DNA of 64,000 nt. It comes from Kiritimatiellia bacterium (GTDB taxonomy: Bacteria; Verrucomicrobiota; Kiritimatiellia; CAIVKH01). Numbering within the stretch: position 1 is the stretch's first letter; the number at the start of each line of letters is the position of its first letter. The notes beneath the pieces are model-generated. The model did no database searches, was not told the DNA's origin, and saw nothing but the letters and a program-made list of their open reading frames with translations. Below are positions 1 through 64,000 of this stretch, piece by piece. A program made the position numbers and the translations under genes. The stretch spans positions 1 to 64,000 of the forward strand of contig JANWZO010000005.1 of assembly GCA_025054615.1 (NCBI GenBank), written 5' to 3'.

Positions 1-162
1 TGCGCGCGCCTCTTTTGGCGCTATGGTCATCAATATCGGGAGGGCCGTCGCCAGCGTGACCAGCCCGATTTTGATCGCGCGACGACGAGTAACCACCCTC
101 TCGCCCTGTTCGGGACGCTCATCTTGGGGAGACTCATCGAACCCTGAATCTTTTCTCAACAT
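1..162 (-). CDS. N-terminus of an exported protein, cut by the window edge
   Basis: An ATG at 162 opens a frame that runs off the left edge (54 codons visible). A GGGG stretch lies 4 bases upstream of the start as a possible ribosome-binding site. The first 24 residues are charged and acidic. They are followed by RRRAIKIG and a hydrophobic stretch ending in AxA-like EARA, which looks like a signal peptide, possibly of the Tat type because of the arginine cluster. The mature protein lies outside the window, so no function can be given. Confidence 0.55.
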   Translation of the reverse strand, partial: MLRKDSGFDESPQDERPEQGERVVTRRRAIKIGLVTLATALPILMTIAPKEARA

Positions 163-315
163 TTGCCCCACAAGGAAAAGTACTTCCCCAAAATTCAATT
201 TTTGTCAACACTTTGACGTATTGGATCCCTGAAGGCGTCTTGCAGCCGGACGATTCGACGGGCTCATACCACCTCGTGATCACAATTTGAGCCGCACCAT
301 AATCATTCTAGAGGT

Positions 316-391
316 TGGAGCCGGCGGACGGATTCGAACCGACGACCTGCTGATTACAAATCAGCTGCTCTGCCAGCTGAGCTACGCCGGC
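316..391 (-). tRNA. tRNA-Thr (anticodon TGT)
   Basis: The minus strand folds as a full cloverleaf. The 7-bp acceptor GCCGGCG pairs with CGCCGGC, the D arm reads TAGCTCAG, and the anticodon loop TTTGTAA gives anticodon TGT (threonine). The T arm contains GGTTCGAATCC. The discriminator is T and CCA is encoded at 316-318. Length with CCA is 76 nt. Confidence 0.97.
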
Positions 392-401
392 GATGCGACC
401 G

Positions 402-430
402 TATGTAGGGCATTCCCGCGCGAAAGGCAA
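402..430 (-). promoter_or_regulatory. sigma70-type promoter of tRNA-Thr
   Basis: On the minus strand TTGCCT (425-430) is followed after exactly 17 bases by TACATA (402-407). The expected transcription start falls a few bases upstream of the tRNA 5' end at 391. Position and spacing fit a housekeeping promoter; not tested. Confidence 0.6.
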
Positions 431-490
431 CTGAACTCTTCGGGGTGGGATTGCCGTGTTGCGCCGGATTTGCTGCGGGCGGAAATTCAA

Positions 491-1573
491 TCAATCTGTG
501 TTTGGCCGGGTCGCCGGCTCTGTGGGCACTTCGCGCGGGATGGGGATTTGCCACTTTGACCGGACGGAGCGGCGAGCTGGCTTCTCGCTACGGGATCCGT
601 CTTTTTCCGGCGCAGGCTGGACCACCGATTCGGGCTTTGTTTCGGGCTCGCGTTCAGGACTGGCCGGTTGTTCGGGAATGGGCACCACAGTGAGCTCGGC
701 AGCCGGTTCGGGAACCGATGGCATCTCCTGTGCCGGTGGTGAGGTGCCCGTCTTCGGCGTGTCGTCCTGTGCTTCGGCCGGGGGAGGCGAAACCGATGTC
801 GCTGCAGAGGGAGGCTGTTGGGGCTGAGGATCCGGCTGGGTCGCAGGGGGAGATGGCTCCAGCGGCACATGGTTTTCCACAATGGCCGTCATGGCGACTA
901 GGAGTTCGGCATACATTTCTTGTGGCGGGGTCTTGGCTTCGACCCCCAGTTCGGCCACCATGCGCCGCGCCGCAGCCATCAGCTTTTCGAAGCGCGGTGA
1001 TTTCGGGTTGAAATAATCTTCCCTCGGCGCCTGTTCCGATGCGGCAAGGGCGGTGACCGCTTCCTGCAGCCGGATGATGAGATTGCGCAATTCCTGCAGC
1101 CGCGCGGCAAAGGGGTTGTCGCCTTGCAAGGCCCTTTCGAGAGCTTGTGCTATAGGAGTCAGGCTGGTGGCCTCCTGCATGGGGGCGGCGACCCCCTCAA
1201 CAACGACACGATACTCAGTTCGCTTCCGGATCAGCCCTCGATTCTCGCTCAAAACCGTGGCCGTGAAAATGTATTCATTTCCGGGTTGAAAGTTGCGGAG
1301 CACCGGCGCGATGGATCGGTCTGCGTAACAATCGCCGATGATTCGCGTAGTGAATTTGTAGAGTGTTCGGCCGGCGAATTCGACTTCATCCGAAGAGGGA
1401 ATGGCCAACAGTGTGTCTCGAAAGACCACGCCCCTCGCCCAGTACCGTTGCGGGTTGGCGACGATATCCCGTGGCGGCGTCAGTCTGAATTCCTGCGCCA
1501 GTCCTGGCGGGACCGCAACGCAGATGATCAACACGACAAGGCCGGCGATCGCGGCGCGGGACACTTTTCTCAT
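491..1573 (-). CDS. exported proline-rich protein of unknown function
   Basis: A 360-residue protein with a clear N-terminal signal peptide: a basic start, a hydrophobic core at about residues 9-24 and a cleavage-like GLAQ. The region to about residue 125 looks globular. A helical segment follows at about 140-240, and the last 110 residues are rich in Pro, Glu, Ser and Thr and probably disordered. The last few residues are charged. I recognise no known domain. The gene stands alone between tRNA-Thr and nth on the same strand. The start ATG at 1573 is preferred because it gives the signal peptide. Confidence 0.75.
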   Translation of the reverse strand: MRKVSRAAIAGLVVLIICVAVPPGLAQEFRLTPPRDIVANPQRYWARGVVFRDTLLAIPSSDEVEFAGRTLYKFTTRIIGDCYADRSIAPVLRNFQPGNEYIFTATVLSENRGLIRKRTEYRVVVEGVAAPMQEATSLTPIAQALERALQGDNPFAARLQELRNLIIRLQEAVTALAASEQAPREDYFNPKSPRFEKLMAAARRMVAELGVEAKTPPQEMYAELLVAMTAIVENHVPLEPSPPATQPDPQPQQPPSAATSVSPPPAEAQDDTPKTGTSPPAQEMPSVPEPAAELTVVPIPEQPASPEREPETKPESVVQPAPEKDGSRSEKPARRSVRSKWQIPIPREVPTEPATRPNTD

Positions 1574-1650
1574 GAAGTTAGGCTAGGCGATTCGCACATT
1601 CTGTCAACCGCGCAACATAGCGCTGCCGCACATGCGCGGGTGGAATAAGC

Positions 1651-2382
1651 TCACGAAGCGGACCGTTCTCGCGCACGTGATCGCGAGGACCGCCTCTGCC
1701 CAGATCCATTTTCGCGCCCGCGTCGTCCACTCATGGATTGAACATACGGACACAGGTCGGTAAGCGGGCATTCGTTGCATTTCGGCGCGCGAGCCGTGCA
1801 GACATATCGCCCGTGCAGCGTGATGGCGTGCGACCAGTCGGTCCAGTCGTTCTCGGGCAGCAATTTTTGCAGATCATATTCGATTTTTTCGGGGTCCCGA
1901 TGGGAGGTCAGGCCAAGCCGCTGGTTCACGCGGATTTGATGGGTATCGATAATTAAACCCGGAAGCCCAAACGCGTTGGCCCTAAGCAGATGGGCGGTTT
2001 TTCGGCCGATGCCCGGAAGACGGAGCAGGGCGTCCATCTCGGATGGGACGTTTCCTCCGTGCCGCTCCACGAGTGCCGCCCCCAGAGCTTTGATGTTTTT
2101 GGCCTTGTTTCTAAAGAACCCCGTGCTGCGGATCAGTTCCTCCAGCTCCCGGAGATCGGCGTTGGCGTAGTCGGATGCGTTGCGATAGCGACGAAACAGC
2201 GACGGCGTCACCTGGTTGACACGTTTGTCCGTGCATTGCGCAGCAAGGATGGCGGCAACCGCTAGCTCCAGCGGGGTGTTGAAGTCCAGTTCACAACGGA
2301 GCTCAGGGATCGAGCGGCGAAGACGGTCCAAAATTTCCCTGGCGCGCCGCTTTTTTTGCTCAAGGGTCTCGCTCCGCGTCAT
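1651..2382 (-). CDS. nth: endonuclease III (base-excision DNA glycosylase/AP lyase)
   Basis: Removes oxidised pyrimidines from DNA and nicks the resulting abasic site. The 243-residue protein carries the helix-hairpin-helix LPGIGRKTA with catalytic Lys128, the catalytic Asp146 in IIDTHQIR, and the [4Fe-4S] ligands in C-x6-C-x2-C-x5-C spacing (CTARAPKCNECPLTDLC). The frame is open further upstream to 2430, but the ATG at 2382 matches the family start. A 35-residue basic Arg/Ser-rich tail after the iron-sulfur loop is not part of the usual core. Transcribed divergently from the HMG-CoA reductase gene. Confidence 0.95.
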   Translation of the reverse strand: MTRSETLEQKKRRAREILDRLRRSIPELRCELDFNTPLELAVAAILAAQCTDKRVNQVTPSLFRRYRNASDYANADLRELEELIRSTGFFRNKAKNIKALGAALVERHGGNVPSEMDALLRLPGIGRKTAHLLRANAFGLPGLIIDTHQIRVNQRLGLTSHRDPEKIEYDLQKLLPENDWTDWSHAITLHGRYVCTARAPKCNECPLTDLCPYVQSMSGRRGRENGSGQRRSSRSRARERSAS

Positions 2383-2462
2383 GCCGTGACGATAGCCTGT
2401 CTGTCCGTGCCGCTCAAGGATGGGGCACATTCCGCTTGCGGGATATTAGCGTGAGTCGGAAC

Positions 2463-3527
2463 ATGGCCTCCATGAAGCGCGAGATGGAAGTGGCCGCCGT
2501 CCCGCTGAAATGGGTGGGGCCGATACGCATCAAAGGAAGTGAGGTGGAAGGCGACACCGAGGTTCCTCTTGCGACCTACGAAAGCCCGCTCTGGCCCTCT
2601 GTCGACCGTGGGGCACGGGTAACGCGGGAGATCGGCGGGATCACGGTTGTAGTGCTTGACCAGTGCATGACCCGTTCCGTGGTCGTCGAGGCGGCGGACG
2701 CAGCCAGCGCGGCTGGGATCGCGGAGGCGATCCGTTCGCGAATGTCGGAAATGGAGGCGGCTGCCGCCGCGACGAGCCGCTTTGCCCGACTGCGGGGCGT
2801 TCATTGTCAGGTGGTGGGGCGGCAGCTTTACGTTCGTTTCTCCTTCGATACGGGGGATGCCGCCGGCCACAACATGGCTACGAAAGCGGCCGAGTCCTTG
2901 TTAGACTGGATTCTACGCGAGTACCCCGCGCTCAAGTACGTGTCGATTTCAGGGAACCTCTGCACGGACAAAAAGCCCTCCGCGGTCAACGGGATTCTCG
3001 GCAGAGGGGTTTATGTGATCGCCGAAGGCCTCGTGCCCGCGAGGATTTGCGAGACCCGGCTTCGGGTCGCTCCGCAATCGATTGTTGACCTGAATATGAA
3101 AAAAAATTGGATGGGCACCGCGCTCGCGGGGGGGCTTCGGGCCGCAAACGCCCATTTTGCCAACATGCTCCTGGCCTTTTACCTCGCGACCGGGCAGGAC
3201 GCGGCGAATATCGTCGAGGGTTCTCAGGGGTTTGTGACAGCCGAAGTTCAGGCCGATGGTTCCCTGTATTTCGCGTGCACGATTCCGCACATCATTGTCG
3301 GAACCGTGGGCAGCGGCAAGGACCTGCCCTTTGTGGAGAGGGCGCTGGAACGACTGGGGTGCCGGGCGAACCGTCCGGCGGGAGAAAACAGGAAACGGCT
3401 CGCCGCCATTTGCGGCGCGGTGGTGTGGTGTGGAGAATTGTCGCTACTTGCGGCTCAGGCCAATCCGGGCGAGCTGGTGCGTGCGCACATGGCGCTTGAA
3501 CGCAAGGCAAGGGCGCACACCGGTTGA
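2463..3527 (+). CDS. hmgA: class I hydroxymethylglutaryl-CoA reductase
   Basis: Reduces HMG-CoA to mevalonate, the committed step of the mevalonate isoprenoid route. Motifs match the class I (archaeal/eukaryotic) enzymes: the glutamate in PLATYESPLWPS, the NADPH-loop motif TGDAAGHNM, the catalytic lysine in SGNLCTDKKPSA, the aspartate in GQDAAN, and the C-terminal general-acid histidine in LVRAHM. At 354 residues it is soluble and short: it starts almost directly at the PLKWVGP strand, so the upstream ENVIG dimerisation motif of the family is absent. Start choice is uncertain. TTG at 2436 and ATG at 2472 are alternatives; neither they nor ATG 2463 has a strong ribosome-binding site. No other mevalonate gene is in the window. 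Confidence 0.92.
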   Translation: MASMKREMEVAAVPLKWVGPIRIKGSEVEGDTEVPLATYESPLWPSVDRGARVTREIGGITVVVLDQCMTRSVVVEAADAASAAGIAEAIRSRMSEMEAAAAATSRFARLRGVHCQVVGRQLYVRFSFDTGDAAGHNMATKAAESLLDWILREYPALKYVSISGNLCTDKKPSAVNGILGRGVYVIAEGLVPARICETRLRVAPQSIVDLNMKKNWMGTALAGGLRAANAHFANMLLAFYLATGQDAANIVEGSQGFVTAEVQADGSLYFACTIPHIIVGTVGSGKDLPFVERALERLGCRANRPAGENRKRLAAICGAVVWCGELSLLAAQANPGELVRAHMALERKARAHTG

Positions 3528-3576
3528 CGGCAGGACGGCCTACTCCGGCCCGGGCGCATCCGCAGACCGAATGCGC

Positions 3577-4185
3577 TTATCCGCGGCGGAGGAACTTCAG
3601 AAAATCCCCGCAACACAGGCCGAGAGTGAGGCCTGCATGCGAGCCAAACGTCGAAGTGATGCGAATGACGACGTTTGTGTTTGTGCCGCCGCCCCCGCCT
3701 CCACCGCCGCCTCCGGGCTGGGTCCCCGGGATGGTCGCCGTGCCGCAGAAAGGGCTGAAACGGTCCGGTTCAATATATGTGCCCGTCATCGTGCCGCGGA
3801 CGGAAGATACGGCGCCGGTTACTCCGGCATCGCTGCTGGAAAGAATCCCTGAAAAGACGCCTTCCACACCGGTGGACGTCCGACCCCGCAGCTCGAAAGA
3901 GGATCGGCCCCCCTGGGGTTCTCCAAGCGAACCTCGCCAGATGTTGCCGTTGTTGTCCACGGCTTCCAGCCGGTCCCCATTCTGGCGCAAGTCGAGCGTA
4001 CGGATCCGATTGCCGCTGTTGTGCTGGACGATGGCCTTGCTGCCATCGCAGGGCCTGTAAAAGCCGGTATAATTGACGGAGACATCGCGGATAAACGTAT
4101 CTGCGGAGTCTGTCTCGCAACCGGTGGACAGGGCGAGCGCGCTCGCCGCAAGAGCATAAAGGAGGGCAGACTGGATCGATTTCAT
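3577..4185 (-). CDS. lipoprotein with a polyglycine linker
   Basis: A 202-residue protein with a lipoprotein signal: residues 1-22 are hydrophobic and end in LSTGC, so the mature protein should be lipid-anchored at the cysteine. The middle looks beta-rich, with alternating Gly/Thr/Ser segments such as VSSVRGTMTGTY. A run of ten glycines follows, then a short C-terminal strand. The frame stays open upstream, but that part lies antisense to tRNA-Ser. The ATG at 4185 is chosen because it gives the lipobox. No domain recognised. Confidence 0.75.
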   Translation of the reverse strand: MKSIQSALLYALAASALALSTGCETDSADTFIRDVSVNYTGFYRPCDGSKAIVQHNSGNRIRTLDLRQNGDRLEAVDNNGNIWRGSLGEPQGGRSSFELRGRTSTGVEGVFSGILSSSDAGVTGAVSSVRGTMTGTYIEPDRFSPFCGTATIPGTQPGGGGGGGGGGTNTNVVIRITSTFGSHAGLTLGLCCGDFLKFLRRG

Positions 4186-4275
4186 ACAGTTACCTAATCT
4201 AATCCAAAATGCCTGGAAGGGATACTGCGAAATGGAGCAAGGAGCCCAGGTGTGATCGGCGCCAGGGCGCTTATA

Positions 4276-4368
4276 TGGCGGAGGGGGTGGGATTTGAACC
4301 CACGGACCACCTTTTGGGCGGTCTCTCGATTTCGAGTCGAGTGCCTTAAGCCGCTCAGCCACCCCTCC
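4276..4368 (-). tRNA. tRNA-Ser (anticodon CGA)
   Basis: The acceptor GGAGGGG pairs with CCCCTCC. The anticodon loop CTCGAAA reads CGA (serine, codon UCG). A long variable arm (GACCGCCC...AAGGTGGTC) is present, as expected of a class II serine tRNA. The T arm reads GGGTTCAAATCCC. The discriminator is G and CCA is encoded at 4276-4278. Length is 93 nt. Confidence 0.96.
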
Positions 4369-4471
4369 GTGAGAGGAGCACACGAAACTTTGTCATGTGG
4401 TTCGGCAACAATCAACCCTTATCCTGGATCGATCGGTTGCCGAAAGGCGACCCTCCTTGTAGGATGCAAGC

Positions 4472-5641
4472 ATGCATAGGGCTGTTTGGATGATAGTCGC
4501 CGCGGCGATTTCGTCCTCTGCATGGTCGCAGGAGACAACTCGGCCGGTCCTGTTGAATGGCGCTCCGCTGCGCGGCGAGATCGTCCATGTGGGACCGGAG
4601 GGAATCGAGGTCCGGGTCGGGGATTCGAATCGTCTTGTGCCGTGGATGGCCTTCGCGCCCGGGACGCGGCTACGGTATGATCCACATTACCGCGCCAATT
4701 TGAAAGACGCGCAGAAAGGGGTTGCGCCGAACCGTTGGGCGAAACCTCCGGATGGCGTATACTCGGCGACTCCGGAGCCATTTGCGATCAGTAGCGCTCA
4801 GCAGCCCCTGGCCGCAGGGGCGCTTCAGCCGGTTCCGGCAGATTTTCGACCCTTGACATTCCAGCCGTTGCATCACATCGGCGTGCGGCGCCGAGGAGAG
4901 CTGGTTCCGCTCGAAGGCGCTTCGGATGTCCGCTCTGTCTCCTGGGCTCTACAATACGGCCCATCCGCATCCGATTGGGTGTTGTTTGTTTTGGAACCCG
5001 CCGCGCATGAGGCTCTGCCTGCGGCGATGCATTTGTGGAGCGCCTCGGGCCGAAATGTCGAGCGGTTTCCCGCATCTCGGCAGAAAGAGGGTGAAGACAC
5101 GCGAGTCGTCTTTCGGGACGTTCGATTGCAGTCCACACGGGAGGGCGCGGCGGTGGACTACGTAATAACGATCTCCGCGGTAAGCCGGTTGCCCGGCACG
5201 TTGCTGTTGAGAGCGGAAGTGATACTGCGGCGAGACCCGATCTTGTCCAGCTTTCTCCTGCTCGGCGCACCATCGGGTGTTCTGACGGGCGATGGATCAA
5301 TATCGCCTCGCGACATCCTTCAGCCGCCGACCCTCACCTTCAGCCTCGATAATGTTGGCGGTAAGTCGGTCTTCGCGGGGAATGTGCGCATGGGGCGGCT
5401 TCGCCTTGTTCCGAAGACGGGCATGAGCCGCGAGGTCGAGGTCACCATCTCGGAAGAACGCGGTCCCGCGATTATCGAGGGCACCTGGCCGGCGGGCGGT
5501 GAGCAGCCGACCGACAAGAACACGTTTGTCGTGCCTCTGGATAAACTGAAATCAGGCGGCAAATATGCGTTGAAGGCGAAGATAGACCTCGGTCCCTTCA
5601 TCGGGCCTTTGGACTACACGGAACATTTTGTCATGCCCTGA
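4472..5641 (+). CDS. exported protein of unknown function
   Basis: A 389-residue protein with a 19-residue signal peptide ending at SAWSQ. Residues 25-75 resemble a small beta domain. The rest looks like two beta-sandwich regions; the last 100 residues (FSLDNVGGKSVFAGNVRMGR onward) have the alternating pattern of a cell-surface Ig-like fold. I recognise no catalytic motif. It is monocistronic, with tRNA-Ser upstream on the other strand and a convergent methyltransferase gene downstream. Confidence 0.75.
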   Translation: MHRAVWMIVAAAISSSAWSQETTRPVLLNGAPLRGEIVHVGPEGIEVRVGDSNRLVPWMAFAPGTRLRYDPHYRANLKDAQKGVAPNRWAKPPDGVYSATPEPFAISSAQQPLAAGALQPVPADFRPLTFQPLHHIGVRRRGELVPLEGASDVRSVSWALQYGPSASDWVLFVLEPAAHEALPAAMHLWSASGRNVERFPASRQKEGEDTRVVFRDVRLQSTREGAAVDYVITISAVSRLPGTLLLRAEVILRRDPILSSFLLLGAPSGVLTGDGSISPRDILQPPTLTFSLDNVGGKSVFAGNVRMGRLRLVPKTGMSREVEVTISEERGPAIIEGTWPAGGEQPTDKNTFVVPLDKLKSGGKYALKAKIDLGPFIGPLDYTEHFVMP

Positions 5642-5733
5642 GCGGGCGAGGGGCCAAATCGGCCATCCATGGCACCGATGCAGGTTCGGACCGCTTGCGA
5701 GGGCGCCACGGCAGGCGCGGGCAACGCCGTGAT

Positions 5734-6606
5734 TTACAGCCGATTCGCGCGTGCGGGAATTAAGCCACGGGCACGCCGCTGGCGCACCGCCTCATACAAA
5801 AGGAGGGTCGTCGCCGCCGCGACATTGAGGGAATCGATCTGGCCAAACATCGGAATTCGCGCCCGCTCATCCGCCGCGGACATCCATTTCTCGCTCAGCC
5901 CGAATTTTTCCGTGCCGACGACGATCGCGATTCCGACCGTCATGTCGACTTCGGTGTATTCGCGCTCGGCGTGCGGTGTGGCGGCAACGATTCGAATTTC
6001 CCGCTCACGGAGCCAGCGGAGCGTTTCCTCCGATTCCGCCTCGGCGACTGGCAGGCTGAACAGCGTGCCGATGCTGGACCGGACGACGTTGGGGTTGTGA
6101 ATATCCGTGCATCGGTCGCAGACGATCACGGCGTGAACGCCGGCGGCGTCGGCAGAGCGCAACAGAGAGCCGAGATTCCCCGGTTTTTCGATGGCCTCCG
6201 CAACCAACAGCAGCGGGCGTTCCGGGAGTGACAAGTCCGCAAGGCGCAGGCGAACCTGTCGGGTCAGAGCGATCAACCCTTCCGGCCGGTCGCGATACGC
6301 CACTTTCGCGAACGCCTCGCGCGAGCACTCAAAGAGTTCCGCGCCGGCCTCCGCGCAGCGGCGCACAATCTCCGGCTCGTTTGCCCCCTGATAAAATTCC
6401 GGTGCAAAAAAGAGGGCGAGCGGTGCGCGCCCGTTGTCGAGCATGCGTTTGACCTCGCGGTAGCCCTCGACCACCACCAGACCGCGTTCATCGCGATACG
6501 GTCGTTTCTGCAAGCGGATCAATTCCTTCAACCGAGGATTCTGGAGGCTTGTGATCGAGATCACGCGTCGCGGCGATGCGTTCGCGGACTTGGAATTGGG
6601 CCTCAT
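5734..6606 (-). CDS. SpoU/TrmH-family RNA 2'-O-ribose methyltransferase
   Basis: Transfers a methyl group from SAM to a ribose 2'-OH in rRNA or tRNA through the knotted SPOUT fold. An N-terminal substrate-binding region (SLQNPRLKELIRLQ..., residues 18-100) precedes the three SpoU motifs. Motif 1 is EKPGNLGSLLRSADAAG with its Asn and Arg, motif 2 is IVVGTEKFGLS, and motif 3 is IPMFGQIDSLNVAAA. The 290-residue length fits the family. The frame is open to 6708, but ATG 6606 fits family starts and avoids overlap with the divergent gene. The exact target nucleotide cannot be read from the sequence. Confidence 0.9.
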   Translation of the reverse strand: MRPNSKSANASPRRVISITSLQNPRLKELIRLQKRPYRDERGLVVVEGYREVKRMLDNGRAPLALFFAPEFYQGANEPEIVRRCAEAGAELFECSREAFAKVAYRDRPEGLIALTRQVRLRLADLSLPERPLLLVAEAIEKPGNLGSLLRSADAAGVHAVIVCDRCTDIHNPNVVRSSIGTLFSLPVAEAESEETLRWLREREIRIVAATPHAEREYTEVDMTVGIAIVVGTEKFGLSEKWMSAADERARIPMFGQIDSLNVAAATTLLLYEAVRQRRARGLIPARANRL

Positions 6607-6626
6607 GTGCGATATGGTTGAAACCG

Positions 6627-7298
6627 GTGACTCGATTTGTCCAGTGGTCTTGCAGATTCGCCTGTGGGCTCGCCGCCGCGCTGGCCTGCTCCGCGGCAGA
6701 TCAGCCATATCCCTTTGACCGATATCGAGTGATCCTCGAGCGAAAGCCGTTTGGCGACCTGCCAGCGCCGGAAACAGCGGCTCCGCCGCCTAAGCCGCCG
6801 GCCGAGTCATTCGCGAAAAGCCTGCGGCTGTCGATGATCGTCGACGTCAATGACGGCGAAAGCATGAAAGTGGGCTTTATTGATACGCGTACCGGGAAAA
6901 GTTATCTACTGATGCCTGGCGAATCGCAGGATGGCATCGAGGTAGTTTCCGCGAGCTGGAAGGACGAGGAGGCCGTTTTGCGGCATGGTAGCGAAATGGC
7001 GCTAATCAAAATAGCCTCCGGAGAGGTTCGCGCAATCGAGCCGCAGCAGGCTCCGAATCCGCCGCCGCAATCATCGGCCGTCCGCCCCACATGGGAGGAG
7101 CGCCGCCGCGCACGTGCGGCCCAGCCCGAACCGCCTCCCGAAATTCCGCAGCCGCGCTTCACGGGCGCTGAACTGGAAAAGCACCTGCAGGAATATCAAC
7201 TCGAAGTTATTCGGCAGGGCCTGCCGCCGCTTCCCATTCCGCTCACGCCGGAAATGGACGCCCGGTTGGTCGCCGAAGGCATTCTTCCGCCGCGCTGA
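6627..7298 (+). CDS. exported Pro-rich protein, PilP/GspC-like architecture
   Basis: About 223 residues starting at GTG 6627. An ATG at 6576 in the same frame would overlap the divergent methyltransferase start. A signal peptide or anchor covers residues 5-25. A short proline-rich linker leads to a compact beta domain (about 60-135) with the pattern SYLLMPGESQDGIEVVSASWKDEEAVL. This resembles the small domain of inner-membrane pilus or type II secretion proteins (PilP, GspC). The C-terminal part is charged with Pro-rich stretches. The resemblance is by eye only, and no secretion genes are nearby. Confidence 0.6.
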   Translation: MTRFVQWSCRFACGLAAALACSAADQPYPFDRYRVILERKPFGDLPAPETAAPPPKPPAESFAKSLRLSMIVDVNDGESMKVGFIDTRTGKSYLLMPGESQDGIEVVSASWKDEEAVLRHGSEMALIKIASGEVRAIEPQQAPNPPPQSSAVRPTWEERRRARAAQPEPPPEIPQPRFTGAELEKHLQEYQLEVIRQGLPPLPIPLTPEMDARLVAEGILPPR

Positions 7299-7356
7299 AC
7301 GACGCCTCCGACGATCATTCGTTCGGCCAGCCGCGCACCAATTCCTCTTTCGCTGC

Positions 7357-7893
7357 TCAAACCAGCAGGGCGGACGCGACTTTTTGGGCGAGGTCGGCTC
7401 CGCCCAACTGTTTGACGATCTCCAGCGCAAATGCCATGCTGGTCGCCGGACCTTGGCTAGTGATTAGGCGGCCATCGACCACGACGCGATCATCCACTCG
7501 CTGGGTTGTTTTGAGTTCCACGCCCGGGTAGCACGTTGCTCTACGGCCTGCCAGCACACCGGCCTTTTCGAGGACAAGCGGACCGGCGCAAATCGCGCAG
7601 ACCCATCGGCCCGCGCTATGTAATTTGCGGATAGCCTGAAGTGCGCGTTCGTCGGCCATCAAATTTTGAACGCCGCCATAGCCGCCTGGGACGACGATCG
7701 CATCGAAGTCCAGCGGATTGACCGCGTCGATCACCGTGTCGGGCGCGAGTTTCACGCCGCGCGAGGCCCGAATCACATCCGGCTTGAGACCGGCGACGGT
7801 CACCGAAAATTCCGCCCGCCTCAAAACGTCGATCACAGTTACAGCCTCGATCTCTTCGCAACCTTCCGCCAACAACACCAGAACCTTGCTCAT
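7357..7893 (-). CDS. DJ-1/PfpI-family protein
   Basis: A 178-residue DJ-1-superfamily protein. Family members act as glyoxalase III/deglycase or redox stress proteins. It has the conserved glutamate (Glu16 in EGCEEIEAV) that hydrogen-bonds the nucleophile, and the nucleophile-elbow cysteine Cys102 in ICAGP. PGGYGG at 69-74 fits the oxyanion region. It lacks the AHGP-type PfpI protease motif, so the DJ-1/ThiJ branch is more likely. Transcribed alone, convergent with the gene at 6627. Confidence 0.88.
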   Translation of the reverse strand: MSKVLVLLAEGCEEIEAVTVIDVLRRAEFSVTVAGLKPDVIRASRGVKLAPDTVIDAVNPLDFDAIVVPGGYGGVQNLMADERALQAIRKLHSAGRWVCAICAGPLVLEKAGVLAGRRATCYPGVELKTTQRVDDRVVVDGRLITSQGPATSMAFALEIVKQLGGADLAQKVASALLV

Positions 7894-8079
7894 GGGGTAC
7901 CTCCTGCCAAGTCGTCGATGCGTATTGACAACTTACGACGGCCGCTGTTCGAACCAGGGCCCGTCCTGACGGAAGCATATCTCCAAAGCCCGCCTCGAAA
8001 CAAGCGGGCATGAACAAGCTCGGCGGCAGGCGCAAACCATTTTGCATCTCCGCTGCCAGGCGTACATGATGCGACGGGT

Positions 8080-8820
8080 ATGAAGATCGTTGCGGACACG
8101 CACGTTCACGTTTACCCCTTCTTCAGCCTTGGCGATCAGCTCGATGCGGCCGCGCGGCAGTTGCCTCGTGCGGACGTACGCCTGCTGTGCCTCGCTGAGC
8201 GGGAGGGTCAGCACGAATTTGAGTCGCTGCGAAGCGGTTCGCGCGAAGACGGAGGGTGGTTGTTTGAGAACACGTTGGAAGAAGAAGCAGTACGTGCCCG
8301 CAAAGGAGCCGATGTGCTGCTGGTGCTGGCCGGGCGTCAGATAGTCACCCGGGAACGCATCGAAGTGCTGGCGCTTGGCGCCGATGTTTCCATCCACGGA
8401 GGATTGCCGATTCGGGAGACCATCCGACTCGTGCGAGAATCGGGCGCGATCTGTGTCTTGCCGTGGGGCCTGGGCAAGTGGTGGGGCGCGCGCGGCCGGC
8501 TGGTTCGATCGTGCCTCGAGGAGTTTTCACCTGGCGAACTTGCGTTCGCCGATACGGCGTTGCTGCCCCATTCTTTTCCCGAGCCTCCGCTGTTGCGGCA
8601 CGCCCGCGCGAAAGGATTTGCGATCCTGCATGGCTCGGATCCCCTGCCGCGCCCGGGCGAAGAACGCATCACGGGGCGTTGGGCTACCCAGTGGAACGCG
8701 GCCGAGTGGGATGCCGAGCGCCCCGCGGCCGCCTGGCGGCGGCTGGTCCGCCAATGCGCCCCTTGCGCGCCGGCTGGCCGGCGTTGCACGCTGTTTGAAG
8801 CCGCTGCGCGAATGCGATAG
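8080..8820 (+). CDS. PHP-like metal-dependent hydrolase, putative
   Basis: A 246-residue protein opening with KIVADTHVHVYPFF, the paired-histidine metal motif of PHP and amidohydrolase barrels. Later it has ADVSIHGG (residues ~105) and LHGSDPLPRPGEE (~195), which could supply further metal ligands. The C-terminal 30 residues contain four cysteines. No signal peptide. The exact family is not certain: the early DTHVH motif is shared by PHP phosphoesterases and TatD/amidohydrolase enzymes. It is followed on the same strand by the NYN-domain gene. Confidence 0.6.
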   Translation: MKIVADTHVHVYPFFSLGDQLDAAARQLPRADVRLLCLAEREGQHEFESLRSGSREDGGWLFENTLEEEAVRARKGADVLLVLAGRQIVTRERIEVLALGADVSIHGGLPIRETIRLVRESGAICVLPWGLGKWWGARGRLVRSCLEEFSPGELAFADTALLPHSFPEPPLLRHARAKGFAILHGSDPLPRPGEERITGRWATQWNAAEWDAERPAAAWRRLVRQCAPCAPAGRRCTLFEAAARMR

Positions 8821-8889
8821 ACTCGCCGCCGTGCGTCCCGATCGGCCGGGCGGTTGAGAATGCTGCCCCGCCGCGGACCGGAGGATCCG

Positions 8890-9708
8890 ATGAGCAAATC
8901 GCCGGAAACCGCAAATTTGGCCGTCTTTTGTGATTTTGAGAACATCGCCCTGGGCGTGGAGGAGGCGAAATACGAAAAGTTCGACATCGCCCTCGTGCTG
9001 GAAAAACTGCTGCTCAAGGGAAGCATCGTCGTCAAAAAAGCCTACTGCGACTGGGCGCGCTACCGCGACTTCAAGGCAGCCATGCACGAGGCGGCCTTCG
9101 AGTTGATTGAGATTCCGCATATTCGGCAGTCCGGAAAGAACTCCGCCGACATCCGCCTCGTCGTCGATGCGCTCGATCTCTGCTACACCAAGCCCCATGT
9201 CGATACCTTCGTGATCGTCAGCGGAGACTCGGATTTTTCCCCGCTGGTCAGCAAGTTGCGCGAGAACAACAAAACCGTGATCGGCGTGGGCGTGAAACAA
9301 TCCACGTCGGACCTACTGATCGCGAACTGCGACGAATTTATTTACTACGACGATCTCGTCCGTGCGCAGCGTCCGGCGCGGCGCTCCCGCGCCCCCAAAA
9401 AATCGCCGGAGGCGCCGGGAGATTCCCGGGCCCATCTCCGCCCTTCGGAAAAAATGGGCGATGTGCAAGAGGCGATCGATCTCATCCTCGAGACGATCGA
9501 AGCCATCGCGGAGGAGCGCGGGTCGGACGAAAAGATTTGGGGGTCCATGGTCAAGCAGACGCTCAAGCGACGACGCCCAGGTTTCAACGAATCGTACTAC
9601 GGCTACCGCTCGTTCAATCGCCTCCTCGAGGACATGGCCGCGCGCGGCCTGATCGAGCTGGAGCACGACGAAAAATCCGGCGGCGTGATCATTCGGCGCT
9701 TCCGTTGA
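8890..9708 (+). CDS. NYN-domain putative ribonuclease with C-terminal LOTUS-like domain
   Basis: A 272-residue protein. Residues 8-160 form an NYN (LabA/DUF88, PIN-like) domain with the acidic metal-binding residues in VFCDFENI, SADIRLVVDAL and VSGDSDFSPLV. A charged linker follows. Residues ~200-272 match an OST-HTH/LOTUS winged helix (KIWGSMVKQTLKRRRPGF... and GLIELEHDE). Such proteins are thought to cleave or bind RNA. Start ATG 8890 is set by GGAGG six bases upstream; a longer frame opens at TTG 8854. Confidence 0.88.
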   Translation: MSKSPETANLAVFCDFENIALGVEEAKYEKFDIALVLEKLLLKGSIVVKKAYCDWARYRDFKAAMHEAAFELIEIPHIRQSGKNSADIRLVVDALDLCYTKPHVDTFVIVSGDSDFSPLVSKLRENNKTVIGVGVKQSTSDLLIANCDEFIYYDDLVRAQRPARRSRAPKKSPEAPGDSRAHLRPSEKMGDVQEAIDLILETIEAIAEERGSDEKIWGSMVKQTLKRRRPGFNESYYGYRSFNRLLEDMAARGLIELEHDEKSGGVIIRRFR

Positions 9709-9802
9709 TCGCGCGCGCTTTCGGCGCTTCGCCGCGGCATTCGCGCTTGGCAACCGAAATCGATTTTGTAACGTCGAGCGGATTTAGGAGGCGATTTAGC
9801 TC

Positions 9803-11002
9803 ATGAAAGTGGTGCTTGCGTATTCGGGCGGTCTGGACACGTCCGTGATCCTCAAGTGGATTCGCGAAACGTATAGCGCAGAAGTGATCTGCTTTGCAGC
9901 GGATATCGGACAGGAGGAGGAGCTCGAGGGGCTCGAGGCAAAAGCGAGGCAGACGGGCGCGTCGAAATGTTACATCGACGACCTTCGCGAAGAGTTTGCC
10001 CGTGATTTTGTGTTCCCAATGATTCGCGCGGGCGCCGTCTACGAGAGCGGCTATCTGCTCGGCACGTCCATTGCACGGCCGCTCATCGCGAAGCGCCTTG
10101 TCGAGATCGCCATCGCGGAGAACGCCGACGCAATCGCGCACGGCGCGACCGGCAAGGGGAACGACCAGGTGCGCTTTGAACTGACGGCCTACGCGCTGAA
10201 GCCGGACATTCGGGTCATCGCCCCGTGGCGCGAAGAGCGGTTTCGCCAGCAGTTCAGCGGGCGACAGGCGATGCTCGAATATTGCGCCCGCCATGGGATC
10301 CCCGTCGAAGCCACGTCGAAAAAGCCCTATTCCATGGACCGGAATCTCCTGCACATCAGCTACGAGGGCGGCATTCTCGAGGATCCATGGGCGGAACCGC
10401 CGGAAGACATGTTCAAGCTGACGGTCAGCCCGGAAGCCGCGCCGGACCGACCGGAATATGTCGAGGTCGATTTCGAAAACGGCAACGCCGTGGCAGTTAA
10501 TGGCCAGCGGCTGTCGCCGCTAGGGGTCATGCAGGCGCTTAACCAACTGGGCGGCCGGCACGGGGTTGGACGCGTGGACCTGGTGGAAAACCGGTTTGTT
10601 GGCATGAAGAGCCGCGGCGTCTATGAAACGCCGGGCGGCACGATCCTGCACCGCGCCCGCGAGGCTGTCGAACAGATCACGATGGACCGCGAGGTGCTGC
10701 ACCTTCGCAACAGTTTGATTCCTCGATATGCCGCGCTCGTTTACAACGGGTTCTGGTACTCGCCCGAGCGCGAGATGCTGCAGAAAGCAATGGACGAGGC
10801 CGCCGCGTCGGTCACAGGCACCGCGCGGATCAAGCTCTACAAGGGATCCGCCACGGTGGCCGGCCGAAAGGCCGCCCGGTCGTTGTACGACCCGCACATG
10901 GCGAGCTTCGAGGGCGCGGGTGGCTATGACCAGGGCGACGCGACCGGCTTCATCAAGCTAAACGCCCTCCGCCTGCGCGTGCGCGCACGCGTTCGCTCAT
11001 AA
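9803..11002 (+). CDS. argG: argininosuccinate synthase
   Basis: Joins citrulline and aspartate with ATP to give argininosuccinate in arginine synthesis. The 399 residues are full length. The N-type ATP pyrophosphatase loop [10 protein letters not shown] starts at residue 6, and family motifs [12 protein letters not shown] and [13 protein letters not shown] follow. TAGGAGG upstream of the ATG gives a strong ribosome-binding site. ArgH lies about 17 kb away, so the two last steps of the pathway are not in one operon. A palindromic repeat cluster begins five bases after the stop. Confidence 0.97.
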
Positions 11003-11007
11003 GAATT

Positions 11008-11073
11008 TTTTCCATGCCATGGAATTTCCATGGCATGGAAAACCTCGCGCGCTGGTTTTCCATGCGATGGAAA
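11008..11073. repeat. cluster of three TTTTCCATG-type palindromes
   Basis: Three copies of a 17-18-bp palindromic unit with the core CCATG-N-CATGG follow argG. Copy 1 is at 11008-11024 (centre C), copy 2 at 11026-11042 (centre G) and a variant copy 3 at 11056-11073 (TTTTCCATGCGATGGAAA). Copies 1 and 2 are perfect reverse complements around the single T at 11025, giving a 17-bp hairpin with almost no loop. The whole cluster lies between convergent genes. It could be a terminator, an operator array or a REP-like repeat. Confidence 0.8.
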
Positions 11074-11198
11074 TTTCGCGTCTTTTTGTCTCGGGGATAA
11101 GCAGCAGTTGTGTTTTTCGGCAAGATGGATCCGCGCAGTCACAGTGCGGGGCATCTAGGCGAGCTCACCTACTGCACTCTCGGCGCGTGGCGCGGCCG

Positions 11199-13751
11199 TC
11201 AGTATAGCTCGATGGAGCCTGCGTGAACGCGCCGGTCTCGACCGTGGGGCGCATCCGGCTTCACTCGCTTGCCGGTGCGCGGATGATACAAGCCGATCCA
11301 TGCCTCGTACCGGCCGGGCGGTAGGTCGAGCGGGCCGATCATCTGCGCGAGGAGCGCGCCATCATACCGGGACGGGATTCGTTCCAAGGGGATGTCTTGC
11401 GCGTAGACCTGGCGTTTTTCTGAATCGAGGAGATGGATGAAAAACGCCACCTCGTCAAGGTCCTCGAGTCCCTTGGGCGAGGCCTTGAGCCGGGGTTCTA
11501 TAGCGAAGGACGCGCGAGCCGGCAGACGAGGTGGCAGATAAAGGTTTCCGAGCGTCCAACGACCTTTTGCGAAGGAGAACTGCGGCTGCCACGGGGGCGG
11601 GGCAGGCGCGACAGGTTCGAGCGCCTCCAGCGGTCGGATGTTCCAAGCGATTGTAATTGGCGCCGCATTGCTGCCGCAGTCGACTTCTATGCTGGAAAAA
11701 AGGGACTGAGGGGTGTTGGTCCACTCGGCGAGCCAGACGCCATTGGTCTGTTCGAACGGGACGCGGATTGCCCGATCCGGATGTTTGACGAGGAGGTTGT
11801 TGACGATCAGGGTGGGCGTATTCTCCGTTGGGGCATTCAACTCCACAGCATACCGCCCGGGCGTCAGTGCGGCGAAGCGAAGCAGCCCGAAAGCGCCGCT
11901 GCCCACGGTGTTGGTCCCGCTGAAAAAGCGGGCGCGAGCCAATTTTGCAGAAATAATCTGCGATTCCACCAGGGGTTCCGGGGGTGGCCCGAAGCGGACA
12001 AGAATCGGTGATCCGCGAACGTCAATCTGCACATCAAAGGCGCGGCCGGCATAAGGACCGCGTTGAAACGGTCGTGCTTTTTCACGGGGGAATGTCCAGG
12101 ATCGCGATTCGTAGGCCGGCAGGAGGAACGATTGGCGCTCCCCGTCCACACGCAGGTCCACGAACGCTTCGCGGGGGCCAGCGCAAACCAGGACGGACAG
12201 ATCGCCGGAGAGTTCGCTCTGAACGACCCCTCGCCGGAAGGGTTCGCGGGGCTTGATGACGGCCAGGCGGGTTTCGCGGGGAAACGCCGGCAGGTCGGCA
12301 AATATCCAGTGCCGGCTGATGGGCCAGGGCGTGGATGGCAGAAAAGCTTGCGGCGCGTTGGTCCATACGGAGCCGCCCGGCACGCGGACCACGCGAGGCC
12401 GGTTCCGGAAGACTGAAAGATTTTCCGACTCGACCGCCAAAAAACCGACGGCAGTGACTCTCTCGGAAGGATCCAGCGAGATTGCCAACTGATCCTCAGC
12501 CCGCTCGACGATACTAAGGGTGTCTTCGCGGCTCCAATGGAACCATTCCCATCGCTGGATGCGAGCGTATTCGACGGCGGCGAAGGCGAGTAGGATGGCG
12601 CTGCATGCCCGGAAGGGGAACCGAGATGAAGCCGCCGTCGCAGCCGAGGCAGCCATCAGCATCAGCGGCAAGAAACTAAAATGAAACGGTTGGACCTCGG
12701 GTTTTCCGATCAACGCAAGGACGATCGCCACCCACGGCGCGGCGATGGCCGACAGATTCCAGGCAGATTCAATCGATCGATTTTGAAGATATTTGCGCGC
12801 CGCTGCGATGGCGGCCAGGACGCTCAACGTGACCATCGAGTAGCCGATCGTATGAAGGACGATCGGGACATTGCTGCTGAGGCTTATCCGGAGCCGGGAG
12901 CCGAAGGGCAGGGCAAGGAAATCCGACGAGACCCCATAGTTCCTGATGTAATGAAAGTTGAGCCAGATCAGTTCTAGGGTTTTCTCCGTTTTCCAAAGGA
13001 CATGCGGCGTGAGAAGCACGAAGCCGGCGATCGCGCCGCCGGCCAGCGCGGCGCCCCATGCAAAGCGGCGTTTCCAAGATAGCGGCGCCAAGAGGAGCCA
13101 GAAGCCTGGCGCCAGAATGGCCAGCAGGCCGTGATACTTGCACGCGAAGGCGAGGCCGCACATCGCGCCGCACGCAAAAAACAAAAGGGGAGATGGATCC
13201 GTATTACGAGCCCTGAGAAAAAGGGCGATCGCCGCGATGGCGAAAAGGTCGGTCCCCACATCGCCGGTGGCGGTATGTGTGACGACCGACAAAATCGGCG
13301 AGAGCGCGGCCGCGAGAAGCCAGAGCAGGCGCAACGCGGGAGAAAGGTCTAGTCTTTGGAGAATTCCCCAAAAGACGGCCAGGGCGATTATCCCATACAG
13401 AACGCGGAACAGAAGCGCGATGTGATGGATGTGAGACTGTGAAGGACGATTCGGCAGTTCGACCGCTGGCTGGAGAGTTGAAACGAGGTATCGAACGGTC
13501 GGCCACGTCGCTCGGATCAGCCACTCATCGACATGGTTGAGTCCGTAGGGGTAGCCGTCATAGGCGAGCGAGCCCACATACCAAACGTAAATACCGCGTA
13601 GGTAGTTTTGGACGGCGACCATCTGCTTTGCCACATCTGGATGGAAGCTGGCGCCGGTCTCAAGTCCGCGAAACAGCCCGACCGATCGCACAGCAACCGC
13701 AAGGGCGAAGATGGCTATGAAGAGCCAACGGTGGATTGCAGCAGGTCGCAT
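11199..13751 (-). CDS. GT-C-type membrane glycosyltransferase with large C-terminal exported domain
   Basis: An 850-residue protein. Residues 1-400 hold about ten membrane helices in the style of PMT/ArnT enzymes, which move sugars from polyprenyl phosphate to acceptors outside the membrane. The loop after helix 1 (residues ~35-80) contains SFHPDVAKQM, where the family places its catalytic acidic residue. Residues 400-850 are soluble with several beta-rich stretches (RSWTFPREKARPF, GPLDLPPGRYEAW), probably carbohydrate-binding or accessory. Donor and acceptor cannot be read from sequence. Convergent with argG; PdxB lies directly upstream on the same strand. Confidence 0.7.
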   Translation of the reverse strand: MRPAAIHRWLFIAIFALAVAVRSVGLFRGLETGASFHPDVAKQMVAVQNYLRGIYVWYVGSLAYDGYPYGLNHVDEWLIRATWPTVRYLVSTLQPAVELPNRPSQSHIHHIALLFRVLYGIIALAVFWGILQRLDLSPALRLLWLLAAALSPILSVVTHTATGDVGTDLFAIAAIALFLRARNTDPSPLLFFACGAMCGLAFACKYHGLLAILAPGFWLLLAPLSWKRRFAWGAALAGGAIAGFVLLTPHVLWKTEKTLELIWLNFHYIRNYGVSSDFLALPFGSRLRISLSSNVPIVLHTIGYSMVTLSVLAAIAAARKYLQNRSIESAWNLSAIAAPWVAIVLALIGKPEVQPFHFSFLPLMLMAASAATAASSRFPFRACSAILLAFAAVEYARIQRWEWFHWSREDTLSIVERAEDQLAISLDPSERVTAVGFLAVESENLSVFRNRPRVVRVPGGSVWTNAPQAFLPSTPWPISRHWIFADLPAFPRETRLAVIKPREPFRRGVVQSELSGDLSVLVCAGPREAFVDLRVDGERQSFLLPAYESRSWTFPREKARPFQRGPYAGRAFDVQIDVRGSPILVRFGPPPEPLVESQIISAKLARARFFSGTNTVGSGAFGLLRFAALTPGRYAVELNAPTENTPTLIVNNLLVKHPDRAIRVPFEQTNGVWLAEWTNTPQSLFSSIEVDCGSNAAPITIAWNIRPLEALEPVAPAPPPWQPQFSFAKGRWTLGNLYLPPRLPARASFAIEPRLKASPKGLEDLDEVAFFIHLLDSEKRQVYAQDIPLERIPSRYDGALLAQMIGPLDLPPGRYEAWIGLYHPRTGKRVKPDAPHGRDRRVHAGSIELY

Positions 13752-13777
13752 AAAAAGGTTAGGGCTTATGCCGGCGA

Positions 13778-14932
13778 TCAGTGCGGATCCACTTGAAATC
13801 CCAGGACGCGAAGCCTTTCCTCCAGCGACGGTGCCGGTGCGGCGAGGCGCACCTTAAACGACGGAAACTCGCGTCGATCCGGGTATTGCGCCCGGAGTCG
13901 CTGAAAGTGCGCGCGCCGCTCCTCGGGTTGCAGATCCATGCCGTTGCGCAGGGCAGTATCGTCTGCGCGAATGTTATAGGCTTGGGAAACCACATCGTGG
14001 AGGGCCTCCAAGTCGGACCGACCCCGCGGATCAACATAGAGGGTTCGAGTTGCCTCTGAAGTAAAAACGGGCGGCGACCAGCGGGGTTCCACCTCGAGGA
14101 ATCGGCAGGCCTCCTCGTAACACATGATCGTTCCGCGAACGCGTCCCTCGTAGGAATAGCCTGCGATATGCGGTGTGGCCAGGAATGCGCTGCGGACGAC
14201 CCGCGGATCGATGGCCGGCTCATTTTCATAAACGTCGAGAACAGTTTCTGCAAGCCATCCCTTTTCCAGGGCAAGCAGGAGGCAATCCTCATCGACAACC
14301 TCGCCGCGAGAGGCATTGATGAGTATGGATCCCGGCCGCATATCTTCGAGGAATCGGCAGTTGACCATCTCTCGCGTCGCGTACTCGCCCGTGTCCGTGA
14401 GGGGAACATGCAGTGTGATGATATCGGTCCGGGAAAGCAGCGAGCGCAGATCCAACCACTGAGGACCGGGCTCCAAGGCCGCGCGAGGTGGATCATTGAG
14501 CAGTGGCGCAAGGCCCAGCGCAGGGGCGAGCGCCGCGACGCGGGATCCGACATTCCCGACCCCGATAATGCCGATGGAGCTGCCTTCGAGCGGTACACCG
14601 CGATGCGCATGGAGTTCGAGGAGCGCGGCGACGACCCATTCGGCGACGCTGTGCGCGTTGCAACCGGGCGCGGCGGTCCATGCGATTCCACGGGTGGAAA
14701 GGTAGTCGGTGTCAATGTGGTCGAAGCCCGCGGTTGCGGTGGCCACGAACGAAACGCGGCTGCCCTCGAGCAAGGAGGGACCGACACGGACCTTTGAGCG
14801 GGTGATCAAGAGGTCAGCGTTCCGGACGATCTCCGGAGAAATCTCCTGTTCCGGCACACAGACCACCTCACCCAGGGTCGAAAACGCTTCGCGGCCCAGC
14901 GCCACGCTGGTCGCGCAAACGATTCGCGTCAT
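13778..14932 (-). CDS. pdxB: 4-phosphoerythronate dehydrogenase
   Basis: Oxidises 4-phosphoerythronate in the DXP-dependent route to pyridoxal phosphate. The 384-residue protein contains the PdxB-specific segments FVATATAGFDHID and AAPGCNAHSVAEW, the NAD-binding GIIGVGNVG, catalytic residues in INASRGEVVD, DVYENEP and TPHIAGYSYEG, and the C-terminal PdxB dimerisation domain (from ~300, YNIRADDTALR). The ATG at 14932 has AAGG eight bases upstream and is preferred over the in-frame TTG at 14938. No other vitamin B6 gene is adjacent. Confidence 0.93.
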   Translation of the reverse strand: MTRIVCATSVALGREAFSTLGEVVCVPEQEISPEIVRNADLLITRSKVRVGPSLLEGSRVSFVATATAGFDHIDTDYLSTRGIAWTAAPGCNAHSVAEWVVAALLELHAHRGVPLEGSSIGIIGVGNVGSRVAALAPALGLAPLLNDPPRAALEPGPQWLDLRSLLSRTDIITLHVPLTDTGEYATREMVNCRFLEDMRPGSILINASRGEVVDEDCLLLALEKGWLAETVLDVYENEPAIDPRVVRSAFLATPHIAGYSYEGRVRGTIMCYEEACRFLEVEPRWSPPVFTSEATRTLYVDPRGRSDLEALHDVVSQAYNIRADDTALRNGMDLQPEERRAHFQRLRAQYPDRREFPSFKVRLAAPAPSLEERLRVLGFQVDPH

Positions 14933-15022
14933 GCCCAAGACCTTGCAAAAAAGGTCGATGCGGGATCAAGCGACAAAGAGTTCTGTGGCTGAGGCTTCGT
15001 TGATCCGAGGGTGAGCGTGATC

Positions 15023-15047
15023 GGCGAAGAGATTTCCTCTTCGCCGA
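15023..15047 (-). terminator. hairpin downstream of the TPR membrane protein gene
   Basis: A perfect 10-bp stem CGGCGAAGAG/CTCTTCGCCG with a 5-base loop begins seven bases beyond the stop codon at 15054. There is no uridine tract on this strand, so it may be a transcript-end stabiliser or a Rho-assisted terminator. Confidence 0.5.
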
Positions 15048-15053
15048 ACCCTG

Positions 15054-18000
15054 TTATTTGAGTTTTTCCCGGCGAATCCTTTCGGCTTCGTCGCGATTGC
15101 CCGCCGATTCGTAGGCGCGCGCTAGAGCGTCCCAGACATCCGGCGAGTCGGAGCCCTTGGTGATGGCCGTCAACAGATTGGAGACCGCCTCGGACGGCCG
15201 ACTGGCATGGAGAGCGACGAGGCCGCGCGTGGCCCACGTGCGAGCGGCGTCTGGGTTAAACTGGAGGGCCTCATCCAATTTGGAAAGCGCTTCCTCATGT
15301 CGGCCGATTTGGTGGAGGGCCCAGCCCCAATCATTGAGCGTGGATACACTGGGCGCGCGCGATGCCGCCATTTCGAAGGCGCGCGCCGCATGCTCCCAGT
15401 CATTTTCCCATGCGGCGGACGTCCCCACGGCATACCATCCCAGTGGGTGATGGGGATGGAGTTGTAGCAGCGCCGCGCCATGCTCCTCCAACCCTTGGGC
15501 ATCGCGTTGAGTGAAATCGAGATGGATGAGGGCTTCCAAAACTTCAGCATTCAAAGGCTCCAGCACCCTGCAGCTTTCGAGATATTGCCGTGCGCGCGAC
15601 CAATCGCGGTTCGCGGCCGCGTTCTGGGCAAGATAACGAAGGGACGGTGGGTGGTTGCTGGAAAGCCGATCGAGATCCGGCAGAATCTTCCGCCATTCCT
15701 CGAGGCGTTCCAAACGGCCCAACGCGGTGGCTTGGCCCAGCGCAGCTTCCGGAAGCGATGGATATTTGAGCAACAGTGCGCGAAAATGCTCCGCGGCCTC
15801 CTCTAACCGCCCTTCCGCCAACAGCAGTTCCCCTTCCAACGCCTGAATCTGCCACACCGCGGCGCCTTGTTTTTGAAGGGCCCTGAGGTCCGCGCGGGCT
15901 GCATCAAATTTTCTATCGCGCAGATGCCATGCGATGCGCTCCCGAAGCGCCAGTGTATTGGCAGGATCAGCCTCGAGCAAGGCGTCCAGACGCGCCCGGG
16001 CTTCTTGATGGCGTCCCTCAGCCAGGAGCCGGGTGTACGCATCAAGGGGGTGATGTTCAGCCGAAGGTTCCAAAGACGAAGGGGGAAATACTGGCGTAAT
16101 CTGACCCTCCGAAATGGCGACACGGCCGAAGGCAGCTTGAAAAGGCAGCCCGCCGCCATGTCCCGCGAACCGGCCAAGCACCGCTCTCGCCTGCTCCAAA
16201 AATTTATCTTCCGGGGGTTTGCCCATACGCTGCAGGAGCAGCAGACGATTGATATGCGCGACCGGGTTATCAGGATCGAACTCGAGGGCGCGGCTGAACG
16301 CCCGCAGGGCTTCATCGCTTCGGTGCAGGCGGTTCCATTCCACGCCGACCTCGTTGGCGAGCCGGCCCATATATCGGTTGAACCATCTCGCAAAATTTGC
16401 TGCTGCAGGACTTGCGCAGTCCGGCGGAATTTGAATGGGCGCTATTCGGTCAAGCCGGTCGGCTGTCTCCAGCAAAATCGAGACATCGAGATCCTGATCG
16501 GAGGGGGCAAGTCGATAGGCGAAGAGATCGGGACGGAACAACTGATGTGGGGGCGCCAGCATATCGAGCGGCGCGACGGCGAGACATGGTATGCCAGCGG
16601 CGGATGTCTTTTCGAGCCATTGCGACAGGACCGGTTCCAGTCCGGCGCGTTCCACCCAACCTGGATCAAATGTTGGGTCGATGGATGCCAGATGGCGAAG
16701 ATAAGGGAGGCGGGTAGCCGCGCGAACGTTTACGAAGCGAATCGGCTTAGCCGCGTGGCTTGCGGCAATTATCAGATGGTCGTCGAGCTCGCCCGTTGTG
16801 GCCACGATGGCGTTTTCGGGTGCATGACTAACGATGGTTTCAGCAAGGGCCCGCGCGGCTGACGCGACTTCCGATGCCACGGTGGGCCGATTGGCCGACG
16901 CTGCGGCGGCGCAGAGCAGCAGTCCTGCTGCAAGCCAAGCGAGATATAAAGTTCGTTGCCGCTTGGTCAGACCGCTCGATTTACGGCGCAGAGTGAGTCG
17001 CATAGCCAGCCATGCGTAATTCTGACCCCAAAGTCGACCTGCCCATAGTGCCGCAACAAAGTAGACGAGCGGGAGCGCCGAATCCGTTTGGGCGATTCGA
17101 AGCGGGGCTCCGGAAAAGTTCAGCAGAATCACGCTTGCGATAACGGGCAGAGCGATGAACCGAAAGAGGGCGGGGCCAAAATTCAACGCGTCCGGCCGGG
17201 GCGGCGCCACCGGCAGACTCAAAAACGGCAGCGGCACGAAGGCCAGCGCAAAGATGGCCAGCCAGCCAACCTTTGGAATCGATTGCGGACCTCTGGCCAT
17301 ATATTCTTGCCAGAACAGGCGCACGGCCTCCATCCACGAGTCGGCTTCACGCCAGGCTGCCGCTGGTGTCGACAGGAAAATCCGGATAGCGGGCAGCACG
17401 ACCATGGCGAAGGCGATCCCCGCGGCGAGCGCGAGGAGAGCGCCGTCGCGCCAGAGAGTTTCACGGCGCAACGACGCTCGCGTCGCAGCTGCAAGGATCG
17501 CTATCGGAAGAAGCAGTGCAGCGGCTGCATGGTCTGTTGCGCTCAAACCGAATGAGGCTCCGGAGGCCAGCAGGAGAGTACGTCCTCCGCAGAGGAGATA
17601 ACGTTGGAAGACGAAGACGGCCGCCGCGAGCAGGGCCAAGGCGAGTGTCTCGGCTCTGGGATAGGAAAAGGTTAGAACGAATGAGGGGGATGCGATCCAA
17701 AATAACGTTCCAAATATTGACGCCGAGCGACGGGCATGTGCATCCACCGATTCAGAAGCTTTAGTGATTTGCCAATTCCATAGAATGGCATTCAGAAAGG
17801 CCGCGGTGGCGCCGGCAAGGATGGCCTGCAGAGTTACAGTGGCGACAAGCGCCGAGGGGAAGAAAAAGGAAAGTAGAGATATCGCTGATCCCCAGATGGG
17901 CGTACCCAGAGGGCGAAAGATTTGGTAACCGGCATAGCCCGTTAGCGCGGATGCATCGCGTCCGGGCAGCGGGGAGAAGGGGGATTGGGCAAGGACCCAG

Positions 18001-18104
18001 ACCGCGGCAGCCGAGCCCAGCACAGTTGGATAGATAATCCCCGATGGGAAAGCTACCGCGATTCGTCGAGAATCGCGGTTATCCTTCACGCCATTCGCCA
18101 TCAT
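15054..18104 (-). CDS. large membrane protein with C-terminal TPR repeats
   Basis: About 1,016 residues. Residues ~20-410 contain roughly ten membrane helices like those of polyprenyl-sugar GT-C transferases. A periplasmic segment (~410-580) follows. The last ~430 residues are tandem tetratricopeptide repeats, for example ALRAFSRALEFDPDNPVAHI, with others near residues 750-1000. TPRs probably bind a partner protein. The frame is open to 18140, but that part lies inside an intrinsic terminator, so ATG 18104 (or 18101) is chosen. The combination resembles tetratricopeptide glycosyltransferase-like envelope proteins of Verrucomicrobia and Planctomycetes; donor unknown. Confidence 0.7.
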   Translation of the reverse strand: MMANGVKDNRDSRRIAVAFPSGIIYPTVLGSAAAVWVLAQSPFSPLPGRDASALTGYAGYQIFRPLGTPIWGSAISLLSFFFPSALVATVTLQAILAGATAAFLNAILWNWQITKASESVDAHARRSASIFGTLFWIASPSFVLTFSYPRAETLALALLAAAVFVFQRYLLCGGRTLLLASGASFGLSATDHAAAALLLPIAILAAATRASLRRETLWRDGALLALAAGIAFAMVVLPAIRIFLSTPAAAWREADSWMEAVRLFWQEYMARGPQSIPKVGWLAIFALAFVPLPFLSLPVAPPRPDALNFGPALFRFIALPVIASVILLNFSGAPLRIAQTDSALPLVYFVAALWAGRLWGQNYAWLAMRLTLRRKSSGLTKRQRTLYLAWLAAGLLLCAAAASANRPTVASEVASAARALAETIVSHAPENAIVATTGELDDHLIIAASHAAKPIRFVNVRAATRLPYLRHLASIDPTFDPGWVERAGLEPVLSQWLEKTSAAGIPCLAVAPLDMLAPPHQLFRPDLFAYRLAPSDQDLDVSILLETADRLDRIAPIQIPPDCASPAAANFARWFNRYMGRLANEVGVEWNRLHRSDEALRAFSRALEFDPDNPVAHINRLLLLQRMGKPPEDKFLEQARAVLGRFAGHGGGLPFQAAFGRVAISEGQITPVFPPSSLEPSAEHHPLDAYTRLLAEGRHQEARARLDALLEADPANTLALRERIAWHLRDRKFDAARADLRALQKQGAAVWQIQALEGELLLAEGRLEEAAEHFRALLLKYPSLPEAALGQATALGRLERLEEWRKILPDLDRLSSNHPPSLRYLAQNAAANRDWSRARQYLESCRVLEPLNAEVLEALIHLDFTQRDAQGLEEHGAALLQLHPHHPLGWYAVGTSAAWENDWEHAARAFEMAASRAPSVSTLNDWGWALHQIGRHEEALSKLDEALQFNPDAARTWATRGLVALHASRPSEAVSNLLTAITKGSDSPDVWDALARAYESAGNRDEAERIRREKLK

Positions 18105-18136
18105 AAAGAGAAACCCCGCTGAGGACAGCGGGGTTT
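18105..18136 (-). terminator. intrinsic terminator hiding the next gene's ribosome-binding site
   Basis: An 11-bp perfect stem, AAACCCCGCTG/CAGCGGGGTTT, with loop TCCT is followed by CTCTTT on the minus strand. It ends the PEP-CTERM transcript. The only purine-rich ribosome-binding candidate of the downstream gene (GCGGGG, about eight bases before ATG 18104) lies inside the stem. Confidence 0.8.
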
Positions 18137-18163
18137 CCAAGAGTAGCGAAGTCAGTCAGACAA

Positions 18164-18943
18164 TTATTTGCGAAGCCTCCGGTAAACGAGACCGGCAAGC
18201 CCGAGTGCGGCCAGCGCAATGGTGGACGGTTCCGGGACCACCTCAAAGTTGTTGAAGTACGGTTCCCGATAGCTCCCGAAATCCATGGAGCTTGCGTACA
18301 GGCGAAACGCATCGATGCCACCAGGGACCGTAATGCTTGTAGTAAATGTACCCGTACCGTCACGGTCATTGGCCTGCACGCTGAGCGTGGTCGGGTCAAC
18401 CATTGTAAATTCCCAAAGCATGGCGATGGTGCCATAGCCGAATCCAGTATCGTTGCCATTGAAGGTGATCGTTGCCGAATTCCCGATGTTGACATTGACC
18501 ACCTGTGTGCCACTGATCCCGCCGACGTAGAGGTTGAAGCCTTTGTTGCCTTCGGCGCTGTTCGAGTCCCAGTTGACGCCCCACAAGAAGCGGAATGTTT
18601 GCCCCACGCTGAGACCGCCCCCGGTGAGAGAACGGTCCGCGTTCACGAAGGGATTTCCTGCGTGTGGGTTGGCATACAACCCGAAGCTATTCGTAGGCAT
18701 GCCGGAAATTCCTGCGTTAGATGCCGGGTTTCCGATGAAAACACCCGCAAAATATGAAGGAGGATTGTTATTTACGAAGATGGTCCAAGCGCTAAACCCA
18801 AAACCGCCATTATCGCCGCTTTGCCATCCGTCTGAGTAGGCCGATTGAAAGGCGTCGTCATAGGCCAGGTTGGCGGCGCTCGCAGTCAGAGTGGGTATGG
18901 CGATCGCGAAACATATGAGACGTGTGATCATATTTCTCATCAT
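18164..18943 (-). CDS. PEP-CTERM exported protein
   Basis: A 259-residue protein with a signal peptide (residues 1-23, ending TASA). The body is Gly/Asn/Ser-rich and beta-structured. The C-terminal sorting signal is typical: VPEPSTIALAALG, a short membrane helix and the basic end YRRLRK. PEP-CTERM proteins are recognised by an exosortase (EpsH-like) and delivered to the outer surface or exopolysaccharide. No exosortase is in the window. Translation may start at ATG 18943 or 18940. A strong terminator follows the stop. Confidence 0.88.
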   Translation of the reverse strand: MMRNMITRLICFAIAIPTLTASAANLAYDDAFQSAYSDGWQSGDNGGFGFSAWTIFVNNNPPSYFAGVFIGNPASNAGISGMPTNSFGLYANPHAGNPFVNADRSLTGGGLSVGQTFRFLWGVNWDSNSAEGNKGFNLYVGGISGTQVVNVNIGNSATITFNGNDTGFGYGTIAMLWEFTMVDPTTLSVQANDRDGTGTFTTSITVPGGIDAFRLYASSMDFGSYREPYFNNFEVVPEPSTIALAALGLAGLVYRRLRK

Positions 18944-19557
18944 GGTCCCTTCATCAGGTTCTTGTATGAAGTGAACATTGCCATGACCTCGTCACTCGGT
19001 CAATAATTTTTTACCAGCTAAAAGCTTTTACCGAAGAGGTGATGTTTTCGATTTTCGTCCGTCGGCATACCGGTCTGGCGCGCCATGTACATCAAGAATA
19101 CCAACTCCTGACTTCAAATCTCAATACGCGGTGGAGCGATGCGACCAATTTCAGCGAAATTTGATCAAGTAGGCGGCTGAGGGCGATTCGACTCGCAAGT
19201 GGCCACACATAAAAGCTAGCTCGATAACGCTTTGTGCCCAGGTTTGTATACCAGTAAATATGTCGTTGTCGTTCGGAGTTCCTGGCAATCCCGGTGGAGC
19301 TCACATTTGCAATTCGGCAATACCCAACAAACATGACACGCCCTATACGGAGATTCCATGCATGCGTCGCCAATTTAGGATCGGCACACATCAAATCATT
19401 TTCGGCAGGGTTGAGGGCTAGTCCTCAACAGCTGGTGAAATTTCGGCTCCAGACGCGTCCCGGCATGCAGATCCTCTTACCCTGACTAGGGTTGCTGATG
19501 AGCATCGCTGGCCGGCACATGGCTCATTCCACCGTACGCAGCTCGAAGATGGAGAGG
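18944..19557. other. gene-free stretch upstream of the fmdB operon
   Basis: About 610 bases with no convincing ORF, visibly richer in A and T than the flanking genes. One hairpin stands out at 19410-19429 (GTTGAGG, six-base loop, CCTCAAC) without a uridine run. I see no tRNA, no known structured RNA and no IS end. It may hold regulatory sites for the two flanking divergent units or be an insertion remnant. Confidence 0.5.
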
Positions 19558-19586
19558 TTGACGCCGAGGAAACCCAAAATTACTCT
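19558..19586 (+). promoter_or_regulatory. sigma70-type promoter of the fmdB operon
   Basis: TTGACG at 19558-19563, a 17-base spacer, then TACTCT at 19581-19586. The predicted start near 19593 leaves a leader of about 35 bases before the ATG at 19628. Confidence 0.55.
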
Positions 19587-19627
19587 ATCTTGCAGTTGCC
19601 GACGCTTTTAGAAAGAGGTTTTTCGGT

Positions 19628-19942
19628 ATGCCCACGTACGAATACGAGTGCAAAAAATGCGGTGTTACGTTTGAAAAATTTCAAAGAATCAGCGAGAAAC
19701 CGCTTCGACGATGTCCCGAGTGCCGCGGGAGCGTCAGCCGAAAGGTCGGAGCGGGGGCGGGTTTGCTGTTCAAGGGGAGTGGATTCTACATCACAGATTA
19801 TCGCAGCGAGAATTACAAGAAATCTGCGAAAGCCGATTCCGGGGGATCCGCTGACAGCTCGAAATCGCCGTCATCCCCCGGTGGCAAATCAGACGCGGGG
19901 GCGTCCTCGTCCACATCCAAAAAGGTTGAATCCAAGGCGTGA
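19628..19942 (+). CDS. FmdB-family zinc-ribbon protein
   Basis: A 104-residue protein beginning MPTYEYECKKCG, the signature of the FmdB/CxxC_CxxC regulatory zinc ribbon. The second Cys pair follows in RRCPEC at about residue 30. The metal-binding half (1-45) is followed by a Ser/Gly/Lys-rich tail, probably flexible. Family members are annotated as putative regulatory proteins, but their function is largely unknown. First gene of a five-gene co-oriented run (19628-24126); its stop overlaps the next start (GTGA). Confidence 0.9.
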   Translation: MPTYEYECKKCGVTFEKFQRISEKPLRRCPECRGSVSRKVGAGAGLLFKGSGFYITDYRSENYKKSAKADSGGSADSSKSPSSPGGKSDAGASSSTSKKVESKA

Positions 19943-20664
19943 GTGTCGGGATTCAGTGCTCGAGTTGCAGAACCATTAATCCGCGCGGCCGGCTTTTCTG
20001 CGTGCAGTGTGGTACGCAACTGGATCCGAAAGATTTGGTTTTCCGGGCGCAACGCTCAATTTCTCTGGCACGAGTTGTTCGGATTTGCGCAGCGGTCCTG
20101 CTCGCTGCAGGACTCGCCGCGATGCTGGCCCCCGCCCAGCTTGAGGGATCGCCGGGATCGCTGGCAGATGCCTATTCGCTAAGAGCGAAAATCAACGAGT
20201 TGTCACAGTATTCCCGAACCGGCTCTCCGCGAGAAGAAACGCTGACCGAATCGGAAATCAACTCTTATCTTGCGGCTCGCATGTTGTCGGCCGATCACGA
20301 GCGCGTCAACGAGGTTGAAATTCGCCGGCAACAGGAGAGCATGCGCGTGCGGCTCAAAGACGACGGGCGAATTTTGATCCAATGGTCTCGGAGGGTCGGG
20401 CCTCTCGATCTGGTTTATTCCGTGGACGGCCGTGTGGACGGCGGGGCCGAGCAACGGCGCTTTATCCCTGAAGGAGTTCGGATCGGCCGATTGCGGATTC
20501 CGGGTGTTGCGGGGATCCCGCTTGCGCGTCGCGCGTTGAGAAACATGGAGGGATTGGCCGGAGAAATCCGGTTGTTGGCCTCCGCCACGGCGATCGAAAT
20601 AAAGGATGGCCGGGCGCGTATTGTGTTCGGACCGGCTTCGGTCGCCTCGGGGACGGAACCATGA
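19939..20664 (+). CDS. zinc-ribbon membrane protein of unknown function
   Basis: 241 residues from a GTG that overlaps the fmdB stop by four bases, so translation is probably coupled. An N-terminal zinc ribbon has two CxxC pairs (CSSC at 7-10, CVQC at 21-24). A membrane helix follows (~residues 45-65). The C-terminal soluble region from ~105 (LTESEINSYLAARM) may face the periplasm and is beta-rich near the end. The stop overlaps the start of the next gene. No assigned family. Confidence 0.75.
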   Translation: MSVGIQCSSCRTINPRGRLFCVQCGTQLDPKDLVFRAQRSISLARVVRICAAVLLAAGLAAMLAPAQLEGSPGSLADAYSLRAKINELSQYSRTGSPREETLTESEINSYLAARMLSADHERVNEVEIRRQQESMRVRLKDDGRILIQWSRRVGPLDLVYSVDGRVDGGAEQRRFIPEGVRIGRLRIPGVAGIPLARRALRNMEGLAGEIRLLASATAIEIKDGRARIVFGPASVASGTEP

Positions 20665-22379
20665 AAGACAAACAGGAATTTTACGAATTGCTCGGCGAAC
20701 TGGATGGACGGGATTTCAGCGAGTACAACCGGATTATCGGTGATTACGATTTTTCCAGGTATGTGCTGAAAGTCACCCGGGTTCCGACGGATGCGAGCGA
20801 GCCGGGAACGCTGTTTCTCCTCCGCGTTCCGTCTCACGTGGCCGGTTTCCCGGCGCATCTGCATCAAACACCGATTCGGCGGACGGCGCTGGAGGACCTT
20901 CTGGTCCGAAAGATGTCTGCGGCGATTGAAGCCAGTTCCGCATACGACGAGGACGGTGTCTCGCGAAAACGGCTGTTTCTGCCAAAACCCGGCCCCCAAA
21001 TTTTGCCGCGATCCGCGTTGCTGATCACGGAGGATTACGTCGAAGCGCGGGTCCACGTAAATCTGCCGGTTCGGCGGGGTCGCATACATGGCGAAGAGGC
21101 GCGCCACATATTTTTCGAAACGCTGCCGGCCGTGGTGAATGCCTCGCTCATTTATTGCAATCTTGACGAGCAGGAGGCCGTGGCCTTTGTGCGCCTCATG
21201 GAGGATGCCGATGCGCTGCGGCAGATGCTGCCGACCCGCGGGTGGGTGGCGTTTGTTGGCGAGGGCGCTCTGCTCGCCCGCAGAGGCCCTGACGGCCGGG
21301 CTGCCCGAACGGGCGGTCGTCCGCTCGCCATTTCAGCCGAGTTGTGGACGGAAGTGGAATTGCCCAACCAAGGTCGGATTCGCGGATTGGGCATTCCCGC
21401 CGGTATCACCGTGGTAGTCGGCGATGAGTATTCCGGCCGCGTGGAATTCCTCAAGGCGATCGCGGCGGGCATTTACAATCATATTCCTGGGGACGGGCGT
21501 GAATACGTCATCAGCGCGCCGGATGCCGTCTATATCGCGGCAGACCCGGGACGCTGCATTCGGCGTGTCGACCTCGGAGCCTTTATCCGAGGCGACAATC
21601 CCGGTCGAGAAGGGTCGATCTATTCCACGGACGATGCGGACCCGTGCGCATCGCAGATGGCCGCGATGGCGGAGGCGCTGGAGGTTGGCTCTCGCGTGCT
21701 TTTGTTCGATGAATCAGACTCCGGCACGGCTTTCCTCGCTTCGGATTCGAGGCTCGATGAGATCGCCGGCGCCGGGAAAAGAGGGATTCTGCCTCTGTGT
21801 GCGGCGGCCCGAGAAATGGCCGACCATCGGGGCGTCTCCTTCGTGGTGGGGGGACGGTCCTCCATTGCGGAATGGATTCCAATCGCCGACACGGTGTTGC
21901 GAATTGAGAACTTCACCGTGTCGGATGTCACCAAAGAAGCCAAACGGCTCGAGATTCGAAGGACGGACGACAAACCCAACCCCGAAGCGGTGGCTCGACT
22001 GTTCGAATGTTCACGGCATGTGGTGCCCAGCAGCCTGGATCCCAGTTCGGGCCGTCACGATGCGATCGTGGGAGCCGAATCGATCTACCACTTGCGATTT
22101 GGAAAGTCCGTCGTTGATTTGCAGCGCGTGTGCCAACTCGCCGACATTTCGCAGACCGAAACGATCGGATTGATTCTGTATTACGCGAAATCCCGATATT
22201 TGCGCGAAGCGAGATCGATTCGAGAGATTATGGATCTGGTGGACCGCGATTTGAGCACTGAAGGGTTGGATTGCCTGACGCGGGACCTGCGCTGCGATCT
22301 GGCGCGGCCCCGGCGTTTTGAAATTGCAGCGGCCTTGAATCGACTCGCGTCGCTGCGAATCGCCAACATGGCGGAATAA
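20661..22379 (+). CDS. ABC-class P-loop ATPase-like protein with degenerate nucleotide site
   Basis: A 572-residue protein related to the 'predicted ATPase of the ABC class' family (Pfam ABC_ATPase). The domain order is intact: an N-terminal region with [13 protein letters not shown], the central P-loop, a signature-like segment and [13 protein letters not shown] as Walker B. The Walker A loop, however, reads [10 protein letters not shown] (254-263) where the family has a glycine-rich loop ending GKST. The invariant lysine is arginine and the Ser/Thr is valine. The signature has decayed to [13 protein letters not shown] hydrolysis is therefore doubtful. It overlaps the upstream gene by four bases. 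Confidence 0.85.
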
Positions 22380-22393
22380 TCGTTGCGGCGGCC

Positions 22394-22849
22394 ATGAAGC
22401 TGGTCTTGCAGCGCGTGAGCCGCGCACGGGTGATGGTCGAGGGGTCGGAGATCGCATCAATCGGGTACGGCTTGCTGATCCTTTGCGGGGTGGGTCGTGG
22501 CGATACTCCGGCGGACCGGGCCTGGTTGGCACGGAAGGTGGCGAATTTGAGAATCTTCGATGACAACCACGGGAAAATGAATCTCGGCCCACGAGACGTC
22601 GGAGCGGAGATGCTGCTCGTCAGCCAGTTCACCCTGTTTGCGGATTGTTCCCGCGGAAACCGGCCGAGCTATCTGGATGCGGCGCCGCCGGCGGAAGGGA
22701 AGACCGGCTTTGAAGCCTTCGCCGAACTGCTTCGGGCCGAGGGGTTCGATGTGCAAACCGGCGTATTCGGCGCGAATATGAAGGTCGAACTGGAAAACGA
22801 TGGTCCGGTGACCATCGTGCTCGAAAGCTGCGGCCGGTCTTCGATATGA
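22394..22849 (+). CDS. dtd: D-aminoacyl-tRNA deacylase
   Basis: Removes D-amino acids mischarged onto tRNA. The 151-residue protein has the family start [12 protein letters not shown], the catalytic-site segment [17 protein letters not shown] and a C-terminal Gly-Pro motif, NDGPVTIV. Length is normal. It sits 14 bases after the ATPase-like gene and overlaps the next gene by four bases (ATGA). Confidence 0.95.
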
Positions 22850-24126
22850 ACATCGCAGCCATTCCGCGCCTGGCGGTACTTGGCGCGTGGGTGGTCTGCC
22901 TTGGTGTTCCATTGTCCAGTGCCGAGCCTCGCGATCGCGCGGAGACATCGAGGACCCTCCTCAGCGCCTCGCGGCGGTTCGTTGTATCCGGCCTGCCGGC
23001 CCCAAGGGCTTTCGAATTGGCCAGATGGGCGGAAGAGGTCGCGGAGCGAATTCAGCGGGTCACTGGCGTGATGACCTTCACCCGCGGTGAGTTTATCCTC
23101 ATCGATGTCTCCGAGCCGGAAGGACCGCCATTCGTCACCGTCAGCCAGACCTGTGACGGGGGGGATATCTCGCAGAGCCTCCGGTTGGGTGGTCTTCCAG
23201 GAATTGATCGTGAAGAGGCGGAATCCGCGCTTGTGTCCCTGCTTCTTAGCCGCCAGATCCATACACTTCAGCCGCGGGCGGAGCGATGCCCGGACCCGGT
23301 TCTGATCTCCGACTGGATCTCTGTGGCTGTCGCCCATGCGACGGATCCGGACATTCGGCGCCGAGACCTCGATGCGGCGCTTGTCCGTCATCAGGGCGGC
23401 GAGCTCTCGGGATTTCGCGAGATTACGGGTTTCCACGTGATGCCGCGCGGTCGCCACCCCATCAAGGCGGACGCCACGGCGCTTTGGCTCTGGCTGTCCG
23501 ACACGCCGGACGGCGGAAGCGCCCTATTGAAGGAACTCGTGCGAATTCACGCGGAGGGCCGGCGCCCGGACCCCGAATGGCTGGCTCGCTGGCGCACGGG
23601 AGAGTCTGACGTGGCCGCGGCTACTCGGGCTTGGCATGACTGGCTGGAGGCGCGGGCGGCTCGCCTCGTTTTTCCGGCGCGGCACCTATCGGATGAGTGG
23701 ATGGATTCGCTTCGCGTGGCGCCGTTGACGGAACTGGTCGAAGCCGGAGGGCCGGCCGATTTGGCAGGTCGGCCTCTGATCGACCTTGTCCGTCTGCGCA
23801 AGGAACCGTGGTGCAAGAACTTCGCTGTTCGGCGCGCCATTCGGATGAGGCTCGAGGCCGTTGGACAGGAGGACGAGGCGCTTCAAGTGGTCGACGCCTA
23901 CGCCCGGTTTTTGGAGGGCTTGGCGAAGGGGCTAGCTCGCCGGCGCCTGGACGCATCATGGAAGGAGGCGGAAACGCGGCTCCATCGTTACCAACGCATG
24001 CGCGAGGCGCGTCGCCGCTTTTTGGATGAGGTGGAAGAAAGGCTTGGACTGGCACGAAACCGGTCGGAAGATCCCGTAAACCGTTTTCTCCAGCAGGCAG
24101 ACATGCGCACGGTTACGGGAAACTGA
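22846..24126 (+). CDS. exported protein of unknown function
   Basis: A 426-residue protein with a signal peptide ending near SSAEP (residue 27). The mature part is mostly helical. Its first part ([22 protein letters not shown]) resembles the start of exported peptidase-MA-like proteins, but no HExxH motif is visible, so activity is not claimed. A charged C-terminal helix spans ~340-410. Last gene of the fmdB operon, with translation coupled to dtd by a four-base overlap. Confidence 0.72.
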
Positions 24127-24218
24127 CCGGTCGAACCGTTTGGTCGAGCTGCGCCATTCGGGTTCGACGCCATCTAAATCCCAGGGGTCTGCTGTGGGGC
24201 GTTACCCGCTATTTCATT

Positions 24219-25520
24219 TCAAATTGCGCGTTGAATTCGGTCGCGTGCAGCAAGCGCGAGGTCAACAAGGGTTTCGATTGGCCGATCCGGTTCGAATGAC
24301 GATGCCCAGGCAATGGAATCTTCAGGGCCCACGCGCCCATGCGAGCCTCGGACTTTCGAGGTGTCGAGACTAATCGACAGGGGCGGCCATCCAAAGAACA
24401 GTTCACACGGGTCATAGCCGGGTTTGTTGTGAATGTCGATGTGGGTCGCGTAGTCCGGCGCTTCGTGCGGGTCCGTCCACCACGGGTAGGCGAACCAACT
24501 GCCGCGCCGTGCGATGAGGGTGAAATCGCCTGCGTTCGGGTGGTCGATGCCGAACTCCCTGCGCGTCGGCCCCTCAAGGAGCTGGTCAAGGTCCGGGAGG
24601 CTGGCGAGCGACGAACGCGCGGCTTCGCGGATCTTTTCATCGCGGCAAAACACGTGGGCGACTTCGTGATCGACAACGGCGAAGGCGGGACTGTTGAAGA
24701 AATCCGGATAGGCCATGCCCCTGACGCGTCGGGTCCAGAACAGTCCAGCTTCGCGCAGCACGCGGTTGGGAAACATCGCCGGGCGTGAGACGGCGCCGAT
24801 CGAATAATCGCCGAACACGAGCCAGTCGTATCCGTTCGCCTCGGCCGCGGCGAGGATTTCCTTTATCAGGCGGCTCAACACCTCACGTGCGCGGGCGGCT
24901 TCGGGGCTTGTCGGGCCTCGCCGCTGGAGGTCGTAATCCAGATGGGGGAGATAGGCGAGCAGCAGATCGGGCGCGAACGACGGATCGGCCATCACCGCGC
25001 ATACAGCCTCGGCAATCCATTCGCTGGATTTGCGCGAAGCGAGCGGTCCCCAGTAATGCATCAGGTTGAACGGTCGGCCCAGCATTTTGCATAGCCGCTC
25101 ATAGAGGTCAGGCGGTTGCGAATAGCAGTCCTGGATCATGCCGCCGTTATGTTTGTGGATGGGCCGCGGCGAGAGCACGAGGTCGACGGATTCGCCTAAG
25201 CTTTGTTGCCAGAACATCATGCCCACGCGTTTGCCGCGCGCCCGGAAAGCCTCCCAGATCCGCGCGCCCTTCACCAGCGAGGCCGACTGCTCCCAGAACA
25301 GAACTTTCTTCAGATCAGGGAACCAGAGCCCGTTGCCCACCATGCCGTGGCGTGTTGGCAGGCTTGCTGTTCGAAACGTCGCCTGGGCCGTGCAGGTGAC
25401 CGCTGGAAAAACCGGCCGAGCCTCCCGAAACCGAACCCCGGAAATCTGGATTTGGATGGCTTGTGTCCACCCGAGAGCTGCGCAGTCGAGAATAAGAAGT
25501 CTGGGCCGTGCGGCGGTCAC
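24219..25520 (-). CDS. EboF-like type I phosphodiesterase / nucleotide pyrophosphatase
   Basis: A 433-residue member of the alkaline-phosphatase superfamily (NPP type). The N-terminal metal aspartate is in LLILDCAALGW, and the nucleophile threonine lies in PAVTCTAQATFRTASLPTRHG. Further metal ligands are in YLPHLDYDLQRRG, FGDYS and a late histidine motif around KVRGSHGR. Similar enzymes occur in ebo clusters as EboF, which are linked to moving a prenylated or phosphorylated metabolite out of the cytoplasm. The GTG start at 25520 overlaps the upstream regulator's stop by four bases. EboD and EboE relatives are 5 kb away. Confidence 0.8.
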   Translation of the reverse strand: MTAARPRLLILDCAALGWTQAIQIQISGVRFREARPVFPAVTCTAQATFRTASLPTRHGMVGNGLWFPDLKKVLFWEQSASLVKGARIWEAFRARGKRVGMMFWQQSLGESVDLVLSPRPIHKHNGGMIQDCYSQPPDLYERLCKMLGRPFNLMHYWGPLASRKSSEWIAEAVCAVMADPSFAPDLLLAYLPHLDYDLQRRGPTSPEAARAREVLSRLIKEILAAAEANGYDWLVFGDYSIGAVSRPAMFPNRVLREAGLFWTRRVRGMAYPDFFNSPAFAVVDHEVAHVFCRDEKIREAARSSLASLPDLDQLLEGPTRREFGIDHPNAGDFTLIARRGSWFAYPWWTDPHEAPDYATHIDIHNKPGYDPCELFFGWPPLSISLDTSKVRGSHGRVGPEDSIAWASSFEPDRPIETLVDLALAARDRIQRAI

Positions 25521-26875
25521 GTGTTCTCCGGAAGTTTCCGGTACAGCGTGGCCAGGCTGATTTGGAGCGCTTTCGCGGTCTTTTCCTTATCACCGCCGTG
25601 CGTTTTGAGCGCATGCAACAGAAATTCCCGCTCTTTCGCACGGAGATACTGACGCAGCGACTGCCCTGAGATCCCGATCGATTCTTCAGCCGCGGGTCTC
25701 GCGGCGGCGGACTCGCGGATCCGGGACGGAAAGTCTTCCAATCGGATGCTTTCGCCGCTGGCGAAGGCCAGGGCATGGCGAACGGAATTCTGCAGCTCTC
25801 GCACGTTTCCGGGCCAATGGTACCGCTCGAGCGCGCGTTCTGCCTCCGGATCGATCACGGGCATTTTTTCACGATTGCGAAGTTCCATGCGGATGAAATG
25901 GCGTACGAGGGGCAGGATGTCCTCTCGCCTCTCGCGCAGCGGGGGCATTTCGATGGGGATCACGCTCAGCCGATAGTACAAATCCTCCCGAAACGCCTGT
26001 TTCTCGATCAGCCGCTCGAGTTTGTCATTGGTTGCGGCAATCACGCGGACGTCCACCGCCACCGATTCATTGCTGCCCACCTTTCGAACTTTTCGATCCT
26101 GCAGGACCCTAAGCAGCTTGGCTTGAATGGAGAGGGGCATCGCCCCGATTTCGTCGAGAAAAATGGTTCCCCCGTTCGCCGCCTCGAAAAGCCCCTCCTT
26201 GGTCGACGTGGCCCCGGTGAACGCGCCCTTGACGTGCCCGAACATCTCGGACTCCAGAAGTGGTTCGGGCAGAGCCGCGCAATTGATCGGGATAAATTTG
26301 TTGCCGCGGCGCGCGCTGTGGGCGTGGATCGCCGTGGCGACGAGCTCCTTGCCGGTCCCGCTTTCACCGGTGATCAACACGGTGGTGTCGGTGCGCGCCA
26401 CCCGCCCGATGATTTCGCAGATGCGCCGCATCTGCGGGCTTTCCGCGATAATGTTCTCGAACTGATAGCGTGCGCCGAGCTGCTGCCGCAGTTCGTCATT
26501 TTCGGTGCGAATGCGCGCATACTCGAGGGCGCGTTGGACCGTCAGCATCAATTCGTCTACCTTGAAGGGTTTAGTCACGTAGTCAAAGGCGCCTTCCTTC
26601 ATCGCCTGAACGGCCGTTTCAATTGAGCCGTAGGCCGTGAGCATGATCACGGCCATCTGCGGCCGTTCCCGCCGAACGATCCGCAACAATTCAAGGCCGT
26701 CGATGGGCGACATCCGAATATCCGTCACCATCAGGTCAAACGGTTCACACAGAAGAATCTCTCGGGCCTTTTCCCCGCCCCGCACCGCCACGGGATCGTG
26801 GCCAGCCGACTTCATGAGCGTACTCAAAACGCTCAAGATGCTCGGCTCATCGTCAACGAGCAAAATTCGTGCCAT
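25517..26875 (-). CDS. NtrC-family sigma54-dependent response regulator
   Basis: A 452-residue activator of RpoN promoters. Receiver domain: residues 1-120, acidic pocket Asp8/Asp9 and phospho-acceptor Asp52 in VTDIRM. AAA+ domain: 140-375, Walker A GESGTGKE, sigma54-contact loop GAFTGA, Walker B GGTIFLDEIG. C-terminal Fis-type helix-turn-helix: 420-450 (GDKEKTAKALQISLATLYRKL). Downstream in the operon is the EboF-like gene, start coupled. Upstream is a histidine kinase that lacks its ATPase domain. Confidence 0.95.
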   Translation of the reverse strand: MARILLVDDEPSILSVLSTLMKSAGHDPVAVRGGEKAREILLCEPFDLMVTDIRMSPIDGLELLRIVRRERPQMAVIMLTAYGSIETAVQAMKEGAFDYVTKPFKVDELMLTVQRALEYARIRTENDELRQQLGARYQFENIIAESPQMRRICEIIGRVARTDTTVLITGESGTGKELVATAIHAHSARRGNKFIPINCAALPEPLLESEMFGHVKGAFTGATSTKEGLFEAANGGTIFLDEIGAMPLSIQAKLLRVLQDRKVRKVGSNESVAVDVRVIAATNDKLERLIEKQAFREDLYYRLSVIPIEMPPLRERREDILPLVRHFIRMELRNREKMPVIDPEAERALERYHWPGNVRELQNSVRHALAFASGESIRLEDFPSRIRESAAARPAAEESIGISGQSLRQYLRAKEREFLLHALKTHGGDKEKTAKALQISLATLYRKLPENT

Positions 26876-26900
26876 TATCGCCCACCCTCAGATGAGCAAT

Positions 26901-26930
26901 TTAATGTGCGTATCTGTCAGCGTTTGTCAA
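26901..26930 (-). promoter_or_regulatory. possible internal promoter of the response regulator
   Basis: On the minus strand TTGACA (26925-26930) is followed after 18 bases by CATTAA (26901-26906), about 25 bases before the regulator start. It would let the regulator and EboF-like gene be expressed without the kinase. The -10 match is weak. Confidence 0.35.
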
Positions 26931-26984
26931 TTTCTCAATTATTCAAATTCGCATTGGACCTCGCGCAGGGCCGGGGTTAGGGCG

Positions 26985-27857
26985 TCATTTCTGCACGCTC
27001 GGGGCGTCAAGGCGGACTTTAGCATGGTTGTCACGCACATCCGCCTTGGTCAACAATTCGGATACCAAATTTTCCAGCCGGGCCGACTGTTCAACGATGG
27101 ACCGGCACAATAAGGCGAACTCCCGTTCGAGCAGGCGACCGCTTATCAGATCACCATCTTGGACCCGCTCTTGGAGGAGGGAGAGCAACTGGGCCGACCC
27201 TGAGATGGCGGTCAACGGATTTCGAATGTCATGGGCCAACTGATTCGCGAGGCTGGAAATTATGCGGTTCTGCGTTTGTCGGAATTCCTCTTCCATTGCG
27301 GCAACCACGTCCGAGATATCGGTCAGCAGGACGAGTCGGAAAACCCGATCGCTCGCGTAAAGGGTTTGCAGCTCGAATATTACGCTGATAATCCGACCAT
27401 CCGGACGGGCAATTTTTCTGAACAGTCGGCACGTCTCCTGATCGCCTTCGCCGTTGGAAGTCAGTAGATTAGATATCGAGGACTCCGGAGAGAGGTTCGC
27501 AGACGCATCGGAGAGCCCCAGTAAAGCACGAGCTTTCTCGTTGAGCACGACGACGCGGCCCTTGGCTTCGAGCAATATGGCCGCGCATGGCAGGAATCGG
27601 ACCGTTTGCTCGAGTTTCAATTCGGCGCTGCGTTTTCGAACGCCCGCCAAAGATCCAATCGCAAGAGTTCCACCCGCCAAGCCGGCGTGGAGCAATGGAT
27701 TATTCGAGGGGAGATCCATGCAGACCATGCATATGAGGGAGGAGAAAGCTGCGATACCGAAAATAACTGTGGCGAGTTGCGCGACGTTTCTGCGTCTTTT
27801 TCGGGACTTCACAGCGTCAGTTATCGCCAACACGGTCAGTCTTCCTAGGCGATCCAT
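26985..27857 (-). CDS. membrane sensor histidine kinase lacking the ATPase domain
   Basis: A 290-residue NtrB/PilS-like protein. There are two predicted membrane helices (about 28-48 and 54-72). A PAS-type sensor follows (about 80-190: FLPCAAILLEAKGRVVVLNEKARALLG). A complete HisKA dimerisation helix pair carries the phospho-accepting His209 in LAHDIRNPLTAI. The protein then ends at residue 290, just past HisKA, with no HATPase_c N-, G1- or G2-box. Only 109 bases separate it from the next gene, so the ATPase domain is not nearby in another frame. It cannot autophosphorylate by itself. Confidence 0.85.
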   Translation of the reverse strand: MDRLGRLTVLAITDAVKSRKRRRNVAQLATVIFGIAAFSSLICMVCMDLPSNNPLLHAGLAGGTLAIGSLAGVRKRSAELKLEQTVRFLPCAAILLEAKGRVVVLNEKARALLGLSDASANLSPESSISNLLTSNGEGDQETCRLFRKIARPDGRIISVIFELQTLYASDRVFRLVLLTDISDVVAAMEEEFRQTQNRIISSLANQLAHDIRNPLTAISGSAQLLSLLQERVQDGDLISGRLLEREFALLCRSIVEQSARLENLVSELLTKADVRDNHAKVRLDAPSVQK

Positions 27858-27920
27858 CGGGTTTCACTCCCTACGCCGTGGCAAGAGATCCACAAAAATT
27901 CGAATCGCCGATAAATTTTA

Positions 27921-27938
27921 AAGCAGGAATAATGCCAA
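27921..27938 (-). promoter_or_regulatory. sigma54-type promoter upstream of the kinase-regulator operon
   Basis: On the minus strand, TTGGCATTATTCCTGCTT has the GG-N10-GC spacing of RpoN promoters: -24 element TTGGCA and -12 element CTGCTT. The start site would lie near 27909, about 50 bases before the kinase ATG at 27857. Confidence 0.6.
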
Positions 27939-27958
27939 TTCTTTGGCGCCAAAAGGGT

Positions 27959-29341
27959 TCAGCGGAGCAGTCGCTCATAGCAGGTCGCGAGCCGCCGTTT
28001 CTCGCGGCGCGCAAACCGCATGCCGACCTCGATGCGAGCTGTCATAAGGCCGAAATTGAGGCCCGCCGGTGCGCCCTCGTGCGTTTTCTTGCGGATTGCC
28101 TCAACGGGATCGACGGCGGCCAGCTCGTGCAGATGCTCTTTGACGTGGTGATACGCGTCACGGAAGGGCATTCCGGACGCCACCAGCTCCAAGGCTCGAT
28201 CCGTGGCAAAAACCTCAGGGGTAAATCCTCGTAATAACGCCTCGCGATTCGCTCGCAGACCTTCGACCAATCCGCGCAGGATACGCAGACAGTCGAGTGT
28301 CTCGGACAACCCTACCAAGAAGGGCTCTTTTGTCTCCTGCAGGTCCCGATTGTAGCCAGAGGGCAATCCGCGCAGGAGATCAAAAACGCTAGATGCATGG
28401 GCGCGAACGCGTGCTGCCTTGGCGCGGATCAGTTCGAGGACATCCGGATTCCGCTTTTGCGGCATGATGCTGCTGCCAGTTGTATAACCCTCGGGGAGAG
28501 AGAAATACGAAAACTCGGGCATCGTAAACAGAATCAAGTCCGAGGCGAGGCGGGAAAGCACAAGCATGATCTGGCTGGCGCCATCGAGCAGCAGCGATTC
28601 AATCCGCCCTCGCGACTGATTGGCATAGAGGACGTTGTGCGCCGGGGCTTCGAATCCGAGCAGGCGCGCGACCAGCGACCGATCGAGCTGCAACGGGACG
28701 CCGTATCCGGCTGCAGAACCCAAAGGCGATCGGTTGTTCAAGCGATACAGCGCGAGTAGCAGCTCCAGGCAATCGGAGAGCTCTTCCGACCAGGCCGTGG
28801 CCCAGACCGCAACTGACGACGGCATGCCCGGCTGCATGTGCGTACGGCCTACCATCGGCCAATCGACATGGCGCCGGCCGAAGCGAAGCAGAGCCCGGGC
28901 CAGTTCGCCGCAGGATTCAAGCAAGAGCAGGAGCTGGTCTCGCCCATAAATTCGCAGGTCAAGCGCCACTTGGTCATTGCGGCTTCGCGCCGTGTGGACC
29001 CGTTTGCCCAGATCGCCCAGTCTGCGGGTCAATTCACGTTCCACGGCGAGGTGAACGTCTTGGTCTTCCAGCGTGATCTGGAACGCGCCGTCTCGCGCCG
29101 CTTTGATGATTCGGGCCAGTTCGCGCCGCACCTGGGCCGCCTGCTCCGCCGTCAGGATGGGCGGCCGGACCGGCAGGCGGCTCAACATCGTCACATGGGC
29201 AGCGGTTCCGAGACAGTCCGCCTCCACAAGGCTTCGATCCAATTCAACATCCTTTCCCGCGGTAAACGCGAGGACTTCGGAGTTGATCGCTCCCACGGTC
29301 GTGGACTTCAAGGGCGGCTTATCGGCGCGCGAGGATTTCAT
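27959..29341 (-). CDS. argH: argininosuccinate lyase
   Basis: Splits argininosuccinate into arginine and fumarate. The 460 residues match the family throughout: TARSRNDQ at ~117, GRTHMQPG with the active-site histidine, and the signature GSSIMPQKRNPD whose serine is the catalytic base. Partner of ArgG at 9803. Transcribed on its own, 61 bases downstream of the HAD gene. Confidence 0.96.
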   Translation of the reverse strand: MKSSRADKPPLKSTTVGAINSEVLAFTAGKDVELDRSLVEADCLGTAAHVTMLSRLPVRPPILTAEQAAQVRRELARIIKAARDGAFQITLEDQDVHLAVERELTRRLGDLGKRVHTARSRNDQVALDLRIYGRDQLLLLLESCGELARALLRFGRRHVDWPMVGRTHMQPGMPSSVAVWATAWSEELSDCLELLLALYRLNNRSPLGSAAGYGVPLQLDRSLVARLLGFEAPAHNVLYANQSRGRIESLLLDGASQIMLVLSRLASDLILFTMPEFSYFSLPEGYTTGSSIMPQKRNPDVLELIRAKAARVRAHASSVFDLLRGLPSGYNRDLQETKEPFLVGLSETLDCLRILRGLVEGLRANREALLRGFTPEVFATDRALELVASGMPFRDAYHHVKEHLHELAAVDPVEAIRKKTHEGAPAGLNFGLMTARIEVGMRFARREKRRLATCYERLLR

Positions 29342-29402
29342 GCGGCAAGTCTAGCGGGAGCGGGCAGCGCTGAAAAGGATGCTGCGGCTGTGGGGATCGC
29401 TA

Positions 29403-30074
29403 TCAATCATTCTGCAGGCGCTCGATCAGCGGAAGCACTTCATCCGGTCGCTCCACAACGGCCTGGGCTCCGGACGCCCAGAGCTCGTCCGCCGTCCGAA
29501 ATCCCCACGCGGCGCCAGCGGCGAACATGCCCGCCGCTCGTGCGGTTTGCATGTCCGTGGACGTGTCGCCGAGATAAAAGACTTCCTCGGGAGGGACACT
29601 CATCTGAGCGGCGGCTTGCAGCGCCCCTGCAGGATGGGGCTTCCTCGCGATGTCCTCGCGCTGTCCCAACACGCAGGCAAATGGCCAACGCGACAGATAT
29701 CCCTCAACGCACTTCAGCGTCATCGCATGCGGTTTATTGGACAAAATGCCCAGGCGGAACCCGCGAGCGACCAGCGCATCCAACAGATCGGATACGCCGT
29801 CGTACAGGCGTGTGTGGACGTTCCAGTTTTTCTCGTAGATCGCGCGATATTCGTTCAACGCGGCGTGAATTGTATTTGGGTCACGCTGATGTTCGGGGAG
29901 AGCCCGCGTGATGAGCATCGCCGCCCCGTCCCCCACGAGGTAGCGGTAGGCTTCGATCGGATGGACGGGCAGTCCTCGCGCCTCCAACATCCGATTCACG
30001 GATTCGCCGAGGTCCCGAAGCGTGTCGAGCAAGGTGCCGTCCAAATCGAACAAAACGGCCCGGAACCGTCTCAT
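29403..30074 (-). CDS. gph: HAD-family phosphatase, probable phosphoglycolate phosphatase
   Basis: A 223-residue HAD hydrolase with all four motifs: DLDGTLLDT (nucleophile and acid aspartates), LSNKP, the lysine of RKPHPAG, and YLGDTSTDM. The helical cap and overall length match Gph, which removes phosphate from 2-phosphoglycolate made during DNA repair or photorespiration. The start overlaps the methyltransferase stop by four bases (ATGA). Substrate is inferred from family resemblance. Confidence 0.85.
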   Translation of the reverse strand: MRRFRAVLFDLDGTLLDTLRDLGESVNRMLEARGLPVHPIEAYRYLVGDGAAMLITRALPEHQRDPNTIHAALNEYRAIYEKNWNVHTRLYDGVSDLLDALVARGFRLGILSNKPHAMTLKCVEGYLSRWPFACVLGQREDIARKPHPAGALQAAAQMSVPPEEVFYLGDTSTDMQTARAAGMFAAGAAWGFRTADELWASGAQAVVERPDEVLPLIERLQND

Positions 30075-30736
30075 CGAATCCCCCAGACAAGGACATGGCG
30101 GTCGCTCGGAGTTTCAACGTGAAGGCGGGCCAATCCGGCCGCGCGCAGATGTTCGCGGATTTCATTCGGCGTGAAAGCCGCGCAGAGCGAGTGGAAGAAG
30201 TCCTCTTTGAGCACGGCCGGCTCGCCTTGTGTGTAGAGGTCGGTCAGCCGTCGTGCCTCTTCTCCCGAATCAGGACGCCGCAGGTCGGCGATGAACACCA
30301 CCGTACCGGGTTGCGCCCAGCGAGCGATGTAACCCCACAGCATTAGGGGGTCATGAAGGTGATGCAACAGGCTGTTGCTCAGAATGACCCGGTAGGGCGG
30401 GTAAGGCGGCCGCCAATCCGGCAGGCGGCCGAGGTGAAGCCGGACGCGTTCTCCGACCTTCGGGAACCGCTCGCGGCAGATTGATGACGCCGCAATCATT
30501 GCAGGCGAGCCGTCAACGCCGTCGATGGTCCAGCCGGGATACGCGTCGGCAAATCGAAGCGCTACATCGCCGGGTCCGCACCCAAGGTCGAGCACGCGCG
30601 CGAACTCTGGCGCATCCGGAAATCGCTCGCGGAAGAGTTCGACCAGTCGGCTGTGCGGCGCCTCGAAATAGGCTCGGGCATAGGCCTCAGCCTGGTCATG
30701 GCGCTCCATCAGTTCCGGTTCGAGGATTCGCTGCAT
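30071..30736 (-). CDS. SAM-dependent methyltransferase
   Basis: A 221-residue class I methyltransferase. The SAM-binding motif VLDLGCGPGDVAL spans about residues 48-60, the acidic end of strand 2 is IDGVDGS, and post-motif LSNSLLHHLHDP marks the active-site side. Similar to small-molecule methyltransferases; no substrate can be assigned. It overlaps the HAD gene by four bases, and the divergent EboD gene starts 57 bases away. Confidence 0.85.
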   Translation of the reverse strand: MQRILEPELMERHDQAEAYARAYFEAPHSRLVELFRERFPDAPEFARVLDLGCGPGDVALRFADAYPGWTIDGVDGSPAMIAASSICRERFPKVGERVRLHLGRLPDWRPPYPPYRVILSNSLLHHLHDPLMLWGYIARWAQPGTVVFIADLRRPDSGEEARRLTDLYTQGEPAVLKEDFFHSLCAAFTPNEIREHLRAAGLARLHVETPSDRHVLVWGIR

Positions 30737-30793
30737 GTGTCGCTCGCTGGCATGAATGGCGTTGCCATGTTATCGTTCGCAGCATTCATCGCA

Positions 30794-31957
30794 ATGACGG
30801 ACACGATCCTCCAGCGAATCAGCGTGCCGTTCGAATATCCGGTTGTCTTCACTCGATCGGTTTTTTCGCCGTCGAATCCGGTGCTGCAGAAGACGGTTTG
30901 CCAAAAGGAGCCCTCGCGTCGACACCGGATACTGGCCGTGGTGGATGCCGGCGTTGCGAGGGCGAGGCCAGGCCTCATAGAGGAAATTCAGGGCTATGCG
31001 AGCGCATATTCGGAGCGACTTGAGCTGGTCCATCCGCCTCGCGTCGTGACGGGCGGAGAGGCGGCGAAGAACGATGTCATGGGGTTGGCGGCGCTAATCA
31101 ACGCGATGGTCGAGCGACGGCTCTGCCGCCAGTCCTTCGTCGTGGTGGTCGGAGGCGGGGCGGTCCTGGATGCTGTCGGTTTCGCCGCCGCGCTCGTGCA
31201 CCGGGGGCTTCGATTGATTCGCATCCCTACGACCGTCCTTGCCCAGTGCGACAGTGGCGTTGGGGTCAAGAACGCCATCAATCTGAATGGCGTCAAAAAC
31301 CTGGTGGGCACCTTCGCGCCGCCGTTTGCGGTGGTCAATGATTTCGATTTTTTGCGCACGCTGCCTGAGGGCGCCTGGACCGATGGCATCGCAGAGGCCT
31401 TCAAGGTCGCGATCATCAAGGACCGCGTATTTTTTGACTGGTTGACATCCCACGCCTCGGACCTGCGCGCTCGCGACGAGCAAGCAATGGAGTATCTGAT
31501 TCGACGCTGCGCGGAGCTGCACTTGGAGCACATCCGCTCACACGGAGACCCCTTTGAATTTGGGTCCGCAAAGCCGCTGGATTTCGGTCACTGGTCGGCG
31601 CACCGCCTTGAGGCCATGTCGAATTATCGCATCAGCCACGGGCGGGCGGTGGCGATCGGACTCGCGCTGGACGCCGCGTATGCCGTCGCCAAAGGCTGGT
31701 TGTCACCCGCCGATTTTGACCGGCTTTACCTCGGCCTCGCGCAGGCCGGCTTTGAGCTCTGGCACGAGCTGCTGGAGAAAAAGAGGGACGGTGAACTCGA
31801 CCTAATGCGGGGCTTGCAGGAGTTCCAGGAACATCTGGGCGGAGACCTGTCGTTGACCATGCCGGACGGCATCGGCGCCGCGCGCGAGGTCTTCGAAATG
31901 GATCCCGCCCTCATTGCCGCCTCCATCGCCGAGCTCAAACGGCGCGCGGGCCGATGA
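30794..31957 (+). CDS. eboD: EboD-type 3-dehydroquinate synthase homologue
   Basis: A 387-residue sugar-phosphate cyclase-family protein. The start QRISVPFEYPVVFTR is typical of EboD. The NAD loop is in VVGGGAVLDAVGF, and IPTTVLAQCDSGVGVKNAINLNGVKN is the substrate loop. The three metal ligands are kept: Glu in DGIAEAFKV, and His in FGHWSAHRLE and ISHGRAVA. Ebo pathways were described for metabolite traffic, for example the scytonemin precursor in cyanobacteria; the natural substrate is unknown. The ATG at 30794 is chosen from homology, since the frame is open to 30653. It overlaps eboE by four bases. Confidence 0.88.
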   Translation: MTDTILQRISVPFEYPVVFTRSVFSPSNPVLQKTVCQKEPSRRHRILAVVDAGVARARPGLIEEIQGYASAYSERLELVHPPRVVTGGEAAKNDVMGLAALINAMVERRLCRQSFVVVVGGGAVLDAVGFAAALVHRGLRLIRIPTTVLAQCDSGVGVKNAINLNGVKNLVGTFAPPFAVVNDFDFLRTLPEGAWTDGIAEAFKVAIIKDRVFFDWLTSHASDLRARDEQAMEYLIRRCAELHLEHIRSHGDPFEFGSAKPLDFGHWSAHRLEAMSNYRISHGRAVAIGLALDAAYAVAKGWLSPADFDRLYLGLAQAGFELWHELLEKKRDGELDLMRGLQEFQEHLGGDLSLTMPDGIGAAREVFEMDPALIAASIAELKRRAGR

Positions 31958-33120
31958 ATCGGTACGCGATGCGGCTGACCTACTGCCTGAATGTGCACCC
32001 CGGCGAAACGTGGGCCGACCAGTTTGCCGCCGTAGAACGATATGCGCTTCGCGTGCGTGACCGCGTTGCGCCTTGCAGTCCATTCGGACTCGGAATGCGC
32101 CTCAGTGCTCGGTCTGCCGTCGAGCTTGCCGAGCCACAGCTCCTCGAGGCGTTCCGTCGCTTTTTGCGCGAGAATGAGCTCGTGGTCGAAACGATCAACG
32201 CATTTCCGTATGGCGCATTTCATGGCGTTCGCGTCAAAGAGCAGGTGTATCGGCCGGATTGGCGGACGGAGGAGCGCGCGGAATTTACCCGAAACGCTGC
32301 GCGAATACTCGCTTCGCTTTTGCCGCCAGGCGCGCGCGGAAGCATTAGCACCGTGCCCGTCGGTTACGCGCCCGACTTCGCGGGCGAGGAGGACCGCCGG
32401 CTGGCGGCCCGCCGGCTTGTTGAACTGGCGCGATTCCTGGCTGACCTCGAGGATCGCAGCAGTGTCCGCGTGGGATTGGCGCTGGAGCCCGAACCTGGCT
32501 GTGTGCTGGAGACGTGCGAAGAGGCTATCGAGTTTCACCAGTTCTGCCGCGAGTGTGCTGGCGCGAATGCGGATCTGGTGTCGCGATATCTAGGGGTCTG
32601 CCTCGACACCTGCCACGCGGCGCTTGCGTTTGAATCGCCAGCCGATGCCTGGCTCCACTATGTACGGGCTGGCGTGCCGGTCATGAAGGTGCAGGTTAGT
32701 GCGGCCCTCGAAGTGGCAGGACCGCCGCCGACGGAGCTGGCGCGGTTCATCGAGCCCGTCTATTTACACCAGGTCCGAATGCTCCTTCGCGACGGGCGCC
32801 GAGCAGGCTGGCCGGATTTGCCCGAGGCCCTCGGATCGTGGCCTGAAGACGCCGAAATCGCGCGGATCCATTTCCACGTGCCTCTTCACTGGGGTGGCAG
32901 TGGAGCGCTGCGCACCACTCGCGGCACAATGGACGCCCGCTTTTGGAATCGGATCCGAAACTCGCCGGAAATTCAGGTTGAGGTCGAGACCTACACCTTT
33001 GAGGTCCTGCCCCCGGAGTTGCGTGAGGGGGGTGTGGTCGATAGCATCGCGCGCGAGCTGGCTTGGGCGCAGCGGTATCTGTCCGAGCGCACGGCGGACC
33101 ATGAGAATATCTCAATTTAA
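31954..33120 (+). CDS. eboE: EboE-type metabolite traffic protein (TIM barrel)
   Basis: A 388-residue sugar-phosphate isomerase/xylose-isomerase-like barrel. Recognisable EboE features are the opening LTYCLNVHPGETWADQF, ETINAFPYGAFHG, the metal-ligand-rich CLDTCHAALAFE and HFHVPLHWGG. It is translation-coupled to eboD. The UraD-like gene begins inside its last 20 bases. No signal peptide, so it should be cytoplasmic. The exact reaction is not established for the family. Confidence 0.88.
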   Translation: MNRYAMRLTYCLNVHPGETWADQFAAVERYALRVRDRVAPCSPFGLGMRLSARSAVELAEPQLLEAFRRFLRENELVVETINAFPYGAFHGVRVKEQVYRPDWRTEERAEFTRNAARILASLLPPGARGSISTVPVGYAPDFAGEEDRRLAARRLVELARFLADLEDRSSVRVGLALEPEPGCVLETCEEAIEFHQFCRECAGANADLVSRYLGVCLDTCHAALAFESPADAWLHYVRAGVPVMKVQVSAALEVAGPPPTELARFIEPVYLHQVRMLLRDGRRAGWPDLPEALGSWPEDAEIARIHFHVPLHWGGSGALRTTRGTMDARFWNRIRNSPEIQVEVETYTFEVLPPELREGGVVDSIARELAWAQRYLSERTADHENISI

Positions 33121-33646
33121 TGCCCTTTCGACGGACGAAGCCGTCCGCGATTTGCTTAAATGTTGTGGTTCCCGAAGGTGGGCCATGCTGATGGCCGCGC
33201 GGCGACCGTATCCCTCGCTGGCTTCCGTTCTGGAGTCGGCTGCTGAAATTTTCGCGAGGTTGGATCCCGCGGATCGGCTCGAGGCGTTTCAAAGCCAGCC
33301 GGGGATCGTTCAACTCGCTGAGCTGCACCGTGAGGAGGACCTCTCAACCTTCGAGCCGACCGCGGGTCGGACATTGAGTCGAAGGGCGAAGGGGCGGTCG
33401 GGCGCGCTGGACGAGCTGGCCCGGGCTGATGAGCAGGCTCGACGTCGATTTGGCTTTCCCCTCGTGATATGCCCTGTGGGACGTAGCGTGGAGACATTGC
33501 TGGAGATCGCTCGCGCCCGTGTGAGAAACCGAAAGGAGGAAGAGATCCGAGCCGCCTCAGAAGAGCTGCTGTCCTGGATGAAGATCCGCCTCGGCGCCCT
33601 GTTTCGCGAAGAGACCCTCGCAAATCCTTCCTCGAACAACGATTAG
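33101..33646 (+). CDS. UraD-fold (OHCU decarboxylase-like) protein lacking active-site residues
   Basis: 181 residues. The N-terminal half reads like OHCU decarboxylase (UraD/HpxQ): SQFNALSTDEAVRDLL, a Cys pair, W, then AARRPYPSL. The late region FGFPLVICPVGRS and the RVRN motif also match. At the catalytic position the family has HPxIG; here it is QPGI (66-69), so the general histidine is glutamine. The S-x-x-E-Q motif is replaced by SRRAKG, removing the glutamate. The protein probably does not decarboxylate OHCU. The start ATG 33101 overlaps eboE by 20 bases, suggesting coupling. Confidence 0.8.
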   Translation: MRISQFNALSTDEAVRDLLKCCGSRRWAMLMAARRPYPSLASVLESAAEIFARLDPADRLEAFQSQPGIVQLAELHREEDLSTFEPTAGRTLSRRAKGRSGALDELARADEQARRRFGFPLVICPVGRSVETLLEIARARVRNRKEEEIRAASEELLSWMKIRLGALFREETLANPSSNND

Positions 33647-33657
33647 GATTCGTCGCC

Positions 33658-34002
33658 ATGGCTTGTCCCATCACCGTGCGCCTGATTGATTCAACAGATG
33701 GCCGACCGGCTGCTGGAATCCACGTTGTCCTCCAGTTTTGGGAAGCGAATCGCGATTGGCGCACCGTCACCGAAACGCTAACCGGTGCGGATGGCGGCTC
33801 CGGCGCGTGGTTGCCCGATGACGCCGCGTTACCTGCAGGGACCTACCGCTTGATGGTCGATACAAGGGCCTATTTCCAGCGAAGGCGCGCGGTGGTCACG
33901 TTTCCCTTGGTTCCGGTGGTGTTCGACCATCGACTTCGGGATCCGCAGACACGGCTGTGCATCTTGCTTTCGCCGCACGGCTACACGGCGTATCGCGAAT
34001 AA
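33658..34002 (+). CDS. HIU hydrolase/transthyretin-fold protein lacking active-site residues
   Basis: A 114-residue transthyretin-like domain. Family landmarks are present: TVRLIDSTDGRPAAGI, GTYRLMVDTRAYF and a C-terminal LSPHGYTAYRE, equivalent to LSPYGYSTYRGS of 5-hydroxyisourate hydrolase. The catalytic histidine of the first strand is Arg8. The DGR arginine is glycine (ADGGSG). The HYH motif before LLLSP reads QTR. The YRGS end is cut to YRE. It sits 11 bases after the UraD-like gene. Both genes keep the folds of consecutive uric-acid enzymes, yet neither keeps the chemistry. Confidence 0.8.
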   Translation: MACPITVRLIDSTDGRPAAGIHVVLQFWEANRDWRTVTETLTGADGGSGAWLPDDAALPAGTYRLMVDTRAYFQRRRAVVTFPLVPVVFDHRLRDPQTRLCILLSPHGYTAYRE

Positions 34003-34009
34003 TCGTCTC

Positions 34010-34037
34010 TTGATTCTTCAATCAGCTACTCTATTAT
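34010..34037 (+). promoter_or_regulatory. sigma70-type promoter of the cysteine-rich/efflux unit
   Basis: TTGATT (34010-34015), a 16-base spacer, then TATTAT (34032-34037). The expected transcription start (about 34044) is at or next to the GTG at 34045, so the first message may be leaderless. Confidence 0.5.
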
Positions 34038-34044
34038 TTACGCT

Positions 34045-34392
34045 GTGCAAGGGGCGATTCAGATCATTCTTGTTGTCTTCCTCGCGCTGCCAACGTCACT
34101 GTTTGCTCGCGTCTGTTTGAGTCCCGATTGTGAGACGGCCTGCTGCGTGCAAGAGGCGTCTAGCGCGGATGCTCACAATCCTCATGCCTCTTGTTGCATC
34201 GAGGTCCCGATGACAACGGATCGGACGGCGGCGCCCGTGCGAACTCACATCGAGACGGAATGCCCTGCACTGCGGGGAAGTATCCAAGACACGCAAATCC
34301 GAGCGTTCGAGCGGCCCCTCCCGCGTCAGACCGAATTTAGATCTTCGGATTCACTCCGTCGCCTCGCGACGCTTCGAATATTCCTCATTTAG
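34045..34392 (+). CDS. small cysteine-rich exported protein
   Basis: 115 residues from GTG, with a signal peptide (QIILVVFLALPTSLFA). The mature N-terminus is cysteine-rich: CLSPDCETACC, then ASCC (Cys24, 29, 33, 34, 50, 51), followed by another in ECP. The spacing suggests metal or thiol binding. The C-terminal half has no features. No ribosome-binding site precedes the GTG. It lies 100 bases upstream of the HlyD/ABC operon, a place where accessory metal or stress proteins are common. Coding status is moderately supported. Confidence 0.5.
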   Translation: MQGAIQIILVVFLALPTSLFARVCLSPDCETACCVQEASSADAHNPHASCCIEVPMTTDRTAAPVRTHIETECPALRGSIQDTQIRAFERPLPRQTEFRSSDSLRRLATLRIFLI

Positions 34393-34492
34393 ACGTCGCC
34401 GGATCCTTCTTTCAGCCGGCTATTCGGCCGGATGTTCCGGTTTTTGATGTTCAACTGAGCCTTTTTGGCTTTTTGGCGAAAGGGGTCTCTCA

Positions 34493-35875
34493 ATGGATCA
34501 CCAGGTGGATTCAAACAAATCCTTTGATCGTTTGCAGGGGTTGCCGGCGGCGGATCGCAAGCGACGCCGAGCCGCCGGCCCGGTTTTGGTGCCTACTTTG
34601 CTGGTTATCGGTTTTTGCGCGCTCACGATTGCGGTGTTTGGCGACCGGTTACGGCCGCGGGTACCGGTCGAGACTCACCCCGCACTGTTGATGGCGAATA
34701 CGGGCGTTGAATCCTTTCCGGAAGGCGAATCAGCGGTGCGTTCCATCGCTCAGGCTTCAGGCTGGATCGAGCCGGATCCCTATCCTGTTCGCGTTCCGGC
34801 TTTGATCGATGGGTTTATCGCCAGTGTGGAGGTATTGGAGGGTCAGGCGGTCCGCGCTGGAGACCTGCTTGCTCGATTCGATGAGACCAATTTCCGGTTG
34901 GCTGTGACGCGGGCGGAGGCCGAGTGGAAGGCTGCCCGCGCGGAGGCCGAGGCTGCCGAAATCGAGCACGAGCAGATGAAAGCCGAGTGGCTGGCCGCGG
35001 AGGCGCGGCGCAAGGCCGCGCAGGATCGTGCCCGTCGTGCGCAGGCCTTGCAGGATTCCTATCTGGCCGAGGCGGAACGCGTCGCGGCGGTCCTCGAAGA
35101 AGAGGAAGCCTCCGCCGAGGTTGAGGCGGCAAGGCTCAAGCTCGAATCCCATCAGCGGCTGATCGACCGCCTGCGCGCTCTTGAAGAACGAACCCACGCG
35201 GAGCTTGAACAGGCGCGAATCGACCTGGAGCGCACGCGCATCGTCTCGCCCATCGACGGGATCGTGCTGCGGCGCCATGTCAGCCCCGGCATGAAACGGA
35301 TGGTGGCCTCTGACGAACCGGATGGGTCCACCATTATGACGCTGTACGATCCGAAACGCCTGCAGGTTCGCGCCGATGTTCCCTTGGCGGAGGCGGGAAA
35401 GCTCCAGACGGGCATGGCGGCGCGAATCACTTCGGCCGCGTTTCCCGACCGGGTTTTCACGGGTGTGGTCACACGAATCGTTGGCGAGGCCGACCTCTCC
35501 CGTAACACGCTGCAGGTGAAGGTCGCACTGTTCGATCCGGATCCACGCATGCGCCCGGAGATGCTCTGCCGAGTCGAATTCGTGGCAACGGAACGGGGTG
35601 CCCGCGCGCAGGTGCCGTCCGCTTCCCTCTGGATTCCCAAGGTGGCGCGTCAGACCGATTCGCAGGGCGGCTCCTTTGTCTGGGTGGTCGACGCCTTACG
35701 GGGTATTGCTGAGCCGAGGACCATACGTCTCTCCGGCGAGGAGAGGGACGGCTGGGTCCGAGTGATCGAAGGTCTGCGCGCAGGGGAAAAGGTGGTGATC
35801 CGAGGCGTCGAGCGGCTTCGCCCGGGGGCTCGGGTGGCGGAGAAACGAGTCGATTCCAAAGGAGGCGTCACGTGA
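34493..35875 (+). CDS. HlyD/MacA-type periplasmic efflux adaptor
   Basis: A 460-residue membrane-fusion protein. A membrane helix spans about residues 30-50. Then come the first half of a lipoyl/barrel-sandwich domain (SVEVLEGQAVRAGDLLARF), a long coiled-coil hairpin (~125-240, many Ala/Glu/Arg), the second half (IVSPIDGIVLRRHVSPGMK) and a beta-barrel domain. It links an inner-membrane transporter to an outer-membrane exit. The stop overlaps the ATPase gene start. No outer-membrane factor is present here. Confidence 0.9.
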   Translation: MDHQVDSNKSFDRLQGLPAADRKRRRAAGPVLVPTLLVIGFCALTIAVFGDRLRPRVPVETHPALLMANTGVESFPEGESAVRSIAQASGWIEPDPYPVRVPALIDGFIASVEVLEGQAVRAGDLLARFDETNFRLAVTRAEAEWKAARAEAEAAEIEHEQMKAEWLAAEARRKAAQDRARRAQALQDSYLAEAERVAAVLEEEEASAEVEAARLKLESHQRLIDRLRALEERTHAELEQARIDLERTRIVSPIDGIVLRRHVSPGMKRMVASDEPDGSTIMTLYDPKRLQVRADVPLAEAGKLQTGMAARITSAAFPDRVFTGVVTRIVGEADLSRNTLQVKVALFDPDPRMRPEMLCRVEFVATERGARAQVPSASLWIPKVARQTDSQGGSFVWVVDALRGIAEPRTIRLSGEERDGWVRVIEGLRAGEKVVIRGVERLRPGARVAEKRVDSKGGVT

Positions 35876-36573
35876 ACAGCAAGGATGGTCTGCTCGTCAT
35901 CTGCCGGGGCGTGACCCGGCGCTTTCGAAAAGGTCCGGTTTGGGTCACGCCGCTGGAGAATCTGGATTTGGAAATTCCTCGTGGCGATTTTCTCGCGCTG
36001 ATGGGCCCATCTGGGTCGGGCAAGTCGACGCTGCTCAACCTGCTTGCGGGCATCGACCAGCCCACAGCGGGCGAGATCATCATCGACGGCGCAGCGATCC
36101 ATGCAATGTCCCGCGGCGCGCTCGCCGCATGGCGCGCGCGGACGGTTGGTTACATATTCCAGCTTTATCACCTCGTTCCAACATTGACCGCATTCGAAAA
36201 TGTGGAGCTGCCGCTGCTGCTCCATCCGATGAGCCGGCGGGAGCGCAGCGAACGCGTGGAAGCGGCCCTTTCACTCGTAGGTCTCTCAGACCGCATGCAT
36301 CACTTTCCGCGTGAACTCTCGGGCGGCCAGGAGCAGCGGGTCGCCATCGCGAGAGCGATCGTGGCCGACCCTCCCCTCATCGTCGCGGACGAGCCTACGG
36401 GCGATTTGGATCGCGAATCGGCCGATGCAGTTCTTGGGCTACTCGGGCGACTGAACCGTGAACGGGGAAAAACGATCGTGATGGTCACCCACGACGCCCG
36501 CGCCGCGTCGGCCGCGTCGCGCGTGCTGCATCTGGAGAAAGGCAAATTGCTGGAGGCCTCAGCATGCAACTGA
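35872..36573 (+). CDS. MacB/LolD-type ABC transporter ATPase
   Basis: A 233-residue ATPase that powers the FtsX-type permeases encoded next. Walker A GPSGSGKST, signature LSGGQEQRVAIARA and Walker B LIVADEPTGD are complete, and the Q-loop and His switch (VTHD) are visible. The GTG start overlaps the adaptor's stop and has AAAGGAGG upstream. The group resembles MacAB-like exporters, whose substrates include macrolides, lipoproteins or peptides. Confidence 0.93.
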   Translation: MNSKDGLLVICRGVTRRFRKGPVWVTPLENLDLEIPRGDFLALMGPSGSGKSTLLNLLAGIDQPTAGEIIIDGAAIHAMSRGALAAWRARTVGYIFQLYHLVPTLTAFENVELPLLLHPMSRRERSERVEAALSLVGLSDRMHHFPRELSGGQEQRVAIARAIVADPPLIVADEPTGDLDRESADAVLGLLGRLNRERGKTIVMVTHDARAASAASRVLHLEKGKLLEASACN

Positions 36574-37724
36574 ACGGAAAAACGCTCATCAATATGATCC
36601 CGCTGGCAGCCAAGCAGGTTGTCCGCAGCCGCATGCGCGCGCTACTGACCGCGGCAGGCATTGCGATGGGAATGTTTGTGTTTGCCGCCGTGGAGACGCT
36701 CCGATCCGCCGTCGCGCGCGCGACGACCCTGGGCGCCGAGGATACCACGCTCGTCGTGTACCGGGAGAATCGGTATTGCCCCGCAGCGAGCCGTTTGCCG
36801 CTGCATTATGAGGACGAGATTCGGCGTGTGCCCGGCGTTCGGGAGGTAATTCCGATCCAGATCGTCGTGAACAATTGCGGGGCGAGCCTCGATGTCATCA
36901 CGTTCCGCGGCGTTCCGCCCCGCCAGCTTCTTCGGTACGCGCCGGAAATCCGGATCGTGCGCGGATCACTGGAAGATTGGATGCGCGCCGATGACGGCGC
37001 CCTAATTGGAGAACAGTTTGCAAAACGCCGCGGCCTGGCGCCCGGCGATGTCTTTCAAGCGGCGGGTGTCCGCGTTCGAATTTCGGGCATTTTGTCCTCG
37101 CCGAACCCGCAGGACAATTCGGTGGCCTATGTGCATCTGCCATTTTTGCAACAGGCGAGCGGCCGCGGGCTTGGCGAGGTGACCCAATTCAACGTGCGCG
37201 TGGAGGATCCCTCGGAGCTTCTTGCGGTGGCTGACGCGATCGACGCTCGCTTTCGGTCGGCCCCTGAGCCCACGAAAACTACGCCTGAAAAGGCGTTTTT
37301 CGCGCAGGCTGCGAGCGACCTCGTGGAACTGTCCGATTATTCGAAGTGGATCGGTTATGGCGCCGTGGTCGCGGTGCTGGGCCTTATCGGGAATGCCGTC
37401 CTGCTCGCGGTTCGCGGTCGGGTGCGAGAGGTGGCTATCGTACAGACGCTCGGCTACTCATCCGGCGCGGTGGCGTGGCTGGTCCTTCTGGAGGGCATTC
37501 TGCTAGGGCTGGCGGGCGGCGCGGCGGGCGCGGGCGCGGCCTGGATCTTTTTTGAGGCGGGCCGTTTCACCTTTGGAAACGAGGGACAGATTATCTCGCT
37601 CACGGCTGATCCCCGCCTGCTCGCAGACTGCCTGGGTATCGCGCTGGGGCTGGGCGCTGCAGCGGCGGCGGCGCCGGCGTGGATTGCCGCCCGCACACCC
37701 ATTGTGGCGAGTCTCCGGAGCTGA
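36564..37724 (+). CDS. FtsX/MacB-type ABC permease, first copy
   Basis: A 386-residue inner-membrane permease. An N-terminal helix is followed by a large periplasmic MacB-PCD-like domain (about residues 45-260). Three C-terminal membrane helices belong to the FtsX core (~270-385, AVVAVLGLIGNAVLLAVRGR and on). It overlaps the ATPase gene by ten bases and is followed after three bases by a second permease. The two probably form a heterodimer. Confidence 0.88.
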   Translation: MQLNGKTLINMIPLAAKQVVRSRMRALLTAAGIAMGMFVFAAVETLRSAVARATTLGAEDTTLVVYRENRYCPAASRLPLHYEDEIRRVPGVREVIPIQIVVNNCGASLDVITFRGVPPRQLLRYAPEIRIVRGSLEDWMRADDGALIGEQFAKRRGLAPGDVFQAAGVRVRISGILSSPNPQDNSVAYVHLPFLQQASGRGLGEVTQFNVRVEDPSELLAVADAIDARFRSAPEPTKTTPEKAFFAQAASDLVELSDYSKWIGYGAVVAVLGLIGNAVLLAVRGRVREVAIVQTLGYSSGAVAWLVLLEGILLGLAGGAAGAGAAWIFFEAGRFTFGNEGQIISLTADPRLLADCLGIALGLGAAAAAAPAWIAARTPIVASLRS

Positions 37725-37727
37725 GCC

Positions 37728-38876
37728 ATGGCGCTTCTCCCCCTGCAGTATGCGGTGCGGAATCTGTATCGGTCCGTTTCGAGGCTAGTTCAACTGATCC
37801 TCGGCAGCGCGCTGGTCGTGTTCCTTGCGATGGGCGCGCATGCGCTGAATGAGGGCATGCGGCGGATGCTCGCCGCCAGCGGTAGCGAGAAAAATGTCCT
37901 GATCCTTGGCGCGGGTAGCGAGGAAAGCACACAGCGCAGCGAAATCCCCGCGCGCGCGGCGGGGATCGCGGAGGCGAGCATCGCGGGCGCCTATGCTCCG
38001 CTCGGCGTCCGGGCCTTTTCGCCGCAGATTGTGCACATGACCGAAGTCGGCGTCGCTGGCATTCGCGCCAAGGCATTTCTGCGCGGTGTGGACGAGCGGG
38101 CGTTGCTGGTCCATCCGGAAGTTGTACTGCTCGACGGGCGTTTTCCCGGACCGGGCGAGGCGATGGTCGGGCGCCATGCATGGCGGCGACTTGGTGTCGA
38201 CGCGGACAGCCTGCGGCCCGGCAACACGCTGCAGGTCGACGACGCCGCTCTCCGGATCACGGGTGTGTTCGCCGCGCCGGGTTCGGTGTTTGAATCGGAG
38301 ATTTGGATGAATCTCCACGAGTTGCTCGCGCTGGCCCGCCGCGAAACCTACAGCGCGATTGTGGTGCGATTGGATGACGGCGACCCGGTGGATGTGGAAC
38401 TCTTCACCCGGCAACGGATCGACCTTGAGCTGAGCGCCATTCCCGAGAAGACCTATTATGCCAAGCTGTCCTGGTTTTATGCGCCGATTCGATGGATGAC
38501 CTGGGCAACGGCGCTCCTGATTGCCACCGCAGCCTTCTTCGGTGGCCTGAACACGATCCATGCGGCTTTTGCAGCGCGAGTTCGCGAGGTCGCCACTCTC
38601 CAAGCCATCGGCTTTTCGCGCGCTGCGGTGTTTGTCTCGTTTCTTCAGGAGTCCATGCTGACGTCGGCGGCGGGAACGCTGCTAGGCGCGGCGGCGCTTC
38701 TCGCCGTGTTGTCGGGCCGCGTGGTTTATATTGGCGCGGGCGCCTTTGAACCGGACTGCGGCCCGGAGACGCTCGGCGTCGGTCTAGCGGCCGGCGTGCT
38801 GCTGGGTGTGCTCGGAACACTCCCACCCGCGTTTCGCTGCCTTAGGCCTCCGCTACCGCAGGCGCTTCGGGACTAA
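37728..38876 (+). CDS. FtsX/MacB-type ABC permease, second copy
   Basis: A 382-residue relative of the preceding permease with the same layout: an N-terminal helix, a periplasmic domain (about 45-250, with GLRPG-like turn regions) and three C-terminal helices. The conserved EVATLQAIGFSRAAVF cytoplasmic loop is present. Sequence differs clearly from its neighbour, so this is not a recent duplication. It is followed by a lipoprotein gene preceded by GGAGG. Confidence 0.88.
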   Translation: MALLPLQYAVRNLYRSVSRLVQLILGSALVVFLAMGAHALNEGMRRMLAASGSEKNVLILGAGSEESTQRSEIPARAAGIAEASIAGAYAPLGVRAFSPQIVHMTEVGVAGIRAKAFLRGVDERALLVHPEVVLLDGRFPGPGEAMVGRHAWRRLGVDADSLRPGNTLQVDDAALRITGVFAAPGSVFESEIWMNLHELLALARRETYSAIVVRLDDGDPVDVELFTRQRIDLELSAIPEKTYYAKLSWFYAPIRWMTWATALLIATAAFFGGLNTIHAAFAARVREVATLQAIGFSRAAVFVSFLQESMLTSAAGTLLGAAALLAVLSGRVVYIGAGAFEPDCGPETLGVGLAAGVLLGVLGTLPPAFRCLRPPLPQALRD

Positions 38877-38892
38877 CTTAGGAGGAACAGGT

Positions 38893-39450
38893 ATGATCAT
38901 GAAGAGAATCGCTCAAACACGAGTGGCGCTGATTGCCCTTGTCGCGCTCTCCACGGCCGGGTGTGGCAAAGGGCCGTCACGCGAAGAGTCGCCTTCCGCG
39001 GATGCGGGCGAGATCCCGCCTGCTGTGTTGGCGTTATTCCGAAAAATTTCCGGCGAAGGCGGAGCTTTGCCGATCCGGGAAGTTCGCGAGAAAGCCGGAG
39101 CCGGGGATCGAGTAGTCATCGAAGCCGCCATCATCGGCAGCGAAAACCCGTTTATCGAAAGACGGGCGGCCTTTGTGATTGGGGATCCTGAGCGGATCGA
39201 AACCTGCGACGAGCTACACGCCGATTCCTGTCCGACGCCATGGGATGCGTGTTGCGAGGAGCCCGACACGCTCCGGGAAAATACCGCAATCGTCCAAATC
39301 GTCGACTCCGACGGCCGAGTTCTGCCCGTGGGGCTCCGCGGAGTGGGCGGATTGCGCGAACAGGCGCGAGTTCGGGTTGAAGGGCGCGTGGCAAATCGTT
39401 CGGGTGAGGGCGCGCTGGTTATCAACGCGGACGCCATCCAAGTGTTCTAA
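38893..39450 (+). CDS. OB-fold-like lipoprotein of the efflux operon
   Basis: 185 residues with lipobox LSTAGC (Cys24). The mature part begins with an acidic linker, then a beta-rich domain (from ~65) whose strands and a GLREQARVRVEGRV segment suggest an OB-like barrel. A Cys motif, C-x7-C-x6-CC (ETCDELHADSCPTPWDACC), looks like a metal or disulfide site. ATG 38893 has GGAGG seven bases upstream. Gene order and spacing make it the last gene of the ABC operon. Exact role unknown. Confidence 0.75.
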   Translation: MIMKRIAQTRVALIALVALSTAGCGKGPSREESPSADAGEIPPAVLALFRKISGEGGALPIREVREKAGAGDRVVIEAAIIGSENPFIERRAAFVIGDPERIETCDELHADSCPTPWDACCEEPDTLRENTAIVQIVDSDGRVLPVGLRGVGGLREQARVRVEGRVANRSGEGALVINADAIQVF

Positions 39451-39510
39451 CGTCGGTTTATTCCCGCTCGTGAAAACTGCGGAAGGGTCTGCGGGGCTTT
39501 TCAGGACGCC

Positions 39511-40350
39511 CTACCACGACACAGCGTATTCCACGCCGACTACGACGCCCTCGGACTCCGGCTGGTAGACCTCGATTGGCGGGAAAAAGCGGGGTTCCGA
39601 GCGCCCGAAGGCGTAGGTTTCGAGGAAGAGGGCGAATTGGTAGTTTTTGTGACGCCAGCCGACCTCGCAGTCCCACGTCCATTGCCGGCCTGGCTTCAGT
39701 GAAAAGGTTCGGTCTTCCCGGATACGCAGGCTATAGTGCGCCGTGTTGTAGATTGGCGGTCGCAGGGCGGCCACGGCAAACAGGGCCGATTGCGGCGAGA
39801 GGCGCTGTTCCACATACGCGCCGAGCCGGCCGTAGACCATGAGCCAGAGCTCGTCGTAACCGCCGCGTTCGGGCTCGCCGCCGGCGAGTCGGCGCAGCCA
39901 GGATTGGACTCCCGCGCCAAGCAGCGGAACGGCGCGGAAGCCGCTTTCGTCGGGCGACAGGCGCCTTCGCGCGTCCGTCTCAACGCGGAGCCCATAGTAC
40001 TCCGTCGTTTCCGTCAAGGGTTCTCCGCCGATAGTCCGGCCGTCGTAGTCCGCGCGCCCGGCCATCGCCTCGGCTCGCCACAGGACGTGCAGCGACGCCA
40101 GGCCGGCTCCGCCGCGGGTTCCGAGGGACAAACGATAGCCCTCTTCCTTCAAGATGCGCGATCCGCCTTCATATTCATCCCAATCGAATCGGGCCAGTCG
40201 GATACCGATCAACGGCGCAGTCTCTTCCGCGGCCGCAGTGGAGAGACATGCAACGGCAATGAGCGCCGCAAGGGCGGCTGATTTCCATCGTCTGTAAAAA
40301 AATTTTATGGAGCTTCCATGCTCTGGAAAAGCGGCCGGGGTCGCCTTCAT
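39511..40350 (-). CDS. predicted outer-membrane beta-barrel protein
   Basis: A 279-residue protein with a signal peptide (core AALAALIAVACLSTAAAEE at ~27-43). The rest alternates short hydrophobic and aromatic strands, for example YGLRVETDARRRL and WDCEVGWRHKNYQFALF, and ends in an aromatic residue (Trp), as for BAM-inserted barrels. The start ATG 40350 overlaps the stop of the GT2 gene by four bases, making it the last gene of a three-gene operon. No specific pore family recognised. Confidence 0.72.
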   Translation of the reverse strand: MKATPAAFPEHGSSIKFFYRRWKSAALAALIAVACLSTAAAEETAPLIGIRLARFDWDEYEGGSRILKEEGYRLSLGTRGGAGLASLHVLWRAEAMAGRADYDGRTIGGEPLTETTEYYGLRVETDARRRLSPDESGFRAVPLLGAGVQSWLRRLAGGEPERGGYDELWLMVYGRLGAYVEQRLSPQSALFAVAALRPPIYNTAHYSLRIREDRTFSLKPGRQWTWDCEVGWRHKNYQFALFLETYAFGRSEPRFFPPIEVYQPESEGVVVGVEYAVSW

Positions 40351-41165
40351 GCGCCGGGTCCCGTCCCGGGTTCGGGCAACGTATCGAAATCCGTTTTCTT
40401 CCGGAGGGCGAGTTCCCAAAGTTTCGCGTATTTCATGAATACGCCGAAACTGCTGATGACTGCGATGATGAAGCCGTGCCAGCCGTCGAGAAAGCCATGT
40501 TTGAGGAAATAGCCCTTGAGGAATCGCAGAGGGGGGCGGAACAGGAGGTCGAGGGGATTGAAGCGAGGATTCTGAACGAACTTTTGCCGAGCGGAGATGG
40601 TTGAAAAGCGGTCGAGCGTGTCGAGATGGTCGCGCAGGTCGTCGTAGGTGTAATGCCAGAGAGGGTTTTTGAGGCGTTTGACAGGGCCGTTGACGACCAC
40701 CTTGTCATGCGGCTCTTCGCCTTCGGACCGGCCGTAATCCTTGTGAAAAAGCCTGAGTTTGACGTCCGGGTACCACTCGCCGTGGCGGATCCACCGGCCG
40801 AGGTAGTACACCTGGCGCGGGAATTCGTAGCCGAGGTACCGGGGCCCGTTTTCGAATTCCTCGAGGATCTCCTCGCGGAGGCCGGGGGAGACCTCCTCGT
40901 CCGAGTCGATGTTCAGGATCCAGTTGTAGCGCGCGAGCGTTCGCACGAGGTTTCGCTGGCCGACGTAGCCGAGCCACACGTGCTGAAAGACGCGGTCAGT
41001 GTACTCGCGGCAGATTTCGACCGTGCGATCCGTGCTAAAGCTGTCGAGGACGACAATTTCGTCGCACCAGGTGACGCTTTCGATGCACCGCCTGATCTTC
41101 TTTTCCTCGTTGAAGACGATGATGCAGGCGGAAATGCGCTCTCGCCTGTTTGCGGGCGCGGTCAC
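40347..41165 (-). CDS. family 2 glycosyltransferase, WaaE-like
   Basis: A 272-residue GT2 enzyme. The nucleotide-sugar fold begins ISACIIVFNEEKKIRRC. The metal-binding motif is NIDSDEEV. The catalytic part contains the PLWHYTYDDLRDHL region, and a C-terminal amphipathic/membrane segment (GFIIAVISSFGVFMKYAKLW) anchors it. Closest in style to WaaE/KdtX-type beta-glucosyltransferases of lipopolysaccharide core. GTG start 41165 overlaps the FHA gene stop. Sugar specificity not proven. Confidence 0.88.
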   Translation of the reverse strand: MTAPANRRERISACIIVFNEEKKIRRCIESVTWCDEIVVLDSFSTDRTVEICREYTDRVFQHVWLGYVGQRNLVRTLARYNWILNIDSDEEVSPGLREEILEEFENGPRYLGYEFPRQVYYLGRWIRHGEWYPDVKLRLFHKDYGRSEGEEPHDKVVVNGPVKRLKNPLWHYTYDDLRDHLDTLDRFSTISARQKFVQNPRFNPLDLLFRPPLRFLKGYFLKHGFLDGWHGFIIAVISSFGVFMKYAKLWELALRKKTDFDTLPEPGTGPGA

Positions 41166-42529
41166 GGCGCGGCTTCGGCCCGGCGCGCGTCCGCGACGGG
41201 GGGCACGGGCGATCCCGCGAGCGAACGCGGCTGGGCGTATTCGTCGAGGAGCTCGCCTCCGCGGTAGAGCCGGACCTGGTAACCGTGGAACGAGCGGGGC
41301 GTGCCTTCGGCGGCCTGCTGTTCCCGGACGCCTTTGGGGATCACGCAGGTGGCCGTGACGACGAATTCGCCCGGAGCTCCGCTGTCCGAAGGGCCGATCG
41401 GCTCTACCGACACGCGGCCCGGGGAGGGTAGGATTTCTCCCGTCGCGCGGTCCCTTTCAAAGAAGTTCGCTTCAACGCGGAGATTCTCCAACTCCACGCG
41501 CTGGTCGGGCGGCGCAGACAGTGTGATGTTGAGGACGCGCATCTCGTCCATGTCCTCGCTGCCGGGGAACCGGGTTTGTACAACGGACTGGATCTTCACG
41601 GCCACTTCCTCAGGGGGTGGCGCCGGCTGGATGGCCTGGCTCAGGCGGATCCGTTCGGCGACCGCGCGTTGGTACAGGGGGGATTGCGCGCTGCGCCGCA
41701 GAATTTCCGACCACTGGGCGGCCGCCTCGGCAAGGCGGCCCTGTTTTTCGAGGACTCTCGCGCGCTCTTCGTAAGCGGGGAGAAAATCCGGCGCGATAAA
41801 CTGGATGTGCGCGAGAAGACGGTCGGCCTCGACCAGATGGCCGGCGGCGATCGCTTCGCGGGCGGGGCCGATCAGTTCGGCGGCTTCTTCCAGCGGCGAT
41901 TTGGGCGCGGCGGGAGGGTTGAGCGTGGGCAGGGCGGTGGGCGGGGGTGGTGTGGGGGCATTCAGGTTGCGGACGGTTTCCTGAATGGCTCGGAGGTCTT
42001 CCCTCAACAGACGCAGGTCTTCCGTCAGGGCGGGCGGCACGACGGGCGTGGTGCGCGCGACGATGGCGGGATTGGTCGGAGGCGGCTGGAGTCCTGACGT
42101 CTCGACCGGCGCGTTGGGCCCGCGGGGCACATAGCGGGCCGATAACGCGGCGGCTAGCCCGAGTAGAAGCAGCGCAGCGATGGCCCAAGCAGCCTGGCGG
42201 CGTCGGCGGCGCTCGCGTTGCCCGCTGACCTCGGCCTGGACAAGCGCCTGGACCAGAAAACGGGTCCGGCCGAGTTCAAACTCGTCCCCGTGTTTCAGGC
42301 GCGCTTCCGAGACTTCGCGCTTGTTCACGAGGATTTTGTTCATCGATCCGAGGTCGCGGATGAACAATTCATCGCCGCGCTGCACAAGTTCGGCATGGCG
42401 CAATGCCGCTTCGGCGTCGGGCACATGGATGGCGCAAGCCGGGTCGCGACCGATGCACATGGGCTGCTCGCTCACGGTGATGCGCTCGCCCGTGCGTGTT
42501 CCGTTGAGAAAGATGACGCGATAAATCAT
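41162..42529 (-). CDS. FHA-domain transmembrane protein
   Basis: 455 residues. An N-terminal forkhead-associated (phosphothreonine-binding) domain covers about 1-95, with CIGRDPACAIHVPD and the LGSMNKILVN strand. A membrane helix (~110-132), proline-rich linkers and a helical, TPR-like region (~235-300) follow, then a C-terminal beta-rich domain. The usual FHA Ser-x-x-His is replaced by LRH, so ligand binding may be altered. It opens an operon with a glycosyltransferase and an outer-membrane barrel. The ATG at 42529 fits the FHA fold, although the frame is open to 43084. Confidence 0.85.
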   Translation of the reverse strand: MIYRVIFLNGTRTGERITVSEQPMCIGRDPACAIHVPDAEAALRHAELVQRGDELFIRDLGSMNKILVNKREVSEARLKHGDEFELGRTRFLVQALVQAEVSGQRERRRRRQAAWAIAALLLLGLAAALSARYVPRGPNAPVETSGLQPPPTNPAIVARTTPVVPPALTEDLRLLREDLRAIQETVRNLNAPTPPPPTALPTLNPPAAPKSPLEEAAELIGPAREAIAAGHLVEADRLLAHIQFIAPDFLPAYEERARVLEKQGRLAEAAAQWSEILRRSAQSPLYQRAVAERIRLSQAIQPAPPPEEVAVKIQSVVQTRFPGSEDMDEMRVLNITLSAPPDQRVELENLRVEANFFERDRATGEILPSPGRVSVEPIGPSDSGAPGEFVVTATCVIPKGVREQQAAEGTPRSFHGYQVRLYRGGELLDEYAQPRSLAGSPVPPVADARRAEAAP

Positions 42530-42634
42530 CCGGAACGAAGCATACCCAACTGGCCACCGCTCGCCAACGCGAAATCCTGGACCCTGGCGCGAAAAAACTG
42601 TCCTCCAGGGCCGGTTCGGCCCAGACTGGCTGAC

Positions 42635-43114
42635 ATGGCTAATGCCGATGAGGGTCGACGGCCCGGTGAACCCCGGTATGTGTTCGACAACGGCGTCCGA
42701 TTCGAGTGCGTGCGGTGCGGCCGCTGTTGCACCGGGGCGCCGGGGATCATTTTCGTCAACCGCCAGGATGCGGAACGGATTGCCGGTCATCTCGGCCTGG
42801 CGCTTGATACCTTTCTGGCGACCCATACCCGGCCGTGGAAAGACGGCCACACACTGGTTGAAAAAGCGAACGGCGAATGCGTTTTTTATGAAGAGGGCCG
42901 CTGCCGGATTTATGAGGTGCGGCCGACCCGTTGCCGAACCTATCCGTTCTGGCCGGAAACCCTGCGTTCGGAGGAAGCGTGGCGCGAAACCTGCGCGGAG
43001 TGCCCCGGCATTGGGCGCGGGCGGATCCATTTGAGGGATGAAATTTTGCGATTGATCCACGCGTCGTGGGAGGCGGGCCCCCAATCAAAGGCCCATCAAC
43101 CGCCGAGCGATTGA
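42635..43114 (+). CDS. YkgJ-family cysteine-cluster protein
   Basis: A 159-residue protein with the YkgJ/CxxCxxCC zinc- or iron-binding cluster: CVRCGRCC at ~26-33, then CVFYEEGRCRIYEVRPTRCRTYPF, and a late cysteine in CAEC. The family binds a metal cluster; function is largely unknown. The start ATG 42635 is the first that fits the domain; the frame is open upstream, antisense to the FHA gene. Its 3' end overlaps the convergent GT9 gene by 19 bases. Confidence 0.85.
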   Translation: MANADEGRRPGEPRYVFDNGVRFECVRCGRCCTGAPGIIFVNRQDAERIAGHLGLALDTFLATHTRPWKDGHTLVEKANGECVFYEEGRCRIYEVRPTRCRTYPFWPETLRSEEAWRETCAECPGIGRGRIHLRDEILRLIHASWEAGPQSKAHQPPSD

Positions 43115-44019
43115 GCCGCCCGAAAGACCTCCTCGACTGAGATCGAGTCGAGCCGGCTGTCTGGTGCCCGTAACACGCGAACCCGCGCGCCACGGGGCGC
43201 CCACAGCGCCGGATCCGTCGGTCCGAACAGGGCGAGGGTTGGCGCCCCGACTGCCGCAGCCAGGTGGGTAATCCCGCTGTCATTCCCAATGTAGCCGGAA
43301 GCCACCGAGAGGATTTGGGCGACCTCGCGGATGGATAAACCCGCAAGCAAGGAGATGTCCGCGGCGTTTCGTTCGATTCCTTCCCGTGCGGCTGCATCCG
43401 CCTCGCCCACGAGGAACAACGGCTGCCGGCCCGTTTCTCGCAAGCGACGCGCGAGCTCGATAAATCGACCGGCCGGCCAGTTTTTGGAAGGACTGCCGCT
43501 TCCGGGGTGAAGGATCCAGGCCGGCTGGCGCGGCCCGAGCCGCGCGCGGCCGGCCGCTCGCTCGATCTCCGGTAGGTCGATCCGCGGGGATGCGCCCGCC
43601 GCATAGATCGCAAGGGATTCGAGGGGTTTGAGGAGATGGTCAACGGCATGGGTCTCGCGGACGATCGGTGAACCGCTGATCACCTGACGGGCGCCGGCTC
43701 TCATCAGATTTGTTTCCACGGTGCCGTCCGGATCGTGGAAATAGTTGAATACGAGATCGAAGGACTGGATGAACGCGCGCTGGTCTTCGGGGATTGTTGG
43801 ATTCAATGCGAAAAATCGGGCGATTTGTGCCGCGTGCAGTGAGCCGATGGAGTCGACCAACCCGGCGACCCGGGCAATTTCTGCAATGTGGGGGTAGCCG
43901 ATGAGTTCAATCTGGGCCGTCGGCCATCGTTCTCGCAGCGCAGCAAAAACGGGAAGCGTGACGATGAAATCGCCGATCGCCCCGCCGCGCAGCACGAGGA
44001 ATCGGGGCCGCTTGTTCAC
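43096..44019 (-). CDS. family 9 glycosyltransferase (heptosyltransferase-like)
   Basis: A 307-residue GT9 enzyme. The first strand reads RFLVLRGGAIGDFIVTLP. A donor-site motif is WILHPGSGSPSKNWP, and SGYIGNDSGITHLAAAVGAPTLALFGPTDP is the family's C-terminal signature (quoted in parts: GNDSGITHLAA, LFGPTDP). Family members add heptose or related sugars to lipopolysaccharide core. The start is GTG 44019, chosen because the upstream 35 codons are unlike the family. Located in an envelope gene neighbourhood. Confidence 0.86.
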   Translation of the reverse strand: MNKRPRFLVLRGGAIGDFIVTLPVFAALRERWPTAQIELIGYPHIAEIARVAGLVDSIGSLHAAQIARFFALNPTIPEDQRAFIQSFDLVFNYFHDPDGTVETNLMRAGARQVISGSPIVRETHAVDHLLKPLESLAIYAAGASPRIDLPEIERAAGRARLGPRQPAWILHPGSGSPSKNWPAGRFIELARRLRETGRQPLFLVGEADAAAREGIERNAADISLLAGLSIREVAQILSVASGYIGNDSGITHLAAAVGAPTLALFGPTDPALWAPRGARVRVLRAPDSRLDSISVEEVFRAAQSLGG

Positions 44020-44163
44020 CGTGAACAGTATAGTTCTAGGGGCTTTGCTGACTCCAGAAAAACTGAGGCGACGAAGAGGGGGTGTGGACGCGCAATCCCT
44101 GCCGAAATGGGTCGACAAATACAACCCAACTGGACAAAAACAGCCGAACGGGGAAAATTTTGC

Positions 44164-44193
44164 TTGAGAGAACCTTTCCGCGAATGGGATAAG
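44164..44193 (+). promoter_or_regulatory. sigma70-type promoter of tRNA-Asp
   Basis: TTGAGA (44164-44169), an 18-base spacer, then GATAAG (44188-44193). Transcription would begin a few bases before the tRNA at 44207. The spacing is one base above optimum. Confidence 0.5.
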
Positions 44194-44206
44194 AAGGGCT
44201 TCGCGC

Positions 44207-44283
44207 GGGGGCGTAGCTCAATTGGTTAGAGCGCTGCCCTGTCACGGCAGAGGTCGCGGGTTCGAGCCCCGTCGCCCCCGCCA
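44207..44283 (+). tRNA. tRNA-Asp (anticodon GTC)
   Basis: Acceptor GGGGGCG pairs with CGCCCCC. The D arm contains TAGCTCAATTGG. The anticodon stem CTGCC/GGCAG encloses loop CTGTCAC, anticodon GTC (aspartate). The T arm is GGGTTCGAGCCCC. Discriminator G and encoded CCA (44281-44283). Length 77 nt. Confidence 0.97.
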
Positions 44284-44292
44284 CTTTATCCT

Positions 44293-45159
44293 ATGCACCT
44301 TTCAAGTCGCTGGCTGCTCGCCATGGCCGCTTTATTCGTCGGATCAACACACGCGGAACCGCCGGATGGGGGCGCCGTTTCCGCGCAGGAAGCTGCGGCT
44401 GCGGTTTCCACAGTGGTCGGCGATTTGAGAATCCATGACGGAATAGGCAGCGGGCGGATTGCGCCGCGACGCGTCTCCGTTTGGCTGCCGCCGGGTTACG
44501 AAGACAACGCCGATCGTCGCTATCCCGTCCTCTACATGCACGATGGCCAGAATTGCTTCGATGTTGCGCGTTCGGCATTCGGGATGGAATGGCGCATGGA
44601 CGAAGAGGCGACGCGCCTGATTGCCGAGGGACGGATCGAACCCATTATCATCGTGGGCATTGACAACAACGGCGAGTTGCGACGCGACGAATATGGGGAG
44701 ACAGAGCTAGGCGCGGAATACAGGAGATTTGTCGTCGAGACGGTAAAGCCGCTGGTGGACCGAACCTACCGCACGAAACCCGAAGCTTCACACACGGCCA
44801 CGATGGGCGCATCGATGGGCGGAACCGTCTCCTTTTTGCTGGCGTGGGAAAGGCCCGATGTGTTTTTTGGCGCGGCCTGCCTTTCGCCGGCCTTCATGGA
44901 TCCCATCCAAAATCGGGTTCGCCGGCATCGCGGCAAGCGACCCCCGATTCGGCTGTACATCGATAATGGGGAGCTTGGAATCGACCAGAAGCTGCAACCG
45001 GGCATCACGATGATGCTGGTGCGCCTTCAGCAAAAGGGGTTCGAGATCGACGAGGACCTGGTCTTTTTCCTCGACGAGAAGGCCGAACACAACGAAAAAG
45101 CCTGGTCCGCGCGCGTCTGGCGCCCTCTCGAGTTTTTGTTCGGCACGTCGCGCAACTAG
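44293..45159 (+). CDS. exported alpha/beta-hydrolase esterase (Fes/YbbA-like)
   Basis: A 288-residue protein with a signal peptide (about 1-21). The alpha/beta-hydrolase core contains VSVWLPPGYE, YPVLYMHDGQNCFD, the nucleophile elbow GASMGG and a C-terminal His in AEHNEKAW. This is the layout of the enterochelin-esterase-like (esterase D) group, which hydrolyses small esters such as siderophores or sugar esters. It starts nine bases after tRNA-Asp, so the tRNA transcript may continue into it. A thioesterase gene follows after 10 bases. Confidence 0.83.
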   Translation: MHLSSRWLLAMAALFVGSTHAEPPDGGAVSAQEAAAAVSTVVGDLRIHDGIGSGRIAPRRVSVWLPPGYEDNADRRYPVLYMHDGQNCFDVARSAFGMEWRMDEEATRLIAEGRIEPIIIVGIDNNGELRRDEYGETELGAEYRRFVVETVKPLVDRTYRTKPEASHTATMGASMGGTVSFLLAWERPDVFFGAACLSPAFMDPIQNRVRRHRGKRPPIRLYIDNGELGIDQKLQPGITMMLVRLQQKGFEIDEDLVFFLDEKAEHNEKAWSARVWRPLEFLFGTSRN

Positions 45160-45169
45160 GGGCGGTCGC

Positions 45170-45613
45170 ATGCCTCGACAGAAAATCATCCTGCCGGAGA
45201 CGTGGCTATACGAAACGGTCGTCCCGATACGGATCACGGACCTGAATTACGGCCGGCACGTGGGTAACGACACGATTCTCGGATTACTTCAAGAGGCGCG
45301 GGTGCGATGGTTGCGGTCGCTCGGCTATGACTCGGAACTGCTTGAGGGTTCGCTGGGGCTGATTCTCGTCGATCTCGCTGTGAGATTCCGGTCGGAACTC
45401 ACCTACGGCGACGATCTTCTCGTCCGACTGACGGTTTCCGAATGGTCGCACACCGGCTTTGAGCTGGCATACCTTGGACTGAAGGCGTCCGATCGCTCGG
45501 AGGCGGTGCGAGCGCTGACTGGCCTGGTTTTCTTTGATTACGCCTCGAAGCGAATCGCGGCTGCGCCGCCGGATTTTCGCAGCCGGGTTGAACATTCGGG
45601 TCCGCCGCGCTAG
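45170..45613 (+). CDS. hot-dog-fold acyl-CoA thioesterase
   Basis: A 147-residue 4HBT-type thioesterase. The strand-turn RITDLNYGRHVGNDTIL carries the Asp and His residues of the catalytic helix region. The pattern matches the FadM/YbgC type, which hydrolyse acyl-CoA. Short spacing after the esterase suggests co-transcription. Substrate chain length cannot be told. Confidence 0.88.
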   Translation: MPRQKIILPETWLYETVVPIRITDLNYGRHVGNDTILGLLQEARVRWLRSLGYDSELLEGSLGLILVDLAVRFRSELTYGDDLLVRLTVSEWSHTGFELAYLGLKASDRSEAVRALTGLVFFDYASKRIAAAPPDFRSRVEHSGPPR

Positions 45614-45722
45614 ACACTTGAATTATTTCGATTTCTGCCGTGTCAAAATATTGGGGCCGCAAGAAAACCCTTGCAATCACGCCCAAATGCGCGATGGTCC
45701 GTATCTAACGGATTTCTAACAC

Positions 45723-46391
45723 ATGAAAGTGGCGAGAGGATTTTGGTCGCATGTGCTCGTGGTGCTGGCGGTAGCCGTTGTGTTGTCGGCGATTGCCCGT
45801 CACGCCGGGTACTCTGTCGCTGCATGGGCATTGCTCGCGAGTGGCGGGTTGGCCATCGCGTTTTTGGCATATTTCTTCCGAGACCCCGATCGGCCGGTTG
45901 TCGAGGATTCCCGCGCCGTGGTGTCCGGCGCGGATGGATGGGTGCGATCGGTGGAGCGGTTTCGGGAGGACAAGTACCTCAAGACCGACTGCGTGCGGAT
46001 CAGCACTTTCCTCACGCCGTTTGACGTCCATGTGAACCGAGCGCCGATTGCGGGTTCCATCGCGGCGCTGGATTACACGCCGGGCAAGCACCTGTTCACG
46101 ATACAGGAGGCGGCCTCCGACGTGAACGAACACAGTTCGATTGTAATCGTCGGCCGCCGCACGCGATGTTTAGTCAAACAAATTGTGGGTCCGATCGTCC
46201 GCCGCGTTGTATATTGGCTTACGGTGGGCCAATCGGTCGAGGCGGGCGAGCGCATCGGCATGATGAAATTCGGGTCGAGATTAGATGTTTATCTCCCGGA
46301 GGAGGATGTGGAAGTGCTGGTGAAGCCTGGAGACCGCGTCCTCGCCGGAATTACCGCGATTGCTCGCATTCGAAAGGGGGATTCTACATGA
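45723..46391 (+). CDS. psd: phosphatidylserine decarboxylase (short type)
   Basis: Decarboxylates phosphatidylserine to phosphatidylethanolamine. A 222-residue proenzyme of the short (archaeal/PVC) type with two N-terminal membrane helices (10-50). The motif FLTPFDVHVNRAPI and His at ~103 are present. The self-cleavage site is Gly184-Ser185 in KFGSRLD; Ser185 becomes the pyruvoyl group. Its stop overlaps the pssA start by four bases, so the two phospholipid enzymes are translation-coupled. Confidence 0.93.
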   Translation: MKVARGFWSHVLVVLAVAVVLSAIARHAGYSVAAWALLASGGLAIAFLAYFFRDPDRPVVEDSRAVVSGADGWVRSVERFREDKYLKTDCVRISTFLTPFDVHVNRAPIAGSIAALDYTPGKHLFTIQEAASDVNEHSSIVIVGRRTRCLVKQIVGPIVRRVVYWLTVGQSVEAGERIGMMKFGSRLDVYLPEEDVEVLVKPGDRVLAGITAIARIRKGDST

Positions 46392-47161
46392 TGTGGCGAA
46401 AACTTTTGCCGAATTTGCTGACGCTCGCCGCTCTTGGCTGCGCGATGCTGAGCATTCTAAAGGCCGTCGAGGGCGAATTTGTTGCCGCCGCGCAATTCAT
46501 CATGCTGTGCCTGGTTTTCGACGGGCTTGATGGCAACATCGCCCGTTGGTGCCGGGGCGCGACAAAGTTCGGCGCGGAACTCGATACCTTCGTGGACATT
46601 ATCGGTTATGGCGTGGCGCCCGCACTACTTGCCCACCAGTTGGTAATGAAGGACCACGGCGTATGGGGTCTTCTTTACGTATGTTTTGCGCCAATGTCCG
46701 GGGCGTTGCGGCTGGCGCGATTCCGCGTGGTGGATCCGCACCGTGGGCAGAAGGGCTATCTGGGCTTGCCGATCACGGTCAACGCAGGATGGGTTGCGAT
46801 GATGGTTTTTGCCACGCAGACGGGTTTGCTCAGGGAGGATCTCTTCACGCTGGCGGGCGGGCCCTTCGCCGCGATGGTCTGGACCGTGTCGACAGCCATG
46901 CTGTTTCTGCAGGTCTCGACCTTGCGTTACAGCAAGCCGACCAAGGCTCCTCTGTTTTTCTTCGCCGGCATCGCGATGGTTCTGATGCTTTTCCTCAAGG
47001 AAGAGATCGCTTTGGTCTCGGCGCTTTCCATGTGCGCGTATGGTGTGTTTTACGCCTTCATCAGCCCGTTTTTGCCGCGGCATGCCGAGTTGGTGGACCG
47101 GGCTGCGGAATCCGGCGAGTTGGAGTCGGCCGAAGATCCCGTCCGCTATCGTTCCTCATAA
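46388..47161 (+). CDS. pssA: CDP-diacylglycerol-serine O-phosphatidyltransferase
   Basis: Makes phosphatidylserine from CDP-diacylglycerol and serine. A 257-residue membrane protein with the CDP-alcohol phosphotransferase motif D-G-x2-A-R-x8-G-x3-D-x3-D at Asp48-Asp70 (DGNIAR, FGAELDTFVD) and about seven membrane helices. Operon partner of psd. The ATG at 46388 (ATGATG) lies in the overlap and agrees with the family start. Confidence 0.93.
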   Translation: MMWRKLLPNLLTLAALGCAMLSILKAVEGEFVAAAQFIMLCLVFDGLDGNIARWCRGATKFGAELDTFVDIIGYGVAPALLAHQLVMKDHGVWGLLYVCFAPMSGALRLARFRVVDPHRGQKGYLGLPITVNAGWVAMMVFATQTGLLREDLFTLAGGPFAAMVWTVSTAMLFLQVSTLRYSKPTKAPLFFFAGIAMVLMLFLKEEIALVSALSMCAYGVFYAFISPFLPRHAELVDRAAESGELESAEDPVRYRSS

Positions 47162-47223
47162 GCGCGTCGAATTCGGAACTCGGCTGCTATTTGTAATCCG
47201 ACGATACACATTCGTCGGGCTTA

Positions 47224-48624
47224 TCAAAGTTCCGCGCTGATGTTTTCGAGAATTCGGTCCGAAAGGAAGGCCTGGGCAGGTTGGCGATTGACCACTGTTA
47301 CGGAACCGCGAATCACCACATTCTTCCCGAAACGGATGTCTCCCACTACCTTTAGCGATTCGCAGGCGACCAGCGAGGGAGCCCCGTCAGGAAAGCGAGC
47401 GGCGAAATCGCTCCAATTCTTGTAGTGCGCTGTGTCGAGCTTTATCGCGGGAGGGATTCCGTTCCGCGCAGGCACCAGTTCCAAGCGATGGTCGAGGCTC
47501 AGGGCGTAGGCATCGGACCACAGACCGAGGAGGTCATCCGTGGTTTTCACGGGGCTAAATCGGGACCGGGGCACCTCAATCGCGATGGCGCCAGGAAGGG
47601 CGCCAATGGCGGCGCCCATCGCTGTTTCCAACTGCAAAACGGCAGGGGTGGAAGGATCTTTGGGATCCACGGTCTTTCGATTCACCATGACAGGGAGGTC
47701 CGGCGGACCGCCGTGCCGTTCGATGAAATGGGAGAGGGCAAGCAGGTCGAGCCAGAGGTTGTTCGTATTGAAGAAACGGTGGCGCGTGATGTCCTGGAAG
47801 AAGTGTGCTTCCTCCGACGGGCATTGCGCCGATTCGCGGAGGATGTATCCGCCTCCCTTTTTTCGGGCCAGGTGGCCCCCCTTGCGGTCGGCGGCGGTTC
47901 GGGCGGTCACTTCCATCATGAACGGCGCACCGGAATCCGCGAAATAACCTAGCAGGCCGACGTCCAGGCCGGCGCCGAGATTGTCCGCGTTGGAGACGAA
48001 GGCGTAGCGGATTCCGGCTGCCAGTAATCGTGCCGCGATTCCGGACCCGAAAAGCGCCGCGTACAGGTCGCCATGGCCTGGCGGACACCATTCCTTAGAA
48101 GGGTCCGCGGGCCATTCCACCGGCAGGAGAGTATCCGCGAGAAGCCGGGGTATACGGTTTTGCCGGAAGGAGAGCGGCGCCGCCTGTTCCGAAAGCGCGG
48201 GGTATGCCGCCAGCGCACGGAGCGTGTCCGCTTCCGTGTTGTAGCTGTTCATCAGGAGGAGCGGAAGCGGCGCACCGCAGAACTGTCGGAGATGAAGAAT
48301 TTGACGCGCGATGATGTCGAGGAACGTCAGACCGTCCTTGACGGGCAGAAGGGATTTCGCCCGGTCGAGGCCCATGCTTGTACCCAGCCCGCCATTGAGC
48401 TTGATGACGGCGGTCTGCGCGAGGGCCCGCTCGCCCGAAGCGGTGTGGTGCGCAGCATCGGCCGCGGTTGGCAGCGATCCGACCGGTTCGATCTCGGATT
48501 CGGCGATCAAGCCGGATTCCCCGGAGGCGACGCGCAGGAAGGCTCGTTCGAATCCGGCGAGAAGAGCCGATGTGGCGCCATCCGCCTGCAATTTTTTCAG
48601 TGCGGCTCCAAGCCCGGGGTGCAT
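47224..48624 (-). CDS. UTP-glucose-1-phosphate uridylyltransferase, eukaryotic type
   Basis: Makes UDP-glucose for glycan and envelope synthesis. A 466-residue UGPase of the UGP2/UDPGP family, not the bacterial GalU family. The UTP loop is KLNGGLGTSMGLDRAKSLLPV. FMMEVTARTAAD and NNLWLDL are family blocks. A left-handed beta-helix lies at the C-terminus (KVVGDIRFGKNVVIRGSVTVVN). Length is normal. Divergent from the hypothetical gene at 48654. Confidence 0.93.
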   Translation of the reverse strand: MHPGLGAALKKLQADGATSALLAGFERAFLRVASGESGLIAESEIEPVGSLPTAADAAHHTASGERALAQTAVIKLNGGLGTSMGLDRAKSLLPVKDGLTFLDIIARQILHLRQFCGAPLPLLLMNSYNTEADTLRALAAYPALSEQAAPLSFRQNRIPRLLADTLLPVEWPADPSKEWCPPGHGDLYAALFGSGIAARLLAAGIRYAFVSNADNLGAGLDVGLLGYFADSGAPFMMEVTARTAADRKGGHLARKKGGGYILRESAQCPSEEAHFFQDITRHRFFNTNNLWLDLLALSHFIERHGGPPDLPVMVNRKTVDPKDPSTPAVLQLETAMGAAIGALPGAIAIEVPRSRFSPVKTTDDLLGLWSDAYALSLDHRLELVPARNGIPPAIKLDTAHYKNWSDFAARFPDGAPSLVACESLKVVGDIRFGKNVVIRGSVTVVNRQPAQAFLSDRILENISAEL

Positions 48625-48653
48625 GGCAGATATTTATTCGTTCGCGTTGAGCG

Positions 48654-49361
48654 TTGCCACTCGAATATTGTCTGAAAGGTTTACCGGCTGTCTTCGATAA
48701 AAACGCTGTGCGTACGAAAGAGCAGATCGCCGACGAGCTGACCCGCCTCGAGGAAGCAAACTATTACAGCGAGGATTTCGAATGGCTGTCCTCGGTGCGG
48801 GCGTATCGCGATTCTCTTTGCCCGGAAGAACAGAACCTTCTCGCCGAAATTGTGGCCAGCCGTTTGTTGCGGGAAGGATCTATGACGGATGTTCTCATGT
48901 GCTCCATCATCCATGTGCCTTCAGCCGGGTCCGTCCTGGCTGCCAAACTGGACCGGGAGGTTGTGCCTTCACAGTTGACACGAGCTCTCATTACTGCGCT
49001 GCAGCACTACCGGGGCGACGATGTATTCCGGGCCGTGGCTCGTTTTGTGGATTCAGATCAGGAGAACGAGGCCTTGCGCGCGCTGGCCAAAATTGATTTT
49101 CACCGGGCGCTGCCGTATATAGCTCGCGCGGCGCGGGTGGAACACCAGCGCGACCTGGTCCTACATATCCTTCATGACCGATTCAAGGAGCGCGGGCGTC
49201 TGCAGGAACTAGCGTTGGAGCTTCGCGCCTTTGCAGCGGGATGGCAGGATCCCGACTTTCTCGGGTCGATTGTTCGGTTGCTCCGCTGCAAGCCCGAGCT
49301 GTACAACCCCTTTCGCGAAGAGGAGATTTGTTTTCTTGAGTCGGAACTTTTGTCATCTTAA
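48654..49361 (+). CDS. HEAT-like helical protein of unknown function
   Basis: A 235-residue acidic helical protein. From about residue 90 it shows four or five short antiparallel helix pairs (LTRALITALQHYRGDDVFRAV, then ALRALAKIDFHRALPYIARA) that look like degenerate HEAT repeats. No signal peptide or catalytic motif. The start is uncertain: TTG 48654, or GTG 48708 nearer the conserved helices, neither with a strong ribosome-binding site. Confidence 0.65.
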   Translation: MPLEYCLKGLPAVFDKNAVRTKEQIADELTRLEEANYYSEDFEWLSSVRAYRDSLCPEEQNLLAEIVASRLLREGSMTDVLMCSIIHVPSAGSVLAAKLDREVVPSQLTRALITALQHYRGDDVFRAVARFVDSDQENEALRALAKIDFHRALPYIARAARVEHQRDLVLHILHDRFKERGRLQELALELRAFAAGWQDPDFLGSIVRLLRCKPELYNPFREEEICFLESELLSS

Positions 49362-49424
49362 TTGTTCGGAATAAAAATTTCGGCGCCCTCTGCGCCGCAA
49401 CTTCAATCAAAGGAGAAAGAGTCG

Positions 49425-50012
49425 ATGAAAAAACTGAGTGCTGTTTTTGCATTAATCGCCATAGGCTTCTCCGGCGCCCTGCGCGCCGCGACGTATGAGG
49501 TCGATCCATCGCACTCCCACATCGGGTTCGCCGTCCGGCACATGGTGGTCGCAACGGTCCGAGGGACCTTTGACGAATATGTGGGATCGTTCAATTATGA
49601 TCCGGAAAACCCGGCGAATTTTTCGGCATCGGCGACCATCAAGACGGCAAGTATCAACACCCGTAATGCGAAGCGGGACGATCATCTTCGCAGCCCTGAT
49701 TTTTTTGATGCCGAGCAATTTCCCGAAATCAAATTCGAGACGACGGGCGCCGAACTGGCCGGCGATCAACTCGTGGTGCGCGGAAATCTGACCATGCGAG
49801 GAGTGACGAAGGAAATTATCCTGCCTCTCACCTTCAGTGGAATCGTCAAGGATCCCTGGGGCAACACGCGAGTAGGCTTTGAGGGATCGACGACAATCAA
49901 TCGTCAGGATTGGGGCATTTCGTGGAGTAAAACGCTGGATACCGGTGGCCTGGTCGTTTCCGATGACGTGAAGATCGAGCTCAGCGTTGAGGGCATTCAA
50001 AAGTCGGAGTGA
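49425..50012 (+). CDS. YceI-family periplasmic lipid-binding protein
   Basis: A 195-residue protein with a signal peptide (KKLSAVFALIAIGFSGALRA). The mature domain is a YceI lipocalin-like barrel, which binds polyisoprenoid or other lipids: YEVDPSHSHIGFAVRHM, RNAKRDDHLRSPDFFD and a C-terminal NRQDWGISW are typical. AAAGGAG upstream of ATG 49425 supports the start. A strong bidirectional terminator follows. Confidence 0.92.
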   Translation: MKKLSAVFALIAIGFSGALRAATYEVDPSHSHIGFAVRHMVVATVRGTFDEYVGSFNYDPENPANFSASATIKTASINTRNAKRDDHLRSPDFFDAEQFPEIKFETTGAELAGDQLVVRGNLTMRGVTKEIILPLTFSGIVKDPWGNTRVGFEGSTTINRQDWGISWSKTLDTGGLVVSDDVKIELSVEGIQKSE

Positions 50013-50033
50013 CAGATCGATCGGCGATCGATA

Positions 50034-50066
50034 AAAGCCCCGCCCAACCTGGGCGGGGCTTTTTTT
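50034..50066. terminator. bidirectional intrinsic terminator
   Basis: A perfect 12-bp stem, AAAGCCCCGCCC/GGGCGGGGCTTT, with a five-base loop and a following T run, lies between the convergent yceI-like and topoisomerase genes. An A run on the left side gives the minus-strand transcript its uridine tract. Confidence 0.9.
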
Positions 50067-50094
50067 CTGGATCCCTGCGAGAATGGCGGGCCGG

Positions 50095-51216
50095 TCAGGG
50101 CAGGAACTGGCCCTTTTTGATTTTTTCGGGCAGGTAGTGTTCGAGGACGAAGTTGAGGCCGTGCTTGGCAAATGCCTGCTGTTCGATGCGGACGCCCATG
50201 TCGATCATTTGCTGGAGCGCCTGCTGCCACTCCTTGTAGTGTTTTACGAACGGATCGTTTTTCAACGCGTCTTTTGCGCGCTTGATGTCCGCCTCCTCAA
50301 GCGGATGCGTCGCGTCTTCCAGGTCGTAGTCAATGATGTCCTGCGGCGTCACGCCAAGGAATCGGCAGGTCGGGACGCAAAAATATCGGTTGATGTGGGC
50401 GGCCTGGCCGGAGCCGACCTTGAGGGTGCGATAGATGTTGCAGTAGCCGTACGGATCGCCGTCGGTGAAGGCGAGGACAGGAATTTTTTGCTCATCCGCA
50501 AGCCGGCGGATGAAGCGGCGGCACGCGCGCGTCGGTACGCCGCTCATAGAGACAAGGATGCAGTTGGCCTTCGCATAATAACGGTGGTGGACGAGCCGTT
50601 GAAACAGCGAGGCGGTTTCGACGGCGAGCACAAACTTCGCGCGGGTTTCGAATTTCAGGTGTTCGACGCGGGAGGGGATGCTCCACGCCCCCGTGCCGAG
50701 CTTGGTGCAGTCGATCCGGATGGGTTTGCCCGATTCGGGGTCCTGGTCGATCACGATCAGCGGTCCGCAAACCTCGCCGCCGCGTTCCTCCGGGATATAC
50801 CCGAGCTGCTCCCGGTTCACTCCGAGCATCGCCTCGATGTCATCAAGCAGCGTGTCGGATTCCGGCTGCTCGTCGAATCGGCATTCGCCCCAGCTTTTGG
50901 AGTTGTAATAAATTTCCCGCTTGCCGGCGATATCGTTCTTGTCGAGCAAGTCATTCTTCGTCGTTGCGAGCAGCCGCATGGACTGCGCGAAGGTTTTGAC
51001 GGTGTTGTAAGAGAGGGTCCGCGTCGCCATTCGGTTCAAAATCTCGAAATGGCCCGTTCGCGGGTCGTACTTGACATTGGCCAGCGAGCGGATCGGAAAT
51101 CGGAGGGCGGGTTTTTTCCTCCGCTGGACGATGTCCTGATAAACGTTTTTGGCGACGTCGATGATTTTTTTCGACGCAGCCTGTTTGCTGATGGTTTCGG
51201 GAGTATCTTGGCTCAT
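50095..51216 (-). CDS. top6A: DNA topoisomerase VI subunit A (Spo11/Top6A)
   Basis: The strand-cutting half of type IIB topoisomerase VI. A 373-residue protein of normal length. A winged-helix (5Y-CAP) domain carries the catalytic tyrosine pair in KREIYYNSK (Tyr103/Tyr104). A Toprim domain has Glu200 (LAVETASLF) and the acidic Asp252/Asp254 (FTDGDPYG). The B subunit (GHKL ATPase) normally sits next door but is absent from this window. Start ATG 51216 is preferred to TTG 51243. It is the last gene of an operon with a UbiA-type prenyltransferase and a Dpm1-like synthase. Confidence 0.92.
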   Translation of the reverse strand: MSQDTPETISKQAASKKIIDVAKNVYQDIVQRRKKPALRFPIRSLANVKYDPRTGHFEILNRMATRTLSYNTVKTFAQSMRLLATTKNDLLDKNDIAGKREIYYNSKSWGECRFDEQPESDTLLDDIEAMLGVNREQLGYIPEERGGEVCGPLIVIDQDPESGKPIRIDCTKLGTGAWSIPSRVEHLKFETRAKFVLAVETASLFQRLVHHRYYAKANCILVSMSGVPTRACRRFIRRLADEQKIPVLAFTDGDPYGYCNIYRTLKVGSGQAAHINRYFCVPTCRFLGVTPQDIIDYDLEDATHPLEEADIKRAKDALKNDPFVKHYKEWQQALQQMIDMGVRIEQQAFAKHGLNFVLEHYLPEKIKKGQFLP

Positions 51217-51233
51217 GGGGTCCGACGAATCTC

Positions 51234-52127
51234 CTAGGTCCAAACCAGCAAGCCGAGGATGAGCGCGCCGTACAGCGCAAGGTTCAGTAGGAGCGGCGGA
51301 TCGGTCAGCAAAATGTGCTCCGGTCGGTCACCGAGCTCTCGGCGATACACGAGGTCCAGGTAGCGGAACAATCCATAGATGACGAACGGGATGGTCCAGC
51401 CGAGCTTGTGAGAGCCGAACTTTTCGACCGTATCGGGCCAGAACGTGTACAGACAATACGCGAGGAGCGTGGCGGACGCGATCATCGGGATCAGCACGTC
51501 GAGCAACTGGCGGTCGTAGGAGCGCAAACTGGGGCGTGTGGCGCCCTCTCGCTCCCCGAGGGCGACGAGCTCATGGCGGCGCTTGCACAACGCGAGAAAG
51601 AGGGCGAGGAGCAAGGCGCACAGAAGCAGCCATGGGGAAATCGCGACGCCGGCCGCGAAACCACCCGCGAGCGCCCGGAGCACAAATCCGATCGAGATGA
51701 CCATCACGTCGACGAGCGCCAACTCCTTGAGGCCGAACGAATAGGCGGCCTGCAGCGCGAGGTAGCCCGCGATGGTGGCGAAAAAAGGCGCGCCAAGAAG
51801 CGGTGCAAGCGCCAGCGACATCGCGATCAGCAGGACGGCCAGTCGGATTCCGAATCGACGGGAAAGCGCGCCGGAGGCAAAGGGCCGGTTTCGCTTGGCG
51901 GGATGAAGGCGGTCAAGCTGCGCATCACGCAGGTCGTTGACCACGTAAACGCCGCTGGCGGCAACGCAAAAAACGAGGACTCCGGCAAAGGCGCGCGCGA
52001 TGGCGGGCAGGCCAACACCTTGCGAAGGGTCCCCGAGCGCAAAGAGAACCGGGGCTAGAACCGCGACGTTTTTGGTCCATTGTTTCGGTCGCAGCGCTTC
52101 CAGCGTGCTGAGGAACACGGAACTCAT
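51234..52127 (-). CDS. UbiA-family polyprenyl-phosphate phosphoribosyltransferase-like protein
   Basis: A 297-residue membrane prenyltransferase. The opening LRPKQWTKN and the first acidic motif NDLRDAQLDRLHPAKRNRP match decaprenyl-phosphate phosphoribosyltransferase (DPPR synthase). It has about nine membrane helices. In actinobacteria this enzyme starts the route to decaprenyl-phosphoryl arabinose. It could instead be an EboC-like member; the RPKQW start favours DPPR synthase. ATG 52127 overlaps the GT2 stop by four bases. Confidence 0.83.
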   Translation of the reverse strand: MSSVFLSTLEALRPKQWTKNVAVLAPVLFALGDPSQGVGLPAIARAFAGVLVFCVAASGVYVVNDLRDAQLDRLHPAKRNRPFASGALSRRFGIRLAVLLIAMSLALAPLLGAPFFATIAGYLALQAAYSFGLKELALVDVMVISIGFVLRALAGGFAAGVAISPWLLLCALLLALFLALCKRRHELVALGEREGATRPSLRSYDRQLLDVLIPMIASATLLAYCLYTFWPDTVEKFGSHKLGWTIPFVIYGLFRYLDLVYRRELGDRPEHILLTDPPLLLNLALYGALILGLLVWT

Positions 52128-52891
52128 GCCGGGACGGCCCGCGACGCGACGCTTCTCGGATGATACTCGCGGGGTGGGGAACGGCGGAATTTCGAGCGAA
52201 AGAGAAGTTTCCAAACGAGCCAGAGCGCCTCGCGGACGATCGCAGAACTCATTTTCGAGGCGCCGGACCTGCGTTCTTCGAAAACGATGGGAACCTCAAC
52301 GATTCGAAAGCCTTGCATCCACGCATGGTGCGTCATTTCAATTTGAAAGGAGTAGCCGTTGGATTTGATCTGGTCGAGGTTGACCGTCTCCAACACGGCG
52401 CGTCGGAAACACTTGAACCCCCCTGTGGGGTCCGTGAAGGGCATTCCCGAGATGATCTGGACGTAATACGCAGCGCACTTGCTTAGAATCAATCGGCCAA
52501 GCGGCCAGTTGATCACACGGATTCCGCCTTTGTATCGGGTGCCGAGAACCAGGTCTGCTTGCTGGGCCGCCTCGCGAAACTTTGGAAGATCGGCCGGATT
52601 GTGCGAGAAGTCGCAGTCCATTTCGCCGATGAATTCATAATGACGTTCGAGGGCCCATTTGAAACCGGCAATATACGCGCGGCCGAGCCCCTGTTTTTTT
52701 TCACGATGCAGAACCCGGATGCGGGGATCTTCCGCGGCCATCCGGTCGAGCAATTGGCCCGTGCCGTCTGGCGAGTTGTCGTCGACAAACAAGATATCCG
52801 CCCAAGGAGCATGACGGTGAATCGCGGCGGCCATTTCCCGGACGTTCTCTATCTCGTTGTAGGTCGGGATAATGACGAGGTAGTCATTCAT
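52124..52891 (-). CDS. polyprenol-phosphate mannose/glucose synthase (Dpm1-like GT2)
   Basis: A 255-residue GT2 that transfers a sugar from a nucleotide donor to polyprenyl phosphate at the cytoplasmic face. VIIPTYNEIENV, the metal motif FVDDNSPDGT, GEMDCDFSHNP, and the GGFKCFRR region are the Dpm1 set. A C-terminal basic tail replaces the membrane helices of larger members. First gene of the operon with the UbiA protein and topoisomerase VI A. Its product may be the donor for GT-C enzymes such as that at 11199. Confidence 0.9.
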   Translation of the reverse strand: MNDYLVIIPTYNEIENVREMAAAIHRHAPWADILFVDDNSPDGTGQLLDRMAAEDPRIRVLHREKKQGLGRAYIAGFKWALERHYEFIGEMDCDFSHNPADLPKFREAAQQADLVLGTRYKGGIRVINWPLGRLILSKCAAYYVQIISGMPFTDPTGGFKCFRRAVLETVNLDQIKSNGYSFQIEMTHHAWMQGFRIVEVPIVFEERRSGASKMSSAIVREALWLVWKLLFRSKFRRSPPREYHPRSVASRAVPA

Positions 52892-52974
52892 TCGACTGCA
52901 CTGTAGGTTTTGACACTTGGTGGGGCAAGCGTTCGATGATTGTACCCCGATTGGACCGCCGATATAGTGAGCGC

Positions 52975-53541
52975 GTGAAACTTGAACTTCGATACTACGG
53001 CGACCCGATTTTACGCAAACAAGCCGAGCCCGTGCGCGCCTTTGGCATGGAATTGCGAAAGCTGATCGACGACATGCTCGAAACGATGCGCGCCGCCCAG
53101 GGCATCGGCCTCGCAGCGCCCCAAGTGGGGTGGTCCCAGGCGGTCGCAGTCATTGAAATGCCGATCGATTACGATCTCGACGAGAACGGGCAGCGTCTGA
53201 ACCCGGATGCCGAGATGCCCCTGGTGCTCGTTAACCCGGCCATTCGCAACTCATCGAAGAAAATGGATTTATATGAGGAAGGTTGCCTGAGTTTTCCGGG
53301 AATCCGGGCTGAAATCGAGCGACCGTACGAAATCGAAATTGCATTTCAACTGCCCGACGGCACGTCCAAGATTCAGACCTTTCGTGATTTTCTCGCCCGG
53401 GTGATCCAGCACGAGGTCGACCACCTGAATGGCGTGTTGTTCATCGACCGGATGTCCTCCGCCAAGCGCTTCGCTCTCGCAGGGAAGTTGAAGCGTTTGA
53501 AACGCGAGACCGAGGAGCGTCTCGGGGTTTCCCCGGCATAA
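52975..53541 (+). CDS. def: peptide deformylase
   Basis: Removes the formyl group from new proteins. All three family motifs are present: GIGLAAPQVG (43-52), EGCLSFPG with ligand Cys104, and QHEVDHLNG with His146, Glu147 and His150. The family usually starts close to ELRYYGDPILRK, so GTG 52975 (188 residues) is preferred to ATG 52936. Standalone, divergent from the Dpm1-like gene. Confidence 0.95.
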   Translation: MKLELRYYGDPILRKQAEPVRAFGMELRKLIDDMLETMRAAQGIGLAAPQVGWSQAVAVIEMPIDYDLDENGQRLNPDAEMPLVLVNPAIRNSSKKMDLYEEGCLSFPGIRAEIERPYEIEIAFQLPDGTSKIQTFRDFLARVIQHEVDHLNGVLFIDRMSSAKRFALAGKLKRLKRETEERLGVSPA

Positions 53542-53607
53542 GCAGCCTCCCTGCGCAAATGTGGGGTCCCCTCTATTCGGCGCACCACCGCGTGCATTAA
53601 TCAAATG

Positions 53608-56600
53608 CTAAGGGGCCAACCGCGTTGTGTATCGGAAAAAACTGCCCACCGAATGGGGAACCTGGATCCAGATGATGGATCCGTTGCCCGGCAGATCCTG
53701 AGCATGGGGAACAGCGAGCCATTCCCCATTGTCGGTCAGCGCTTCGGTGGCAAAGAGTGAATAGACGCGGCCCGTGACGGTCGGAATTCCAATCCAAAGA
53801 GGCATCTCCGGATCCATTTGCGTCCGGGGATAAGAGGCGCCGTCAATCGGAATGGAGCCGGCGATGTACTCGTCCAGATTGTTTAATCCGTCCCCGTCGT
53901 TATCGTCAGTGGGTACCGCGATTACGGGGTTGCCGAAGTAGGCACTCTCAAAGTCATCCGGCAGGCCGTCGATATCGGTGTCCCACGCCTCATCTTCTTC
54001 GATACGGACCCGTAGCTCGGCGGTCAGCCCGATGTAGTTTGGATCACCCTCGATAGCCACATGGGCAACCACGGCGGTCTGAAACGGGGGACCAGGCAGT
54101 CGATTGTCCACCACTTGTGCGGAGACGGTTGCACCGACAACCCAGTTATAGGGGGTGAAGGTCACTGTTGCCGTAAGATTTGTGAGGAACGATCTTTCGC
54201 TAATACGGACCACCACCTGGGTCGAAGGTCGGCTTCGCAGTCGCAGGGTGTACGCGAGCGTTCGACCCTCGAGAACATGCATGTCTGTGGATTCTAGAGC
54301 GATTCCCGGCGGGCCGGAAAGACCGAAGTCCAATGACTCCCTCGAGGGGCCGATCGCAACCGGATTATCGAACGCCGGTTCGAACTTTGCGCCGGCGCAT
54401 TGAGTGCGGACGGTATAAATCCCTGCTTGCAGGTTGAGGAGTTGAAATGATCCGTCGCTGAGCGTACGCGTCCATACGGCAGGCGATATAGAGACGCGGG
54501 CGCCTTCCATCGGGGATCCATTCGCGAGCACGCGTCCGGCGAGCCGAAAGCGATTGACGTTGCCGACCCGCACGGCGATCGCTGCGGAAGCCCGGCCACC
54601 TTTCCTGTCGCTCGCGGTACATCGTACCAGGTATTCACCGGCCTCGGTCCAGCGATGGGTGACTGTAGACTGGTTCAGGGTCTGGGTAAAAATCTGGGAG
54701 TGAAGACCAAAGTCCCATGCGTACGCGAGGGAGTCGCCGTCCGGATCCGATGCGGTTGCCGTAAACACAAATTCTGCATTCACTGCTCCATTGGTTGCGG
54801 ATGCCGTCAACAGAAGCTGAGGGGGGCGATTTGTTTCACCGCTATCCAAGTGAACATAAACCTCGATCCATTCGGAGGGCGTCGCGCCTCCCCTGGCGAC
54901 AGGGGTGATGTGGATTCCGGCCGCCTCATCGCTGAACGTTCGGCCGAGCAGGAGGGCGGCATCCCATTTGTCTAGATTGTCGGCAAGAAATGCGGGAAAG
55001 CCCTGGCTGTCATTGGAATAGGGCGTCATGTCAAGGAGGATGACACCATCCTGTCCGTAATTCGGTTTTTGCCAGTCGATTTGGACACCGTGCCGCAGCC
55101 ATTCGTTGGTCGTGTAGGCCATGCGATAGGTGAGCCAGTACTGCCGCTGGTTGCCCGTGTAGTCGCTGGAAGGACGTTGAATACACGCCGCAAAGGGGCC
55201 TTGTGTCGCAGACCGATGATCATGGCGATAAATGCGGATGATTCCGCTGTTGGTCACCCATGCGATCTGGTTCGTCCCGATCCAAGAGAGCCGATGTTTT
55301 TCGCCCGCGGCGAAATGCGCTGTGCGATCGTTCATATCCGGGCTGATTTGCGAACTCATGAGGGAAAATCGGTGAGCGTATTCCGTCCATTCCGCGTTGA
55401 CCTCATCGCCAACGTAACCGCCTGGCGCCGAATCCCGCCCAATCGGCGTGTCGCAATCGGTCCGCCAGTAATTTGCATGAAACAGTCCCAGGTTGTGCGC
55501 GAATTCATGGCCGGTCGTGCGAAGGGTGTAGTGAGGGTGGACAACGTGGAATCCTGGCATGCCGATCCATGCGATGCCGGCATAGGGGAAATCGATCCGG
55601 TTGTTGGAGGTCGAATGTTCGGCCGATAATACGCCATAAAAGTCATAGTTATTTGCGTCGTAGCCTGCCTGTCTTGCCGCTCGCCGGGCATCATCGAGCA
55701 GTTCGATAAATCGATTTGTGTAGTACTGTCCGTTTTGGGGCAGCCGGACGATCTCGGGCACCACGGTGATGGTCAGCATCAATCGGCCAAAGGACGCATC
55801 TTTCATGTACTCGGCGACATTCACCATCGCATTGGAGACCGCGGAGATGGAGTCGGGAAACCCGGTGGCATTGGGATAATCGCAGACGATGAAGAGCATC
55901 GTCTTCGAGCCCGTGGTATAGGACGAAGCGCCAGGCTGGCCGCTGCCGGATCCACCTCCGCCTCCACTCGGGTCGGGCTGAGCGGCCGGGTCAATGTCAT
56001 CTTCAGCCGCGCGGAGGGCGGCAGCCCATTTTTCCACGGCGCCGGCGTTTTCAAACGCGAGGACCTCACCCATCGATTCAACCCAGACTTTGCCAGGCTC
56101 CAGCCCGCGTATGACGGCCTCATCCGCGGGAATCACGCGTACAGGCTCGTCCGACAAAGCGAGTTGGTCGTCGACGGCGATACCAATTGCTGAAAGCTTG
56201 AATTTGCTGGTGACGTCCAGCCGTCTGCCATAGGTGTGGACGGCAAACCTTCGATTTCCATCATCAAAAAATCTCGAAAGGCCTCCGTTCGAACGCTCAG
56301 GCAAACCGCACATGACCATGACTTCGTATCGCCCAGCCGCATGCACAGGCTCTTCGAGAAGCGACTCCACTTCTGCTGGGAGAAGCCGGCGAACGCGATA
56401 TGAAATCGCCCGACGAAGCGCCTCTTTGGGATTTTGCCGGATCAACTCCTTGAGAGCGGTGCGGCGAGCGGCTGCGAGCGCGATCCCTTTATCAAGCATG
56501 GCGGCCTGGCGGCTGCTGCCGGACGCGACCCAATCGTACATCCAATTCTCAAAAGCCTCGAACGGTTCGTCAGACGGCCCTGCGGACTGAGGCGGGTGCG

Positions 56601-56790
56601 TTATATCGGAATAGGGTGACTCCGCAGACGTCACCGGTTCACAGCAGGAGCAAGGAGACGACAAATTTGAGGAGGGATCTTCCCCCCTACAAGCCTCAGA
56701 CGGACCAATCCGGCTGAGCGGGTCTGCGTCTCGGAGCGCCAAGAGACCCGCTGCAAGACACAGGCATGGAAGGGTCCGCAACACTGGCAT
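53608..56790 (-). CDS. large exported metzincin protease (M11-like) with PKD and repeat domains
   Basis: A 1,060-residue exported protein. A signal segment and an N-terminal helical part reach to ~290, then a catalytic domain with the zinc motif HEFAHNLGLFH (428-438) and a SLMS Met-turn (~477), as in gametolysin-type (M11) peptidases. After it come a PKD domain (~680-770), a carboxypeptidase-regulatory-like strand region, a Calx-beta-like stretch (SERSFLTNLTATV) and calcium-binding DxDxDG repeats. A C-terminal beta sandwich common in Verrucomicrobia follows. Probably an extracellular polymer-degrading enzyme. No PEP-CTERM tail. Confidence 0.8.
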   Translation of the reverse strand: MPVLRTLPCLCLAAGLLALRDADPLSRIGPSEACRGEDPSSNLSSPCSCCEPVTSAESPYSDITHPPQSAGPSDEPFEAFENWMYDWVASGSSRQAAMLDKGIALAAARRTALKELIRQNPKEALRRAISYRVRRLLPAEVESLLEEPVHAAGRYEVMVMCGLPERSNGGLSRFFDDGNRRFAVHTYGRRLDVTSKFKLSAIGIAVDDQLALSDEPVRVIPADEAVIRGLEPGKVWVESMGEVLAFENAGAVEKWAAALRAAEDDIDPAAQPDPSGGGGGSGSGQPGASSYTTGSKTMLFIVCDYPNATGFPDSISAVSNAMVNVAEYMKDASFGRLMLTITVVPEIVRLPQNGQYYTNRFIELLDDARRAARQAGYDANNYDFYGVLSAEHSTSNNRIDFPYAGIAWIGMPGFHVVHPHYTLRTTGHEFAHNLGLFHANYWRTDCDTPIGRDSAPGGYVGDEVNAEWTEYAHRFSLMSSQISPDMNDRTAHFAAGEKHRLSWIGTNQIAWVTNSGIIRIYRHDHRSATQGPFAACIQRPSSDYTGNQRQYWLTYRMAYTTNEWLRHGVQIDWQKPNYGQDGVILLDMTPYSNDSQGFPAFLADNLDKWDAALLLGRTFSDEAAGIHITPVARGGATPSEWIEVYVHLDSGETNRPPQLLLTASATNGAVNAEFVFTATASDPDGDSLAYAWDFGLHSQIFTQTLNQSTVTHRWTEAGEYLVRCTASDRKGGRASAAIAVRVGNVNRFRLAGRVLANGSPMEGARVSISPAVWTRTLSDGSFQLLNLQAGIYTVRTQCAGAKFEPAFDNPVAIGPSRESLDFGLSGPPGIALESTDMHVLEGRTLAYTLRLRSRPSTQVVVRISERSFLTNLTATVTFTPYNWVVGATVSAQVVDNRLPGPPFQTAVVAHVAIEGDPNYIGLTAELRVRIEEDEAWDTDIDGLPDDFESAYFGNPVIAVPTDDNDGDGLNNLDEYIAGSIPIDGASYPRTQMDPEMPLWIGIPTVTGRVYSLFATEALTDNGEWLAVPHAQDLPGNGSIIWIQVPHSVGSFFRYTTRLAP

Positions 56791-56856
56791 ACCACAACTG
56801 ATTTCTGAGCAGAATTCGTGCCTTGCTTTGCGGATTCATGCCTCTTGGGAAGCAAA

Positions 56857-59400
56857 TCATCGCCACTCATGCTTGGGATATTTTCGTTGCAACTCCTGCT
56901 TGATTCGCGGGTAATGATCCTTCCAAAAACGCCCCAGATCCTGGGTGATTTGAACGGGCCTTTGGTTTGGCGCGAGGATCTGAACCGCTAAAGTCACTCG
57001 GTCCATCGCAACCTTAGGCAGGCGGACCATTCCATACAGATCTTGAATCGTCGCCGAAAAGTACGGAGGCTTGTCATTTGAGTAAGAAACTTTCGCCGTT
57101 CGACCGGTGGGCAGTCGGATTCGTTCCGGCGCGTGCGTGTCCAACAGCCGGCGTTGCTCCGCTGTCAGCCAGTTCATCAAAATCGGTTTTATCTCGCGAT
57201 CTTTGATTTCTTTATAGCTATTTGCATCTTTGCAAATTTGAGAAAGAATTTCTTTTCGGTCGGCGGCTGTCAGGATAGGCAGACCTAGTTCGGGGCACCA
57301 AGCGGCGAGGCAGTTGGCGCGGGTAATCCACTCTTCGACCGACTCATCCCAGCGTTTGAGCTTCAACTCGCCATTCGCCACGCGCTCCGCCAGTATCCTC
57401 GCTGCTTGCTCCAGTGGAGGGCGGTCCGAGCGGGTCGCTTGAAGGATCAGATCTCGAAAAAGTGTTCTGTTTTCAGCGAATACCCGCTTGGATTCGGAAT
57501 CCCAGACGGCAACCGTCTCTGATCGCACGGCTCCGGGAAAGATTTCGCCAAGCCACTCCGGCTCAATGGCCGTAGCGAGGGCAAGCTGAACCTCCACCTC
57601 GCGGCCCTCGACCTCTGTCACATCCGCGGCGACGAACAGGGGGTGCTTTTGCACCACACTCGACCTCGACAAGGTGCCGGACCGATTGTGAACCATTCGG
57701 CAGCGCAGGGTCCCGGAATCGACTCGCCTAGCCACGTGGTCTGCAAAGCCACACAAGATGCATTTGCGGACGGCGACATCATCAGCGGGAGGGGCCTCCA
57801 CGTTCAGTCCCTGAGCTGTGGACAATTTCAGGAACATTTCAAAAAGCGGAAGGACCTGGCGAGCGGCCTGGGCATGGATGCCGACCCGACGGCAGGCGTC
57901 CGTGGAAAAGTTGTGCTGCAGCGCATAATTCCAGGCCCGCATGAGCGGGAAAAAATCGGACGTGTCTCTGTCGCCAAAAAGATCTTCTCGGCGCTCGGCG
58001 GTCTCGCGATCGACATTTCGCACAAACAAGTCCCGGCCCTGTGTGAGCGCTGCGATCAGCGCAACCTGTCGAGCGCCGCCGTATTCGGAGGCCGCAACCA
58101 TCATCCGCGCCCACCTCGGGTGCACTGGAAAAGCGAGCATGCGACGGCCGAGCTCGGTCAGTTGTCCGGTCGATTCGTCCGCCGCGCCGAGGTCGCGCAG
58201 GAGGGTTTCGGCGCGGTCGAGGCTGCGCGGGTCCGGCGGCTCAAGCCACGGAAAACTCCGAAGGTCGGCGAAACCGGCGGCCTTCAACACGAGGGCTGCC
58301 TCCGCCAAGTCGAGTCGCCGCACCTCCGGCGCTTCCTGAGCGGGTCGGCAGCGATGCTCGGCTTCGCTCCACAGGCGGATGCACAGCCCGGGCGCTGTTC
58401 GGCCGGCGCGCCCGGCGCGCTGATCCGCAGAAGCTTGGCTGATTTTTTCCACCAGGAGCGTGTTGATGCCGCGGTGAGGGTCATATCGCGGGATGCGGGC
58501 GAGACCCGAATCGATGACGAGGCGGATGCCGTCAATTGTAATGGACGTCTCCGCCACGTTCGTCGCGACCACGACCTTGGGGCGCGCATGCCGAGAAACG
58601 GCGAGATCCTGTTGGTCGGGGGGCAGCTCTCCGTGAAGCGGCAACAGCAGGCGGCCAGATGATTCGCGTGTTTCGCGAAGCGCGGCGATGGTGCGCTGAA
58701 TTTCATACGCGCCGGGCATGAAGATCAGCGCGTCTCCCTCGAAGCCCGCCCGAGCGATTTCTGCAAACGCGGCAGCCGCCTGGTCCCATACCGGGTCTTC
58801 GTCTTTGCGATGGCCGGAGGACGTCCTGCCTCGGTACCGAATCTCTACGGGAAAGGTGCGCCCTTCGGATTCAAGGATTTCACATGGCGCCAAATATTCC
58901 GCAACCGGTCCGGGGTCGAGTGTGGCGGACATCACAATCAGGGCGAGATCCGGCCGTGTTGTTCGTTGAAGCTCTCGCGCTCGCGCCAGCGTGATGTCCC
59001 CATACAGGTGGCGCTCATGGAATTCGTCGAAAATGACACAGGATACGCCGTGAAGGGAAGGGTCGGCGACCATCTGGCGCAGCAGAATCCCCTCCGTTAC
59101 ATAACGAATCCGCGTGGCTGACGAGCACACGGATTCGAAGCGCACCTGATAGCCCACTTCACGGCCCGGCGGGACCCCGAGTTCGTCCGCCACGCGGGCC
59201 GCGAGCAGCCGCGCCGCGATGCGGCGCGGCTGCAGCACGACAACCTGGCCATTGCCGAGACACCCGTTTTTGAGCAGCATCTGAGGAACCTGGGTGGATT
59301 TACCGGACCCGGTCGGCGCGCGGATGAGCAGGCGACGAGAACGGCGGTACGCGTCGGCAAGTGTCGCTTCGATGTCGTAAATGGGCAGTTTCGAATTCAT
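56857..59400 (-). CDS. hrpB: ATP-dependent helicase HrpB
   Basis: An 847-residue DEAH/DExH-type helicase. Walker A APTGSGKST, QPRRIAARLLA, the DEFH box (IFDEFHERHL), MSATLD and QRAGRAGRTAPG are all present. The HrpB-specific C-terminal half follows. HrpB belongs to the DHX RNA-helicase superfamily; its cellular role is poorly defined. Full length. Located between the protease and der. Confidence 0.95.
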   Translation of the reverse strand: MNSKLPIYDIEATLADAYRRSRRLLIRAPTGSGKSTQVPQMLLKNGCLGNGQVVVLQPRRIAARLLAARVADELGVPPGREVGYQVRFESVCSSATRIRYVTEGILLRQMVADPSLHGVSCVIFDEFHERHLYGDITLARARELQRTTRPDLALIVMSATLDPGPVAEYLAPCEILESEGRTFPVEIRYRGRTSSGHRKDEDPVWDQAAAAFAEIARAGFEGDALIFMPGAYEIQRTIAALRETRESSGRLLLPLHGELPPDQQDLAVSRHARPKVVVATNVAETSITIDGIRLVIDSGLARIPRYDPHRGINTLLVEKISQASADQRAGRAGRTAPGLCIRLWSEAEHRCRPAQEAPEVRRLDLAEAALVLKAAGFADLRSFPWLEPPDPRSLDRAETLLRDLGAADESTGQLTELGRRMLAFPVHPRWARMMVAASEYGGARQVALIAALTQGRDLFVRNVDRETAERREDLFGDRDTSDFFPLMRAWNYALQHNFSTDACRRVGIHAQAARQVLPLFEMFLKLSTAQGLNVEAPPADDVAVRKCILCGFADHVARRVDSGTLRCRMVHNRSGTLSRSSVVQKHPLFVAADVTEVEGREVEVQLALATAIEPEWLGEIFPGAVRSETVAVWDSESKRVFAENRTLFRDLILQATRSDRPPLEQAARILAERVANGELKLKRWDESVEEWITRANCLAAWCPELGLPILTAADRKEILSQICKDANSYKEIKDREIKPILMNWLTAEQRRLLDTHAPERIRLPTGRTAKVSYSNDKPPYFSATIQDLYGMVRLPKVAMDRVTLAVQILAPNQRPVQITQDLGRFWKDHYPRIKQELQRKYPKHEWR

Positions 59401-59427
59401 CGCAAACGGCCCCTATCCGGGGAACGT

Positions 59428-60765
59428 CTAGCGCTCATGGCTTGAGCGATAGACAACGACAATGGGCGCACCTTCCAGTCCAAGCGCCTCGCGCATTGCC
59501 CCGATCAAATACGCCTGGTAGGAAGGCACAGACAATTCCGGCTGATTCACGAAAAAACAAAAGCGCAGCGGGCGCGTGCCGGTCTGCACCGCATAATAAA
59601 ATTTGAGTCGTTTCCCGCCCACGCGCGGCGGGGCGACCCGAGCGACTGCGTCATGCAGGATCTTATTCAGGGTGCTGGTCGGGATCGTCGTCGAAATGTG
59701 CGCTGCGACCGCATCGATCGTCTCAATCGCCCTTCTCACATGATAGCCTGTGGTGGAGGACACGAAGACGACGGGCGCAAAGGACAGAAAATAGAGTTCG
59801 CGGCGCAACGCCTCCTCGTACTCACGCTGGGAAACTTTCGATTCTCCAGCGGCAAGATCCCATTTATTGACGAGCACAACACAGCCCTTTCGAGCGTCAA
59901 GGATCTTGCCGGCAATTTTCTTGTCCTGTTCCGTAGGCCCTTGGGCGGCGTCGATCATTAGGCCCACAACGTCCGCGCTCTCAATGCTCTGCTCCGCGCG
60001 GAGGATGCTCCACCGCTCGATGGGATCCTCGGCTCGCCGCAGCCGGCGGAGGCCGGCGGTATCGATAAGCCGGTAGTGCCGCACCTGGGGCCCTTTTCCG
60101 ATGGTGAAGGGAATTTCGATGCTGTCGCGAGTGGTGCCCGGAACGGGAGATACAATCACGCGGTCGCTCTGCAGAACCCGATTAATGAACGAAGATTTGC
60201 CCGCGTTCGGCTTTCCGACGATGGCTACCCGGAGAGGTTCGGCCGCGCTTGGCGACGCGCCGGGCGGAAGGCGCTCAAGCACCGCGTTCAGCAGGCGGTC
60301 CACACCGCGATTGTGGAGCGCGGATACGGGAAAGGTGGGAAAACCCAGTTCGTCAAATTCGGGCGTCTGCGCGTCGAGGCGTTCGTTGTCGGCCTTGTTG
60401 GCGGCGAGCACGACGGGGCGCCCAGACTTTCTCAGGAGGTCGGCAACCTCCCGATCCAGCGGGGTAATGCCCGCCGTCGCATCGGTGACAAAAACGATGA
60501 CTGCCGCGTCGGCGATAGCGATCTCCGCCTGTGCGCGCGCCGCCGCGGCGATTTCGTCGCTCGGAGCCGCGCCGTCAATCGCACCCAGTCCGCCAGTGTC
60601 GATCACTTCGAACCGCTGGTTCCGATGCTCCGCCTCCGCCACGATTCGGTCGCGCGTTACCCCGGGTTGATCGTGTACGATCGCAATGCGCCGGCCAACA
60701 ATCCGGTTGAACAGCGCCGACTTGCCAACATTCGGTCGGCCCACGATGGCAATAGTTCGGTTCAT
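59428..60765 (-). CDS. der: ribosome-biogenesis GTPase Der (EngA)
   Basis: A 445-residue protein with two tandem GTPase domains. Domain 1 has GRPNVGKS, DTGG and NKAD. Domain 2 has GKPNAGKS, DTAG and NKWD. A C-terminal KH-like domain follows (from ~355). It assembles the 50S ribosomal subunit and is essential in most bacteria. The start ATG 60765 begins NRTIAIVGRPNVGKS; the 18 codons upstream are not family-like. A gene-free repeat island begins just upstream. Confidence 0.96.
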   Translation of the reverse strand: MNRTIAIVGRPNVGKSALFNRIVGRRIAIVHDQPGVTRDRIVAEAEHRNQRFEVIDTGGLGAIDGAAPSDEIAAAARAQAEIAIADAAVIVFVTDATAGITPLDREVADLLRKSGRPVVLAANKADNERLDAQTPEFDELGFPTFPVSALHNRGVDRLLNAVLERLPPGASPSAAEPLRVAIVGKPNAGKSSFINRVLQSDRVIVSPVPGTTRDSIEIPFTIGKGPQVRHYRLIDTAGLRRLRRAEDPIERWSILRAEQSIESADVVGLMIDAAQGPTEQDKKIAGKILDARKGCVVLVNKWDLAAGESKVSQREYEEALRRELYFLSFAPVVFVSSTTGYHVRRAIETIDAVAAHISTTIPTSTLNKILHDAVARVAPPRVGGKRLKFYYAVQTGTRPLRFCFFVNQPELSVPSYQAYLIGAMREALGLEGAPIVVVYRSSHER

Positions 60766-60798
60766 CAGCGTGGGGTTTATGCCCTCGTTTGTCCTCAC

Positions 60799-61604
60799 TT
60801 CACAAGCTCCCGCTGTCAAAACTCTTTCTGAATGTCCTCTGTTTTGACTCGTTAGAAATGTCCGCTTTCCGGATAGGCGGGCGGGCGGAGGCGATGCCGA
60901 CGAGGCGATGCCGACCCCGTAGCCCGCGCGCCCATCCGCGACGCCAGCACTATCTCCGCAGACCTCGCCCCACGGCCTACGCTGAGTTCACAATCCTCAC
61001 GTTCACGCTCAACGTCGTCCGTAGGGCGTGAGCACGCCTTCGCCCTGACGCTCTTCCTCCTCACTTGGAAGGACGCCTTCCTCGGCGTCCGAAAATATGA
61101 TCCGGGACGGCGCCGGTGGAACGGCGCCCTCCGTTGCGACCCCTCGGGATGAGCCGTTCCTCTCTGCCGGTCATTTGGGGAGGGCAAGCGATGCAGGCCG
61201 CCCCCACATGGGCGGCGCCTCCCGCAAAAAATTCGTCAGCCGCAAAGGGCTGGCCTTCGAATTTGCAATCGCGATCTGATCTCAGAAAACCAGTATCGGG
61301 GTCGGACGGAAATGATGCTGTAGCCGGTGCCGTTGGCTCCGGAAATTTCCGTCGCTCAACCAGCCCAGCTACACATCATGAGGATAACGCTGTTGCCGGC
61401 GCTGTCGGCCCAACCCTCGAATAGCGTTCTGCGCATGCCTCGTACGCCCGCTCCCGACCCATCGCCTTCAGCCCGTTCGCTCCATCTGACCCATTCGAAG
61501 TTCTCCCATGGCAGCGCCCCTCCAGCCGCCGCCCTTGGGTTATTTCTATCGAATTTGCGAGGGGACATTCTCAAAGAGTCATGACAGTTTCACGAGCTCC
61601 CGCT
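60799..61604. repeat. gene-free repeat island between der and the RRM gene
   Basis: About 800 bases without a convincing gene. At both ends TTCACRAGCTCCCGCT occurs as a 16-bp direct repeat (60799-60814 and 61589-61604; one mismatch). Inside these lies an imperfect ~28-bp inverted pair (60813-60840, 61561-61587) sharing ACTCTTT and GAATGTC-type blocks. The interior has hairpins at 61071-61090 and 61197-61216, an inverted pair GTCAAAAC/GTTTTGAC (60815-60848), and several GGCGCC blocks. It looks like a degenerate mobile or intergenic repeat element. No transposase. Confidence 0.5.
60888..60915. repeat. perfect 14-bp tandem duplication
   Basis: GAGGCGATGCCGAC occurs twice in direct abutting copies (60888-60901, 60902-60915). 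A recent duplication or slippage within the island. Confidence 0.85.
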
Positions 61605-61661
61605 CGACAAGTCAGCACACCAAGTGTAACTATTTTGAAATTAGCCGTTTGTTTTGATCTT

Positions 61662-61928
61662 ATGCCAAAAGTTTTTGTTGGAAACATTCCTTTCACTGCT
61701 GACGAATCGCTAATGCGGGACTTGTTCGCGTCTTTCGGTCCAGTGGCAATCTCGAAGATCATCCGCGAACGCGATAGCGGCCGTTCTCTGGGATTCGGCT
61801 GGGTGGAACTGATGGATGACGAAGCGGCGGTGTCCGCCGCGGCTGCGCTCCACGGTCGGGACTGGATGGGCCGAAAAATCCGTACCGCTCTGATGCGGCC
61901 GAGCGACAATCGGCCGCGCATCGCATGA
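61662..61928 (+). CDS. single-RRM RNA-binding protein
   Basis: An 88-residue protein that is one RNA-recognition motif. RNP2 is VFVGNIPF at the start and RNP1 is RSLGFGWVEL at ~42-51, in a beta-alpha-beta-beta-alpha-beta order. The SLGFGWVEL form keeps the two aromatic positions partly (Phe and Trp). Small RRM proteins of this kind are cold- and stress-linked RNA chaperones in several bacteria. The 5' flank is AT-rich; no strong ribosome-binding site is seen. Confidence 0.9.
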   Translation: MPKVFVGNIPFTADESLMRDLFASFGPVAISKIIRERDSGRSLGFGWVELMDDEAAVSAAAALHGRDWMGRKIRTALMRPSDNRPRIA

Positions 61929-62179
61929 GGTCCACGATGCGCGCACTATTCAGATGGATCCGGCAAGGCCGCTATTTTCGCGAGCGCGCGACCCCGTCCG
62001 AAAGCTTTGAATCTTCAGTCCAGAATGGTTTCGGTTCTCGGGAGGCGTACACGTCACGCCCAAATCCGGCGTCCCTCCAGTGTGTCGGCGGAATGACGGC
62101 GTATATTTACGCGACCGCGCGCTCCGACCGCATCCCGCCCCGAAAACGCCCTTCACAGACCGCCTGGGTCGCCGACTAG
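61925..62179 (+). CDS. possible small ORF overlapping the RRM gene
   Basis: An 84-codon frame from an ATG that overlaps the RRM stop (ATGA). Arg/Ser-rich, no recognisable motif. It could be a coupled small protein, but codon use gives no clear support and it may simply be spacer before the pyruvate-kinase stop. Confidence 0.2.
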   Translation: MRSTMRALFRWIRQGRYFRERATPSESFESSVQNGFGSREAYTSRPNPASLQCVGGMTAYIYATARSDRIPPRKRPSQTAWVAD

Positions 62180-62195
62180 GAAACTTCGCGGCGAA

Positions 62196-63659
62196 TCACT
62201 CGACAGTCTCCATCAGGATGGTGTCGATCAACTTGCCGCCGACGTCCACCTCCGTCACGGCAACAACGCGGCTGCCGGAGCGAACGAGTCCGTGGTCCCT
62301 CAGGGCTTGAACTGCCTTGGCGAAGTTGCTTTCAGGGTTTTCCCCGAATTCCATATAGAAGGGGGTGAGCCCCCAGTGGAGCGTGAGCTGGTTCAACAGA
62401 ATCTTGCTGTCCGTGAAAGCATATAGCGGAGAATGCAGGGGGCGGAGCCATGAGGCATTCCTCGCCATCGATCCGCGCCGCGTGAAGACAATCAGCGCTT
62501 CCGCATTGACTTCCTTAGAAAGCACGAAAGCCGATTTGACCATCTTGGCGCCCAAGCTGTCCATTCGGGCAGCCTCCGCATAGTTGGCGCCGCCGCTCCG
62601 TTCAACGCGGCGCGCGATACGATCCATCACCTCAATGCATTTGACCGGATAGCGCCCCACTGAGGTTTCGCCGGACAGCATGATGGCGTCCGCCTGCTCG
62701 TAGACCGCGTTGGAGACATCGGTAATCTCTGCCCGCGTCGGCGAGGGATTTTCAATCATGGACTCCAGCATGTGCGTGGCGACGATGACGGGTTTGCCGC
62801 GGATGATGCATTGTTTGACCACGCGCCGCTGGATGATCGGCAGCTCTTCATAGGGGCACTCCATGCCCAGATCGCCGCGCGCCACCATCACGCCATCTGC
62901 AGCGTCGATGATCGCGTTGACGTTGCGTACGCCCTCTTGGTCCTCGAGCTTGGCGATCACGCGCTGCGGGGCTTTTCGATAATCGAGAATCGCCTTGAGC
63001 CGCATGACGTCCGCCGCCTCTCGACAGAACGACATCGCGATGAAGTCCACACCAAGCTCGATGCCCAACTCGACATCGCGAATGTCTTTGTCCGTCAGGG
63101 CGGGCAGATTCACTCGTACACCAGGCAGGTTGATGTGCCGGCGGCTGCCCAGGACGCCTTCGGTCAGCACCTCGCAGGTAAGCTGATTCCTACGCTTCTC
63201 CAGCACCTTGAGCTGGATCATGCCGTTGTCGACGACAACGATGTCTCCCACGCGGATGTCGTCAACCAATTGATCGTAATTGACGTCCACGGAATACTGC
63301 TCTTCTGACTTTTCGCCGCGCACCGTTAGGGCGATCCGCTCTCCAGGCTTCAGGTTGAGCTGGGTGGGCAGGTCGCCCGTCCGGATGGCCGGTCCCTGCA
63401 GGTCCATCAGAATACCGACCAATTTGCCCCTTTCGACAGCGGCCTCCCGAATCCGGCTGACCAGGGCGCGGGTGCTCTCCGGCGTGGCGTGGCTCATGTT
63501 GATCCGCGCCACGTTCATGCCCGCGTCGATCAATCGGCGGATCATTTCGGGCGATTCCGTCGCCGGTCCGAGCGTAGCGATGATTTTAGTTCGGCGAATT
63601 GCGTTTACCGACCGCGGAGGACATTCCGGAACGATTTCTGAATTTTCGCTCAACGACAT
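62196..63659 (-). CDS. pyk: pyruvate kinase
   Basis: Converts phosphoenolpyruvate and ADP to pyruvate and ATP. A 487-residue type, full length. The barrel opens TKIIATLGPATES. Metal and phosphate residues are in MNVARINMSH. The catalytic lysine is in VIAKLEDQEG, and the divalent metal site in DGVMVARGDLGMEC. THMLESM follows. The B domain reads MDLQGPAIRTG. The C-terminal regulatory domain has ALIVFTRRGSMARNAS. Start ATG 63659 has AAAGGA upstream, so the ORF's first 19 codons are dropped. Confidence 0.95.
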   Translation of the reverse strand: MSLSENSEIVPECPPRSVNAIRRTKIIATLGPATESPEMIRRLIDAGMNVARINMSHATPESTRALVSRIREAAVERGKLVGILMDLQGPAIRTGDLPTQLNLKPGERIALTVRGEKSEEQYSVDVNYDQLVDDIRVGDIVVVDNGMIQLKVLEKRRNQLTCEVLTEGVLGSRRHINLPGVRVNLPALTDKDIRDVELGIELGVDFIAMSFCREAADVMRLKAILDYRKAPQRVIAKLEDQEGVRNVNAIIDAADGVMVARGDLGMECPYEELPIIQRRVVKQCIIRGKPVIVATHMLESMIENPSPTRAEITDVSNAVYEQADAIMLSGETSVGRYPVKCIEVMDRIARRVERSGGANYAEAARMDSLGAKMVKSAFVLSKEVNAEALIVFTRRGSMARNASWLRPLHSPLYAFTDSKILLNQLTLHWGLTPFYMEFGENPESNFAKAVQALRDHGLVRSGSRVVAVTEVDVGGKLIDTILMETVE

Positions 63660-63758
63660 GATGGTTCCTTTCGACCTAACACGATACGGACGGCGCTCCG
63701 CCGGCGCAATCGCCACACCATAAAGTTTTTGTTACGCAGTCGGGGCCTCTCGACCGTC

Positions 63759-63786
63759 TTGACACCCTGCCCGCATCCGATACTGT
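63759..63786 (+). promoter_or_regulatory. sigma70-type promoter of tRNA-Val
   Basis: Perfect -35 TTGACA (63759-63764), a 16-base spacer, then TACTGT (63781-63786), 12 bases before the tRNA at 63798. Confidence 0.7.
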
Positions 63787-63797
63787 CATCTTTTGCC

Positions 63798-63874
63798 GGG
63801 CGTATAGCTCAGTTGGCTAGAGCACTTCCTTGACATGGAAGGGGTCACAGGTTCAAGTCCTGTTACGCCCACCA
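63798..63874 (+). tRNA. tRNA-Val (anticodon GAC)
   Basis: Acceptor GGGCGTA pairs with TACGCCC. The anticodon stem CTTCC/GGAAG has loop TTGACAT, anticodon GAC (valine). The T arm contains GGTTCAAGTCC. Discriminator A and encoded CCA (63872-63874). Length 77 nt. Confidence 0.97.
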
Positions 63875-63972
63875 TTTTAACCGGATATTCTTCGGTCAAC
63901 AGGCGGGGCGACTGGCTGACTCGGATTGTAGTTGATTTTCAGCGCGATCAGACGATTCTTGCCTTTGTATTG

Positions 63973-64000
63973 GTGACCGTAGCTCAGTTGGCAGAGCGTC
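63973..64000 (+). tRNA. tRNA cut by the window edge, possibly His
   Basis: GTGACCG then TAGCTCAGTTGGCAGAGC: the 5' half of a tRNA up to the D arm. A preceding G at 63972 could be the G-1 of histidine tRNA, and GTGACCG acceptors are common in tRNA-His. The anticodon is outside the window, so identity is a guess. Confidence 0.6.

Follow-up and report, generated by a model that had tools for sequence, protein, structure and literature searches.

A sensor gene whose product ends after the phospho-acceptor half of a histidine kinase raises the question of what such a protein can do to the response regulator encoded beside it. In the window (the whole stretch of DNA analysed, 64,000 nucleotides), the gene lay at 26985..27857 on the minus strand and encoded, as judged from the ORF, Pfam and AlphaFold2, a CA-less PilS-type sensor of 290 aa with TM, PAS and DHp parts and without HATPase. 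The HisKA/DHp helix pair (aa 182-283; 27009..27314, minus strand) was matched by PF00512 at aa 203-270 with an E-value of 2.9e-9, above the cut-off. The H-box HDIRNP contained His209 (codon 27231..27233, minus strand), with Asp210 at +1 and Asn213 at +4. No HATPase match was obtained in the 290-aa protein with Pfam. In the AlphaFold2 model, based on a 33-row alignment, the DHp hairpin was formed by helices 182-233 and 237-283 with pLDDT mostly above 90, residues 277-290 were of low confidence, and nothing followed. The result was in agreement with the earlier note, which had described a normal H-box and a HisKA helix pair followed by a stop. Of the two parts that make up a HisKA-type kinase, the DHp with its phospho-acceptor His209 was thus present and HATPase_c was absent. 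Because the ATP-binding domain is lacking, autokinase activity and phosphorylation of PilR are not expected.

The PAS domain (aa 86-180; 27318..27602, minus strand) gave weak matches only in Pfam (E 0.06-0.1) and NCBIfam. Its fold was modelled confidently at about residues 91-180 with the same alignment, and the model resembled PAS and LOV-histidine-kinase structures in the structure comparison, as expected, which bore out the PAS region proposed earlier. The N-terminal transmembrane helix region (aa 23-47; 27717..27791, minus strand) was assigned from hydropathy, and its helix fell in a low-confidence part of the model. Two membrane helices had been claimed; one strong hydrophobic segment (28-46) was found in the hydropathy scan, but the second was below the threshold and the model was unconfident before residue 70. 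Furthermore, 6TM_PilS had no Pfam match in the window protein, nor in its genome (G000). The neighbour expected of a PilS was present, namely a PilR-like NtrC-family sigma-54 response regulator of 452 aa with the phospho-acceptor Asp52 (25517..26875, minus strand). A HATPase domain takes approximately 110 residues, whereas the intergenic gap (26876..26984) leaves 109 bases before the ATG of the regulator, which is itself complete. A hidden or frameshifted ATPase domain was rejected, as the earlier note had argued, because the gap is too short, HATPase is not matched, and the relatives end alike.

Upstream of the sensor lay argH (argininosuccinate lyase; 27959..29341, minus strand). On the other side, a type I phosphodiesterase/nucleotide pyrophosphatase gene at 24219-25520(-) shared 4 bases with the 3' end of the regulator gene; it also adjoined the regulator in G006 (72% identity) and was not found there in G004 and G007. 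Elsewhere in the window, a gene for a 3-dehydroquinate-synthase-like protein, 30653-31957(+), overlapped one for a xylose-isomerase-like TIM-barrel protein, 31954-33120(+), an arrangement that may resemble part of an ebo-type cluster.

The same truncation was looked for in relatives. The genus g5 (G004, G006 and G007) belongs to the same family (f1) as the window's genome, and the order argH, short sensor, regulator was the same in its three genomes, with all three sensors ending after the DHp. The earlier note had proposed this comparison beside the same NtrC-type gene, and its positive outcome removed the readings of an assembly gap and of a recent truncation; a gap in sequencing or assembly at the 3' end, which the note had named as the refuting case, was contradicted by the identical endings. 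In a single-sequence search with the window sensor alone, G006 was found at 5e-38 and G046 and G021 at about 1e-16 and 1e-15.

The front of the protein was less stable. The 6TM part was gone in the f1 sensors, whose branch in the tree was long; the PAS was also lost in G004, and no TM segment was predicted in G007. In genus g3 (G002 and G005), argH was directly followed by the regulator with no sensor gene between them. In pairwise codon comparison, the DHp of the f1 sensors gave pN of 0.26-0.45 vs pS of 0.64-0.80, at saturated synonymous sites, and the N-terminal part was far less constrained. Open sensor frames persisted in four genomes despite this saturated divergence; of 2000 copies evolved neutrally in simulation, none had an intact frame left at 0.8 changes per site. 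As judged from these comparisons, the DHp appears to be under purifying selection. The losses in G004 and G007 together with the retained DHp indicate that the sensor front erodes while the DHp is kept, and in the window's own lineage there are also signs of a decay that leads towards loss.

A profile search showed how far this architecture extends. CA-less orthologues were found in 38 of the 288 genomes of the class at E <= ~6e-51, in six families (f1, f15, f16, f17, f30 and f36), and full-length kinases were well separated in the same search (~1e-17 to 3e-24). The window copy belonged to the group with an E-value of 4.2e-74, obtained with a profile that already includes it. Outside the class but within the phylum, CA-less members also occurred in four genomes (G365, G395, G413 and G436). 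Such recurrence in 38 and four genomes is more than chance. Most members consisted of the 6TM front, PAS and HisKA and ended right after the DHp; the extracted members, among which L122 is cut by a contig end, stopped 75-116 residues past the His, with no room for a CA domain. HATPase was absent from every orthologue examined. Moreover, with a threshold of E <= 1e-22 the profile search of the phylum found no full-length member of the group, although other long-frame 6TM kinases exist. By these data the truncation is old and conserved, neither recent nor an artefact.

The gene context was similarly regular. The usual order was pilC, sensor, PilR-like regulator, and among 37 loci the sensor adjoined pilC in 34 and a regulator in 31, counted within 1.5 kb flanks, so that an absent neighbour may lie farther away. 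Both were present in 30 loci, pilC only in four, the regulator only in one and neither in two; seven loci come from the four genomes of other classes, and some are paralogues. The Pfam score for 6TM_PilS was over the cut-off of 27 in L095, at 28.1, and in several other members, and just below it in some. These matches, together with the pilC and regulator context, identify the group as a branch of PilS without CA. The order pilC, sensor, argH in f15 and f17 explains why the window sensor stands beside argH and supports orthology. The window sensor is a shortened member of this branch that has lost most of the 6TM part. The earlier note did not recognise this group or its tie to pilC and a PilR-like regulator.

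Several further searches were made. PF25323 matches in G416, G444 and G071 were set aside as other architectures, the scan of viral contigs found nothing, and a genome-contig scan with one protein from G046 matched only G046 itself. In addition, a third 6TM-PAS paralogue in G365 (contig C170, L236) had a degenerate H-box, which may represent one more stage in the change from a kinase to a pure sensor.

The H-box residues were compared in a tree of 41 group members. The acid at +1 had changed at least four times, to Q in f16 and in G046, to R in G150, and to S and V in other classes. Asp was kept in the window's lineage (HDIRN), and Glu or Asp in f15, f30 and f36. The His was kept in 39 of 41 and replaced twice, by Q in G107 and by Y in G055, whose sensor is also short at its N-terminus. 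The +4 residue was N or T in all 41 members with a single change in the tree. As a control, 16 of 16 full-length kinases from related genomes had E or D at +1, and their +4 was T, N or S. In HisKA kinases, mutagenesis has shown that the +1 acid is needed for kinase activity only and the +4 T/N for phosphatase activity only (PMC3510030). Likewise, the N323A change in the phosphatase motif of Pseudomonas aeruginosa PilS prevented the deactivation of phospho-PilR (PMC11960060). By its Asn213, the window copy has the Thr/Asn that marks a HisKA-type phosphatase at +4. The pattern in the group fits a putative loss of kinase activity with retention of phosphatase activity.

The partner regulator was conserved at its key positions. 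Asp52, Lys102 and Thr80 were kept in 53 of 53 sequences, which indicates that the regulator is still selected for phosphorylation. Six T2SSF matches, from three pilC-type genes, show that the genome of the window encodes a pilus or secretion apparatus. Most genomes of the class had the regulator and lacked PilS. In many of them, a PilR-like regulator with an intact receiver stood beside pilB/pilC or pilin genes with no adjoining sensor gene. An exact sigma-54 promoter pattern (TGGCAC-N5-TTGCT) at 26859-26874(-) was rejected as coincidental, since the codons for MARILL at the start of the regulator make it up; the pattern was not enriched over the control (57 vs 68).

A stand-alone CA protein was searched for with PF02518 in ten genomes, six of which gave full lists. 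No conserved stand-alone HATPase partner, as a split kinase needs, occurred in these six, and G045 had no HATPase in any frame shorter than 398 aa. The 157-160-aa HATPase ORFs of f1 were rejected as partners; the G000 member stands beside STAS genes, and from it the set was judged RsbW-like. The 198-aa frame of G081 was also rejected, as it lies beside a NuoE-like gene in a hydrogenase-type context. In G007, a 171-aa HATPase frame directly preceded another regulator gene, and a 153-aa frame was also present.

We lean slightly towards the reading that the CA-less PilS-type sensor acts on the adjoining PilR-like regulator as a signal-gated phosphatase, not as a kinase. The window sensor could presumably neither bind ATP nor phosphorylate itself. 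A signal would reach the dimeric DHp hairpin through the membrane/PAS part. The hairpin, we infer, docks on the receiver domain of the regulator; there the +4 Asn/Thr (Asn213) would speed the loss of phosphate from Asp52 and turn the regulator off. The phosphate would come from elsewhere, from another kinase or a small phosphodonor. The wider proposal is more tentative, falling somewhat short of an even chance: a phylum-wide system in which the pilus sensor would permanently lack kinase activity and serve only as a signal-gated phosphatase, with its regulator phosphorylated by another source. Two observations in the sequences count against a phosphatase. The kinase-only +1 residue was not lost universally, and the retention of the His in nearly all members exceeds what dephosphorylation alone would strictly require. 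The weaker phosphatase activity of the NtrB and EnvZ DHp without CA (PMC3510030) and the lack of any PilS in most class genomes that have the regulator also speak against it.

The kept His, and the acid kept in the window's family, are what a phosphotransfer module would show, in which His209 receives phosphate in trans, from another full-length kinase or from a distinct ATPase protein, and the DHp then hands it to the regulator; split kinases and Spo0B/ChpT-type relays would be the models for this. CheA3/CheA4 are an example of split kinases that work (PMC3591291), and a full-length kinase could possibly act in trans on the DHp. However, the gene was retained although the +1 acid, needed for His phosphorylation, and even the His itself were lost repeatedly, and a conserved CA partner was missing, so this explanation is rather unlikely. 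Retention of the gene after loss of the His, with the DHp as the best conserved part of the family, would also suit a non-catalytic holder, in which the DHp dimer keeps the regulator sequestered at the membrane or prevents it from oligomerising until a signal is received; this is unlikely, since by itself it does not account for the invariant +4 N/T and the invariant phosphorylation site of the regulator. Among the three roles that the earlier note had suggested, the class-wide H-box residues favour a phosphatase over a phosphate acceptor, and decay is partly alive in the window's family. There, the eroded fronts, the long branch and the missing sensors of g3 agree with a remnant whose function is being lost, but the open frames at saturated divergence, the neutral simulations and the selection on the DHp make this quite unlikely. 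An ATPase domain concealed by an assembly or sequencing error has a negligible chance; it was refuted for the group by independent genomes in which the sensors end alike, one of them the single-contig G081, and by the f30 sensors, whose 3' end overlaps the regulator start.

Phosphorylation and dephosphorylation are combined in many sensor kinases and are difficult to study apart. In the present lineage the kinase half has been dropped in nature, with the sensor part, the regulator and the residue for phosphatase action retained, and it offers a ready test of whether signal-gated dephosphorylation by itself can sustain a two-component system. It also raises the question of where the PilR-like regulators of this class obtain their phosphate, as most genomes have the regulator without PilS.

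Compared with PilS, the sensor kinase of type IV pili, the group shares 6TM_PilS, PAS, HisKA and the adjoining pilC and PilR-like NtrC-family regulator, but it has no HATPase in the orthologues examined, and the window copy also lacks most of the 6TM part. CA-less HisKA proteins are already known as a class; the CA-less PilS group is apparently undescribed, as no description was found in the open-licence papers searched, which is not proof of novelty. Archaeal HisKA proteins without HATPase, listed in P2CS as 'possible incomplete histidine kinase', have been described as non-enzymatic kinase-like proteins (PMC5847659). They are alike in that a sensor domain is joined to a HisKA in which the His is conserved, and an ATPase is lacking, but they are a mixed set, whereas here one bacterial orthologous group has a recurring gene context, a partner regulator and a residue pattern. 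Split kinases such as CheA3/CheA4 also have the phosphoacceptor part apart from the ATP-binding part (PMC3591291); they are CheA-type, whereas CA-less PilS is HisKA-type and no partner ATPase protein was found for it. The DHp of NtrB or EnvZ in isolation, which also has no CA and has an NtrC- or OmpR-type regulator as its target, was sufficient for phosphatase activity, weaker than with the CA (PMC3510030). Those proteins were laboratory constructs, whereas in CA-less PilS the same cut was made by evolution.

Follow-up and report, generated by a model that had tools for sequence, protein, structure and literature searches.

A probable relict of a uricolysis operon behind eboDE in a Kiritimatiellia bacterium

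Two short genes at the tail of eboD and eboE in a Kiritimatiellia bacterium encode proteins with the folds of OHCU decarboxylase (UraD) and 5-hydroxyisourate hydrolase (HIUase, HiuH), and both lack key catalytic residues of these families. With good confidence we read the pair as the remnant of an eroded uricolysis operon, a relict double pseudoenzyme. In relatives of the same family the complete operon is found at this site, and the locus thereby offers a clean view of the states before and after a pathway was lost. The two leftover proteins probably keep their fold but not their chemistry.

The window is a 64,000-nucleotide stretch of contig JANWZO010000005.1, from a draft genome of 51 contigs that is 95% complete. 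It was compared with seven relatives of the same family, the eight genomes together representing the order in our collection, and with a phylum sample of 388 genomes, where eboE is found in 155, UraD in 28 and HIUase in 38. Features of the locus are collected in Table 1.

Table 1 Features of the eboDE-uraD-hiuH locus, in window coordinates
Feature	Position	Strand	Basis
HAD phosphatase, phosphoglycolate-phosphatase type; flank common to G002, G004 and G005	29403..30074	-	HAD_2
Methyltransferase, divergent from eboD; flank common to G002	30071..30736	-	Methyltransf_23; 56% identical orthologue at the same position in G002
eboD, 3-dehydroquinate synthase-like sugar-phosphate cyclase; start codon approximate	30743..31957	+	PRK06203, 535 bits; DHQ_synthase
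eboE, intact, normally conserved	31954..33120	+	NF035939, 394.7 bits (cut-off 250)
eboE/uraD junction, site of allantoinase (and allantoicase) in relatives	33100..33120		Synteny with L097, L102, L103
UraD-like probable pseudoenzyme, OHCU decarboxylase fold, 181 aa	33101..33646	+	PF09349, motif losses, AF2 model, structural neighbours
Altered active-site segment of the UraD-like protein, residues 66-99, containing a two-codon in-frame insertion	33296..33397	+	Alignment with relatives
uraD/hiuH junction, 11 nt, site of the DUF6986 gene (~1.35-1.45 kb) in relatives	33647..33657		Synteny with L097, L098, L100, L101, L102
HIUase/transthyretin-like probable pseudoenzyme, 114 aa	33658..34002	+	PF00576, motif losses, AF2 model, TM

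Folds and residue losses of the two proteins

The original prediction had recognized both families from the letters alone, and Pfam profile searches agree. The UraD-like protein matches OHCU_decarbox (PF09349) along practically the whole domain (79.3 bits, 5.9e-22, profile positions 1-154 of 155), and the HIUase-like protein matches Transthyretin (PF00576; 76 bits, 4.3e-21). Both score below the NCBIfam thresholds set for the enzymes: the former reaches 84 against 139.4 for TIGR03180, 106.8 against 124 for NF010372 and 28.9 against 96.25 for TIGR03164, and the latter 73 against the TIGR02962 equivalog cut-off of 87.45.

In the UraD family, the histidine of HPxIG and the glutamate of S-x-x-E-Q are catalytic. 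Alignment with intact homologues upholds the predicted loss of both, as H66Q and E91T. The HPxIG region additionally carries G70V and D71Q, and WASGEQ has turned into T-A-G-R-T-L (W87T, S89G, G90R, E91T, Q92L). The catalytic His and the Glu-Gln of SGEQ are thus absent from the window protein and intact in all five aligned relatives. In total, 38 of the 75 sites invariant among these relatives are altered, against 0-5 for the other members when each is left out; chance does not account for this, and eboE has no comparable excess. The losses are unevenly spread, with 1 of 20 invariant sites changed in residues 1-63 and 37 of 55 in residues 64-166 (Fisher 9e-7, a somewhat optimistic value given that the split point was picked after inspection of the data). 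The two-codon insertion, which is in frame, is the only internal change of length.

The HIUase-like protein has lost the strand-A histidine (H8R), the DGR arginine (R47G) and the last histidine of HYH (H99R), and its YRGS end reads YRE; 22 of 53 sites invariant in relatives are altered. The three catalytic residues and YRGS are intact in the four relatives aligned. The predicted losses at the three catalytic positions therefore stand, and the prediction overreached at two others. Tyr112-Arg113 of the YRGS end are retained, with Gly-Ser alone gone, and only the Y-H part of HYH is invariant among relatives, its first histidine being a tyrosine in G006. Across the two proteins, the aligned relatives keep HPxIGD, WASGEQ, THVLD, DGR, the Y-H pair and YRGS.

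AF2 models, for which the input alignments had five and six rows, retain both folds, with a mean pLDDT of 83.8 for the UraD-like and 87.7 for the HIUase-like protein. In the former, values below 50 are confined to the C-terminal tail and to residues 85-98, which belong to the active-site region. Its best structural neighbours are OHCU decarboxylases. It shares the fold and near full-length homology of UraD (PDB 2q37, 2o70, 3o7h), but not the HPxIG His, the SGEQ Glu and Gln or a score above the enzyme cut-offs. The HIUase-like model aligns with HIUases and transthyretins at a TM of ~0.9. It resembles HiuH (PDB 2gpz, 2g2n, 4q14) in its fold and in the Tyr-Arg near its C-terminus, and differs in lacking the equivalents of His8, Arg47 and His99, the terminal Gly-Ser and a score above the TIGR02962 cut-off.

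The operon in relatives and the loss of the pathway

In six of the seven relatives there is an operon with an allantoinase-type gene and a UraD with intact motifs, the UraD of G007 being a fragment at a contig end. Pfam assigns the proteins of these operons to allantoinase-type amidohydrolases, Allantoicase, OHCU_decarbox, DUF6986 and Transthyretin/HIUase. DUF6986 and HiuH are present wherever the contig extends far enough, and allantoicase in five of the six. The order is allB-alc-uraD-DUF6986-hiuH in G002-G005 and allB-uraD-DUF6986-hiuH in G006; in G007, allB-alc is followed by the end of the contig within uraD. Directly upstream of allB stands eboE in G002, G006 and G007. In G003 eboE is on the operon's contig at a distance of ~36 kb, G004 yields no eboE match, and neither eboD nor eboE occurs in the stretch read around the operon of G005. 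The HAD orthologues of G002, G004 and G005 lie beside the purine operon or beside the eboDE genes next to it.

G002 and the window have the entire upstream frame in common. In G002, the order HAD-MTase<>eboD-eboE-allB-alc-uraD-DUF6986-hiuH corresponds to HAD-MTase<>eboD-eboE-uraD-hiuH in the window. The window thus resembles the bacterial urate/allantoin operon of G002-G006 (PuuD, HiuH, UraD, allantoinase, allantoicase) in the order and place of uraD and hiuH and in its orthologous HAD, methyltransferase, eboD and eboE flanks. It differs in having no PuuD, allantoinase, allantoicase or DUF6986, and in that its two remaining proteins lack catalytic residues.

These absences hold for the whole window genome at its level of completeness. 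Searches returned no DUF6986, no allantoicase (PF03561) and no PuuD-type Urate_ox_N domain (PF06181), the last being present in all six operon-bearing relatives; the Pfam uricase (PF01014) is found in none of the eight genomes. PuuD is described as a membrane, cytochrome c urate oxidase that completes the urate pathway (PMC4562309). No allantoinase orthologue was found either. The best match in the window genome contains a single TGA within its aligned part and shares 34% identity, which is what the paralogous second copies in relatives reach, against 56-73% for the operon orthologues. The genome accordingly has neither a urate oxidase nor the downstream allantoin enzymes that would make up a urate degradation operon.

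We now propose a course of events for the window lineage. The ancestral order in the family would have been eboD-eboE-allB-alc-uraD-DUF6986-hiuH; the gene for a PuuD-type urate oxidase would have stood at another genomic site. Genome comparison shows that the lineage has lost PuuD, allantoinase, allantoicase and the malate-synthase-like DUF6986 gene, a loss that leaves the HiuH and UraD steps with neither substrate supply nor outlet. HiuH and UraD would then have shed the catalytic residues now missing from both, and the two short frames persist behind eboDE.

Several observations on the relatives' operons can be added. In G006 (L102:1-4848; genome 87% complete) the operon is intact on one contig, with allB, uraD, DUF6986 and hiuH kept and no allantoicase match genome-wide; this may possibly represent an earlier stage of erosion. 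In G005 (L101:7515-12951), each of the genes hiuH, alc and HAD is interrupted and continues in a second frame. We considered decay of alc and hiuH there and rejected it: the HAD gene is broken as well and the assembly comprises five contigs, which suggests indel errors, probably those of a long-read assembly. In every relative whose sequence covers that stretch, DUF6986 (L100:8083-9435, L102:3119-4507, L097:6804-8249) separates uraD from hiuH. One copy weakly matches a malate synthase TIM-barrel, and use of glyoxylate in the manner of a malate synthase would be in keeping with this.

Weighing the alternatives

The start of the UraD-like gene within the end of eboE was correctly predicted: its ATG at 33101 produces a 20-base overlap, and it lines up with the N-termini of the relatives' UraD proteins. 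The original prediction inferred a reuse of both folds, for an ebo-related substrate or for binding. The overlap and a likely shared transcript speak for such a reuse within the ebo system, where the pair would bind or process an ebo-related metabolite. EboD and EboE both belong to their ebo families (Table 1), and in Nostoc the ebo genes have been tied to metabolite export (PMC6282210). However, orthologues with normal uricase-pathway neighbours, named in advance as evidence against reuse, exist in the same family. The pair's ebo neighbourhood is inherited, because an intact purine operon already stands directly behind eboE in G002, G006 and G007, and it is thus uninformative on a new partnership. 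In the phylum sample, UraD adjoins eboE solely in the window's family, there within the purine operon; in the other genomes compared, the two are on separate contigs or at least 100 kb apart, and eboE has no uraD or hiuH nearby. UraD and HiuH are therefore not regular ebo members in this sample, and a conserved eboE-uraD-hiuH module recurring across the phylum was looked for there and not seen. Among the eight genomes of the order, no other carries the altered pair, and none has an EboC match above cut-off. We regard reuse within the ebo system as improbable. By comparison of gene order the adjacency is ancestral and, on these data, unrelated to the catalytic loss; ebo and the pair are neighbours by history and not by a shared function that has been shown, which corrects a tempting functional link.

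A sequencing, assembly or alignment artefact is scarcely credible. The draft state of the genome speaks for it, but both frames are intact with starts that align to those of relatives, the neighbouring genes are normal, and eboE is normally conserved, with 87 of 94 relative-invariant sites kept and 7 altered, similar to its relatives. A frameshift pair or misread frame behind the altered UraD stretch, allowed for by the original prediction, was looked for and rejected: relatives match the annotated frame alone, so no frame switch explains the stretch.

Could both proteins instead be enzymes with new active sites? Their folds are kept in the AF2 models, and the alterations cluster about the active site, a pattern that is clear in UraD. 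Against this, a single sequence defines no new conserved motif, and the active-site loop of the UraD-like model has a pLDDT below 50. Residues 8 and 99 of the HIUase-like protein, both arginine, align with His6 and His95 of the Salmonella dublin HIUase, and fast hydrolysis of 5-HIU was lost in its mutants H6A and H95A (PMC4324301). We hold changed catalysis to be rather unlikely.

Plain decay, in which both genes are young, unselected and functionless remnants caught before any stop or frameshift, deserves more weight and is a possibility that we take seriously while leaning away from it. The pathway partners are absent from the genome, and catalytic residues have gone together with about half of the invariant sites of UraD. 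In codon models, uraD evolves faster on the window branch (own omega 0.14 versus 0.04, lnL gain 19.4), these values being rough because synonymous sites are saturated and several branch lengths are at their bounds. For hiuH the gain of 2.0 is about at the usual threshold, and eboE is not accelerated. An omega of 1 across the whole window branch is rejected (lnL worse by 6.8 for uraD and 8.1 for hiuH), but letting constraint give way to neutrality costs little against a free omega (3.3 lnL units for uraD and 1.6 for hiuH), so that the evidence against a late neutral phase is not strong, least of all for hiuH.

Several features of the two sequences argue against such decay. In simulations, neutral drift alters as many sites as observed at ~1.0 (uraD) and ~0.8 (hiuH) substitutions per codon. 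The nonsense fractions are 0.036 and 0.034, so that ~6.5 and 3.1 nonsense mutations would be expected, ~10 in total even with frameshifts left uncounted, and none is seen. The single internal length change of UraD is in frame, and its N-terminal third has been spared. The changes are also milder than neutral ones: at t = 1.0, their mean BLOSUM score was reached in 11 of 400 neutral simulations for uraD and in 3 of 400 for hiuH. Since the frames are open and the folds seemingly preserved, weak selection for folding probably persists on both proteins, a retention that we infer from the single genome in which the altered pair is known.

A possible role and wider occurrence

We put the chance that this operon remnant keeps a non-catalytic function at about even. 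Its overlap with eboE should couple translation. The likeliest residual role is a non-catalytic one, in which an HIUase-type tetramer with an altered active-site channel would bind some small ligand, possibly in partnership with the UraD-like protein, which is helical.

Vertebrate transthyretin, an HIUase turned hormone carrier, offers an analogy. In the Arabidopsis TTL, a His, an Arg, a His and a Tyr are reported to be important for HIU hydrolase activity and stand in place of transthyretin Lys15, Glu54, Thr106 and Thr119 (PMC2834698). The first three positions are replaced in the window protein too, by Arg, Gly and Arg. The fourth, Thr119 in transthyretin and Tyr in HIUases, is still Tyr. 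The window protein further differs in that it gives no sign of hormone binding, and its change accompanied the loss of a pathway. After this loss, both folds may have been retained jointly in order to bind without catalysis, having given up the catalytic positions that transthyretin lost too; we think this speculative extension of the analogy unlikely. If sister genomes keep both inactive folds, the locus would allow a natural test of the frequency with which enzymes persist as binding proteins once their pathways are gone, and would offer a bacterial counterpart to the origin of transthyretin from an enzyme.

Literature searches found no UraD/HiuH pseudoenzyme pair in bacteria. A scan of the contig collection gave no matches with the window protein as query; with the family alignment, it returned UraD genes in many phyla and one G006 record (CALGMT010000056.1). 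Directly after hiuH, and ahead of a membrane-fusion/ABC export set, the window contains a small cysteine-containing frame (34045-34392) with no match in Pfam or NCBIfam.

Finally, a UraD-like protein from another family of the same phylum (L194:6324-6788, equal to G082:C1:1460823-1461287; also L065) has the HPxIG histidine replaced by glutamine (VQPDF) and an altered SxxEQ (PTERA). The search of the phylum sample returned no HIUase match in its genome, and its gene lies near genes that we take to be lgt-like and valS-like. Judging from its motifs, it looks like an independent UraD pseudoenzyme.
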